This document shows, piece by piece, positions 1 to 44,736 of a stretch of 44,736 nucleotides of DNA (positions are counted from its first letter, which is position 1; each line of letters starts with the position of its first letter). The stretch is from a virus. Below the pieces are notes generated by a model. That model made no database searches, had not been told where the DNA came from, and saw nothing but the letters and a program-made list of their open reading frames with translations. Location: IMG/VR virus record IMGVR_UViG_3300036770_006570, positions 1-44,736 of that record; one strand, 5' to 3'. The position numbers were made by a program, and so were the translations under genes.

Positions 1-25
1 ATTATATCATTAAACAGGATTAATT

Positions 26-1093
26 ATGGCTTATACAATCAAAAATACAGATGGAACAACATTACTCCTGTTAAGCGACGGAAAGATTGATTCTAATTCT
101 ACCAGTTTAACATTAGTAGGGAAGAACTACTTAAGTTATGGAGAAATTTGGAATAACAATTTGATTAAATTGCTAGGTAATTTTTCTAATTTTACTTCAC
201 CGTCGAGCCCTTTAAATGGTCAACTATGGTACGATTCTTTAAACAAAAAACTTAACCTTTATGATGAAACAGACGGTTGGGAACCATTAAACGGTGCCCA
301 AATTTCAAATAGTGAACCGGCAACAATGAGTTCCGGAGATCTGTGGTGGGATTCTTTTAATAATCAATTGTACATTAAGTTAGATTCGGGAATATCATTA
401 GTAGGTCCTAATTTCTCATCTAATATCGGACAAAATGGGTGGGTTCTTCCGACAAACTCTATACAGGATAATACTAACGGAACCAGCGGTAATGTTAAAC
501 AAGTTACTCTTCTAAGAAATTACGGTCAAACTTTAGGGTATGTAGCAAATGAAAAATTCACCATTGCTACTACTAGTACCAATGCGTACATTACTACAGC
601 TACTACTTCGACTGTTAGAGGGCTAACTATTATTGGAGATATTAGAGCTAGCGATACAGCATATGCTAATACATTAACTGTTGCATCGACTATAGTATAT
701 CCAAAAAGCGAAAGAGTTGGAACTCCGGAAGAATTAGACTTTTGGGTACAAATTAATAATATCGCTGTAAGAGTATTCAATACAGGTCCAAGTTTTAGAC
801 CAGAAATAAGAGCGGTTTCGGGAACAGCTTCGATATCGTTTGCTGGGTATACTGTAAAGGTAGGTTCACCTATTTTAGCTATTAGTCAAAGCTTAACTAA
901 CTTAACAACTACTCCTTTAGCAATGGTTCCGGGACCAAGTGAATTCAGTGGTGTGGGGGATATGTTAGAAGTAATTTTAACAGATCAAACTATTAATACC
1001 GAAGAAGGAATTAGAACCTACAGAATTACAGTACAGATAGCAACAATTTCTCCTGTAACTAGAGCGAGCGTTCATCTTGAAAAATTAGTATAA
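26..1093 (+). CDS. Tail-fibre-like structural protein, paralogue A
   Basis: 355 aa, probably a virion surface or tail-fibre component. The N-terminal ~100 residues are closely repeated in the next gene (shared pattern: IDSNSTSLTL, GKNY, KLL.NFS, GQLW.DS). Two 'G.LW.DS' elements are visible (GQLWYDS, GDLWWDS), a motif also present in the 1197-aa fibre protein at 34708. The rest is rich in Thr, Ser, Asn and beta-prone, with no enzyme motif. An AGGA precedes the ATG by a few bases. Only 25 bases of upstream sequence are in the window, so its promoter is not visible. The structural role is inferred from composition and paralogy; no exact family was recognised. Confidence 0.6.
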   Translation: MAYTIKNTDGTTLLLLSDGKIDSNSTSLTLVGKNYLSYGEIWNNNLIKLLGNFSNFTSPSSPLNGQLWYDSLNKKLNLYDETDGWEPLNGAQISNSEPATMSSGDLWWDSFNNQLYIKLDSGISLVGPNFSSNIGQNGWVLPTNSIQDNTNGTSGNVKQVTLLRNYGQTLGYVANEKFTIATTSTNAYITTATTSTVRGLTIIGDIRASDTAYANTLTVASTIVYPKSERVGTPEELDFWVQINNIAVRVFNTGPSFRPEIRAVSGTASISFAGYTVKVGSPILAISQSLTNLTTTPLAMVPGPSEFSGVGDMLEVILTDQTINTEEGIRTYRITVQIATISPVTRASVHLEKLV

Positions 1094-1105
1094 CGGAAAT
1101 ATAAA

Positions 1106-2329
1106 ATGCCTTACGTAATAACAAAGACAAATGGTCAGACACTAGCTATAATAGAAGATGCTGAAATAGATGTCAATTCTACTAGTTTAACTCTTATCGG
1201 TAAGAACTATTCGGGCTACGGATTAGTTATTGATCAAAATTTTGTTAAATTACTTGAAAATTTTTCGAGTAGTTCTAAACCAGATAACGCTTTACAGGGG
1301 CAATTGTGGTTTGATAGCAGTTCGTCTAATAAAAAACTCAATGTTTGTTTTGATGGTACTAATTTTAAACCTATTGCTAATCTAATAGTAAAAGGAAGCG
1401 AACCGTCAGGATCGATCGTAGGAGATCTTTGGTGGGATTCAACTGCTGGACAATTAAAAGCCTTTGATGGAAGAAATTATCAAATTGTGGGTCCTGCAGT
1501 TTCCTCTACATCTAATGCAAATTGGGTTTTTGAAAAGGAATCAGGAGTCGGTGATACAACTAATACTGATTATTCAATTATCAGAGCAGAATTTAATAAC
1601 GATCCTATTTTAACTGTTGCCGAATTGGGTAGCACACTACCAAATTTAGAACAAGGATTAATTCCTAAACCTACGTCGACTCTTGTTAATAATTTCTCAA
1701 ACGGTGTTAAGAAAGGAGTAACAATTGCAGGTTGTGATGCCGATGGGTCATCTGAAGCAGCAGGATATTTTTTCTGGGGTACCGCTTCGGAAGCTAAATC
1801 TGCAAAAGTTAAAACAGACTTTACTGGAACAAATGCTAGTCATTATGTAACATTTGCTTCTTCTACATCAGGTGATCAAAAGCTTTATACAACATCTACT
1901 TTTTTCTTTAATCCGTCAACTAATATATTAAATGTAACTGCAACTGCTGCTCGTTATGCGGATCTTGCTGAAAGATACGAAGCAGATGCAGTATACACTC
2001 CGGGAACAGTAGTTGTTGTAGGCGGAGATAAAGAAATTACTGTAACACGTAATGCAGCTGATCCTGCAGTAGCAGGCGTTATCTCAAAAGCTCCTGCCTA
2101 TATGATGAATAGCGAAGCAGGAAACGACCAAACCCATCCTTATGTTGCTCTAAAAGGTAGAGTACAGTGTAAGGTATACGGACCGGTAACTAAAGGAGAC
2201 CTTTTGGTAACTAGTCGTCATCCAGGTTATGCTTGTACATATGTACATGGGGATCACCCTAAGGCAGCATTTGCAACTGCCTTAGAAAGTTTTAGCGGTG
2301 AATTTGGTATTATCGAAGTAAAAGTTTAA
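1106..2329 (+). CDS. Tail-fibre-like structural protein, paralogue B
   Basis: 407 aa. The N-terminal module (about residues 1-130) is homologous to the preceding gene, including two 'G.LW.DS' elements, so the pair looks like a tandem duplication. The C-terminal ~120 residues differ: they begin at ARYADLAERYEADAVY and continue with PGTVVVVGG and a Gly/Val-rich beta region, which resembles C-terminal domains of phage fibre and adhesin proteins (inference). It starts 12 bases after the previous stop with GGAAA upstream. Its TAA stop overlaps the TAA of convergent thyA inside the palindrome TTTAAA. Likely a host-contact protein. Confidence 0.6.
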   Translation: MPYVITKTNGQTLAIIEDAEIDVNSTSLTLIGKNYSGYGLVIDQNFVKLLENFSSSSKPDNALQGQLWFDSSSSNKKLNVCFDGTNFKPIANLIVKGSEPSGSIVGDLWWDSTAGQLKAFDGRNYQIVGPAVSSTSNANWVFEKESGVGDTTNTDYSIIRAEFNNDPILTVAELGSTLPNLEQGLIPKPTSTLVNNFSNGVKKGVTIAGCDADGSSEAAGYFFWGTASEAKSAKVKTDFTGTNASHYVTFASSTSGDQKLYTTSTFFFNPSTNILNVTATAARYADLAERYEADAVYTPGTVVVVGGDKEITVTRNAADPAVAGVISKAPAYMMNSEAGNDQTHPYVALKGRVQCKVYGPVTKGDLLVTSRHPGYACTYVHGDHPKAAFATALESFSGEFGIIEVKV

Positions 2330-3210
2330 ACAGCCATTTCGGCTTTAATACTTTCGTGACTTTGATAGTTTTCTAAATTAATATCTGTCATATCAAAATC
2401 TGTAATCACTAACACTTCTGAATTTAATTTTAACTTAGGTAAAGGAAAAGGCTTTCTCTTTAATTGTTCCTTAACCTGATCAATATGATTGTGGTAGATA
2501 TGAGCATCGCCCAATGTAAGGACTAAATCACCGACTTCAAAATTACATACCTGTGCAATCATGTGTGTAAACAATGCATAACTTGCTATATTGAACGGAA
2601 CTCCTAAAAACATATCAGCACTGCGCTGATACATTTGACAACTTAATTTTCCGTTGCTCACATAGAATTGTGCCATCATATGGCATGGTGGAAGAGCCAT
2701 AAGTTCTAACTCTCCTGGATTCCATGCTGTAATGATATGTCTGCGACTGTACGGGTCTTGCTTTAACCCATTAATTAGTTCTAATAACTGATCGTGATTA
2801 GCAAGAACTACTTTATTGATACGAATCAAAGGTTTGCGCCAGCGACGCCATTGTACACCATATACTCTACCGAGATCGCCAACAGTTCTTTTTAAGCGTC
2901 TATTAACCCAATAATCTGCTAATGCATTATCAGTCCAAATAGTCTTTTTAGATGAGTTTCGATCCCCATGGAGAATTTCTTTTAGACGCTGCTCATCGCC
3001 GCTGCCTTCAATAAACCATAATAATTCACTTACAACAGCCTTCCAAGCAAGTTTTTTAGTTGTAATAGCTGGAAATCCTTGAGACAGATCAAAGCGCATC
3101 TGATACCCAAAGACAGAGCGAGTACCAACTTCGGTTCTATCCGGTCGGTCCTCGCCGTTGTCTAATATGTATTTTAAAGCGTCGAGATACGCTTGTTCTG
3201 ATTGACTCAT
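2326..3210 (-). CDS. thyA: Thymidylate synthase
   Basis: 294 aa, the length of bacterial ThyA. It methylates dUMP to dTMP using methylenetetrahydrofolate and so supplies dTTP for phage replication. The catalytic cysteine is in LPPCHMMAQFYV (Cys176), the phosphate-binding arginines in DPYSRRHI (Arg156/157), and the N-terminal block DRTEVGTRSVFG is canonical. The C-terminus (ESIKAEMAV) ends in the usual xMAV. The start overlaps the upstream gene's stop as ATGA, so it is last in the operon of the MoxR/VWA pair. No truncation is seen. Confidence 0.97.
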   Translation of the reverse strand: MSQSEQAYLDALKYILDNGEDRPDRTEVGTRSVFGYQMRFDLSQGFPAITTKKLAWKAVVSELLWFIEGSGDEQRLKEILHGDRNSSKKTIWTDNALADYWVNRRLKRTVGDLGRVYGVQWRRWRKPLIRINKVVLANHDQLLELINGLKQDPYSRRHIITAWNPGELELMALPPCHMMAQFYVSNGKLSCQMYQRSADMFLGVPFNIASYALFTHMIAQVCNFEVGDLVLTLGDAHIYHNHIDQVKEQLKRKPFPLPKLKLNSEVLVITDFDMTDINLENYQSHESIKAEMAV

Positions 3211-3773
3211 TCGCCTTCAACTACTACTTTTTTGGCTTTTTTCTTAGGAGGATCTAATTCGTCTGCTTGTTTGCGTAGTGCTTGTGCTTCTTTGAATAAA
3301 GCATCGGCCTTTGAACGCATTTCTGCAGGAGTTATATCTTTCTTTGATTCGGCGACCGGAGCAGTTTCTTTCTTGGTTGTAGTCGATGACTTATCACTAA
3401 CAGCAAGTTCTTCAACTGATACACCTTTAATCTTTGCCATCTCAAGATTCAATTCATCAAGAGAAATACTCGATTGGGGAGTTGGAGTTACAAGAACTCC
3501 GTCAGTTGGAACTTTCTTTAGATAATTTCGACTATGCAACCACTGAAGCATATTGCTGCCGTCGCGAAAATTGCGAACAGCAAGAACTTCAGCAAGCTCA
3601 TTAGCTTGTTGTCCTTCTGGAGATTGTACCAACGACATTAGATCGTCATGATAATCACTTCCAAGATTTCCGGTTCCTACAACAAGTGCTGATGTATGGT
3701 CGCCCGGTAGTGTACGATAGACAACAAGGATCTTTGCTCCGTTGTTCTTCATCTTACCAACATGCTTCAACAT
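3207..3773 (-). CDS. Hypothetical protein, basic C-terminal tail
   Basis: 188 aa, function not recognised. Residues 1-105 look like a small folded domain (ILVVYRTLPGD, LVVGTGNLG). Residues ~125-188 are low-complexity, Lys/Ala/Glu-rich and probably coiled or disordered, ending in PPKKKAKKVVVEGE. A strong Shine-Dalgarno (AGGAGG) lies just upstream of the ATG. Its stop overlaps the thyA start (ATGA), so the two are translationally coupled. Confidence 0.75.
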   Translation of the reverse strand: MLKHVGKMKNNGAKILVVYRTLPGDHTSALVVGTGNLGSDYHDDLMSLVQSPEGQQANELAEVLAVRNFRDGSNMLQWLHSRNYLKKVPTDGVLVTPTPQSSISLDELNLEMAKIKGVSVEELAVSDKSSTTTKKETAPVAESKKDITPAEMRSKADALFKEAQALRKQADELDPPKKKAKKVVVEGE

Positions 3774-3784
3774 AAAACCTCCTA

Positions 3785-4036
3785 TTAGGCTTGTGGAGCC
3801 TGATTATTTTCTTCTGTGGCCTGTGGTTGAGCCGGCGGAGCAACTGCATTTAAAAAGTTATTGAGGCGATCATAAATCGCACCAACAGCAGTTAACTCGT
3901 TAGCCTGAAAGCTTCCGCGACGAACAGCAAGTTCAACGACTGCGCGAACCTGAAGTAGATCGTTGACGCTGAGTTCCGGTTGCGGAGCAGCAGCCGGGCT
4001 TTCGCCTACTGGACCTTCTTGTACTTGATTTTCCAT
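3785..4036 (-). CDS. Small hypothetical protein
   Basis: 83 aa, acidic, with Pro/Ala/Gln-rich ends (residues 8-20 and 66-83) around a predicted helical core (SVNDLLQVRAVVELAV...LNNFLNAV). A good AGAGG Shine-Dalgarno precedes it, and its ATG overlaps the stop of the upstream gene (TAATG). Similar small proteins occur beside MoxR/VWA pairs in marine phages, but no function can be assigned. Confidence 0.7.
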   Translation of the reverse strand: MENQVQEGPVGESPAAAPQPELSVNDLLQVRAVVELAVRRGSFQANELTAVGAIYDRLNNFLNAVAPPAQPQATEENNQAPQA

Positions 4037-4332
4037 TAGAATAATACCTCTTCTTTTCTATGTATATAAGGACAACCTAAAGTCATTAAAGTAATTTCTT
4101 TAGGATCCTCAATTCCTATTTCATATACTTCGACCATTTTATTATCATGACCTACTGTATATTGTTTTTTAATTGCGTACCTGCTATTTAAGTTGTAGTT
4201 AATCCACTGCTCTATAAGTTTGATTTCGACAAATCGTCCTACAGATATTTTGGTAAAATGTTCTGGAATGAATTCTAGTTTCCTACAATTCAAAACATTT
4301 AATGGATTAATTTTACCTCTTGATAGCGGCAT
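4036..4332 (-). CDS. Hypothetical protein
   Basis: 98 aa, not recognised. It is basic and beta-rich, with many Lys, Tyr and Ile (EIKLIEQWINYNLNSRY). It follows the VWA gene by 12 bases and is one base from coupling to the next gene. There is no clear Shine-Dalgarno before the ATG. A perfect TATAAATA element lies 13 bases upstream (4346-4353) and could provide a late transcript, though it overlaps the end of the VWA gene and may be chance. Confidence 0.65.
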   Translation of the reverse strand: MPLSRGKINPLNVLNCRKLEFIPEHFTKISVGRFVEIKLIEQWINYNLNSRYAIKKQYTVGHDNKMVEVYEIGIEDPKEITLMTLGCPYIHRKEEVLF

Positions 4333-4344
4333 AATCTACGCAGT

Positions 4345-5595
4345 TTATTTATAATAAGCAGTTTGACCAAACGGAGAAACAATACTGTCGTTTCCGTGAA
4401 CAATAAACAGCGTATCGCAATAATCTGGATCACCCCAACTGTAGCAAGGATATCCGTCAGTAAACATAATGAATTTTTTGGGTTCAATGCCTTCGTCTTT
4501 CATGAATTTCCAATTACATTCAAATTCAGTGCCGCCACCCCCCTGAACCCGATAATCCAAAAGTTCGTCAGCATTGTCGCCCGTAAATTCCTGCATATTG
4601 TATACATTGGTATCAAAGCACCAAAGTTTTAGTTTAAAGTCTTTGTATTCCTCCATAAGACCTTTAACTTCGCTAATCATTTCTTTAGCCATTTCGTTAG
4701 TGATACTACCGCTCATGTCAAAACTGACACATACATCGATGGTTTCTTCGTTCATCATTCCGGGCAATACAGCACCGGTGTGCTGACTTTTACGATTTGG
4801 ACGACCAAAACTAAAGTCATTTTTGATGATGCTTTGAATGTTCATTCGCAGCATCTGACGCCAATCCATTTTAGGTTCAGTAAGCTCTTTAATTAAACGA
4901 TCGACACCTGCGGGAACCTTACCAGCACTCTGTGCAGCAGCAATCATTGCCTCTTTGATTTCGTCACGAATCTGTTTTCGCTCTTCAGCGGTTAGTTTAG
5001 GACGCTTGCCTTTTCCGTCCTTTCCGTCACCGTTGCCCTCGCCATCTCCATCACCGTCGTCACCGTCGAGATGTTCGTCTAACAACTCGCCTAACATATT
5101 GATATCGATCTTGACAGCTTTTTCTTCAATATCTTCGTAAATCTGTTCAAAACTCCAACCACGATATCTATTATCTTGGAAAATATTGATCCAATCGGGA
5201 ACTTCACCGATGCGTTCATCTTTACAAATTTGATTAGTAGCATAATCGGCAGCGATATTACTGAGTTGAGGATCACGATCACCTCGACGGCCCATGTGAT
5301 CAAAGACATTGTGTAGCACTTCGTGTGCAAATCCAAACTCTGCCTGTTTAGGAGTGAGACGATTTACGAAATCATTATTATAGTAGAAATTGCGACCATC
5401 AGTTGCTAAAGTAGCACACCAATCGGTTGCATCCACTAATGTCAAACGAGTAGCAAGATTGCCGAAAAACGGATGGCGTAACAATAAGCCAATCCGGGCA
5501 GTAATTAGTTTTTCGACAATCTTGTTTTTTTCGGCTTGTGTGAATTCCTTGGGAACTATTTTTTTAGTCTTTTCGGATTTCATCACTTTAGACAC
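4345..5595 (-). CDS. VWA-like protein with metallopeptidase-type N-terminus (DUF2201-like)
   Basis: 416 aa. The N-terminal domain carries a zinc-peptidase-like HEVLHNVFDH (91-100). A low-complexity acidic linker runs from about 177 to 200 (GDD/GDG repeats). The C-terminal half is a von Willebrand A-like domain with a MIDAS motif DMSGS (293-297) and downstream TEFE and FTDGYP. This architecture is known as a partner of MoxR-type AAA ATPases, and its partner lies immediately upstream (5599-6681). Such pairs act as chaperone or metal-insertion machines in bacteria; their role in phages is not known to me. Confident in the domains, not the function. Confidence 0.88.
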   Translation of the reverse strand: MSKVMKSEKTKKIVPKEFTQAEKNKIVEKLITARIGLLLRHPFFGNLATRLTLVDATDWCATLATDGRNFYYNNDFVNRLTPKQAEFGFAHEVLHNVFDHMGRRGDRDPQLSNIAADYATNQICKDERIGEVPDWINIFQDNRYRGWSFEQIYEDIEEKAVKIDINMLGELLDEHLDGDDGDGDGEGNGDGKDGKGKRPKLTAEERKQIRDEIKEAMIAAAQSAGKVPAGVDRLIKELTEPKMDWRQMLRMNIQSIIKNDFSFGRPNRKSQHTGAVLPGMMNEETIDVCVSFDMSGSITNEMAKEMISEVKGLMEEYKDFKLKLWCFDTNVYNMQEFTGDNADELLDYRVQGGGGTEFECNWKFMKDEGIEPKKFIMFTDGYPCYSWGDPDYCDTLFIVHGNDSIVSPFGQTAYYK

Positions 5596-5598
5596 GGA

Positions 5599-6681
5599 TT
5601 AACCCTCCATTGCGGTAATAATGAACTTACCGTATTTCTCATGAAAGCGATCAAAGTTTTTAAGTTTTGATGCATCAAATGGCAACTGGTATTGTGTAAG
5701 AGCAACCTTTGCACCCATTACAACAATTTCAGTGCTGAAGTTATCCATCATAAAACCAAAGAAGTTGTCTGCCATTGCGTCCCAATTTTCAGCTTTCTTT
5801 TGATGTGCAGTTTGTAGTTCGTAGCACATACTGGTAGAAAGAGAATACATTGCAGAAATTTCTTTGATATCAGTTTTCTTAATCTTGCCGCTCAAAATGT
5901 CACTGGGATTTGGCATCTGTTTGGCAACTTTACGATGCGCCATAAACTTAACAGCAAGTCCTTCACCAACAGCACCGGAAATAAGATCTGTAAGAGTGCT
6001 GTCGCCGAGATCGTCGTCTTTAAGAAGATCGCTAACAAAACTCCAACTACGCGGAGTAGCAAATGCACGACTAGCACCTTTAGGATTAAAATCGTAAAGA
6101 TCCTGTTTGGCAAATTCAAGATAGCCGACTACCTGCTCATGTATACGATTCTTAACAGCCCAAGAATGCCAATCTTCGTGATCGACACGCAGCTCAAGAT
6201 GAAGGAATCGATTGGCCAGCGGAGCCGGCATACGATAAGTCACACCTTTGTCTGTATCTCGGTTACCCGCAGCAATAATGCTTACATTCTTTGGTAGGAC
6301 ATAAGTGCCAACTCGTCGATTGAGAACCAACTGATATGCTGCTGCCTGTGTTGCAGGCGCAGCGGAGTTGAGTTCATCAAGAAATAGAATTGAATTATCG
6401 TCGGGATCGGTTGGCAGTTCTGCCGGCGGCGCCCAACACATTGTATTCATTTGTGAATTGTAATACGGAATGCCTTTAATGTCTGTGGGCTCCCAAAGAC
6501 TCAAACGAATATCTCGAACAGGACGATCAAGTTCTTCACCAACTTGTTTTACAATATCGCTCTTGCCGATGCCCGGAGGTCCCCACATGAAGACCGGACG
6601 CTGGATTTTAATACATTTACGAATCGCTCGCTTGGCTTCATTTGGGCCAACGGTACGATTAGATGAAATTTGCTCTGCCAT
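5599..6681 (-). CDS. MoxR-type AAA+ ATPase
   Basis: 360 aa. Walker A is GPPGIGKS (34-41), Walker B is ILFLDELN (98-105), and a sensor-1-like AAGNRDTDKG follows. A MoxR-like insert (WEPTDIKGIPYY) and an arginine-rich region (ATPRSWSFV) are present. It is first in its operon, about 40 bases downstream of a perfect sigma-70-type promoter, so probably made early. The four-base gap to the VWA/peptidase gene implies co-translation and a shared complex. MoxR ATPases remodel protein substrates presented by VWA partners; the target here is unknown. Confidence 0.92.
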   Translation of the reverse strand: MAEQISSNRTVGPNEAKRAIRKCIKIQRPVFMWGPPGIGKSDIVKQVGEELDRPVRDIRLSLWEPTDIKGIPYYNSQMNTMCWAPPAELPTDPDDNSILFLDELNSAAPATQAAAYQLVLNRRVGTYVLPKNVSIIAAGNRDTDKGVTYRMPAPLANRFLHLELRVDHEDWHSWAVKNRIHEQVVGYLEFAKQDLYDFNPKGASRAFATPRSWSFVSDLLKDDDLGDSTLTDLISGAVGEGLAVKFMAHRKVAKQMPNPSDILSGKIKKTDIKEISAMYSLSTSMCYELQTAHQKKAENWDAMADNFFGFMMDNFSTEIVVMGAKVALTQYQLPFDASKLKNFDRFHEKYGKFIITAMEG

Positions 6682-6726
6682 ACAAACCCTCTAAAAAGTA
6701 AGATAATTTAAATTTTCAACACAGTT

Positions 6727-6755
6727 ATTATACCATCAACTGCGCCATTTGTCAA
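6727..6755 (-). promoter_or_regulatory. Consensus sigma-70-type promoter for the MoxR operon
   Basis: Minus strand: TTGACA (complement of 6750-6755), 17-base spacer, TATAAT (complement of 6727-6732). Both hexamers are perfect. The expected start gives a leader of about 40 bases before the ATG at 6681. Probably an early phage promoter read by unmodified host polymerase. Confidence 0.9.
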
Positions 6756-6758
6756 CGG

Positions 6759-7268
6759 CTATTTCCCAAAAGTTATTGAATGAATTTGAATATCTTGCTG
6801 TAAAATCCAATCTAAAATTTTGACAATTTCGTTAGCATCCATTTTTGGTTGATTAATATTCTTTGCTCTGTCGGTATCAACTAATCCAGGTTTGATATTA
6901 ATAATTTTGGGCTGTTGATAGATATTTTCGTTGCAGAATTCATCTAATCTTTTTTTCTTGATACTGTACAGATCTGTACTCTGTGTGTATCTTGTTGATA
7001 TGTTTATAATTTTTTTATCTTGCCCCTGCCATTTGTTAAAGATCTTTTTTAATAGAGAACTTTGAGAATCATCTATATCGTTGAATGCATTATTGACAAA
7101 GATGTCTGCGTCAGCAGATAAATTGGCAATTTTTTCTCTGACAATAGGATTTGAAATATCATAACCTGTACTTTTTGAAAAGCCAATAACTGTATGGCCT
7201 TTATCTTCAAAATACTTTTTGATAGCAGCACCGATACCTCGAGTGTGCCCGGTAATAATAATTTTCAT
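6759..7268 (-). CDS. Short-chain dehydrogenase/reductase-like protein, short form
   Basis: 169 aa from the ATG at 7268, which has AGG 6 bases upstream; an in-frame TTG two codons earlier is less likely. The N-terminal Rossmann signature is TGHTRGIG, followed by NNAF (the SDR NNAG equivalent), an active-site-like serine in ISTRYT and a YSIKK (YxxxK) catalytic pair, then a PGLVDTD motif typical of SDRs. At ~170 residues it is well below the usual 250, mainly from shortened segments between motifs rather than a broken end. It is the last gene of the late-promoter group. Its substrate is unknown. Confidence 0.8.
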   Translation of the reverse strand: MKIIITGHTRGIGAAIKKYFEDKGHTVIGFSKSTGYDISNPIVREKIANLSADADIFVNNAFNDIDDSQSSLLKKIFNKWQGQDKKIINISTRYTQSTDLYSIKKKRLDEFCNENIYQQPKIINIKPGLVDTDRAKNINQPKMDANEIVKILDWILQQDIQIHSITFGK

Positions 7269-7753
7269 ATGCAACCTATAATATGTAATCTATCTGTTAA
7301 ACCAAAATTGGCGAAGCTGTGAAGTTTTGTTGTATCCACCCAATAAACTTTTCCAATTTGTAAATGGGTTAATCCATCCTTTAAAAAAACAAACATAGCA
7401 CTTGGGTTAGTTATTAGAGGAATATGTATCCTCGGACCAAAATCTTTATGTAAAGTATAACAACTTTTGGGTTTAACGATCATTAGTCGTGTACGATACA
7501 TTTTATATTTGTGTATCAATTCTTCTATCTTGGTGTTAGAAATTATCGAGTTAATTTGATTAAAATCAGTTTCTTTGTATATTTCAGAATTTAAAGTTCC
7601 GCAAGCATCGATACAGCTGGGCCTGTCTTTTAAATGCTGTAGTGCAGATTGTTTGCCGTGCGGACTTTCTACCCATTCTACTTGATCTTTTAATTTTTCA
7701 TATTCTTGTAAAATAGGTAAAGCATTAATAGTATCTAAAACTTTAATTGACAT
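7265..7753 (-). CDS. Putative 2-oxoglutarate/Fe(II) oxygenase (Asp/Asn hydroxylase-like)
   Basis: 162 aa. The C-terminal half has the facial-triad pattern of aspartyl/asparaginyl beta-hydroxylase-like enzymes: HKD (His102, Asp104), a strand IHIPLIT, then a distal His145 in KLHSFANFG and an arginine (Arg155) in TDRLHIIG suited to 2-oxoglutarate. If correct, it hydroxylates a protein or small molecule in the infected cell. It overlaps its neighbours by 11 bases upstream and 4 bases with the SDR gene, so the two may act in sequence. The call rests on motif spacing only. Confidence 0.6.
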   Translation of the reverse strand: MSIKVLDTINALPILQEYEKLKDQVEWVESPHGKQSALQHLKDRPSCIDACGTLNSEIYKETDFNQINSIISNTKIEELIHKYKMYRTRLMIVKPKSCYTLHKDFGPRIHIPLITNPSAMFVFLKDGLTHLQIGKVYWVDTTKLHSFANFGLTDRLHIIGCI

Positions 7754-8123
7754 TTTGAGATCTTAATTTTGCTTCTATAAATCTTTTTAGATTACCGCTG
7801 AATAGAATTAATTGTACAGCAATTTTATCACTGTAAACATATATATGTCTTTTATCTAAATACCAAGGGCAATCGATAAATTGATCTAACTTTAATATAG
7901 TTTGATTTGTATTATCTAGCTCGTTTTCTAATCTAACTTTGTGATGTTTAATATCGGCTTTGTTCATTTGTTCAAAGCCTACATCAGTTAATTTAAGCCC
8001 ACCTTTTTCTTTATTTCGCGGATTGACCCACAAAACTTTGTGGTATTTTTTTAAAAATTTTTCGCTCTGTTCTAACCCAAGAGTTTGTATCAACTTTTGA
8101 GTTATTTCACTTTTTAGATTCAT
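7743..8123 (-). CDS. Hypothetical protein
   Basis: 126 aa, not recognised. It is basic and helical at the N-terminus, with a central charged helix (residues ~55-80) and a beta/helix C-terminus. No catalytic motif is apparent. It overlaps both neighbours by more than 10 bases, placing it firmly in the 8406-6759 operon behind the late-type promoter. Confidence 0.7.
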   Translation of the reverse strand: MNLKSEITQKLIQTLGLEQSEKFLKKYHKVLWVNPRNKEKGGLKLTDVGFEQMNKADIKHHKVRLENELDNTNQTILKLDQFIDCPWYLDKRHIYVYSDKIAVQLILFSGNLKRFIEAKLRSQNVN

Positions 8124-8406
8124 CCTCTACCTTAACTCCGCTAAAGAGTTTGTATACGGAAAAATCTGTAGTATTAAACATTTTATTAAGTTTTTCTGCC
8201 AAATTAAACGCATGTCCGCTATTTGAAAAACTAACTTTTTTATATTTTGGACCTAGTTGTTGAGCTACAAGGCTAGAGGTTTTTAGGTTAATCGGGCGAT
8301 CTTGATAAAAAACTGCCCAAATTGCATCGGATTCTAATACTTGTTCGGTTTTATAATTCTTTTTATTGGTTATTTCTAATAAAACCTTTGGCTTTGGTCT
8401 GCTCAT
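8107..8406 (-). CDS. Hypothetical protein, first gene of a late-type unit
   Basis: 99 aa from the ATG at 8406 (MSRPKPK...). An ATG 39 bases upstream would place the hairpin and Shine-Dalgarno inside the gene and is rejected. The protein is basic and its family is not recognised. The start is set by GAAGGA in the loop of a perfect 8-bp inverted repeat (8409-8434), itself abutting a late-type promoter GATAAATA (8436-8443), so translation is probably limited to late transcripts. Confidence 0.7.
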   Translation of the reverse strand: MSRPKPKVLLEITNKKNYKTEQVLESDAIWAVFYQDRPINLKTSSLVAQQLGPKYKKVSFSNSGHAFNLAEKLNKMFNTTDFSVYKLFSGVKVEDESKK

Positions 8407-8408
8407 TT

Positions 8409-8434
8409 GTGCGTATTCCTTCAAATATACGCAC
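8409..8434 (-). promoter_or_regulatory. RNA hairpin hiding a Shine-Dalgarno sequence
   Basis: Minus-strand arms GTGCGTAT and ATACGCAC pair perfectly over 8 bp around the 10-base loop ATTTGAAGGA, which holds the Shine-Dalgarno for the ATG at 8406. RNA entering from upstream could fold and reduce translation, while RNA starting at the adjacent late-type promoter would lack part of the 5' arm. This is the logic known for T4 gene e and soc. Confidence 0.75.
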
Positions 8435-8435
8435 A

Positions 8436-8443
8436 TATTTATC
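8436..8443 (-). promoter_or_regulatory. Late-type promoter GATAAATA
   Basis: Minus strand GATAAATA matches the NATAAATA form of T4-type late promoters. A start 6-7 bases downstream falls at about 8429-8430, inside the distal arm of the hairpin, and would prevent the stem from forming. Confidence 0.65.
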
Positions 8444-8453
8444 ATAATTTAAT

Positions 8454-8678
8454 TTAGAAGCCGCCACCGTCCATATTAATTTTAATAGAATCTGCACCAC
8501 TTTTAGGTTGCGCTAATTTATCTAACTCGCCTGTTAAGCGTGTCATTACAACACTTAAGCTATTTTGAAGATCTGTTGCTTCTTTTATAGTCAGATTGAC
8601 GGTTTTTTGATTGCTTTTAATAGCAATTCTGACTCGATCTAGGAAGTCTTCAATAGGTAATGTATTCAGTTCTTTCAT
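8454..8678 (-). CDS. Small hypothetical protein
   Basis: 74 aa, not recognised. The N-terminal 60 residues look helical and amphipathic (ELNTLPIEDFLDRVRIAIK), ending in a short Gly-rich tail (INMDGGGF). It shares an ATGA junction with the upstream 160-aa gene and is the last member of the operon from the 12660 promoter. Confidence 0.65.
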   Translation of the reverse strand: MKELNTLPIEDFLDRVRIAIKSNQKTVNLTIKEATDLQNSLSVVMTRLTGELDKLAQPKSGADSIKINMDGGGF

Positions 8679-9157
8679 TGTTTGTTAACTGTATTTAATA
8701 CCGCTTTCATTTCTGCTTCAGTCCTGTAAGGGCCGTGAAACGGATAGCGATCTAGTGTAATAAGTTTTGGGCAAAAACTTTTGACCCATCCCTTACGGAA
8801 TTTGATTACATAATAACCTGCACAGTACTGACTTTTGCTTTTGTCGCTTTTGGCAAACAACGGCAGTTTTTTCTTTACATTATAAACAGGACCATAGGGC
8901 TTTGAACTGCAGGGAAAATCGTAGATAGCATAGTTCTTGTTTTCTGCAGCTTCTTCTTTAATCTTTTTAACACTTTCTTCGGAAAGTGCAACACCGAATG
9001 CAGTATTAATCTCGGTTAAAGATCTAAAGGATATTTTTCTGCCCTTTTTATAAAAGGCATATCCTTTCTTGTCTTTACTAATACCACCGATCTTAACACC
9101 ACCATCTTGAATCAACCATTCTTTATTTGGAACTATAATTTTTGCTGTAGAACTCAT
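8675..9157 (-). CDS. Hypothetical protein
   Basis: 160 aa, strongly basic, not recognised. Its beta-rich N-terminus (ISKDKKGYAFYKKGRKISF) is followed by a helix and a C-terminal segment with aromatic and basic residues (RKGWVKSFCPK, RYPFHGPYRTE). Two cysteines are too far apart for an obvious metal site. It is coupled to the RNase H gene upstream through ATGA, which hints at a nucleic-acid role but does not prove it. Confidence 0.7.
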   Translation of the reverse strand: MSSTAKIIVPNKEWLIQDGGVKIGGISKDKKGYAFYKKGRKISFRSLTEINTAFGVALSEESVKKIKEEAAENKNYAIYDFPCSSKPYGPVYNVKKKLPLFAKSDKSKSQYCAGYYVIKFRKGWVKSFCPKLITLDRYPFHGPYRTEAEMKAVLNTVNKQ

Positions 9158-10146
9158 TGTGTGTACCTTGCATTTAACGGATCAGCATAACTTTGTACTT
9201 GTTCGCTGATCTTTTTAAGATCATATTCTGCGCAGAATTTTAACAATCTAATACCGATCTGCGGAATACTTTTATTCTTTTGAATTTCTGTTTCAATCGT
9301 TTCTTTAATAATTTGTTTAATATCGTCAGGCTGTGCAGAAAGATCGCACAGTAGTTTATTTCTCAAATAATCATCTAGAACACGATGTTCTTGTCCTTCA
9401 TGGTCTGTCCAACGCTGAAGCATCATGTTGTTCCAGTTATATCCCTTGCTGTCTCGATCAGCAAATGCTTCTCGTAAACCAACTTTGTTCTTGGTGCCTT
9501 TTTCGCGCACGCCTGGATAGGCGCTGAAAATGTTGTCGCTAGTATCGCCTCGCATACATTTTTCAAATAGCAACCATTGCGGATTTGGAGCAGGTTTTTC
9601 TTCTCCAGTTTTTTTGTCCTTTACAGGTTTGCCTTTCTCGTCAAAATACCCTTCGTGAGTGATAGTGACACCGGTGACACCGTTGTATTGTTTTACATTG
9701 GGAGCTACTAGTTGAGCAAAGTCTCCATCTGTACTGATAATAACATGATTGTCATTAGGATGAAGTTGAATAAAACCTGCAATGAGATCATCCGCTTCAA
9801 GCCGTTCATGATGCAGAACGGTACAGTTAGTGCGTTCGCGCACAAAGTTCTTGAACTGATCAAATGTTTCCCAAAATACACGATCTTCTTCTGCCTCGCT
9901 TGGAGATTGTGCTGCTCTTGCTTCGCTTCGTTGACGCTTATAAGGAGGATATACATCCTTACGCCAACTGCGACCTTCTAGAGCAAATACAACATGGCTA
10001 CCGTTAAAGTCTTTCCATGCTTTCTTAATACTGCCCAAAACAGTATGAATGCTCATGCCTACTTTATCTTCTAGATTGCCTCGAACAACATGCCGGGCTC
10101 GAAAGAAAGTATTAGCAGAATCAACCAAAATATAAGTTTTACTCAT
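9154..10146 (-). CDS. rnh: RNase H / 5'-3' exonuclease (T4 Rnh, FEN family)
   Basis: 330 aa, slightly longer than T4 RNase H (305). FEN-family acidic residues are in place: ILVDSANTFF (Asp8), VFALEGRSWRKDVYPPYKRQR (arch and helical gateway region), LEADDLI, IISTDGDFAQLV and GDTSDNIF. It removes RNA primers and flaps from lagging-strand fragments. It lies in the operon with QueE and Smr, behind a strong early-type promoter. Compared with T4 there is a charged insert around residues 183-194 (KGKPVKDKKTGE). Confidence 0.9.
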   Translation of the reverse strand: MSKTYILVDSANTFFRARHVVRGNLEDKVGMSIHTVLGSIKKAWKDFNGSHVVFALEGRSWRKDVYPPYKRQRSEARAAQSPSEAEEDRVFWETFDQFKNFVRERTNCTVLHHERLEADDLIAGFIQLHPNDNHVIISTDGDFAQLVAPNVKQYNGVTGVTITHEGYFDEKGKPVKDKKTGEEKPAPNPQWLLFEKCMRGDTSDNIFSAYPGVREKGTKNKVGLREAFADRDSKGYNWNNMMLQRWTDHEGQEHRVLDDYLRNKLLCDLSAQPDDIKQIIKETIETEIQKNKSIPQIGIRLLKFCAEYDLKKISEQVQSYADPLNARYTQ

Positions 10147-10155
10147 ATGGCTATT

Positions 10156-10755
10156 TTACAACACTTCTCCATTGTCGTCAAGATCATAGCCCGATTCTTG
10201 GGCATGATGATCACAAAGTGTTTTCCACCAACCGCCCCTACGAAGTTTACCAGAACTACCGCAGACCTCACAGGTTACGGCACTCATTGATTCAGCCATG
10301 CTTTCTACACCAGAACAATATTCATCCCCACCCCAATAATAGAAACGCAATGTTCCAAACTTTTCCTTAACCTGAGTAGCAATAACCTGGGGACACGCTT
10401 CGGGCACTGTTTTATATTCTGGTTCAATTTCAGCAAGAACTTTTGCCGCATCCCTTATACCATACTCACTCGGATCTGTGGCATTTTCGCGATATGTAAA
10501 ATGCATTTGTAGAGGACGAACATCGCCTTTCAATGCACGACGCAGAGCACGATTGTAGCGTAATGCTCTGACTCTTTGATCTCGACTCTGATCGATGTGC
10601 CATTGAATATTAGAACATGCTTTATCAATTATATTATACCAGCCGTCGTCGCATTCAAATCCCCAGCACATGGCAGTACTGAGCATATTTCTATGACGAT
10701 CTCGAAAGATTTTTGGATATTTCTTACACAGTGCTTCGTCGAGTTCTTTCTTCAT
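10156..10755 (-). CDS. Hypothetical protein with C-terminal zinc-ribbon-like motif
   Basis: 199 aa. The C-terminus has CEVCGSSG (CxxC) followed 18 residues later by CDHH, consistent with one zinc site. The N-terminal ~50 residues include CKKYPKIFRDR and CWGFECDDGWYNIID, a pattern I associate with uncharacterised phage proteins of this type. It overlaps the Smr gene by ATGA. No enzymatic motif was seen. Confidence 0.7.
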   Translation of the reverse strand: MKKELDEALCKKYPKIFRDRHRNMLSTAMCWGFECDDGWYNIIDKACSNIQWHIDQSRDQRVRALRYNRALRRALKGDVRPLQMHFTYRENATDPSEYGIRDAAKVLAEIEPEYKTVPEACPQVIATQVKEKFGTLRFYYWGGDEYCSGVESMAESMSAVTCEVCGSSGKLRRGGWWKTLCDHHAQESGYDLDDNGEVL

Positions 10756-10961
10756 ACTTTCCTCACGGTAATAATACCAAATCTAGGTTGATCAATTTCG
10801 CATTGCAATCGATGTATCACTTCTAGTGCTAGAGACAGCATTTTTTCACTATTGCCGCAAATAACAGTTAATGGAACTTTATCTTGATTTAACAATATAA
10901 AGTTTTCAACTAATCTGTCTACTTCATAGTGTCTTATACCATGAAGATCTAAAGTAATCAT
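10752..10961 (-). CDS. Small Smr-domain-like protein
   Basis: 69 aa. The start LDLHGIRHYEV matches the Smr motif LDLHG, and ICGNS occupies the place of the usual TGKG. Smr domains are nicking or RNA-cleaving nucleases or RNA-binding modules. A stand-alone minimal Smr unit of ~70 residues fits the domain size. It is coupled to both neighbours (TAATG upstream, ATGA downstream). Catalytic ability is uncertain because the second motif deviates. Confidence 0.75.
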   Translation of the reverse strand: MITLDLHGIRHYEVDRLVENFILLNQDKVPLTVICGNSEKMLSLALEVIHRLQCEIDQPRFGIITVRKV

Positions 10962-11362
10962 TAGCCTCGTTCGGTTCTTCCGTTACCGATATTATTAACA
11001 TTAATATAACCTGTAGCTCTTCGATTCATATCAACACCTTGTTCGACTCCGACATTGCGGCAGAGTTCAGTAAACCATTTGTCGACAATTTCTTCTTCGG
11101 TATCACCTTGATAACCATTTAGACGCAATTCACGAATAAAATACTCGTTCCAATCGAGCTCAAAAAATCCGTTACGGATATTTTCTTTGTTAACCTGAGT
11201 AGTTAAAACAGCAACCCAAGGTTCTTTATTTTCTGTGGCAAGTTCTTTTGGACTCAGTTTAGCAATACGGGCTTCTTCTTTTGCTTCTGCGGCTTCTTGT
11301 TCTGCCTGCTGCTTTTCATCCCACAGTTCTTTAATTTTAAAAAACTTTTCTAACCATTTCAT
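10961..11362 (-). CDS. Hypothetical protein
   Basis: 133 aa from the ATG at 11362 (MKWLEKFFKIKEL...), immediately after the queE stop. A longer frame running back into queE (to 11425) has no separate signal and is rejected. Residues ~15-45 form a charged Glu/Ala/Lys helix, probably coiled coil. The C-terminal half includes a tract ending in the Gly/Asn-rich NVNNIGNGRTERG. Family not recognised. Confidence 0.7.
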   Translation of the reverse strand: MKWLEKFFKIKELWDEKQQAEQEAAEAKEEARIAKLSPKELATENKEPWVAVLTTQVNKENIRNGFFELDWNEYFIRELRLNGYQGDTEEEIVDKWFTELCRNVGVEQGVDMNRRATGYINVNNIGNGRTERG

Positions 11363-11363
11363 A

Positions 11364-12206
11364 TCATGTACCCCATTCGTTCTTGAAAAGCGGAACTTGC
11401 AATCTATCGCTATATCGCAATCCACTCTTCATAGCAAGTTCTGCAACACGACGATTATTTAATGCGTACACACTTTCAACTCCGCCTACGGGCATTAGAT
11501 AAACTGGGCCATAGAAACCTGCTTTTCGATAAGCACCGATAGCACATTCTGCATCGGCAAAGTCTTGTTCTGTGGCAATAACAAACTTGAGATATGTATA
11601 ACCTACTTCTTCATATTCGCAAACTACTTCCGGAAGAATTGCTTCCTCCCACTTTTCACCACTTACGGGCAGTTTAGCACTTACGCTGAAAGTAATTTCT
11701 CTACCGGCTTTGTCCCACTCTTGCAGATAATCTTTAAATGCGGGCGACAACTTTTGAGTACCGTTAGTTTCAAAAGTAATTTCTTGAAGTCCGCTCATTA
11801 ATTCGTGGTCTAACAAATCTGGATAAGCACGTTGCCAACCTAACAAAGGTTCTCCGCCTGTAATAACAAGATGCTCGTCAACCCACTTACCGTGAGGCAG
11901 TATCTTCATAATGGATTCTGCAATACTATCTGTAGTTAGCATAGGTGAAAGATGTTTAAATCTTACATCCCAACTTGCGTAACTGTCGCAGCCTGTGCTT
12001 ACAAGCGGAAGTTCGTTATAGGTTTTGAACTCGTTGATACGAGCTGCAATCGGTTCAATTTCTTGCGACTTTTCACCTCGAGGCATACCAAATCCTGCGC
12101 AGGTAAAATTACATCCGAATGTGCGTAAGAATACACTAGGAACGCCCATATAACGGCCTTCACCTTGAATACTATAAAACAATTCTGCTACTTTAATTTT
12201 TGACAT
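11364..12206 (-). CDS. queE: 7-carboxy-7-deazaguanine synthase (radical SAM)
   Basis: 280 aa. QueE converts 6-carboxytetrahydropterin to 7-carboxy-7-deazaguanine, the precursor of preQ0. Visible are YSIQGEGRYMG, the cluster cysteines Cys32 and Cys36 (GCNFTC), a third cysteine in GCDSYASWD (Cys73) matching the 'CD' of the standard motif, the GGEP motif in VITGGEPLL and the substrate region FETNGT. The second-to-third cysteine gap is 36 residues instead of 2, filled by an insert. With QueD-like and DpdA-like genes at 20039 and 21547 it points to DNA 7-deazaguanine modification. Confidence 0.9.
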   Translation of the reverse strand: MSKIKVAELFYSIQGEGRYMGVPSVFLRTFGCNFTCAGFGMPRGEKSQEIEPIAARINEFKTYNELPLVSTGCDSYASWDVRFKHLSPMLTTDSIAESIMKILPHGKWVDEHLVITGGEPLLGWQRAYPDLLDHELMSGLQEITFETNGTQKLSPAFKDYLQEWDKAGREITFSVSAKLPVSGEKWEEAILPEVVCEYEEVGYTYLKFVIATEQDFADAECAIGAYRKAGFYGPVYLMPVGGVESVYALNNRRVAELAMKSGLRYSDRLQVPLFKNEWGT

Positions 12207-12211
12207 TTATT

Positions 12212-12607
12212 TTACCTAAAATTTGGATCGTGATAATATCCCTTACCTGGAATAACATGACGCACACCTCCCTCTGGACGATCTACATCCCCTTCTCGCC
12301 GAGGAATAAGATGTACATGCGGCCACATTATTGTTTGACCTGCCGCTTTTCCGTAATTCATTCCGATATTAAATCCATCCCATTCTTTTCTTTCTACCAT
12401 TTGTTGTCCCCAGCGAATAGCATCATCAAATGCATCCATGAGTACATCGACTGTATTATATTTAGGCACAAATAGTAAGTGCCCTGGGGTCACAGGAAAT
12501 CGATCTTCAAAAACAGCTACATGGAAGTCTTCCCGAATGGGATTACGCCACGGAGCATTAGATTCTTCTAAAGTTTCTGGACCATCAAAAATTGATTCTA
12601 CATTCAT
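12212..12607 (-). CDS. HIT-family hydrolase-like protein
   Basis: 131 aa from the ATG at 12607 (MNVESIFDG...). AAGG lies 10 bases upstream and the promoter TSS falls just before it; the in-frame ATG at 12643 lies upstream of the -10 and is rejected. The histidine triad appears as WPHVHLIPRR after GMNYGKAAGQTI. HIT proteins act on nucleotide phosphoesters or phosphoramidates. It is the first gene of the operon that includes queE and rnh. Substrate unknown. Confidence 0.85.
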   Translation of the reverse strand: MNVESIFDGPETLEESNAPWRNPIREDFHVAVFEDRFPVTPGHLLFVPKYNTVDVLMDAFDDAIRWGQQMVERKEWDGFNIGMNYGKAAGQTIMWPHVHLIPRREGDVDRPEGGVRHVIPGKGYYHDPNFR

Positions 12608-12631
12608 ATTGAGTATACCTTGAAGATAAGT

Positions 12632-12660
12632 ATTATATAACAACTATTTAGGCCTGTCAA
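12632..12660 (-). promoter_or_regulatory. Perfect consensus promoter for the HIT-queE-rnh operon
   Basis: Minus strand: TTGACA (complement of 12655-12660), 17 bases, TATAAT (complement of 12632-12637). The leader to the ATG at 12607 is about 17 bases. It occupies nearly all of the divergent gap to the radical-SAM gene on the other strand. Confidence 0.92.
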
Positions 12661-12666
12661 CTAAAA

Positions 12667-13575
12667 ATGAATAATTTAGAAACTAATATTAATTGGCAAC
12701 TCAGCAACTTCTGTAAAGCCGAATGTTCTTATTGTCCAACCAATCTTCGGGGCGGTGTATATCCAGAAGAGAATAAGGATTATGTAAAAATTAGTCAGTT
12801 AATTACCGATCATTATAATTTAACTCTCGATAGAAGAATTAATTGGACTTTTGATGGAGGGGAACCTTTGGATTTACATAATCTAGTAAAAATTATAAAA
12901 ACAGCCAAAGCAGATAGAAATTCAGTAGCTCTAAATACCAATGGAGGAAATTTATGGATGGATTGGTGGGCAATTGAGCCCCATGTTAATAGATTAATAT
13001 TGACATATCATTATTGGCAAAATTATTCGCTAATCAAATATATCCTGGATATTTTTAAAGAAAAAAACAAGCCAGTTGTTATCAAGATGCCGATAAGGCC
13101 AACGCATTTTGATGAAGACATGGATAGAGTTAAAATAGTAGAATCTGAATATTCTATTATTGCGGAAAAGATTGTTCTTTATAATAATGCAGATCCTATA
13201 GGAGGTCAATTTCCTTATTCTAAAAGACAGTTAATGATTCTTTCTGGAATAGATCCAGACGCAAATCCTTATAATCCAGAAGAAGAAAAAAAGATACCTT
13301 TAATTAAAGAAAAAAATGATAACGAAACTAAAACTTATACTGAAAGGATAACCGAAGTTCAAAATGCAAATCCCAAATACTTTGGTAAGCTGTGTAATGC
13401 AGGAATAGAAAAATTGTTTATTTCTCACAACGGATATGCAAGCGGAAGCACATGTGGTAATAAATCGCTAGGAAACATTTGGGATCAAGGATGGGCCCCA
13501 CCTTCCGATCCGCAGATTTGCGGAATGTTGGCCTGTATCAACCCATCGGATCAAAAAATTACAAAATTTATTTGA
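12667..13575 (+). CDS. Radical SAM enzyme with SPASM-like C-terminus
   Basis: 302 aa. The radical-SAM cluster motif is CKAECSYC (Cys16, Cys20, Cys23), with DGGEPLD as the GGEP motif. Four C-terminal cysteines (243, 263, 285, 290) could hold an auxiliary iron-sulfur cluster as in SPASM proteins, which modify peptides or carry out other difficult oxidations. It is the only plus-strand gene between 2330 and 44455 and its end overlaps the convergent GMP reductase gene by 8 bases. No clear Shine-Dalgarno or strong own promoter is seen; TTGAGT-16-TATTAT at 12609-12636 is a weak candidate. Substrate unknown; a late acquisition is plausible. Confidence 0.82.
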
Positions 13576-14647
13576 TAAACACGGAGTTAAACTGCTGTGT
13601 AACTCTGATAAAAGTAGTACACTTACTTAAGTTTTTTAGACTGTCGGCTCCAACATAAGTACAGGTACTGCGTAATCCTCCTAGTATATCAAGAACTGTT
13701 TTGCTAACTGGACCACGGTACGGTACACGAACTGTACGACCTTCGCTGCTTCGATACTCTGCAACGCCGCCGTGATGTTTGTTCATTGCTGTGTCGCTAC
13801 TCATTCCGTAAAATTCTACAAACTTTTTAAGTTCATGTTCTGGAGCGTAACTATTAGGTTGTCGTAAAGACAATTCGTACATCTCTTCAATAATTTTTCC
13901 ACCGCCTTCATCATGACCGGCTAGCATACCGCCTAACATTACAAAATCAGCGCCAGCTCCAAAAGCTTTGGCAACATCACCAGGACAAGTACAGCCGCCG
14001 TCAGCAATAATATGCCCGCCAAGACCGTGAGCAGCATCGCTGCATTCGATGACTGCTGAGAGCTGCGGATAGCCCACTCCAGTCTGAATACGAGTAGTAC
14101 AAACGCTACCAGGACCAATCCCCACTTTGACAATATCAGCTCCACGTAATATTAACTCCTGTGTCATGTCTGCGGTAACAACATTACCTGCAATAATTGT
14201 TTTCTTTGGATACTTGTCACGAATCTTACTGACAAATATACCAAAATGTTCACTATACCCATTTGCAACGTCGATACAGATATATTGAATTTCTGGATAG
14301 ACATTGAAAATCTGCTGTAGTCTTTCTAGGTCTTTGTCATTTGTACCGGTACTGACAGCAAAGTAATCAGTACCAATCTTGAAGATACTATCAGCAAACA
14401 TGTCAAATGTATGACTCTTAGTCAAACAAGTGAATAGTTTGTGACGGCTAATTTCTTCAGCCATCTTGAGTGTACCAACACCGTCCATGTTAGCAGCCAT
14501 GATGGGGATACCAGTATAGACTTTGCCGCTATGTTTGAAAGTATACTTGCGTTCAAGTTCTACTTCTTTACGGCTACTCAATGTACTACGTTTAGGACGG
14601 AATAGTACATCTTTGAAATCTAATTTAATGTCTTCTTCAATTCGCAT
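13568..14647 (-). CDS. guaC: GMP reductase (IMPDH/GMPR family)
   Basis: 359 aa with no CBS domains, the length of GMP reductase rather than IMP dehydrogenase. The catalytic loop is [17 protein letters not shown] (Cys183), with IIADGGC and [13 protein letters not shown] as phosphate-binding and flap regions, and N-terminal [11 protein letters not shown] and [11 protein letters not shown]. It reduces GMP to IMP with NADPH, feeding guanine nucleotides to the adenine branch. Rare phage cargo. It ends the operon that also holds a purine phosphoribosyltransferase. An IMPDH activity is possible but less likely. Confidence 0.85.
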
Positions 14648-14825
14648 TGTTTTGTTTCTTTTTCCAATATTCCAAACTACAATAAGGTCCGCAGAGCGGC
14701 AATCTTTCTATAAATCCTTTACCTTTAATTTCGGTGTAGTATTTAGGCATTCCGGTATCATCGAGATAACTTCTATCCCATTCGGTGTAAACTTTTTGAC
14801 AATTTATGCAGTTCATTTCCACCAA
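14637..14825 (-). CDS. Small zinc-finger-like protein
   Basis: 62 aa. Two cysteine pairs, CINC (residues 6-9) and CGPYC (45-49), could bind one zinc. Between them is a charged beta-prone stretch. It overlaps its neighbours by 11 and 13 bases. No other feature suggests a function; nucleic-acid binding or a protein partner role would be guesses. Confidence 0.7.
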
Positions 14826-15370
14826 TTTTCATAAGGAAATTCGATCCAAACATCGTCTTCCAATTTATTAATGGTCATTCCTGAATAATTCATGGGAACT
14901 TTACAACCGCTGGCCTGATTGTCTACAACTACTGCAAATTTAACATTGTGTCCCCAAACGGAATCCCAAGCCGAGGTTTCTTTAGGAAAACAACTAGATT
15001 TCCAATCCTCCATAATCCAATTTAAGGTAGCACCACTGTCATTGATATCATCAACAATTAAAATGTTGTGTCGCAAAGAAATATCCCAACGACTGCCATA
15101 ACTTTGGTGTCTTCCTGCATCAACAGCACCAAGAGCCTGTTCAGACATCCAAAGATTACTTTCGCAATCATTTTCCTTTCCTTCTCGCAGACTTACTTTA
15201 AGTGTATGACAAGGAATTCCAAAATAATGACTAATCATTACAGCGGGAAATAATCCTCCTCGGGTGATACCAACAACATAGTCTGGAGTCCAGCCTCCAA
15301 CAGATATCTGTCTGCAGATTTCATTTACTAATCCTTTATATTGATCATATCCAATTACTAACTTTTTCAT
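14813..15370 (-). CDS. Purine phosphoribosyltransferase-like protein
   Basis: 185 aa from the ATG at 15370, which overlaps the upstream stop as ATGA; the longer frame to 15412 is rejected. The PRPP motif is ILIVDDINDSGAT (103-115), preceded by VVGITRGGLFPAVMIS, typical of xanthine/hypoxanthine/guanine phosphoribosyltransferases. It would join a purine base to PRPP, salvaging host bases. It sits in the same operon as GMP reductase. A base specificity cannot be set from sequence alone. Confidence 0.83.
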   Translation of the reverse strand: MKKLVIGYDQYKGLVNEICRQISVGGWTPDYVVGITRGGLFPAVMISHYFGIPCHTLKVSLREGKENDCESNLWMSEQALGAVDAGRHQSYGSRWDISLRHNILIVDDINDSGATLNWIMEDWKSSCFPKETSAWDSVWGHNVKFAVVVDNQASGCKVPMNYSGMTINKLEDDVWIEFPYENWWK

Positions 15371-15819
15371 GATTTTGATCTCATTGCCAAATAACTTTCG
15401 TAATGTACCCACTCGTCATTAACTAAAAAACCCCAGTCCTTGCGTTGCGGACCTGGCATAAACAGCGTCCAACAAGTAACATCTTTCTTCAGTTCAATTC
15501 TGTGATAACTTTCTGCTTTGCTGAAACGGAAATGCCCAGGACCACGCCAATAGCGTTCTTCAGCAACCATCTTACCTTCGTTATTAAAAACAGGTACCCA
15601 TTCCCAATAACCGCCTTTTAAAATAAGGGTAGCATAGGGCCAGGGATGATCATGTACATCATCTGGGTCACTGTTAATAAATTTATGTAAGAATACATTA
15701 AAAGGAAAAGTTTTTCTATCTTTTAGGAAAAGATAATATCGTTCTAGATAGGGCTGGTCATTGACCCTATCCATAATGGTAACTTTTCGATCTAGTTTTT
15801 CTAAAAGTTTAAGAAGCAT
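15367..15819 (-). CDS. Cupin-fold protein
   Basis: 150 aa. DVHDHPWPYATLILKGGYWE is a cupin metal-binding block (His-x-His with a distal Glu), followed by a GHFRFSKAESYHRIEL strand with a further histidine. Proteins of this form are common in marine T4-like phages without known function. It overlaps the upstream gene by 11 bases and the phosphoribosyltransferase by ATGA. Confidence 0.7.
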   Translation of the reverse strand: MLLKLLEKLDRKVTIMDRVNDQPYLERYYLFLKDRKTFPFNVFLHKFINSDPDDVHDHPWPYATLILKGGYWEWVPVFNNEGKMVAEERYWRGPGHFRFSKAESYHRIELKKDVTCWTLFMPGPQRKDWGFLVNDEWVHYESYLAMRSKS

Positions 15820-16735
15820 TACCCTCTAGATCCTCGAGGTCTTGCCAGCCTAGTTCCAACATTTCTTTAAAATCAAAATCAATGTCGCTTCTTTCAACAT
15901 AACCTACATTGGCGTAAAAACCCTTACCCCAAGTGCTGAGTTCGTTGTGATCCACAGTTAACGCAACTTTGTTGTAGTAAAGAACATCGACATTATTGCT
16001 CATTGTATTATCAAGTGAAGCATAAGCGAATTTGTTAGGATCAAAATCTTCGCCGTCAGTCATTACATAAACATGACCGAATGTGCCTTTTTGACTATCG
16101 TACATCATAATTACAGGTACCGGATCGTCCATACCTTTGGTTTTATCTCGCAGATATAACTCTCGGCACACAACATTACGGTCATACTCGTATTCTTTGC
16201 TCGTGCCATCAATCTCTTCGAACATTTTTGAACCCCAGTCAAAATTACGCTTCTTTGTTGCAGCCTCACTCCAACTCAGCTCACCGTCAACATATTCGAC
16301 ACGAGGATCAACTTTAATTTCAGTAACAGTATACAGATTATGTTCGTACGAAACCATAGTTTCGTGTTCAATATCATCAAAGTCCCAATACTCGCGATTG
16401 CCTGCGCCTTCATAGACTTCTGGACTATCTTTATCAAATCCGTCTACTTCGTCGCGTTCAACATCTTCGTCATCATCGTCAAAATCATCATCACCATACA
16501 TAACCATGTCATTCATGGCCTGCATGTGATCCATAAGCAACTCTTTGCGATTTTTATGAGACCAATATTTTACAAACTCTTCGCTGGCTTTACCAACGAT
16601 AAGTTCGCCGCCGTAACCGCTCAATTCAATACGAAAGAATCTCTTGCCGGCATGCAAGTCAACGACTTTTTTCGTTGCTTTCTTTTTAGCAGAAGTCTGT
16701 TTCTTTGTAACAGTTTTTGATTTCTTTTTAGCCAT
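15809..16735 (-). CDS. Hypothetical protein, basic head and acidic centre
   Basis: 308 aa. Residues 1-26 are nearly all Lys, Thr and Ala (AKKKSKTVTKKQTSAKKKAT), like a histone-tail or nucleic-acid-binding extension. Residues ~81-92 are an Asp run (GDDDFDDDDEDVE), and the C-terminal half is a beta-rich acidic domain. A good Shine-Dalgarno (AAAGGTGA) overlaps the end of the protease gene. Not recognised; the charge split could allow DNA mimicry or self-masking, which is speculation. Confidence 0.7.
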   Translation of the reverse strand: MAKKKSKTVTKKQTSAKKKATKKVVDLHAGKRFFRIELSGYGGELIVGKASEEFVKYWSHKNRKELLMDHMQAMNDMVMYGDDDFDDDDEDVERDEVDGFDKDSPEVYEGAGNREYWDFDDIEHETMVSYEHNLYTVTEIKVDPRVEYVDGELSWSEAATKKRNFDWGSKMFEEIDGTSKEYEYDRNVVCRELYLRDKTKGMDDPVPVIMMYDSQKGTFGHVYVMTDGEDFDPNKFAYASLDNTMSNNVDVLYYNKVALTVDHNELSTWGKGFYANVGYVERSDIDFDFKEMLELGWQDLEDLEGNAS

Positions 16736-16744
16736 AAGTCACCT

Positions 16745-18754
16745 TTAGAATTTTTTAGTAAACACAATACCAACTGCAATGTCATCTACACCGCTTTGGC
16801 CTCTATAATCTTTACGGTACTCTACAAAAGTCATTAGGTTTGTATCCCGGAAATTATTTACTTTGTAGTATGCACCTGATCGCAGTTCGCGAACATCAGC
16901 AGCTAAGTTGGCCTTGCTATTTTGGATAACATCGAAGTTTTCGGTGAGCCCAACAGGAGCAACCAAATCTGCTTCAGCGTGATATACACTTACGGGCTGA
17001 TAGGTCATTACGCCAATTGCACCCTCGCCAATTTTCTTTTCAATGTTAACATTCCAACTATAACTCAAAATAGGACCAATATTGCGGATGTTATCACTGT
17101 GGCTATCGGTTGAAGTAATACCGTTAGTTACACCAACACTAACTTTGATGTCTTTGTAGTTTTGTTCAAGATTGACCCCTACATATTGCGTGACGCTGTC
17201 TTTGTTAACACGCTTGTCGTTAAAACCGTTAACATAGTTGCCTAGCCAAGCACTACGCTCTATCATCATACCTGTTGTGACTTTGACATCACCATAGGCA
17301 CTATTGGTTGTGTAACTGATTTCTCCCATTGCAGGAGAACTGTTGGTCTTACCGCCGGAATTAAAATACCAAGTGCTGGCAGCAGAACCTGTACGCACAG
17401 TCATGTAATCGTTGTATTGATTAAATTGTGTGTAAGCATTACCAGTAAAATATGGTAGCGCAGTCTGCACAATGTCTGCTTCTTCTGCGGTGTAATGAGC
17501 AGTTAGCATCTTACCAGGCAGATAAAAATCTCGATCAAACTCGTCTAGAACCATTAATGATTGCGCCCCGGCAGTACTTGCGCTACCTCCGGTAATAATC
17601 ATCGGTTTTAATCCGTCATGTTGCGGACCGTCAAAGTTAACTCCAGCCGGAATAACAATAGTACCTAAAGGTCTTGTTGCCTTTTCTAAATCTAACAAAC
17701 CTTGTCCGTGCAGATACTTATTATAACCTGGAATATTCTTGTTAGCAGATTGCAAAAGAACTTGTACGGTGTTAGCAGCGTTTAACTGAGGCCACATTTG
17801 ACGAACAATAGCAGCAGCACCGCTTACAGTAGGAGCGGCCATCGAAGTTCCAGATTGGGTTGATAACCCAGTTGATCTAATTCCGGTTGTGGTAATACCG
17901 GTGCCAGGCGCAAGAAGATAAAATTGCCACATTTGATATTTGTCTTGGCAGATCGTGCCTACCATGTATTGACAAAGATGAGCCGCACCATTATTACTAG
18001 GACCAGTACTAGTATTGGTTTGTGAATTCCAATTACCAGCAACAATTACCTTCCCACCCATGATAAGATTTCCGTTCTTATCAGTTGCAGTGGCAAGTTG
18101 GCTGTAAGTACCAGACCAAGGAGTGCCGTTATTTCCTGCAGCAATAACAAGCACACTATCTCCCTTCATTGCATCAGCATATGTATATGGATTAATAGTA
18201 GGAATGCCGCCGCTGTTAGTAAATCGTGTTCGATAAACACCTGGGGATACTAGTTGAGCATTAATTGCAGTTGAAGCTAATGCAGAGTTAAAAGACAAAT
18301 TAATAACTTTTGCGTTATTCGTGCTAGCCCAATTCAGTGCCTGAACAATAATATTACCGGTAGTTAACCCAGTTGTAGTAATCTTACCGATAATAAGATT
18401 TGCATCAGGGGCAACACCGACCATTCCGCTGCCATTTCTTGCCGCAGCAGCAACACCTGCTACTGCTGTACCGTGACCTAATGTATCAACAATGTTATTC
18501 TGTCCAGTAAAATCTTTTGCAAGTTTGATTCTGCCGAGAAACTCAACATTACTGGTACTATTAATACCAGAATCAAGAATGGCAATGGTTACGCCTTTAC
18601 CAGTATAACCGCGAGACCAAGCATCTGCTGCTTTAACAGAATCTAACGCGCGACTGCGATAGTATTCGTTGTTTTTAAAACTAGAAACAGTTTGTTGTGA
18701 TAAGGCGGACGAACTAAACAATAAAGCAGATAAAACAACAATTGACTTTTTCAT
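16745..18754 (-). CDS. Exported subtilisin-like protease with outer-membrane-type C-terminus
   Basis: 669 aa. The signal peptide is MKKSIVVLSALLFSSSALS with probable cleavage near residue 19-20. The S8 triad is complete: Asp61 (AILDSGIN), His94 (GHGTAVAG), Ser304 (SGTSMAAP), with oxyanion Asn208 (AAGNNG). Residues ~450-669 are a long alternating beta region ending in IVFTKKF, a terminal Phe as in outer-membrane beta-barrels, so the layout resembles a serine-protease autotransporter. The Shine-Dalgarno is AAAGGTGA. It is four bases downstream of the glycosyltransferase gene. Acting at the host envelope is an inference. Very unusual in a T4-like phage. Confidence 0.9.
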   Translation of the reverse strand: MKKSIVVLSALLFSSSALSQQTVSSFKNNEYYRSRALDSVKAADAWSRGYTGKGVTIAILDSGINSTSNVEFLGRIKLAKDFTGQNNIVDTLGHGTAVAGVAAAARNGSGMVGVAPDANLIIGKITTTGLTTGNIIVQALNWASTNNAKVINLSFNSALASTAINAQLVSPGVYRTRFTNSGGIPTINPYTYADAMKGDSVLVIAAGNNGTPWSGTYSQLATATDKNGNLIMGGKVIVAGNWNSQTNTSTGPSNNGAAHLCQYMVGTICQDKYQMWQFYLLAPGTGITTTGIRSTGLSTQSGTSMAAPTVSGAAAIVRQMWPQLNAANTVQVLLQSANKNIPGYNKYLHGQGLLDLEKATRPLGTIVIPAGVNFDGPQHDGLKPMIITGGSASTAGAQSLMVLDEFDRDFYLPGKMLTAHYTAEEADIVQTALPYFTGNAYTQFNQYNDYMTVRTGSAASTWYFNSGGKTNSSPAMGEISYTTNSAYGDVKVTTGMMIERSAWLGNYVNGFNDKRVNKDSVTQYVGVNLEQNYKDIKVSVGVTNGITSTDSHSDNIRNIGPILSYSWNVNIEKKIGEGAIGVMTYQPVSVYHAEADLVAPVGLTENFDVIQNSKANLAADVRELRSGAYYKVNNFRDTNLMTFVEYRKDYRGQSGVDDIAVGIVFTKKF

Positions 18755-18757
18755 TAA

Positions 18758-19822
18758 TCACCTTTTAAGATTGGTTATAAGATCATTACAATTAAAAAAC
18801 TTTTCAGTTAAAAACTCTGTTTGTCTTCGTACTTGTGAAATAAAAGTTTCGTAATTGTCCATATATTGCGTAATTTTATAGCAAATATTGTTTCTATGAA
18901 CAGTATACGACTTATATGATTCAGTCCAGACACTGGGATATTTGAAAGTATCGAAATACATTTCACGATAACTCAAACGATCCGGAACCATAGGAATAGC
19001 GTCTACCACAGCACCTTCATAGCAACTAATACCCAAGGTTTCCTGTAGGTTAGCACTGAATACTAGTTTAGCCTCGCCCAATAAGTTGTGATACTCATTT
19101 TTTGTTAACTGCTGGTCTTGGCACACTATGAATTCGTACTGTGGCAGATGTTTCTTAAGATCGCGGAATATTTCAACCTGCTTTTCTGGCGCAATACGAT
19201 GTGGGAACAGAATAAGATCACGCTTCTTCATATTCTTATAAGAAGTCAATGTACTGTCCATATACTCCATGGGCCAGCCAGTGCGTATGATCTTTTTGTT
19301 AACACGAACTTCGCTACGATCGGCGTTGTAGAGATTTTCACAGAACATGTCGATATGAAAATCTGTTGCGAAATAGTTATGGTCTATGGCAGAAAAGAAA
19401 CTTTTCTCAGCATGCCTTACCCAGGCAGCATTCCCTATCAATCGACCTAGGAAATCCTGCGGATCGTAACTTCCCGCATGCCATAATGCGTGAATCTTGA
19501 CTTTTACGCCAAGCAATTCACTCATGTATTTGAGATTGATTATTCCCGGATGCCAAGCATCGGTGAATAGAAAATGATCGCCAGACTTAACTGCTCCATC
19601 GCAAAATAGTCTACCCATTTGTTCAACTTGTGCAGCCTTGTAAATATTAGTGCCGCCAAAGTTGAGGAACGCTCCTGGAGTAGTTGCTGCAGGTATGTCC
19701 GTAGGACCGGAAATGATATGTACATCGAAACCTCTCTTCTTCAATAGATCAGGTACATGAGTCTTCCACTGACCCGTGTACCTGGATTCTACTGCCTCGA
19801 GATCTACGAGGAAGATTGTCAT
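18758..19822 (-). CDS. Glycosyltransferase, GT-B fold (family 4-like)
   Basis: 354 aa from the ATG at 19822, two bases after the upstream stop; the frame to 19909 lies inside the previous gene and is rejected. The C-terminal Rossmann half shows LILFPHRIAPEKQ and the E-x7-E-like segment ETLGISCYEGAV, typical of retaining GT4 enzymes. The acceptor is unknown: DNA, virion proteins or host envelope glycans are all possible. It lies next to the exported protease. Confidence 0.75.
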   Translation of the reverse strand: MTIFLVDLEAVESRYTGQWKTHVPDLLKKRGFDVHIISGPTDIPAATTPGAFLNFGGTNIYKAAQVEQMGRLFCDGAVKSGDHFLFTDAWHPGIINLKYMSELLGVKVKIHALWHAGSYDPQDFLGRLIGNAAWVRHAEKSFFSAIDHNYFATDFHIDMFCENLYNADRSEVRVNKKIIRTGWPMEYMDSTLTSYKNMKKRDLILFPHRIAPEKQVEIFRDLKKHLPQYEFIVCQDQQLTKNEYHNLLGEAKLVFSANLQETLGISCYEGAVVDAIPMVPDRLSYREMYFDTFKYPSVWTESYKSYTVHRNNICYKITQYMDNYETFISQVRRQTEFLTEKFFNCNDLITNLKR

Positions 19823-19823
19823 A

Positions 19824-20015
19824 TTAGCCCTTGTTGCGACGGAAATGCTTATAAGGCTTTCCGGCAAATTCACGCCACTCTTTCGACTTATACAAGTCGG
19901 CCGGATCAAACTTCAGTAGATTGAAACGGCAGTGATCAAGCCATGCTTCGAGATCATCGAAGATTCGAGTTACTTCTGGCTTAACACGAGGTGCATCAAC
20001 ATTACGCTTAGACAT
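19824..20015 (-). CDS. Small basic hypothetical protein
   Basis: 63 aa from the ATG at 20015, with AGGA six bases upstream. Rich in Arg, Lys and aromatic residues (DDLEAWLDHCRFNLLKFD, EWREFAGKPYKHFRRNKG). Family not recognised. It lies between the QueD-like gene and the glycosyltransferase gene. Confidence 0.7.
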   Translation of the reverse strand: MSKRNVDAPRVKPEVTRIFDDLEAWLDHCRFNLLKFDPADLYKSKEWREFAGKPYKHFRRNKG

Positions 20016-20038
20016 TTTATATCCTATCAAAGTTATGG

Positions 20039-20413
20039 TTAAACAAATTTAATGAAGCAGCCATTTTCGCCATCTTCACTAACCTCAATCCAAACCGCAC
20101 GGTTTGGATATCTTGCGTTAATCGCCTTAAACAAGTCTTCGGCAATCATTTCGCAGGATTTGTGATTCAATTCAAGTGTTCCCTCATACAGAGATTCGAG
20201 CCAACGCTTAAATTGTATAAATTCGATATCACGGTCATTATGTTGAACTTGGATCCACACTTTAAAATGAAAAATATGACGATGGGGATAACCCAAAAAA
20301 CTTACATCATATACATCGCCAGTGGCGAGATTGGGATCAGTTGCCGCAGCAGGATATTGGTGAATACCCTCTTTGCGAAAAGTTACCCAAATCATACTCA
20401 AACTTGTGGACAT
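20039..20413 (-). CDS. queD: QueD-like 6-carboxytetrahydropterin synthase homologue
   Basis: 124 aa from the ATG at 20413 (TTGGAG Shine-Dalgarno, six-base spacing); an in-frame TTG four codons earlier overlaps that signal. PTPS/QueD-like features: IHQYPAA and PHRHIFHFKVWI (zinc-type histidines), DIEFIQFKRWL, SCEMIAEDLF and the C-terminal VSEDGENGCF. The classical catalytic cysteine position is unclear, so it is a divergent member. QueD makes the substrate of QueE. It lies behind its own promoter and close to the transglycosylase gene, supporting a 7-deazaguanine pathway. Confidence 0.65.
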   Translation of the reverse strand: MSTSLSMIWVTFRKEGIHQYPAAATDPNLATGDVYDVSFLGYPHRHIFHFKVWIQVQHNDRDIEFIQFKRWLESLYEGTLELNHKSCEMIAEDLFKAINARYPNRAVWIEVSEDGENGCFIKFV

Positions 20414-20442
20414 TTCAAACTCCAATTGCTTAATTTTTTAAT

Positions 20443-20471
20443 ATTATAATAAAGTTGTGGTAAAAAGTCAA
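20443..20471 (-). promoter_or_regulatory. Strong promoter for the queD-like operon
   Basis: Minus strand: TTGACT (complement of 20466-20471), 17 bases, TATAAT (complement of 20443-20448). One mismatch from consensus. The leader to the ATG at 20413 is about 23 bases. Confidence 0.88.
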
Positions 20472-20478
20472 CCATCTA

Positions 20479-20826
20479 TCAATTCTTTAGTGATTCCATT
20501 GTAATAATCTTATCGATTTCCTTACCAAAATCTTGATCGTTAGTCACAATGTATAGACTGGTATTAGTTCGATCTAATTTTCGATCATGTCTTACAGTTT
20601 CCACAATCCTGCCACCGTTGGCAAAATGAATATTAAATCTAAAAGATCTTTCTGTCAATTCCAATCGCGTAACGGAAGTAGTTACTAAGGAAGTAACGGA
20701 CACTTCTTCTATCATGTCCTTGTTCAACTCATTCATACCTGAACGAATCTTTTTAAGAAACCAACGCTTTAGAAAGTTCATTTTCTTCTCGGGATAATAC
20801 ATCTTTGCTTCTTCTATAGCCGGCAT
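20479..20826 (-). CDS. Hypothetical protein
   Basis: 115 aa, basic, not recognised. The N-terminal amphipathic region has a cluster of Lys and Trp (KKMNFLKRWFLKKIRSG), followed by a beta-rich half (VTSLVTTSVTRLELTERSFRF in two strands). No transmembrane segment. It starts at the last base of the upstream stop (TAATG). Confidence 0.65.
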   Translation of the reverse strand: MPAIEEAKMYYPEKKMNFLKRWFLKKIRSGMNELNKDMIEEVSVTSLVTTSVTRLELTERSFRFNIHFANGGRIVETVRHDRKLDRTNTSLYIVTNDQDFGKEIDKIITMESLKN

Positions 20827-21359
20827 TATACAACCTCATCGTTTTTATACTGATCCCAATCTGTAAATTTGGATCTATCCATTAAGTCATGCAGACTATG
20901 TGTCCAAATACCTGGATTGGTGCTTTTAAAAGTTCTATCGTCGATCTTAACCATTGTGTTGTAATTCCACAACTTAATGTAAGGAATTGGAACACGAATT
21001 TGCGGAATAAAATTATTGTATCCGCAAAGTGGACCGTCATGAAAACTTTCTACTTGATTAATGGGAATATCCAACGAACAAAGATAATCATTCTGAAGAA
21101 AGTATTGAATCATTGTTTCCCATGCCTTATGATCTTCATAGGTGTGAGGATTATAAGTGTGATTAGCACCAAAAAAGATGTGCTTAATTGGTTCGTTAAC
21201 TTGCGTGTACGGATCATTTAGAATTTGTTCAATTCTATCAGTGTGTTGTACGCCTACAACAAAAAGAGTCTTTTTTCCATAAGCAGGGGTTTTTTCAATT
21301 TCCCTGCCTATGAAAAATTCTACTGGTTTATCAGACGGATTACTGTATGTTCTTTCCAT
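20826..21359 (-). CDS. Hypothetical protein next to the deazaguanine genes
   Basis: 177 aa, not recognised. Regions: LFVVGVQH (strand), HIFFGANHTYNPHTYEDHK, a centre with SLDIPINQV and IPQIRVPIP, and the C-terminal STNPGIWTHSLHDLM. There are several His and Asp residues but no known motif. It has no Shine-Dalgarno; a TATAAT sits 7 bases before the ATG, so it may be leaderless. Its position between the QueD-like and transglycosylase genes suggests, but does not prove, a part in the same pathway. Confidence 0.65.
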   Translation of the reverse strand: MERTYSNPSDKPVEFFIGREIEKTPAYGKKTLFVVGVQHTDRIEQILNDPYTQVNEPIKHIFFGANHTYNPHTYEDHKAWETMIQYFLQNDYLCSLDIPINQVESFHDGPLCGYNNFIPQIRVPIPYIKLWNYNTMVKIDDRTFKSTNPGIWTHSLHDLMDRSKFTDWDQYKNDEVV

Positions 21360-21366
21360 GTAATGG

Positions 21367-21396
21367 ATTATACAGTCTTTTTAGGTTTCTTGTCAC
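21367..21396 (-). promoter_or_regulatory. Candidate promoter giving a leaderless mRNA
   Basis: Minus strand: GTGACA (complement of 21391-21396), 18 bases, TATAAT (complement of 21367-21372), then CCATTAC and the ATG of the 177-aa gene. A start 7 bases below the -10 would fall on the A of ATG. It overlaps the end of the 54-aa gene, so chance cannot be excluded. Confidence 0.45.
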
Positions 21397-21532
21397 TCTT
21401 TTCAGGAAGGTTGTCTTTGAGCATGTTCATAATTTCCCAAAGCTTCCAATCCATGCTTTCCAAAAGCTTCATTAACTTGTCATCGGTTGCTGGTTCTGTA
21501 GCAGCAGCCTTTTTTACTTTAGTATTAATCAT
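21368..21532 (-). CDS. Small hypothetical protein (54 aa)
   Basis: 54 aa: a Lys/Ala/Thr N-terminus (MINTKVKKAAATEPATDD), an amphipathic helix KLMKLLESMDWKLWEIMNML and a Lys-rich tail KSDKKPKKTV. A strong AAAGGAG lies seven bases before the ATG, fitting the gap between the transglycosylase gene and the 177-aa gene. Unknown function. Confidence 0.75.
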   Translation of the reverse strand: MINTKVKKAAATEPATDDKLMKLLESMDWKLWEIMNMLKDNLPEKSDKKPKKTV

Positions 21533-21546
21533 AATAATCTCCTTTA

Positions 21547-23091
21547 TTAAACATTAGAAACTTCAGTTTCTAACTCTCTTAATTTATTGTCCTCGGGATT
21601 TTCTAAATCAATTTCTGTTGACTTAGCCGAATCACCAAAATCAAAAAATTTATTTCTTACATTCTCATTTGGTCCGCCTTGCAATCTAGCACCTTCGAGA
21701 GATGATAAAAATGCTCTAGATTGATTTGAATCGATCATTTCAAAAGCTTCATCTTTTGATTTTGTATTAAAAAGTTCCTCGACATATCGATCAAAGTAGA
21801 GTATGCTTTTTGGTACCCACTCACTTAAATCTTTTTCTCGTTTGCCCTCGATACCCCACATTCTCCAATCGGGCTTAAATCTAGCAGTTTCGATATCCAT
21901 AAGTTGATTGGCTCTCTGTACTGCGGCAATATGACAATACACATTATGTCCCATCATTAGAGCATAACTGAAACTGTCCCAAGATGTTTTGCCTTCCTTG
22001 CCAATTTTATTCAGCATACCTGGGGAATACCAGCAGATATCTCCCATTGTAAGTCTGCGACCGATTTCGCTTTCAAACGGAAATGGAATCTCACTTTTTG
22101 CTAATGCTTTATTATCTGGGGCTTTGTCCATGATAACTGACCATCGTTTGTTGGTGTGTTGCGCATTAGTATAAACCAAACCATGTGCTGTAGCAATAAA
22201 TGGCGAAGCACAGTCAAAACTAATAGTGAGGTTCGGATTAATATGTTCTCTAATCTGTCTCTGAATGCTAGTTAAGAAACAGCTCCAATCCAACTGTGCA
22301 GTACCAAGGAAGTGAATCCAGTTTTTGCCTTCTAACATTCCTTCATCACGCATGATCATTAAACGCTTAAGTGTGATGTGCATCTTACACATGTTAGCAC
22401 CACCAAACGCCCAACCTTCTGCAGCTTTGTCTCCCCACACTTTGCTGTCGCTGAATTCTTTAACACCTTGATACCACTGTTCGGCAGTATCCCAATCTGA
22501 CCCCTGTAACACATTTAAAAACTTGGTTTGACCTAGACGATTCTTTAAGAAATATTCATTATTAAATCGAGTTTTTTCTAGACAGTCTTCGAACGACTTA
22601 AGACCAGTTTTAGGACTGTGAATATGATCGCAAGCCCAAGTCGGCACATCTAACATCATCGACCAATCAGCAGTCAATTCAAGCCACTCTAATATTTGCT
22701 GTCGAACTTTATTTGCTTCTGTTCCTTTAAAGTTGAGCCAATCAAATTTTAATACTCCCTTACCAATCTGATATCCACCGGAGTCGCCTAGAATCATTGT
22801 GTTGTTGCGATCTCTCTGCTGTATCATAGATTCCTGCACCATACTCTTGTTTAGATCTAGTTGAGCATGACCTGCAGAATATAGTGCATATTTGTAGGTA
22901 AAATAGCCTTCCTCTGGATTAAGAAAGTTCATACCTTCGATACTGCGATCAAATCCTGCAGGAATTCTGTCCTTGGGGACAAACTCTTCTAAACGCTGTT
23001 TAGCAACATAGGTGCTGTAAAAACTGCTGATAGCAGGCAAATAGACAGCATAGTCTTTTTGTAAAGGTGTTAGATTAACTTGTTGTTTCAT
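21547..23091 (-). CDS. TGT/DpdA-like DNA transglycosylase candidate
   Basis: 514 aa. Motifs follow tRNA-guanine transglycosylase order: ILGDSGGYQ (Asp103), NVLQGSD (193-199), GWAFGGAN (226-233), HFLGTA (260-265) and SFDCASP (291-297), where Asp293 is the probable nucleophile. TGT exchanges guanine for a 7-deazaguanine base in tRNA; the related DpdA enzymes do so in DNA. It lacks the usual C-terminal CxC zinc motif, is longer than bacterial TGT (~375 aa), and sits in a phage next to the clamp gene and near QueE/QueD-like genes, which favours DpdA over tRNA TGT. That choice is inference. Confidence 0.78.
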   Translation of the reverse strand: MKQQVNLTPLQKDYAVYLPAISSFYSTYVAKQRLEEFVPKDRIPAGFDRSIEGMNFLNPEEGYFTYKYALYSAGHAQLDLNKSMVQESMIQQRDRNNTMILGDSGGYQIGKGVLKFDWLNFKGTEANKVRQQILEWLELTADWSMMLDVPTWACDHIHSPKTGLKSFEDCLEKTRFNNEYFLKNRLGQTKFLNVLQGSDWDTAEQWYQGVKEFSDSKVWGDKAAEGWAFGGANMCKMHITLKRLMIMRDEGMLEGKNWIHFLGTAQLDWSCFLTSIQRQIREHINPNLTISFDCASPFIATAHGLVYTNAQHTNKRWSVIMDKAPDNKALAKSEIPFPFESEIGRRLTMGDICWYSPGMLNKIGKEGKTSWDSFSYALMMGHNVYCHIAAVQRANQLMDIETARFKPDWRMWGIEGKREKDLSEWVPKSILYFDRYVEELFNTKSKDEAFEMIDSNQSRAFLSSLEGARLQGGPNENVRNKFFDFGDSAKSTEIDLENPEDNKLRELETEVSNV

Positions 23092-23434
23092 GTTGACTCA
23101 AATATATTGTTGTTTTTAATTGTTCTTCTGCTTTTAGAAAAGCGTCATACGCGGCTTTTACAGCAGGATTAGTTTTAGCTTTGTCTATGTAGAGTTTTTC
23201 TTCCTTCATCTTTTTCATAGACCATTCGATTGTTTCTATTACATTATCGCTTAATCCGATGCTGGAAAAGCTGTCGGGTATGTCAAGCCAGGTAAATCCG
23301 TCATAGACCTGAAAATGGTTATTATAATACCTAACCATGCTAGAACTGGGATTACTGCTGTTGTAATACACACCAGCAGTATCCCCATTACTAATCCTAA
23401 TAAAAGGATCGGCACTTGTTATTCCACGAATCAT
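23075..23434 (-). CDS. Hypothetical protein, possible structural
   Basis: 119 aa. The beta-rich N-terminal half resembles phage virion proteins (SADPFIRISNGDTAGVYY, NHFQVYDGFTWLDIP), with a helical C-terminal half (ETIEWSMKKMKEEK...AYDAFLKAEEQL). It overlaps the sliding-clamp stop (TAATG) and the transglycosylase start. Its location among replication genes is at odds with its structural look, so its role is open. Confidence 0.65.
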   Translation of the reverse strand: MIRGITSADPFIRISNGDTAGVYYNSSNPSSSMVRYYNNHFQVYDGFTWLDIPDSFSSIGLSDNVIETIEWSMKKMKEEKLYIDKAKTNPAVKAAYDAFLKAEEQLKTTIYLSQHETTS

Positions 23435-24168
23435 TAGGTCTGTGCCGGAATAATGTATTTGTAGATAGCCAAACCACTATCTAATTCAATCTGCATAGCG
23501 CCTTCGTTTGAAAAACTAATAGTGGTATTGTTGTTGTCGGCAATCTTTAGAATGCTTAGAACACTATTAACCGGCCATGTCCATCCTTTGGTTAGTTTTC
23601 CTGAAACTCCAGTTGCAAATACAAATTCGCCACCGTGAGAAGCAGCATCGCCGAATGTAAACTTCAACTTGTCGCCATCTGTTTTGGCAAGGAATGTGGT
23701 ATGTTCTGTGTTAGCACCCGCTTGGAACTGAAAACGCTGGATAGCAGCAACGGTTGGAGTTACAACAACATCCCATTTAGCGCCGCGAAACTTAACGGTT
23801 TTTAGTTTCTCGTTAATGATTTCTTGATTCATAAAACGATAATCGTTTTTGAAGTCACCGTCCTTGTTTTCAAAGTGAAGACCAACCGGAACCTTTTCAC
23901 CGTTGCGTTCTGCAACTGTTACTTCAATTTCTGCGTCCTCCTGGTATTCCTTACAGTCTAATAGATAACGAAGCTTCTCTAACTGCGGCATACCAAATAT
24001 TCCCTCCATTTCTGGATGAGGATTGGTAGTTTCGGCATACATGATAACACTTCGGTCATCAGCCATGCTGTCAATTAGAGTCTTGTCTTTAGTGCCTGTT
24101 ACCTTAACAATGTTAAGGAAACCCAATTTATTTGTATGTGATACGATATCAGAGAGAATGTCTTTCAT
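23434..24168 (-). CDS. 45: DNA polymerase sliding clamp (gp45)
   Basis: 244 aa (T4 gp45 is 228). A ring-forming processivity factor for gp43, and in T4 also an activator of late transcription. The N-terminus KDILSDIVSHTNKLGFLNIVKVTG and a clamp-like beta-alpha-beta pattern support the assignment. AAAGGA precedes the ATG. It has its own perfect promoter. The clamp loader genes (44/62), next to gene 45 in T4, are not here; instead the transglycosylase follows. Confidence 0.88.
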   Translation of the reverse strand: MKDILSDIVSHTNKLGFLNIVKVTGTKDKTLIDSMADDRSVIMYAETTNPHPEMEGIFGMPQLEKLRYLLDCKEYQEDAEIEVTVAERNGEKVPVGLHFENKDGDFKNDYRFMNQEIINEKLKTVKFRGAKWDVVVTPTVAAIQRFQFQAGANTEHTTFLAKTDGDKLKFTFGDAASHGGEFVFATGVSGKLTKGWTWPVNSVLSILKIADNNNTTISFSNEGAMQIELDSGLAIYKYIIPAQT

Positions 24169-24187
24169 ATTATTATCCTTTAGGTTG

Positions 24188-24216
24188 ATTATATTTAGAT
24201 CTGGTCATATTGTCAA
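24188..24216 (-). promoter_or_regulatory. Perfect consensus promoter for the sliding-clamp operon
   Basis: Minus strand: TTGACA (complement of 24211-24216), 17 bases, TATAAT (complement of 24188-24193). The leader is about 12 bases, holding AAAGGA. The element lies in the 56-base gap after the DNA polymerase gene. Confidence 0.92.
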
Positions 24217-24224
24217 TGAAATTT

Positions 24225-26894
24225 TTAATCAAAGCTGAATAAACTATTGAATGTATTGGTCTGTGTTGTACTATCCAAATCCCATTCCAATACCCCAATG
24301 AGATTTTCAATTTTGTTATTAATAATGGTAGCTTCCATTTCTGCATGATCAAACGGTAATTCTTGAAACCATTTAGGTAACCGCAATTCGTCTACCGGAT
24401 AAGCTACGCTAGTAAATCCCAAAGGATTGTCCTTTACTTTACAAACAATGACTTTCATACCATCGACGATTTGCATACTATACTTGTCGCTGTTCATTCT
24501 TCGCAAAGTATTCCAATTAATAGAAGCACGAACATGTCCAGGCATATTAGCTTTACCACTCTTCTTTTCTTTTTCTTCGTATTCAGTAATGTTGTTAGCA
24601 CGTTTAGGCGACCCTTTTTCCCAACCTGGTCGTGCTTTGAATTCGACTCGAAACTCGCTAATGCGATCAAGGATTTCTTTTTCTTCAGCACCATTTAGTA
24701 CACGACCGAGTATTTCTTCTAAAAATTTCTGCATGAATTCTGGAGTGTCCGATCTTTTAAGATCTAACCCCATTGCTTTGATTTTGCCAGGTTTACTGTC
24801 TAGGTCTTGTCGTTTGCCTTCTTTATCAAAATACAATACAGCGTATCGTTTCTTCGTGATGAATAATCCTTTAATAGCAACTATTTCTCGTCCTGCCTTA
24901 ATTACTTCGCCGCGACTTTTTGGACAATGAAATGCTTCTTGCATAAAATCTACGAAACTACTGTTCACATTTTCTGCAACAGTATCATAGAGCTTGATTA
25001 CAGTATCTTTGTCCCAAGGTATCTCGCCCTTAGCAATTTCATTTTTAAGACTGTTGTAAGCACTAAAGTAAGCACTATCTGTATCGCCGTAGATAATAGC
25101 TTTACCAACATGATCATAGTCTCCTGTTACTACTTCGTTAATCTTCGCAGCCATATGCTTGGCAATTTGTCTGCCAGTTAATGTAGTCGATTGACCAATG
25201 CGATTATCAAAGAATCTACATCCTGGATTTAGAATTGCACCGTAAAGAGAATTAAGATTAATCTTTTTAACTAACTGACGCTTGTCCCAGTATTCTTCTT
25301 CGATCTTGTTTTCTGCTTTAATTGCTTCTTTGAGTTTTGCTTGCATTTCCTTACGCTCAGCATACCATCGTTTTAGCAATCCAGGAATAATACCCTCGTT
25401 TTCGTTACTGAAAATTGTGCCGTTAGCACTCAACATCCATGGTTTTCCGCTGTTGAAAATCAATTCGTAAATCTGTGCACCACTCATTATATCAGTTTCT
25501 CCGTTTTCCCAATCAATGACAATATCATTGACACGGTCCTGATTCATAACCATTTCATACTCATTAGTGCCAAACTTACCTTCCCATGCAGCGGCAAAAC
25601 TGCTACCTTTAGCAATCTTCTGTTCGATTTCTGTTTTGGTGTATTCTTGTCGCAGCTGACCGACAATGGTTTCTGGACCCATGTTTAATGCACGAATCAC
25701 TGATGGATACAGTGAGTTAATATCCATAGAACCGATCCAATCATGCAACCCTTTTTTAGGATAAGCAACATATGCACCTGCTGCTTGATTGTTTACATCG
25801 TCGTCTCTTTTAGGACGACTAGGTACAATCATACCCCTATGATGTGCTTCGTTTACAATAGCCTGCTCAGTGACAGCAACAGCACCCATTGTGGTGGATA
25901 ACAACACAGTATTTTCGTGAGCAATCGTATTTGCTAGATCAATAAATTTTAATTTTCTATCTAGTTTGTTGAGTAGAGAACAGTCCTGTCTATTATACTC
26001 GATAAACTTTCGAAAATCATTATTGTAAAGTTGATCAAGAGTTCCTTCATATACAGTTTTACTTTCTCCTACCTCCATTTCACCGATGGCATCCAATCGG
26101 TATGTATGGCGTTCTTCGTAGGTATATTTGCGATAAAGCTCTAGACTGTCTAAATGTACTCTTCCTACAAAATCATAAGTTACAGCAGTTTTTCCGTATT
26201 TTTCATATTCTCGTTTCTTGGGCATTTGCCCCCACAAACAAAATCTGCGTGTATCTTCTTTGCTTAATACTTTAGTAACACGGTTTACTGTGTAAGGAAT
26301 ATCGTAGCCTTCCGAGTTCCAACCGCTTAACACATCAGCATCTTCGATGAGATTCAAGAATGTGTCCAACATTTCGTATTCTGTTTCAAATAGAATAGTA
26401 TTAGGAAAGTCTTTAACTAATTCAGTAGCTTTCTCTATAGTTAGAGTCTTTGGAGGCACAGCCAGACATACAAGGGTATCTAACCATTGTAAATGAATAG
26501 CAATAGAAGTAATAGGCATGAACGCATCATCAGGACTTGCATATCCTCTTTCCGGATCAAAGTCAACTTCGATGTCGAAGAACGCAACATTTAATTTTGG
26601 TGCATCCTTGCCTATATAATTTTCTTCTAGGCAACGAAATACTTGGTTAATATCACTTTCGTATAATTTGTGATGACCGTGAATACGCTGTTCTTTAATA
26701 AATTCTTTATGGCTTTTGGCAGTTACCTTGCTGAGAGGTTCGCCGTGGATTGATCTATATTTTCCCTTTGCATCAGGATAATAGAAAAAGTATTTTGCAG
26801 AATAATCTTGATATATTCTGCCTTTCTTAGAATCTCGTTCGACAACTCGAACAATATCTTGGTCGCGATCCCAGAGCGCGTCTACATAACTCAT
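24225..26894 (-). CDS. 43: DNA polymerase (gp43, family B)
   Basis: 889 aa, close to T4 gp43 (898) and intact. Exonuclease motifs are FDIEVD (Asp107, Glu109), WNSEGYDIPY and the YNRQDCSLL region. Polymerase motifs are SMDINSLYPSVIR (motif A), LNSLYGAIL (motif B) and YGDTDSAYFS (motif C). The C-terminus NTFNSLFSFD resembles the clamp-binding tail of T4 gp43. The AGGA signal directly follows a hairpin of 5 bp with an 8-nt loop, and a second hairpin with the same loop lies upstream, suggesting translational autoregulation. Confidence 0.97.
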   Translation of the reverse strand: MSYVDALWDRDQDIVRVVERDSKKGRIYQDYSAKYFFYYPDAKGKYRSIHGEPLSKVTAKSHKEFIKEQRIHGHHKLYESDINQVFRCLEENYIGKDAPKLNVAFFDIEVDFDPERGYASPDDAFMPITSIAIHLQWLDTLVCLAVPPKTLTIEKATELVKDFPNTILFETEYEMLDTFLNLIEDADVLSGWNSEGYDIPYTVNRVTKVLSKEDTRRFCLWGQMPKKREYEKYGKTAVTYDFVGRVHLDSLELYRKYTYEERHTYRLDAIGEMEVGESKTVYEGTLDQLYNNDFRKFIEYNRQDCSLLNKLDRKLKFIDLANTIAHENTVLLSTTMGAVAVTEQAIVNEAHHRGMIVPSRPKRDDDVNNQAAGAYVAYPKKGLHDWIGSMDINSLYPSVIRALNMGPETIVGQLRQEYTKTEIEQKIAKGSSFAAAWEGKFGTNEYEMVMNQDRVNDIVIDWENGETDIMSGAQIYELIFNSGKPWMLSANGTIFSNENEGIIPGLLKRWYAERKEMQAKLKEAIKAENKIEEEYWDKRQLVKKINLNSLYGAILNPGCRFFDNRIGQSTTLTGRQIAKHMAAKINEVVTGDYDHVGKAIIYGDTDSAYFSAYNSLKNEIAKGEIPWDKDTVIKLYDTVAENVNSSFVDFMQEAFHCPKSRGEVIKAGREIVAIKGLFITKKRYAVLYFDKEGKRQDLDSKPGKIKAMGLDLKRSDTPEFMQKFLEEILGRVLNGAEEKEILDRISEFRVEFKARPGWEKGSPKRANNITEYEEKEKKSGKANMPGHVRASINWNTLRRMNSDKYSMQIVDGMKVIVCKVKDNPLGFTSVAYPVDELRLPKWFQELPFDHAEMEATIINNKIENLIGVLEWDLDSTTQTNTFNSLFSFD

Positions 26895-26983
26895 ATTTTT
26901 CTTCCTTACCGCTTATGGCCGGTATACCATCACAATAGCGACTTATGGCTCGCTGTGCCTTACTCTAAAATATTTAGCGGCCG
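26895..26983. other. Intergenic region between the methyltransferase and DNA polymerase genes
   Basis: Eighty-nine bases with no gene. It holds the two hairpins, a GGTATACC palindrome (26921-26928) and an extended -10-like TGGTATACC on the minus strand without a good -35. A CTAAATATTTTAG inverted repeat lies near the far end. Confidence 0.6.
26903..26957 (-). promoter_or_regulatory. Tandem identical-loop RNA hairpins before gp43 (candidate translational operator)
   Basis: Minus strand, distal hairpin 26937-26954: AGCGA-GCCATAAG-TCGCT, extended by an outer CAC/GTG pair (26955-26957 with 26931-26933) across a 3-base bulge. Proximal hairpin 26907-26924: TACCG-GCCATAAG-CGGTA, followed directly by AGGA (26906-26903) and the ATG at 26894. 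Both have 5-bp stems of unlike sequence and the same 8-nt loop, 30 bases apart. T4 gp43 represses its own translation through one hairpin of 5 bp and 8 nt next to its Shine-Dalgarno. Confidence 0.75.
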
Positions 26984-27610
26984 TTATTGCCAGCTTAACA
27001 ATTCTCCGTCATAATTGGGATCACCATACGCCCATTGCGGCTTTCCTTCGGTGTGATTCCAATTTACATAGGATTCTCTTGCCTTTTTATGAACAACAGT
27101 CATATTACTAGTTTTACCATTAGTTGCTTCGGCGTTAGTTTCTACTAATTTAATTTCTTCAAAATGTTCACGAACAAATTTAATTGCGATATCAAAATCA
27201 AAATCTCGTCTAGTATCGTGAAATATCATAACCCCGCCAGGCTTAAGGAATTTCCAAGTAGCGTCGGCAAAAGGTTTTCTTTGCCACCAAATACCGTCAA
27301 CAAATATTAAGTCGTACTCAAATTTTGGTATATCTTTGAGAAACTCAAAAAGATCATGAAATTCTGGTAAAGTTTTATTTTGAAGACTTTCAACACGCTT
27401 GCGAGTAACTTCAATCCATTTGTCTCCGCCGGTAACATTAGTATCAACCGAAATTAACTTCTCCGGTAAACATTGCGCAAATATCTGCGTACTACCGCCT
27501 ACACCGAACTCTAATATATTGATACTTTGTTTACCGTATTTGGCAAGAGTATCGGCGTCCTCTAAACTGAGATCGCCGATAAACTTAATTTTTGCTAAAA
27601 ACTTTAGCAT
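26984..27610 (-). CDS. Class I SAM-dependent methyltransferase-like protein
   Basis: 208 aa. The Rossmann SAM motif is NILEFGVGGSTQIFA, motif II-like LISVDTNVTGG, and the post-I strand YDLIFVDGIWW with the following LKPGGVMIFHDT. These fit small-molecule or protein class I methyltransferases; no DNA target-recognition domain or NPPY motif is present, so a DNA adenine methylase is unlikely. Its ATG overlaps the dsbA stop. Substrate unknown. Confidence 0.8.
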   Translation of the reverse strand: MLKFLAKIKFIGDLSLEDADTLAKYGKQSINILEFGVGGSTQIFAQCLPEKLISVDTNVTGGDKWIEVTRKRVESLQNKTLPEFHDLFEFLKDIPKFEYDLIFVDGIWWQRKPFADATWKFLKPGGVMIFHDTRRDFDFDIAIKFVREHFEEIKLVETNAEATNGKTSNMTVVHKKARESYVNWNHTEGKPQWAYGDPNYDGELLSWQ

Positions 27611-27879
27611 TACGGATTGCGACTTGAACCGTGTCCGCTAATATCAACAATTGATTCGAGATCATCAAACTCACTAAGAACCTGATCCCATTGACCCTTT
27701 TGGGCGATACGGATTGCCTTTTTGATAACACCGGGCTTGACTTCTAATTCTTCTGCAACTGCTTTGATAGTTTCGTTCAAACCTTCCTGTAGATCTGTAA
27801 TTTCTTGCATTACAGTGACTCCTTCGGAAACAATCTGCTTGATTTTGGCCTGTTCAGGGGCACCAAATACTTTACTCAT
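27610..27879 (-). CDS. dsbA: dsDNA-binding protein DsbA (late transcription accessory)
   Basis: 89 aa, matching T4 DsbA in length and pattern: a helical N-terminus (EQAKIKQIVSEGVTVMQEITDLQ), LNETIKAVAEELEVKPGVIKKAIRIAQKG and a C-terminal acidic tail. In T4, DsbA binds near late promoters and assists late transcription. The Shine-Dalgarno is AAAGGAG. It is first in the dsbA-methyltransferase-gp43 unit. Confidence 0.85.
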   Translation of the reverse strand: MSKVFGAPEQAKIKQIVSEGVTVMQEITDLQEGLNETIKAVAEELEVKPGVIKKAIRIAQKGQWDQVLSEFDDLESIVDISGHGSSRNP

Positions 27880-27892
27880 GTTATTATTCTCC

Positions 27893-27928
27893 TTTGGTAT
27901 ATAATAACAGAAATATATTTAAAGTCAA
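27893..27928 (-). promoter_or_regulatory. Probable promoter before dsbA
   Basis: Minus strand: TTGACT (complement of 27923-27928) followed by an AT-rich stretch CTGTTATTATATACC. The -10 may be TATTAT (16-base spacer) or TATATA (19-base spacer). Weaker than the other early-type promoters here. Confidence 0.55.
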
Positions 27929-27945
27929 CAGTTCAGCTTACCAGA

Positions 27946-28131
27946 TTATTTCTTTTTAGTAACTGCTTTATAACGAGCTCTGTTAGCCATTCTTAAGATA
28001 TAGTCGTCGGGCTTTCTTGTACCTGGACGATTGTTTTGGCGAAACTGATGGTATTGCTCTGGATTAGCCTTTAGAAAAGTGTCTCGCCAAGTATCGATAT
28101 TATCGTTACTAGTTAACTTTTCATCGAGGTC
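27946..28131 (-). CDS. -1 frame extension of the 557-aa protein
   Basis: 61 codons that continue the 557-aa gene after a -1 shift at A9: DLDEKLTSND...AVTKKK, basic and Arg/Lys-rich with WRDTFLKANPEQYHQFRQNN. There is no ATG, GTG or TTG between the last stop in this frame and the slippery site, and the first internal ATG would leave only 14 residues, so it is unlikely to be made alone. Shifted product: 613 aa. A sequencing error in the A9 run would give the same picture. Confidence 0.6.
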   Translation of the reverse strand, partial: DLDEKLTSNDNIDTWRDTFLKANPEQYHQFRQNNRPGTRKPDDYILRMANRARYKAVTKKK

Positions 28132-29786
28132 TTTTTTTTTGAATAGCTTTCTTCTGCACTGCCACCTACTAGATCGCCTTGACGAGCAGGGCGCTTCATT
28201 TTACCTTTAAGGTGTGCGGCTGGACCTAATTTATTTTTAGGTGTACCAGCAAAATGGCTAGCAGGCATCATTTTTTCTGAAACCACAGCTTCATTCTTTG
28301 GACGCCAAATTCTTCCCTTTCCAAACTCTTTTTCAGCTTCTGCATTTGGCGATGAACTATACCACTTGCCTGATCTTGTTCTTTTTAATCCAAGACTTGA
28401 TGCCTTCATTGCATCGCCGTCTGATACATTATAAAAATAATAAACATCTGGTTGTCTTGGTGTTGAATAGGTTCTTCTGGTAAAACGATCATTTGGATCG
28501 TAAATTAAATCTTTGTTACCCTCGTCGTCCACACGCCATTTTCTTCCCATCTTATCGGTATATGTGTGAGTTTCGTATTCTGAGAGATTGTCTTCACCTA
28601 CACTCTTTTTCTTTTTGCTGGCAGCAACAGCAGCGTCCCAACCTTTCTTAGTTGGTGCTCCTTTTTCGCCAGGCTTACGAGCAGGTAGGCCTTTCTTACG
28701 GCGCGCATGAATGTTGGCCCATAACCCCTTTTTCTCGTCTTCGCTTATGCTGTACTCATCATCTAAACTGCGAAATACACTATTCACATAATCCGCCGCT
28801 TTGGCAATCTTTGTTTGCTGCCAAGGTTCCAAAGTAGTATCGTTGCCCATTTTTTGAATTAGGTCGCGTAGTCTTACTGCTTGTTTGTACAATGCTTTTA
28901 GATCGCTCGAAGTCATGCTATTTTCTTGATCGATATATCCGGGATCTACACCAGCTTCAGGAACAGCTTTGGAAATCTGTGCACCACTAACTACGGTAGA
29001 ATAACTACCCATACCATAGCCTTCTTCCATTTGACCTAAAAGTTCTTGTGCTTTTTCTTTGCTTATTATTGGACGGGGATGCGTTCCATCTACAACACTT
29101 TGTAGATATTCTTTGCTAAATCCACCTTCTCCAGCAGGTTTTCTTGCTGCAGGTTCTGGCTTTCCATGTTCTCTTGCTTTAAGCTCGGCAGCAGCATCAG
29201 CAACACTTACCATTGGTCGAGGATGCTCACCTTTTACTACTTGTTGTAGATAATGAGAGTTAAAACCACTTAGATCTGCACCGTGAGCAGGATTACTTCC
29301 GCCTAGTGCCATTGCTCCTGCTAAAGCTGCACCGGCTAGTTTTGATCTTAGTCCCTCTTCGTAGGAATCTTCCTCTACTGATTCTTTAGGTACGCAGTTG
29401 TTTACACGAACTCCGCCCTTCATTTTTGTTCCTTGCTTTTTGTATCCCTTCCAACACTTAGGATCTAATCTCTGTGCTTCTTCAATCTTTTCATCTACAT
29501 CTCTGCGCCAATCTTTTTTATGTTTTTGTTCGCCACGCTTTTCTGCTCGTTTGCGATCTCGGTGTGCACCAGCACCGCCACCGCCTACTGTGGCATTTAC
29601 ATTGGCAGCAACAGGATTTCTGCGTTGAATTTCTGGCTTACCATCTTTATCTTGAACAAGTAAATTACCTTTCTTACCTACAGGACCTGTAGCAACTGCG
29701 GCCGAACTGGTTGCTCCTGCAGATGCACTTTCTAGAACATATCGTGTTTCTAATTTTCCTTTAATTTTTTTGAATTCTTTGTTCAT
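28113..29786 (-). CDS. Hypothetical virion-associated protein with repeats
   Basis: 557 aa in frame. The N-terminal 135 residues are basic and low-complexity with KCWKGYKKQGTKMKGG and two cysteines. A Gly/Ala-rich hydrophobic segment runs at ~147-165. Two copies of a 28-residue unit (about 175-202 and 223-250) share YLQ.VV.G.HPRP. The remainder has repeated Lys/Ser/Gly and ends with SYSKKKTSMKS. It lies in the structural operon and is probably a head or tail component. The end carries the A AAA AAG site described separately. Confidence 0.65.
   Translation of the reverse strand: MNKEFKKIKGKLETRYVLESASAGATSSAAVATGPVGKKGNLLVQDKDGKPEIQRRNPVAANVNATVGGGGAGAHRDRKRAEKRGEQKHKKDWRRDVDEKIEEAQRLDPKCWKGYKKQGTKMKGGVRVNNCVPKESVEEDSYEEGLRSKLAGAALAGAMALGGSNPAHGADLSGFNSHYLQQVVKGEHPRPMVSVADAAAELKAREHGKPEPAARKPAGEGGFSKEYLQSVVDGTHPRPIISKEKAQELLGQMEEGYGMGSYSTVVSGAQISKAVPEAGVDPGYIDQENSMTSSDLKALYKQAVRLRDLIQKMGNDTTLEPWQQTKIAKAADYVNSVFRSLDDEYSISEDEKKGLWANIHARRKKGLPARKPGEKGAPTKKGWDAAVAASKKKKSVGEDNLSEYETHTYTDKMGRKWRVDDEGNKDLIYDPNDRFTRRTYSTPRQPDVYYFYNVSDGDAMKASSLGLKRTRSGKWYSSSPNAEAEKEFGKGRIWRPKNEAVVSEKMMPASHFAGTPKNKLGPAAHLKGKMKRPARQGDLVGGSAEESYSKKKTSMKS
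28131..28137 (-). other. Candidate -1 ribosomal frameshift site A AAA AAG
   Basis: On the minus strand the zero-frame codons are TCA AAA AAA AAG, giving the heptamer A AAA AAG in the right phase, as in E. coli dnaX. After a -1 slip the next codon is GAC at 28131 and 61 codons follow. The zero frame stops six codons later. No strong downstream hairpin is evident. Transcriptional slippage on A9 is an alternative. Confidence 0.6.
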
Positions 29787-30157
29787 AATTTTTTATTCCA
29801 TTGCGCTACTGGGCTTACAGTATTAACCTGATCAGGCTCACCGCTATGTAAATCCCCGCCATTTAAATCATAATAATCTGCGCCAATAAAATCGTATGCT
29901 TGTTTAAGCATTTTATCTTCGGCTTTAGTATAAGGATGTGCAGTTTTCATTTTACCGTGCCAAGAAATTTGATCCATATTTTCTATAGGATTTTCGCCAT
30001 CGGCGCCGGCAACTGCTAAACCTAATCTATACTGTACATAATCTGAGCTGGCCTTGCCGGCAGGGTCGTGAAATGTATGAATTCCTGTACTAGCTAAATG
30101 GAATCTTCTAGGAATTTTTCCATTCTTTTTTTCAACGATGAATTCTCTAGCTCTCAT
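29783..30157 (-). CDS. Hypothetical protein
   Basis: 124 aa, likely virion-associated by location. It starts MRAREFIVEKK, a form seen at the N-termini of several marine-phage structural proteins (compare MRLQEIIQLEE in the gene at 31175). The rest is soluble and His/Asp-rich (GKMKTAHPYTKAEDKM, YYDLNGGDLHSGEPDQ) with no motif I recognise. ATGA junctions at both ends. Confidence 0.65.
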   Translation of the reverse strand: MRAREFIVEKKNGKIPRRFHLASTGIHTFHDPAGKASSDYVQYRLGLAVAGADGENPIENMDQISWHGKMKTAHPYTKAEDKMLKQAYDFIGADYYDLNGGDLHSGEPDQVNTVSPVAQWNKKL

Positions 30158-30606
30158 ATCGTGCCTGCATCTCTCTTCATGCTGGCTCTTAGCATCCAGC
30201 CGTGTTTGCGGTGTGCGTCCATTCTTGCTGCAAAGAAATCACTGAATCCATGTTCACCTTCTGCTTCTGAAACATCAAAGCACATTTTAAAAATCTTTAA
30301 CATTTTTTCATTGTCTTTGATCAATTCAGAGACCATTTGGTCTTTTGACAAGATGTCAGTTTCGTCGTCTATCTTAGTCAGCATGTTGAAGCGATCATAA
30401 CTGCCCGGAACATAGCTGCCAATACTGCGAATTCTTTCAGCGAACCCGTCGATGCTACTGTAAACTTCTTCGTAGATTTTACCAAATAAATCGTGATATT
30501 CTAAAAAGTCAGAACCTTCAACATTCCAGTGAAAGTTGTGTGCTTTTAGATAAAAGCTAAATTCGCTTGCAAACGCTATTTTACTATATTGAATTAACTT
30601 TTCCAT
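30154..30606 (-). CDS. dps: Dps-like ferritin
   Basis: 150 aa, the size of bacterial Dps. The ferroxidase ligands occur at exact spacing: His26, His38, Asp53 and Glu57 (in HNFHWNVEG, YHDLFG and IDGFAE), the H-x11-H-x14-D-x3-E pattern of Dps. Dps dodecamers oxidise and store iron and protect DNA from peroxide; some bind DNA. Its place in the structural operon suggests late production and possibly packaging in the virion. Rare in T4-like phages. Confidence 0.88.
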   Translation of the reverse strand: MEKLIQYSKIAFASEFSFYLKAHNFHWNVEGSDFLEYHDLFGKIYEEVYSSIDGFAERIRSIGSYVPGSYDRFNMLTKIDDETDILSKDQMVSELIKDNEKMLKIFKMCFDVSEAEGEHGFSDFFAARMDAHRKHGWMLRASMKRDAGTI

Positions 30607-30607
30607 A

Positions 30608-30811
30608 TCACTTACCTACGGGCTTCTCTCCGGTCAAATAAGGTCTACTGAACCATAATTGAAACCATTCTGGAGTACCGGGTTTAATATTATGCTTCCG
30701 CATAAGATCGGCTTTCTCCATGCCGGTTAAACTAACATTACTACCCTTATTTATTTCCGTTTGGTGCGAACTGCTTACACCTGCTAAACGCTTTAGTTCT
30801 GCAAGATCCAT
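30608..30811 (-). CDS. Small hypothetical protein
   Basis: 67 aa. It begins MDLAELKRLAGV, an N-terminal pattern common among small marine-phage virion proteins, and ends in a Pro/Gly/Trp-rich segment (KPGTPEWFQLWFSRPYLTG). Spacing of one base to dps and a TAATG junction upstream place it in the structural operon. Confidence 0.65.
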   Translation of the reverse strand: MDLAELKRLAGVSSSHQTEINKGSNVSLTGMEKADLMRKHNIKPGTPEWFQLWFSRPYLTGEKPVGK

Positions 30812-31170
30812 TAGATTTTATATTCTTTTTTGATAATACCTTCGCGATAATGATCGTGTAGCTTTTCGCAAAGTTCTTCTCGTAGATCTTTAGGGAATAG
30901 TTTTTTAGGTTCTCCCTTCATTTTGTTCTTTTTGTAGAACTCTAAACAGCCCTTTTTAACCATAGGCATGAAATCTTCAGTGCATTTTTTACCCATGCCT
31001 TCATTTTTAATCATTTTTTTAGCAATAGGTAAAAAATACTCTTTATAGAGCTTGTCGTGATCGATAATATAATAGAAAAGATTATTTAGAAGATTGTCGT
31101 TGTTATCTTTTTTTGCGTCAATCTTCTTATTAACATTAATAGCTCTACCAAAAAATTCATTTAGTAACAT
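30811..31170 (-). CDS. Hypothetical protein
   Basis: 119 aa from the ATG at 31170, after the upstream stop at 31175. The longer frame to 31299 sits inside the neighbouring gene and is rejected. Strongly basic, Lys-rich and helical, with Cys residues in GKKCTED, KKGCLEF and EELCEKLHD. Family not recognised; location suggests a head or tail role. Confidence 0.65.
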   Translation of the reverse strand: MLLNEFFGRAINVNKKIDAKKDNNDNLLNNLFYYIIDHDKLYKEYFLPIAKKMIKNEGMGKKCTEDFMPMVKKGCLEFYKKNKMKGEPKKLFPKDLREELCEKLHDHYREGIIKKEYKI

Positions 31171-31174
31171 AGTA

Positions 31175-31579
31175 TTACCACGCTCTACATGACCAATATC
31201 TTGCCTTCCAACGTGGACCTGGGTTCTTACAATTATGTCTTGCGCGGAAACTCTTGCGGCGTTTTGGATTTGATTTTTTGATACGCATCTTTTTGTCACC
31301 GAAGTTTACCTTGACAACTTTACCGTTCGGTTTTTTTACATAAACCTTGCGCTTCTTAACATCTCCCGCCATTGGCTTACCGAGAGGTACTTCACGACCT
31401 TGATACTTAGCTTCCGTTAGATTGATGTAGGTCATTGCGGTGTCGTCCACAGCAATAATCACAATATCTTCTGTAAGTTCAACAACTACAGATTCGATGA
31501 CTAAATCGTCTAATTCGAGATCAAAATGATCACCAACTTTAATATCTTCTTCTAATTGTATAATTTCTTGTAAACGCAT
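31175..31579 (-). CDS. Probable head or core protein with conserved basic C-terminus
   Basis: 134 aa. It starts MRLQEIIQLEEDIKVGD with an acidic beta-rich first half, then a highly basic C-terminal part (KKSNPKRRKSFRARHNC, GPRWKARYWSCRAW). I associate this C-terminal Arg/Trp pattern with small proteins of marine T4-like phages, where it is recurrent. A packaging or prohead role is plausible but not shown. Confidence 0.65.
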   Translation of the reverse strand: MRLQEIIQLEEDIKVGDHFDLELDDLVIESVVVELTEDIVIIAVDDTAMTYINLTEAKYQGREVPLGKPMAGDVKKRKVYVKKPNGKVVKVNFGDKKMRIKKSNPKRRKSFRARHNCKNPGPRWKARYWSCRAW

Positions 31580-31580
31580 A

Positions 31581-33086
31581 TTATGACAATCTTACAACTA
31601 CAGATCCGTCGCCCTTATAATAAGGACTGCCAACTGATACCCCGCCAGTTTGTGCAGCACTATCGTCTGCATAAGGACCGGGTATAGTTATTGTTGGACC
31701 AGTTGGGCCTGTTGGGCCTGTTGGACCTACATCTCCCTGTGGACCTTGTGGACCAGTATCTCCCTGTGGACCAGTATCGCCTTGTGGTCCTACATCTCCC
31801 TGTGGACCAGTATCTCCCTGTGGACCAGTATCGCCTTGTGGACCAGTATCTCCCTGTGGACCAGTTGGGCCTGTTGGACCTACATCTCCCTGTGGACCTT
31901 GTGGACCAGTATCGCCTTGTGGACCTTGTGGTCCTACATCTCCCTGTGGACCTTGTGGTCCTACATCACCCTGTGGTCCTTGTGGACCAACATCACCAGT
32001 TGGACCAGTCGGACCTCCTGGAGTTCCTGGTTCACCTTGCGGACCAGTTGGACCTAAATCACCCTGTGGTCCTTGTGGACCTAAATCACCAGTTGGACCA
32101 GTTGGACCAGTTAGTCCTGTATCACCAGTTGGACCAGTCGGACCTCCTGGAGTTCCTGGTTCACCTTGTGGTCCAGTTGGACCAATATCACCTTGTGGAC
32201 CTAAATCACCTTGTGGACCCTGTGGACCAACATCACCTTGCGGACCTACATCTCCTTGAGGTCCTTGTGGACCTAAATCACCTTGTGGTCCTAAGTCACC
32301 CTGTGGTCCTTGTGGTCCAATATCACCTTGTGGACCTGAATCACCTTGTGGACCAATATCACCCTGAGGTCCTTGTGGACCTAAATCGCCCTGTGGTCCA
32401 ATATCACCTTGTGGTCCTTGTGGACCTAAATCACCAGTTGGACCAGCCGGGCCAATGTCTGAAACATTAATAGTACCTACCATGGCTGCATGAAATTGGC
32501 AGATATAATACAATGTGTTTGGGGCGTTAGACGGAACAACAAAAGTTATTGTACCGTTTTCTGTTCCGTTATTAGTTACACCGTCGTTATAAGCGTCACC
32601 TGTTCCGGTTGTTTGGCTAGTTTTAATCCAGAACGGATGTCCAACGGCATTAACATTAAATTTATAAGTAAATCCTCGTAAAAGATTTAAAGTAGGATCG
32701 TTTGCACCGTCAATTACATAATCACTAAAACCGTCGTTTGTAACAGTATAAATTCGTGATCCGGCGTCTCCTTGCGGACCAGTTGGACCTACATCTCCTT
32801 GAGGTCCTTGTGGACCAACATTACCCTGTGGTCCCTGCGGACCGGATAATCCGGCATCCCCTTGTGGACCGGTCGGACCAACATCTCCTTGAAATCCCTG
32901 TGGACCAGTTGGGCCTGCTATGCCTTGCAAACCTCCGTAAGCTAAACCAGTCCAACTGGTAATGCCGTCACCAATTTTAAATAAGCCTGTATCGGTTTCA
33001 AGGCCCATTTCACCTACAGCTAATGTAGGATCGACACTATCCCAATTTGTGGCTGTGTCTCTTCTAAACTGAATTAAAACTGACAT
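31581..33086 (-). CDS. Collagen-like tail fibre with cupredoxin-like domain
   Basis: 501 aa. Residues 1-55 ([20 protein letters not shown]...[17 protein letters not shown]) match the N-terminal module common in phage fibre proteins. Gly-X-Y repeats run at ~56-109 and again at ~211-470. Between them, residues 110-210 form a cupredoxin-like domain with candidate type-1 copper ligands His150, Cys196, His199 and Met202 ([15 protein letters not shown]). A short C-terminal head ends the protein. The domain is paralogous to one in the 1197-aa fibre. Repetitive DNA makes length variation likely. Confidence 0.85.
31700..32455. repeat. Collagen-like Gly-X-Y codon repeat tract
   Basis: About 750 bases of degenerate 9-base and 18-base units on the minus strand encoding mainly GPQGD, GPQGP and GPTGP. 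Long stretches are nearly identical, which favours slippage or recombination and could confuse assembly. A second, shorter tract lies at ~32760-32920 before the cupredoxin-like domain. Confidence 0.9.
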
Positions 33087-33283
33087 TATGCATTACCTCC
33101 ATCGAGTGACGCCAAAATTCTTATGGACGACGAAGCATTTCCTCCATCACCTGTTAAATCTGCCGGTCCTGGAACTATTCCCTCACCAGTCCATTTCACA
33201 CCATCAAAAATATAGACAACACTGTTCGTTGCTGTAAAAATTGTGCCCGTTGATGCACCGCTTGGAAAATTTATTGCTGCCAT
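33086..33283 (-). CDS. Small virion-associated protein
   Basis: 65 aa: [34 protein letters not shown]..., which resembles the short wrapper or attachment domains of phage fibre proteins. It lies between the LamG-like and collagen-like genes with a TAATG junction to the next. A late-type promoter could be GGTAAATA at 33311-33318, with one mismatch from NATAAATA. Confidence 0.65.
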
Positions 33284-33317
33284 ATTTTTTCTGTGATTTT
33301 TATCTTGTATTTACCTA

Positions 33318-34706
33318 TTATAATCCAAACTTTGATTTCTCAGCATCAAAGTTCTGTTGTACTTCTTCTTGTGTTAATGCTTTGGTGTATAATCTTACGA
33401 TAGGCATATTTCCGTCGAAAAAGAATCCGCTGCCACGCTTGCCTATGATAGTATTGGTATTACCATTAACTACGCTGTTTTGTATGCTGCCTGTAAGCCA
33501 AGGTGTGTTGGCACTGGCATCAGCGTTTTTGTAGAGTTTTAGTCTTTCGCCTGACTTCCATACTCCTACTAAATGATACCACGTACCTGTGGCATAGTCA
33601 TTAGCTGTGTTGAGAGTGATAGCATCAAAACTTGAGCCACCCCAAACTTCAAATACCAGTTCGGTAGCACTCTGCTGCCATAGGTAATAGGTGTTGGTAT
33701 TGTAGTCTGAGCCGTTCTGTATCAGTGCGGCTGATTCTAATGCGTCTGGTTTAAACCATAGTTCTACAGAAAACTCTGTAGATGCTGATCCGATCTCTGT
33801 GATAGCACCGGCATCTACAAAATCGTCGGTACCGTCAAAGTCAAAACTGTTATTGCTAAAAGTCGGACCGTTCAGGGTGGCATCATTGCCTTCCGCAGAT
33901 AAATCACTCCAGGTAGTGCCTGTGCCTGGATAACTTTCTGGATCTGAAGAATCAAGATGTAACAGTAAATTACTCCTAACGATATTAGCGAATCTTGCGG
34001 AGTTATCGGAATATAATTTGCTGACCTGTGCGGCTGTTAATGCTTGATCCCATATGCGTGTCAACCCTATCTTACCAGCCCAGTATGACCCTGCTGTGCC
34101 TGTAGTTCCTGTGGCTTCAGCACCTATCACTAGGCTGTTGTCAGCATCGTACTGTATGGCATTTCCAGATGAGCCCATAACCACAGTATCTGCTAAAACA
34201 CCGTCAACATAGAGTTTAGTATTCTGTCCGTCAAAAGTAGTAACGATGTGATGCCAGGAGTTGTCAGCGAAACCGCTGACATCAGCTGTTGGTATCTGAT
34301 AAACACCGCCCGATCTTAAATAGATATTAAGTGTGCCCGCCCAAATATAATAGGCATATCCTCCGCCCTGTGTACAGCTCAACGATGTGAGAAAATCTGA
34401 TGAAGAAGTTCCCGCGGTCCAATCACTGGCAGTGATCCACTGTTCTAGTGTAATGGCCTCAGTGGGCTTAACCTGTGAGTTGTGTGTGATCTCGGCGAAA
34501 GTGTTGGTGCCGTTGAACACGAAATATGTGGGATCTGTGGATGCATAACTAGGACTGTTGTACAGCGTAGCATCGGGTCCTATGGATGATGTCCAGGTAG
34601 TGCCCAATCCAGCATAATCTAATGCATCTAGGAAAAACACAGGTGTGGGTAAGCCCATAGCTCGCCTACGACCAAAACCAAAAGATCTCGAGAATGAACT
34701 AAACAC
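33318..34706 (-). CDS. Double LamG/concanavalin-like lectin virion protein
   Basis: 462 aa. Two LamG/ConA-like jelly-roll halves are visible: residues ~20-235 (FNGTNTFAEITHNSQVKP, NSWHHIVTTFDGQNTKLYVDG, KIGLTRIWDQALTAAQVSKLY) and ~240-462 (FDGTDDFVDAG, TWYHLVGVWKSGERLKLYKN, PIVRLYTKALTQEEVQQNF). These domains bind sugars or other ligands. Likely a host-contact component. It starts with an Arg/Phe-rich tail (SSFSRSFGFGRRRA). The gene is 1 base from the large fibre gene. Confidence 0.85.
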   Translation of the reverse strand: MFSSFSRSFGFGRRRAMGLPTPVFFLDALDYAGLGTTWTSSIGPDATLYNSPSYASTDPTYFVFNGTNTFAEITHNSQVKPTEAITLEQWITASDWTAGTSSSDFLTSLSCTQGGGYAYYIWAGTLNIYLRSGGVYQIPTADVSGFADNSWHHIVTTFDGQNTKLYVDGVLADTVVMGSSGNAIQYDADNSLVIGAEATGTTGTAGSYWAGKIGLTRIWDQALTAAQVSKLYSDNSARFANIVRSNLLLHLDSSDPESYPGTGTTWSDLSAEGNDATLNGPTFSNNSFDFDGTDDFVDAGAITEIGSASTEFSVELWFKPDALESAALIQNGSDYNTNTYYLWQQSATELVFEVWGGSSFDAITLNTANDYATGTWYHLVGVWKSGERLKLYKNADASANTPWLTGSIQNSVVNGNTNTIIGKRGSGFFFDGNMPIVRLYTKALTQEEVQQNFDAEKSKFGL

Positions 34707-34707
34707 A

Positions 34708-37700
34708 TTAGAATCCTGTCATCTGGCCTAATATAACATATTCATTACCGCTGATACCGGTGCGAAGTATACTGAATGTAACCACATCTGTTCCGGTGGT
34801 ACTAGGAGTCGGAGGCGTGTTGCCTTGCCATAGGATTGTTTTTGCATCACCTTCAATTTGAACGGCACTGGGATATCCAGGAGTTCCTGTTTGTTCTATA
34901 ACTACGGTTAACACAGTAGCATAGCCTTCGGCTAAATTTAAATTAGTAAAGTTAGCAGTCCAGTTACCACTTACCGATGTGCAGTAAGATATGTATCCTG
35001 TGCTACAATCAAAATCTGATGTAAATCCGCCACCATCTCCAGCTCTGATGGTTAAAGCCTCGTGAACACCGTCTTCTATTTTCAGTATACCGCCGACGGT
35101 TATGTTTCCAGGAGCGGTTAATGTACCGGTAGAGGAAAGTGATACGGTATAGGTTCCATTGGCCAACGTTGATACAGATCCGGTCCACGCAGTAGTTTGT
35201 GTTGTGGCATCAGCAAATTCAATTCCACTTACTCCGTAAACATAACTTGTGGCACTGCTGTCAAATGTTATATCGCCGCCACTTGGGAATGTTAAATTAC
35301 TATCTCCGCCAAATGTCCACCTATAAGGAACACTCCCTGCTTCGATTGCAACACCAGTTGCGGTGTAGTGAGCAATTAATAAAGAAGAACTTTCGCCGCC
35401 TGTGTTGCTGGGTAGGTCAATATAAGCATTTGAAAATACACCCTCGCCCCACAATCTTGTTGTATTACCGCTTATGTCAACACCACCATCAGAAGCTACT
35501 CTTACATAATGTGTATCATTTCCAATGAATAAATCTACTGTAGAAGTATTAGCAGTTAAATGTAAATGACCTGCTTCGGCAAAAGTAGGATAAATTCTCA
35601 ATCCCTGTCCTACATCAAAGGTAGGATCCGGAGTTAATATAATAGAATTAAAATTATTGCCGCCATTGTCAAAAACTTCTGTTTTAATTGTTGAAGTATT
35701 ATTATCTAACGTTAACGTTCCTGGTACAGTTAACCCACCATTATCGCCAAACGTCCACGTTCCGCCACCAGTGACAATTTCTACACCACCACCTTGTGAA
35801 TTCTGTATGGTAATAGCCGATGTTGCTCCTTCTGTGCTGTTCGGTATGTTGATAGCAGGAACACCTTCGCCTATGTCCCCTGCCAGGTATAGCCTATCAC
35901 CCGCACCACCGTAGACATTACCGTCAACAAAGAGTGCTCCAGGAACCAGTAGTCTACCATCACTGCCGAACTCGAATACCTGTGAGCCAGTTTCCGTTGC
36001 ACTGAGAGATATATAAAGATCGCTGTTTTCTGCGATTGCCATAGTAGCATAAGGAGTGGCATCTCCTGGAGGCACTATACCCGCCAACCCGATGTTGACG
36101 AAGTTAGGACTGTCTGTGGTGTTGAGATCTTGATCAAATCCTGAATTGACAGGATTCCCGTCAACTATTAATGTACCACTTGTAGTTACTGATAATGGAA
36201 TGCCACCGATGTAAATTGTGCCGGTACCGACATAGAGACTACGCCATTGACTTGATGTTGAACCTAGATCGTAGGTTAGGTCACTAGCTGGAATTAAATC
36301 TGTATTAAATGTTGCAGTTGTAGCATCGATTTCAAATACATTTTTATATTGTTGTTGCAGTCCCCCAAGGTCTAATCCGCCGATAGTAGTAGTTGTAGCT
36401 ACTTCAATTCTTATTGCACTTTGATTATCGGTTAAAACAAGGTTTGTATTTGTACTGATTTGATCGCCAGTCCAGTTATTTTTAGCATAAGCTCTAATGA
36501 TCACACCGTCTATTTTACCATCAAAACTTTGTATGTCCGACGAGCCCGACAATCCTCCTTGGAAACTTACTGTTCCTAAAACATCACCAATTCTAGTAGA
36601 AGTTGACCATAGCGCAGTACCAGAGACAGGATTGGTTCGAGGAATGGTTTTATCTCTTGATTCAAATCTTAAAGAATTAAGTTGTAGATTTGCTCCTTTA
36701 ACAATGCTACCTGAAAATACTGATACAGCCGAATTAACGCTTGTTGAAACAAAGTCTATTTGTCTTCCAGAGGAAGTTTCCATTTGACCAAATGTATTAT
36801 ATAGAAGGTTATCAGTTCTACTTGATAAGTACAAAGAAGAATCAGTCTGCCCAAAGGACAAACTTTGAAGGAACTGCGGACCTGCGTAACTGACACCAAG
36901 CTTATGTATTCCGTATATACCACTAGTTACTGCTGTTTCAGTTCCAGCAAATTGGTTATATCCTTGCAATGGGGAATAATGAGAAACATTATGATTTAAT
37001 GCAGTCCAATTATATGTTTCCATACTAAGAGAAGCAATAACATTAGTGTCAGTGCTGTTTCCTAAACTGATATTAGATGGAAATACTGAAAGCGGGCTAC
37101 TAAAAGGCACTCTATTTAATATTTGGAATCTAGTTGGATTACTGTTTGTATTTGCGTTAAAAAAAGTAGACTCCATTCGAATTCCAGGTAATAGATTATT
37201 ATAACTATAAGAAGAAGCATATCCTCTATTAGCTTGATAACCGTCAAATTCGATTGATCCTAACTGTGTATTTGCTAATAAACTAAGATTACCGGTACCT
37301 CTTCTTCTTTGATAACGAATAACATTATGATCAGCAATCGAAATTCCTTCATTTCTTAATTGAATATTAGTATATGTTCCAGTGTTAGAAAAAGATAAAC
37401 TGTTGAATATTACATCGTTAAATGTGTTTAAATCTTGATCGGCGCCGGGACCTTGGGGTCCAGTCGGACCAATATCTCCTTGTGCTCCGGTTGGACCAAT
37501 ATCTCCTTGCGGACCTGTAACACCAGTTGGCCCTGTTGCACCAGCCGGTCCTAAATCACTAACATTGATAATACCTTGCATGCTTTCGTGTTCTTCACAA
37601 ACATAATACAAGGTATTTGGAGTATTAGACGGAACAATAAATGATATTACTCCAGTAGATGTTCCATTATTAACTGTACCTGTAGTCCATGCATCGATTG

Positions 37701-38301
37701 TTCCAGTAGTAGCAGCACTTTTAATCCAAAAAGGATGCCCATCGGCGTTGATACTAAAGTTATAGCTAAAACCTCTTAATAAGTTTAATGTCGAACCTGC
37801 AACGCCATCGATAATCCACACAGTTGAGTCAAATTGAGAAACCTCATATAATCTAGATCCTGGCGTTCCAGTTGGCCCTGTAGGACCGATTTCTCCAGGA
37901 ATTCCTGTAGGCCCAACAGGACCAGATTCTCCGGCATCACCAGTAAGACCTTGCGCACCAGTTGGACCAGTTGGACCACCTGCTGGACCTTGGGGACCTG
38001 TAGGTCCTGCTACTCCTGCTGGTCCTACTGATCCACGGGGACCAGTTGGTCCTATTTCTGCTGGATTAGAATCTACCCAAGTACTATCGTAATAGACAAA
38101 TAATCTTCCGCTTACTGAATCGTACCAAAGACTTCCAGATACTGGATTTGTTGGAGGAGCGTCTGAGGCTTCGGCAGAACTTCCACCTGCACCAGCATAC
38201 AATTCGGTAAAGTTTTCATTAACTTTTGTAAATGCTCCGCGAAGACTTTCACCATCCCCTGCTAATTCGCCTGAACCTAGATTAATTAATTTTTGCGACA
38301 T
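34708..38301 (-). CDS. Large tail fibre with collagen-like and cupredoxin-like parts
   Basis: 1197 aa, the largest product here. Residues 1-40 include [26 protein letters not shown] element (56-62) repeats the motif of the first two genes. Gly-X-Y runs lie at ~84-148 and ~251-285, around a cupredoxin-like domain at ~149-250 with His189, Cys235, His238, Met241. The remaining 900 residues are beta-rich, with repeated units near '[18 protein letters not shown]' and '[17 protein letters not shown]', ending without the usual chaperone. Probably the distal fibre or tail spike. Confidence 0.82.
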
Positions 38302-38302
38302 G

Positions 38303-38737
38303 TTAGTAGTTTACCGTAATTCCGTTAACAGTGCCTTCCGTAAAAGCACTGATTTTTCCTCTTAACCAGATATAATTTCCTTCAAAGTTATAAATTTCAG
38401 TAATTGAAGTTGCAGTATTGTATGCTATCTGCTTCTTTACAGCTTTAGAAACTAAACCTGTTGTATCGACAGAAAAATCTTGAGATCTTAAATCTACACT
38501 AAACCAGTCTGCTTCTGCTGGAATAGAAGATAATGTAGCCTGTAAAGTAACCGTTCCTACAAAATCTGTAAGTTTTACTTCTACAGTCTGTATTGTGTTG
38601 TTTATACCGTAGTAATTTGCTGCTTTTACAGGAAAGCTATTAAATGTCTGTGCTGTAGAGGTATTTAAAGGGTAGACAACACTAGTTGTAGTGGTTCCAT
38701 TAACAACGAATTCTAGATTTTGAGATAGTGCAGGCAC
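38303..38737 (-). CDS. Virion-associated protein, first gene of late structural unit
   Basis: 144 aa, starting at GTG (38737) rather than ATG. Beta-rich and soluble ([20 protein letters not shown], ...[20 protein letters not shown]), similar to small tail or fibre-attachment proteins. AAGGAG, about 10 bases before the GTG, lies in the loop of a 9-bp perfect hairpin that starts at a late-type promoter. It heads the structural operon down to 28113. Confidence 0.68.
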
Positions 38738-38739
38738 AG

Positions 38740-38765
38740 ATACTACTCTCCTTATAGAGTAGTAT
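38740..38765 (-). promoter_or_regulatory. 9-bp RNA hairpin holding a Shine-Dalgarno
   Basis: Minus strand ATACTACTC (38765-38757), loop TATAAGGA (38756-38749), GAGTAGTAT (38748-38740). A perfect 9-bp stem; the loop's AAGGA serves the GTG at 38737. RNA from upstream could fold it; RNA starting at the overlapping late promoter would not contain a full 5' arm. Confidence 0.8.
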
Positions 38766-39432
38766 TTATGCTTATTCTGGGTATATATTCTTCTACTTTA
38801 TGGACAGCAGCACCGAGGAACATTCCTACCATGCTGAGAGTGGGTTGATCTTCGATATAAACACACGGATTCCACGGCCAATGATTCTTTTCTAAAATCC
38901 ATTCTTCGGTCTGCGGAGTTGAGCGAATCTTTCCTTTATAATTTTTAATCCATTCGCCAAAATTTTTTCTTAAGTCGGGATCAATTCTAAATTTAATATA
39001 GAGTTTATATCTATATTTTTTGTAGGGTAATTCGTCACATACTATTTTTTTAGTACCCGAGTTAATCAGGAAGTTTAATTCTTGTTGATTAGCAGGCTCC
39101 CATATTTCTGATAGAAAAGGGGATAGTATTTCTTTTAAAGAATTGTAATCGTCAGTATTATCGATGTATATATCACAAACTGGTCCTTCACAGCGATATT
39201 TTACTTTAGGTATCCAAGGTTCAAAAACATTAATAAAGGATCCTAGATCTTCCCTAATTCCTTCCTTTATTTTCCACCAGGTTTTAATTTTTAATTCCCC
39301 GGTAGCACAAAAATGCTTTATCTCATCTAAAGAAAATATTCGAATAAGATTTGCCCCTTGCACATAACACGAAAGTTTGTAAGGGTACTTATTATAAAAA
39401 AGTTTATTCGTTGTCTGTTTCTTCAATAACAT
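38752..39432 (-). CDS. Hypothetical protein
   Basis: 226 aa, not recognised. A basic N-terminus ([23 protein letters not shown]) and paired segments with a similar pattern (KYPYKLSCYVQGANLIRIF and KYRYKLYIKFRIDPDLRKNF) hint at an internal duplication, with Trp-rich linkers (EIWEPANQ, EEWILEKNHWPWNPCVYIED). Its start overlaps the end of clpA by 29 bases, and no Shine-Dalgarno is obvious. It closes the dnaJ-def-clpA operon. Confidence 0.7.
   Translation of the reverse strand: MLLKKQTTNKLFYNKYPYKLSCYVQGANLIRIFSLDEIKHFCATGELKIKTWWKIKEGIREDLGSFINVFEPWIPKVKYRCEGPVCDIYIDNTDDYNSLKEILSPFLSEIWEPANQQELNFLINSGTKKIVCDELPYKKYRYKLYIKFRIDPDLRKNFGEWIKNYKGKIRSTPQTEEWILEKNHWPWNPCVYIEDQPTLSMVGMFLGAAVHKVEEYIPRISINTTL
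38763..38770 (-). promoter_or_regulatory. Late-type promoter CATAAATA
   Basis: Minus strand CATAAATA, a match to NATAAATA. A start 6-7 bases downstream falls at about 38756-38757, at the end of the hairpin's 5' arm. Confidence 0.75.
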
Positions 39433-41683
39433 CTTTAACTTTTTTAACTGGTAGTATATCTAAAATATCGAGTTCTAACTTATCATTATTCTCTACAATT
39501 TGCACAACTCCACCATTAACTAATTTGCCAAATAGTATTTCTTTACTGAGAGGCTTTTTAATCATTTCGTCAATTGTGCGCTGCAATGGTCGTGCGCCCA
39601 TTTTGCTATCAAATCCTTTGTTGATTAAGTATTCAACAGCAGAATCTGTAGTTTTGATAGAAATGCTTTTGTCCTTAACTAGGCCGTTAAGTTCGTTGAT
39701 AAATTTCTTAACAATCTTAATCATTGTAATCTTATCAAGTTTACCAAACTTAACAATGCCGTCTAAACGATTACGGAATTCTGGAGCAAAAAATCTATTA
39801 ACAGCGTCTTTAGGATCGCTATCTCGTTCAAGACCACCAAATCCAACATTATTCTTTTCTGCATCTGCTGCGCCTAGATTGCTGGTCATAATAATAATTG
39901 CTTGGCGAGCATCAGCCTTTTTACCGTTGCTACCGGTCACAAACCCATTATCCATTATTTGTAATAGAATAGTTAACACATCCGGATGTGCCTTTTCTAC
40001 TTCGTCTAATAGCAGTACACAATTGGGATTTTCTTGCAAACTAGTGATTAACTGTCCTGCATTATCTTCGAATCCAATATAACCCGGAGGACTACCGATG
40101 AATTTAGATACGGCGTGTTTCTCTTGAAATTCGCTCATATCAAATCTTACTAGTTTTACCCCTAGATTAGAAGCAAGTTGTTTTGCTGCTTCTGTTTTAC
40201 CTACCCCTGTAGGTCCAACAAATAGAAAACTACCAATTGGGCGGTTAAGAGATTTTAGTCCGGCCTGTGAAATGTAGATTTTATCCAGGATGCTATCAAT
40301 GGCTTTTTCCTGACCATAAACATTATCTCGCATATTCTTTTCTAGAGTAGAAAGATTTACACTTTCCTTGTTGCCGATTTGCTCTAGGGGCAACCCACTT
40401 AACTTGCTAATTTCAAACACAATCTCATCATGATCAACAATACCGTTTTCTTCATTGCGTACTTTGAAACGAGCAGCAGCGCGATCGATAACATCGATTG
40501 CTTTATCTGGTAATTTCTTATCGCTCAAATACTTAATGCTATATTTGACCGAGTCTACTACAGCCTGCGCTGTAATTTTTACCTTATGATGCTTTTCGTA
40601 GTATTTCTTAATGCCCTTGACAATCTTAATTGCAGTTTCTTCATTGGGCTCGTCTACTACTACACGCTGGAATCGGCGCATTAGAGCACGATCCTTTTCA
40701 AAATGTTTACGCCATTCCTCCCAAGTAGTTGAAGCAATAACTTTGATTGTACCTTTTCCTAAAGCATTTTTTAACATGTTAGCCATGTCGTTGCTACCGC
40801 CGCTATTAGCACCAGCACCATTCATCATATGTGCTTCGTCAATAAAAACAATACAGTTGCCTTTCTTTTCAATAGCAGCAATGACTGCCTTAAGTCGCTC
40901 TTCAAAGTCTCCTCTATATTTGCTGCCTGCAAGCATAGCACTGATATCCAAACTATAGACTGTATGTTCTTTAATAAACTCCGGCACATTGCCTTCGACT
41001 ATTTTACGGGCCAGTCCTTCTGCAATGGCAGTTTTACCTACACCCGGATCACCAATTAGGATAGCATTACATTTAACACGACGAGCGAGAATAAGTTGAA
41101 TTTCTTCGATTTCTTTGTCTCGACCAATAACCGGATCAATTTTTTTACTTTTTGCTTTAGCGGTAAGATTTGTAGCAAATTGCGCCAATATCTTCTCCAA
41201 TTGAGGATTTACAGGCTTAATTGCTTTGCTTTCGTCCTCTTCTTCTTCCCTGTCAACTTGCTTTTTGACATAATTTAAGAATTGATCTTTTTCAATATTG
41301 GCCTTTTTAATAAAGAAATGAGCGTAACTCTTTTTTTCGCTAAAAATACTGATAAAGCAGTCAAGCGGTTCAATGATTTGTCGTCCGCTAAACAACACTT
41401 GTGTAAATGCGCGATTTAATACTCTTTCGACTGTATTAGTTTTTTTTGGTCTTTCTGAAGAAGGATTTACGAGATCAACAAGATTTGTATTAATATAGTT
41501 TTCTACATCTTTTTGTAGGGATTTAACATCAGTTCCAAAGGCTGACAGTATTTCGCTAAAGTTAGAATCATCTAACAGAGAATAAAGAAAATGTTCAAGT
41601 GTGAGATATTCGTGTTCTTTCTTTGCTGCGAGATTTACAGCATTTTCAAAAATCTTTTCTAAATCCTTATGCGGTTCTAACAT
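39404..41683 (-). CDS. clpA: ClpA-type AAA+ unfoldase
   Basis: 759 aa, as in bacterial ClpA (~758). Layout: N-domain (1-~150), D1 with Walker A GDPGVGKT and Walker [13 protein letters not shown]2 with Walker [10 protein letters not shown] and Walker [12 protein letters not shown]. In bacteria ClpA feeds proteins to ClpP; no ClpP is in the window, so it may work with host ClpP and redirect degradation. One base after the peptide deformylase gene, in one operon with dnaJ. Confidence 0.95.
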
Positions 41684-41684
41684 T

Positions 41685-42191
41685 TCAAATATTCCTTTTA
41701 TTATTTTTAATTGATTTTTTAACTGCCTGTGTCCATTTTAAATCGCTAACTCTATCTTTGAACACAATACCTTCTAAATGATCTAGTTCATGTAAGAAAC
41801 ATTTACAGGCATAATCAGACAACTCTGCTTCTTTATATTCGCCTTTTGAATTTTGCCATCTAACTTTAATCTTAGTCGGCCGCTTAACTTTAACATAAAT
41901 TCCGGGAAAACTCAAACAGCCTTCGTCTAATTCTTCAACACTGCTAGTATTGGCTATAATCACAGGATTGAAAAAAGCTTGTGCAGAGTCGGGATCGTCT
42001 TTAGTCCCCATTGTAAATACTCTGGCTTTAATTCCTACTTGGTTAGCACTGAGGCCCATGCCATTGCCTGCAAACATTGCTTCAATAAGGTCTCTTTCGA
42101 GTTGAACCGGATCGTAAGATGGATTAGAGAAGTCAAATTCTGGCATCCTTTCTCTCAAAATTGGATTTGGAAAGTTAATAATTTTTAGCAT
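41685..42191 (-). CDS. def: Peptide deformylase
   Basis: 168 aa. The three PDF motifs are present: GMGLSANQ (45-52), EGCLS (90-94) and HELDH (134-138), so the zinc/iron site is complete. It removes the formyl group from new peptides. Phage versions often lack the C-terminal tail of bacterial PDF, as here. Between dnaJ and clpA in one operon. Confidence 0.96.
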   Translation of the reverse strand: MLKIINFPNPILRERMPEFDFSNPSYDPVQLERDLIEAMFAGNGMGLSANQVGIKARVFTMGTKDDPDSAQAFFNPVIIANTSSVEELDEGCLSFPGIYVKVKRPTKIKVRWQNSKGEYKEAELSDYACKCFLHELDHLEGIVFKDRVSDLKWTQAVKKSIKNNKRNI

Positions 42192-42199
42192 AAAAATAT

Positions 42200-43021
42200 T
42201 TAATAGAAAGCTTGTCTCAATGCAGTTTTTTGTTCTTCTGACAAGTTTGATAAAATTTGTACTTGTATTTCTAACAATAATCTTCCTCTCATTAGATTAT
42301 TGCTAATATTAGGCATACCGTATCCTTGAGCAGCTAATATTGCGCCTGATTGTGTACCCGGGGTAATGTTTACATCTAAAGTTTTATCATCAATGGTTGT
42401 AATCTGTATAGTTTTGCCTAGCATTGCATCTATACAGGTAATCATGACTTTTTTAATCAAATCATCACCGTTGCGTTGAAATAAAATACTAGGTTGAACA
42501 TTTACGGTGAGGTGTATGTCTCCTCGAGGCACATTTGGTATACTGTCGTCCCCCATTCCAGACAAACGCAGAGTCGTACCATCTTGGATACCTGCAGGAA
42601 TCTTAATTTGCAGTGTTTGTTCTCTACCGCTAGGCAGAGTAATATTGGCGACTAGTTCCTTACCGTAAAATGCTTCTTTTAATTCTATGGAAGTTTGTAG
42701 ATTGAGATTCCTATTTTTCTGCCTAACATTCCTTCTTCCAAAAAAGTCTCCAAACGGACTACCGCCAAATGCTGTAAAAATGTCTTCAAAACCTGGAGGA
42801 ACATTACCTTGATGAAATTGAAATTGGGGCTGCGGGTTGTCATATTCTGCTCTTTTTTCCGGATTACTTAAGGTATCGTAGGCACTTTGAATTTCTTGGA
42901 ACTTTTCTTTACTGCCCCCACGATCCGGATGGTGCTGGGCAGCAAGCCTGCGATAGGCTTTTTTAATTTCTTCTTGACTTGCGTTTTTTTGAACCCCAAG
43001 GGTCGAATAATAATCTGTCAT
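42200..43021 (-). CDS. dnaJ: DnaJ/CbpA-type co-chaperone
   Basis: 273 aa. The J domain (1-70) holds the HPD motif (31-33) after YYSTLGVQKNASQEEIKKAYRRLA. There is a G/F-poor linker (FQFHQGNVPPGF...DIFTAFGGSPFGDFFG), no CxxCxGxG zinc domain, and a C-terminal substrate-binding part (VNVQPSILFQRNGDDLI). So it is type II, like CbpA. It may recruit host DnaK for phage assembly. The promoter puts the transcript start ~5 bases before the ATG and there is no Shine-Dalgarno. Confidence 0.92.
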   Translation of the reverse strand: MTDYYSTLGVQKNASQEEIKKAYRRLAAQHHPDRGGSKEKFQEIQSAYDTLSNPEKRAEYDNPQPQFQFHQGNVPPGFEDIFTAFGGSPFGDFFGRRNVRQKNRNLNLQTSIELKEAFYGKELVANITLPSGREQTLQIKIPAGIQDGTTLRLSGMGDDSIPNVPRGDIHLTVNVQPSILFQRNGDDLIKKVMITCIDAMLGKTIQITTIDDKTLDVNITPGTQSGAILAAQGYGMPNISNNLMRGRLLLEIQVQILSNLSEEQKTALRQAFY

Positions 43022-43032
43022 AATAGACTATT

Positions 43033-43061
43033 ATTATAAACTAAAATAAATTTTCTGTCAA
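43033..43061 (-). promoter_or_regulatory. Perfect consensus promoter for the dnaJ-def-clpA operon
   Basis: Minus strand: TTGACA (complement of 43056-43061), 17 bases, TATAAT (complement of 43033-43038). Only 11 bases separate the -10 from the ATG, so the mRNA should be nearly leaderless. Those bases form the palindrome ATAATAG-T-CTATTAT with the start codon. Confidence 0.9.
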
Positions 43062-43063
43062 TT

Positions 43064-43810
43064 TTACCAACGAGTTTTTTCTATTACAACGGCTTTCATG
43101 CCGTTTCTAATAAGAAACTTTTGGTCCACTTTATGTATTTCGTAATTTCCTAAATATTTTTCAAGAAACAATACTTGACTTTGGCTACTTTCATCTAAAC
43201 TTACTGCACCAGGTACAGTATTTTTAACTTGGTCATAATCGCCAATTGCAATGAACTTTGCTTCTAAATTACCAGCGAATGGTTTGGTAAATGTTAATGT
43301 ATTATCTGTTTCTAATGCTACTTCTGTTGCGCCTTGATCAAAAAACTCTGACAAATCCTGATTTTTAATTTCTAAGATCTTTTGTTCATAGGCAGCAGGT
43401 GTTAGGGGAATATTTTCTAATACGGTCTGCTCGTTAAATTCTACCAATGATTTATTTTTTTGATAACGAAATTTCCATTCGTAGCAACCGCAGAGCTGAC
43501 TAATTCCCGATAACAATTCTCTTAATTGTCCGGGTAGTTTAGGTGTTCTTTCAATTTCTACAAAAACTTGATATTGACCATCATTTTCTTCGCCTGCACT
43601 CATGTCCCCGTCTAAAATAAATTTATAACCTTTTTCGATAAATTCCATTAGATCCATTGCTGGATGTTTTTCTTTTACACGAAATGCTAAAACTACTACA
43701 TCACGGTCTTCACCCATTTTACTTCTATAATGATCTACTGTAAAAAATTCACTAACAAAATTATTAAGATCGCCGGATCTTAAACCTTCTTCTAAAATTT
43801 CTTTAGACAT
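43064..43810 (-). CDS. Hypothetical protein
   Basis: 248 aa, soluble and mixed alpha/beta; function not recognised. Parts: acidic N-terminus (ILEEGLRSGDLNNFVSEFF), a central block RDVVVLAFRVKEKHPAMDLMEFIEKGYKFILDGDMSAGEEN, LCGCYEWKF, and a basic C-terminus. It shares 8 bases with the upstream gene and both lie behind the late-type promoter at 44338. Confidence 0.7.
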   Translation of the reverse strand: MSKEILEEGLRSGDLNNFVSEFFTVDHYRSKMGEDRDVVVLAFRVKEKHPAMDLMEFIEKGYKFILDGDMSAGEENDGQYQVFVEIERTPKLPGQLRELLSGISQLCGCYEWKFRYQKNKSLVEFNEQTVLENIPLTPAAYEQKILEIKNQDLSEFFDQGATEVALETDNTLTFTKPFAGNLEAKFIAIGDYDQVKNTVPGAVSLDESSQSQVLFLEKYLGNYEIHKVDQKFLIRNGMKAVVIEKTRW

Positions 43811-44318
43811 TAGTAGTGGGCTCCTGAGCTACTTCATTCGGTGCTACTGGGGAAGCAGAATTGTATCTCATCATTTCTGCCATCTGATTGTTTTCTTGGT
43901 TTTCCTTTCCGATATAAACATCCTGCATTAGCTTTTTTGGCATTCCGATAGTCACGGTCCAAATTGGGTGAGCATCAATTTTTCCCTTCTTGGTCCCAGG
44001 TCGATAATCGCTAGGGTCTTTGATTTTACGGGGAATTAAAATATGGCCTTTTTTGTAAAAAACTTCACAACCGTAATCACTTAATCTTTTAGCACCCTGA
44101 GGGTCAGGCATTTCTTTTTCTTCCCACATAAAAGAACAGGATACGCTATATCGATCGACATCCGGGCCTTTGCAGAGTTCTCCCTCTTCCCAGTTTTTAA
44201 AAACATAGATATCTAATTCTTCTAAAACCCTTTCAAAGTCCTTGAGAACCTGGAATGCGCTATTGTTTTCGCTTAGGGTTTGTAGATTTTTAATTACATC
44301 TGCAATATCTTGGTGCAT
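43803..44318 (-). CDS. Hypothetical protein, first gene of late-type unit
   Basis: 171 aa, soluble, not recognised. It includes YSVSCSFMWEEKEMPDPQGAKRLSDYGCEVFYKKGHILIPRKIKDPSD, a beta-rich core, and a disordered Asn/Pro/Thr-rich tail. AGGA, nine bases before the ATG, is in the loop of a 6-bp hairpin overlapping a late-type promoter. It is the most upstream minus-strand gene in the window. Confidence 0.68.
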   Translation of the reverse strand: MHQDIADVIKNLQTLSENNSAFQVLKDFERVLEELDIYVFKNWEEGELCKGPDVDRYSVSCSFMWEEKEMPDPQGAKRLSDYGCEVFYKKGHILIPRKIKDPSDYRPGTKKGKIDAHPIWTVTIGMPKKLMQDVYIGKENQENNQMAEMMRYNSASPVAPNEVAQEPTTNV

Positions 44319-44340
44319 AATGATTTTTCCTATACATTAT
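44317..44340 (-). promoter_or_regulatory. 6-bp RNA hairpin holding a Shine-Dalgarno and start codon
   Basis: Minus strand ATAATG (44340-44335), loop TATAGGAAAAAT, CATTAT (44322-44317), whose last two bases belong to the ATG at 44318. Shorter and A/T-rich, so weaker than the other two hairpins, but placed identically relative to a late-type promoter. Confidence 0.5.
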
Positions 44341-44345
44341 TTATG
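44338..44345 (-). promoter_or_regulatory. Late-type promoter CATAAATA
   Basis: Minus strand CATAAATA, match to NATAAATA. A start 6-7 bases downstream at about 44331-44332 would lie in the loop, leaving the 5' arm out of the late transcript. Confidence 0.68.
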
Positions 44346-44455
44346 TTAAAAATAGACATTCAGTTGTATCTTAAAATTCTGGTATTTGAACCCAAAATTT
44401 TTTTAACTTGTTAAATATCTATGCAGGTCAACCAATCAACCATATGGGGGATTCG
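44346..44455. other. Divergent intergenic region before phoH
   Basis: Very AT-rich. It has a 14-base inverted repeat TTTAACTTGTTAAA (44402-44415) and a direct repeat CAACCAATCAACCA just before the phoH start. On the plus strand TTGAAC (44386-44391) and TTAAAT (44411-44416) are a weak promoter candidate with a 19-base spacer. Confidence 0.4.
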
Positions 44456-44736
44456 ATGCCTAAAAGTCGAAGAAGATATAAAGAAGAGCGCGATCCGCGC
44501 TTTGAACCGGCTGAAAATAATCTAATACAGATTAAATCATACTTAAGAAGAAAAAATCAAGTAGAAATAATACCTAGAAGCGTATCTCAAGAACACTACA
44601 TAGAACTGCTAAAAAACTATCGTAAAACAATAGTATTTGCTATCGGGCCAGCAGGGACGGGTAAAACCATGCTTGCTGTTCAAATGGCTATTAAACAGTT
44701 GAAGGAAGGATCAATTAGCAAGATTATTGTTACCCG
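44456..44736 (+). CDS. phoH: PhoH-like ATPase, 5' part
   Basis: First ~93 residues; the gene runs off the window. It contains Walker A GPAGTGKT in VFAIGPAGTGKTMLAVQMAIKQL, the PhoH signature, after a basic N-terminus (MPKSRRRYKEERDPRF). PhoH ATPases are common in marine phages and linked to RNA metabolism or phosphate stress; their role is unclear. The ATG at 44456 has GGGGGA five bases upstream; an in-frame ATG at 44444 has no such signal. Confidence 0.93.
   Translation, partial: MPKSRRRYKEERDPRFEPAENNLIQIKSYLRRKNQVEIIPRSVSQEHYIELLKNYRKTIVFAIGPAGTGKTMLAVQMAIKQLKEGSISKIIVT

Follow-up and report, generated by a model that had tools for sequence, protein, structure and literature searches.

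We identified two tandem pseudoknots in the leader of a phage replicative DNA polymerase gene which together probably form a translational operator for self-repression by the polymerase, gp43, as the inferred ligand (we place the probability of this reading at about 0.6). Comparison of leader sequences points to a conserved RNA fold with both helices maintained, a location restricted to gp43 and contact with the Shine-Dalgarno (SD) sequence, and on this basis the predicted structure and its placement are well supported. The leader lies in the window, the 44,736 nucleotide stretch of DNA analysed here (IMG/VR record IMGVR_UViG_3300036770_006570).

Pairing in the window leader and its close relatives

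The minus-strand leader of the 889 amino acid polymerase (GCTAAATATTTTAGAGTAAGGCACAGCGAGCCATAAGTCGCTATTGTGATGGTATACCGGCCATAAGCGGTAAGGAAGAAAAATATG, with the ATG at 26894) reads AGCGA-GCCATAAG-TCGCT ... TACCG-GCCATAAG-CGGTA-AGGA from 26957 to 26903. A first-pass annotation had described two perfect 5-bp hairpins with a common 8-nt loop, 30 bases apart, with the proximal one next to the SD of gp43. Both hairpins are indeed present with their loops starting 30 nt apart, the proximal one abuts AGGA, and the protein downstream is of the T4/RB69 gp43 family. The window contains 148 perfect 5-bp/8-nt hairpins on its two strands, among which only the leader pair has an identical loop, and none of 200 dinucleotide shuffles yielded a same-loop hairpin pair within 100 nt. 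The pair is not explained by chance.

The first three loop nucleotides of each hairpin are complementary to a GGC or GGU further upstream, a GGY about 1-4 nt before each stem being complementary to the loop GCC. As this GGY pairs with the loop, each unit is predicted to be a compact H-type pseudoknot (Table 1), and the fixed GCC would therefore be a paired strand rather than a free loop. The order within a unit is GGY (S1), L1, S2 strand, GCC (S1′), NNAAR (L3), S2′ strand. Across the family S1 has 3 bp, L1 1-3 nt and S2 5-7 bp (4 in some), with no loop between the stems and an A-rich L3 of 5-6 nt ending in AAR. A third unit was sought without success. Minimum free energy folding of the window leader gave no signal (z -0.51), as expected of a folding program that cannot draw pseudoknots.

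Table 1 Features of the gene 43 leader in the window, in the order in which they are read on the minus strand
Feature	Position	Strand	Basis or detail
Putative late-promoter -10-like box GCTAAATA	26971..26978	-	likeness to T4 box TATAAATA
Predicted pseudoknot 1	26937..26959	-	crossed pairing, 42 distinct units
Pseudoknot 1 S1, GGC with GCC	26959-26957 with 26949-26947	-	
Pseudoknot 1 L1, AC		-	
Pseudoknot 1 S2, AGCGA with TCGCT	26954-26950 with 26941-26937	-	
Pseudoknot 1 L3, AUAAG	26946-26942	-	
Predicted pseudoknot 2	26907..26928	-	crossed pairing, 40 distinct units
Pseudoknot 2 S1, GGU with GCC	26928-26926 with 26919-26917	-	
Pseudoknot 2 L1, A		-	
Pseudoknot 2 S2, UACCG with CGGUA	26924-26920 with 26911-26907	-	
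Pseudoknot 2 L3, AUAAG	26916-26912	-	
Shine-Dalgarno AGGA	26903..26906	-	sequence; directly 3′ of pseudoknot 2
Gene 43-type DNA polymerase, family B, 889 aa	24225..26894	-	Pfam, phmmer, PHROG

A scan of IMG/VR with the window polymerase retained 80 loci, all of them metagenomic contigs, with gp43 about 81-91% identical; together with the window these give 62 distinct leader sequences. Two units precede the gp43 start codon in 62/62 distinct leaders (80/80 close relatives, with units identified by scanner, visual reading or model). A strict scanner first missed unit 1 of L003, which has one mismatch in S1 pair 3 (GGU/UCC) and was read directly from the sequence, as well as unit 2 of L004 and of L034/L035/L037. 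With covariance model R2, unit 2 is recovered in L003 and L034 and, as a weak match, in L004.

The proposal that the RNA shape is under selection is borne out by compensatory stem changes in all relatives, both in unit 1 (GATCA/TGATC, AGCGA/TCGCT, GGTCG/CGACC, AGCAA/TTGCT, TATCA/TGATA) and in unit 2 (GCCG/CGGT, GTGG/CCAC, GTGA/TCAC, TGTCA/TGACA, TGAGA/TCTCA, TGCAA/TTGCA, TGTAG/CTACA, TGTAA/TTACA, TGTCT/AGACA, TGGGA/TCCCA). The stems of the two units are unrelated, as had been noted, their inner 4 bp being alike in none of 59 leaders. Stem covariation around a fixed loop sequence had been anticipated among related gene 43 leaders; the covariation was found, whereas the loop keeps a pattern, GCC-NN-AA-R with an upstream partner, and loop identity fails as a conserved feature, since only 7/59 leaders carry the same loop twice. 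Loop GCU accompanies upstream AGU (L006, L028, L068) and loop ACC upstream GGU (L051, L056, L057, L069, L078).

Under the crossed structure 97.3% of cells are paired in unit 1 (42 distinct copies; slid controls, at most 52.4%), with two-sided changes in 6/8 pairs, namely all five of S2 and the first of S1, and 92.9% are paired in unit 2 (40 distinct units). On a gp43 protein tree, built like our other gp43 tree by quick methods, there were at least 14 changes of S2 in unit 1 and 29 in unit 2. Changes in S1 pair 1 are few (three switches between G-C and A-U in unit 1, about 3 changes in unit 2) and S1 pair 2 is invariant. Covariation thus falls in both of the crossed helices, S1 and S2, that define an H-type pseudoknot. 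Most units have U-G at S1 pair 3, and S2 also contains G-U pairs, which argues for RNA rather than DNA. The SD core starts 0-2 nt past pseudoknot 2 in 51/59 leaders.

TAAATA resembles the -10 box of T4 late promoters. It occurs no more than 20 nt before the first S1 in 55/61 distinct leaders, against 4.1 in shuffles, and ends 11-12 nt before S1 in 50/61. By consensus match we take the window box to be a putative late promoter and, if this predicted box is used, the 5′ end of the mRNA would fall a few nt upstream of unit 1. TATAAT replaces the late-type box in one sister clade (27/49 leaders).

Distribution beyond the close relatives

Polymerase scans from two sister groups added 157 further loci, most of which keep two elements, the SD-proximal one being a pseudoknot like that of the window with S1 variants GGY/GCC, AGY/GCU, GGU/ACC and AGU/ACU. 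When hairpins were anchored without using S1, the first S1 pair was complementary in 130/130 true leaders (G-C 84, A-U 46, mismatch 0); two exceptions, chance hairpins at loci without a leader, were left out of the 130. A tree of 137 polymerases gives 3 changes in S1 pair 1, 15 in S1 pair 3 and 58 in S2. The SD GGAG and the S2′ strand overlap in 33/80 loci of one sister clade, which would set the fold in direct competition with the ribosome; the SD of the window's clade lies outside the fold.

In the sister clades the distal element usually takes the form of a stem-loop, TC-[stem]-loop-[stem]-A(U/A)G, whose stem covaries. In a subset, about 80-60 nt before gp43, it appears by eye to be a pseudoknot whose 4-bp S1 shows full covariation: AGUC/GACU (L458, L466, L478), UGUC/GACA (L468, L472, L520) and GGUC/GACC (L481). 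The distal stem-loop of the L376-L455 leaders, with a covarying stem and conserved flanks GAGTC...CATG, is a candidate second recognition element. A short upstream ORF beginning at an ATG after the distal stem of sister-clade leaders was considered and rejected, the ATG often being AAG or AGG. The pelagic sister group L215-L294, with gp43 about 67% identical, has no such leader, and the function of the leader is therefore not essential for this polymerase type.

The strict scanner detected a unit in 137/241 distinct leaders and in 5/4,820 shuffles; most scanner-negative leaders have no intergenic leader or an S2 of 3 bp, under the scanner limit. A simple pattern search of large contigs performed no better than its reversed control, and covariance models were therefore used. 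The models R1 and R2, which are small and give rough E-values, matched confidently only at gp43 in ten records of 45 to 229 kb (1.3 Mb total). The leader of the one gp32 gene found in these records (L375 in G002) is without a unit. A blind DNA-pattern scan of viral contigs for two copies of GCCATAAG returned mostly chance matches; six of the contigs fold as pseudoknot units, and in all six the units lie upstream of gp43. A scan of genome contigs gave one distant relative, L201, without a unit. Rfam 15 gave no match at E up to 1 (7 loci) and at E up to 10 (10 loci) only a chance match to snoR126 under the gathering score. No matching unit was found in 17 sampled cultured phages (41-54% identical jumbo phages, cyanophages and Vibrio, Ochrobactrum, Stenotrophomonas, Rhizobium and Tequatrovirus phages), and the scattered matches of looser scans in these phages had another layout and were judged to be chance.

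Candidate readers of the leader and known counterparts

We propose that the gp43 mRNA starts with the two tandem H-type pseudoknots, the second ending where the SD begins. Surplus gp43 not engaged on DNA would bind them, possibly through the S1/L3 face with its invariant AA, and by covering the SD would repress its own translation; two sites could make repression tighter or cooperative. The polymerase is the favoured reader because position and gene match the known T4/RB69 autoregulation, because no other gene in the genomes carries the element, and because the UAA/CAA loop bases recall the T4, RB49 and SELEX operators (PMC3014915). The loops of the units carry [U/C]AA[A/G]; UAAC, CAAC and UAAA loops are important in T4, SELEX and RB49 operators (PMC3014915). 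Members of the T4/RB69 gp43 family repress their own translation, although not every T4-related gp43 protein does so (PMC3014915). The identity of only about 25-30% to cultured T4-type gp43 counts against this reading, as do the leaderless pelagic group and the few changes in S1 pair 1 and the invariance of S1 pair 2. The footprint would look no different if the reader were a small ligand or some other RNA-binding protein of phage or host. Such autorepression of a polymerase would follow a route not described before; a text search of a collection of papers for gp43 with pseudoknot returned just T4 reviews and unrelated aptamer papers.

The textbook example of a polymerase that regulates itself is T4 gp43 with its operator, which was also the first target of RNA SELEX. 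As of a 2010 review the gp43 RNA-protein complex was unsolved (PMC3014915). The window leader is like the gene 43 operator of T4 and RB69 in gene and polymerase family, in a site upstream of and adjoining the SD, and in a 5-bp stem and 8-nt loop containing [U/C]AA. The first-pass annotation accordingly proposed that a plain T4-type hairpin operator had been duplicated and carried a new free loop, and the hairpins do match the Tequatrovirus hairpin AGCCT-AATAACTC-GGGCT in dimensions (5-bp stem, 8-nt loop) and lie next to the SD. The T4/RB69 operator is however one free-loop hairpin with 'no evidence' of a pseudoknot in T4 (PMC3014915), whereas the window leader has two predicted pseudoknots with GCC paired to upstream GGY in place of a single hairpin with an unpaired 8-nt loop bearing UAAC/UAAA. 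The upstream GGY/AGY covaries with loop GCC/GCU/ACC in 130/130 leaders, which a free loop would not need, making this version very improbable: the duplication stands and the free loop does not. In architecture the leader is nearest to the gene 32 pseudoknot of T4/T2, its logic being that of T4 gp43 autorepression. The gene 32 pseudoknot of T4, T2 and RB69 is likewise a compact H-type fold close to the 5′ end of the mRNA of a replication gene, with a very short L1 across S2 and no inter-stem loop, and is possibly the sole viral pseudoknot in translational autoregulation (PMC3014915, 2010 review). It differs in being a single copy about 67 nt upstream, followed by A+U-rich UUAAA repeats for cooperative spreading, whereas the units described here precede gene 43, in two copies with the second touching the SD. 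As that review sees no pseudoknot in the gene 43 operator, the window element would act in the manner of a gp43 operator yet lies outside the single-free-loop definition of the T4 operator. T4 gp32 binds the pseudoknot of its own leader, which has the same topology (PMC3014915, PMC535899), and the leader shows only that something reads it; the reader could thus be another replication-sensing phage protein (a gp32-like SSB, a RegA-like repressor, a clamp or an unknown one). This we consider unlikely, as the motif occurs at no other gene in the ten records, including the sole gp32 gene, and a trans regulator usually has its own or several targets.

Small H-type pseudoknots can also act as riboswitches, preQ1-I being an example. 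An RNA structure that sets translation or stability without a protein, whether by controlling SD access, by ribosome stand-by, by protecting the 5′ end or as a switch for a small molecule or ion, would be in keeping with this use, with the SD inside S2 in one sister clade and with units starting near the predicted 5′ end; the small fold and A-rich L3 beside the SD are indeed shared with preQ1-I-type riboswitches. The units however lack the covariance-model match and the loop between S2 and S1′ of the latter, no Rfam riboswitch was matched at E up to 10, 22-23 nt offer scant space for a ligand pocket, positions 1-2 of L3 in unit 2 vary freely and the SD is outside the fold in the window's clade, so that we give this explanation only a slim chance. 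The units might instead act at the DNA level before gp43, as protein-binding palindromes or single-stranded initiation sites. A precedent exists in the STAXI motif (Weinberg 2010), tandem pseudoknots by genes of DNA-handling proteins once discussed as possible ssDNA structures (PMC2864571), although STAXI usually has three repeats, frequent UUCG tetraloops and other gene contexts, and the window leader has no Rfam match. The G-U pairs of both helices, the complete replacement of half-site sequences with pairing kept and the fixed position relative to the SD leave a DNA role with almost no probability. Returning to autorepression by gp43, we lean slightly towards regarding these leaders as a new operator class, built of H-type pseudoknots in tandem, spread widely among uncultured T4-type phages and read by the replicative polymerase, in which the distal element is exchangeable (pseudoknot or stem-loop) and the proximal pseudoknot is fixed at the SD. 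More than a hundred natural variants, some pairing a stem-loop with a pseudoknot and others with two pseudoknots, provide ready material for studying which features the polymerase would recognise and the evolution of operators.

The polymerase and its neighbourhood

By sequence similarity the window polymerase belongs to the T4/RB69 gp43 family (Pfam PF00136/PF03104; phmmer match to RB69 gp43 3kd1, E 9e-62; phrog_262). Its identity is about 25-30% to the polymerases of Tevenvirinae and cyanophages and up to 54%, over the best-matching part, to those of cultured jumbo phages. The region upstream of the leader is by eye very different between relatives, and the leader therefore seems to travel with gp43. 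A Methyltransf_24 protein (26984-27610, -) lies immediately upstream of gp43 and a phage-encoded Dps/ferritin-like protein (Pfam Ferritin, E 6e-18) at 30154-30606 (-). A 514 amino acid protein (21547-23091, -) has no Pfam, PHROG or NCBIfam match and by eye some likeness to tRNA-guanine transglycosylase-like (DpdA) proteins. Just downstream of gp43, the size and place of a 244 amino acid protein of phrog_12062, which has no known function (23434-24168, -), suggest a putative sliding clamp; a clamp is annotated close to the polymerase in the cultured phage Phosso.
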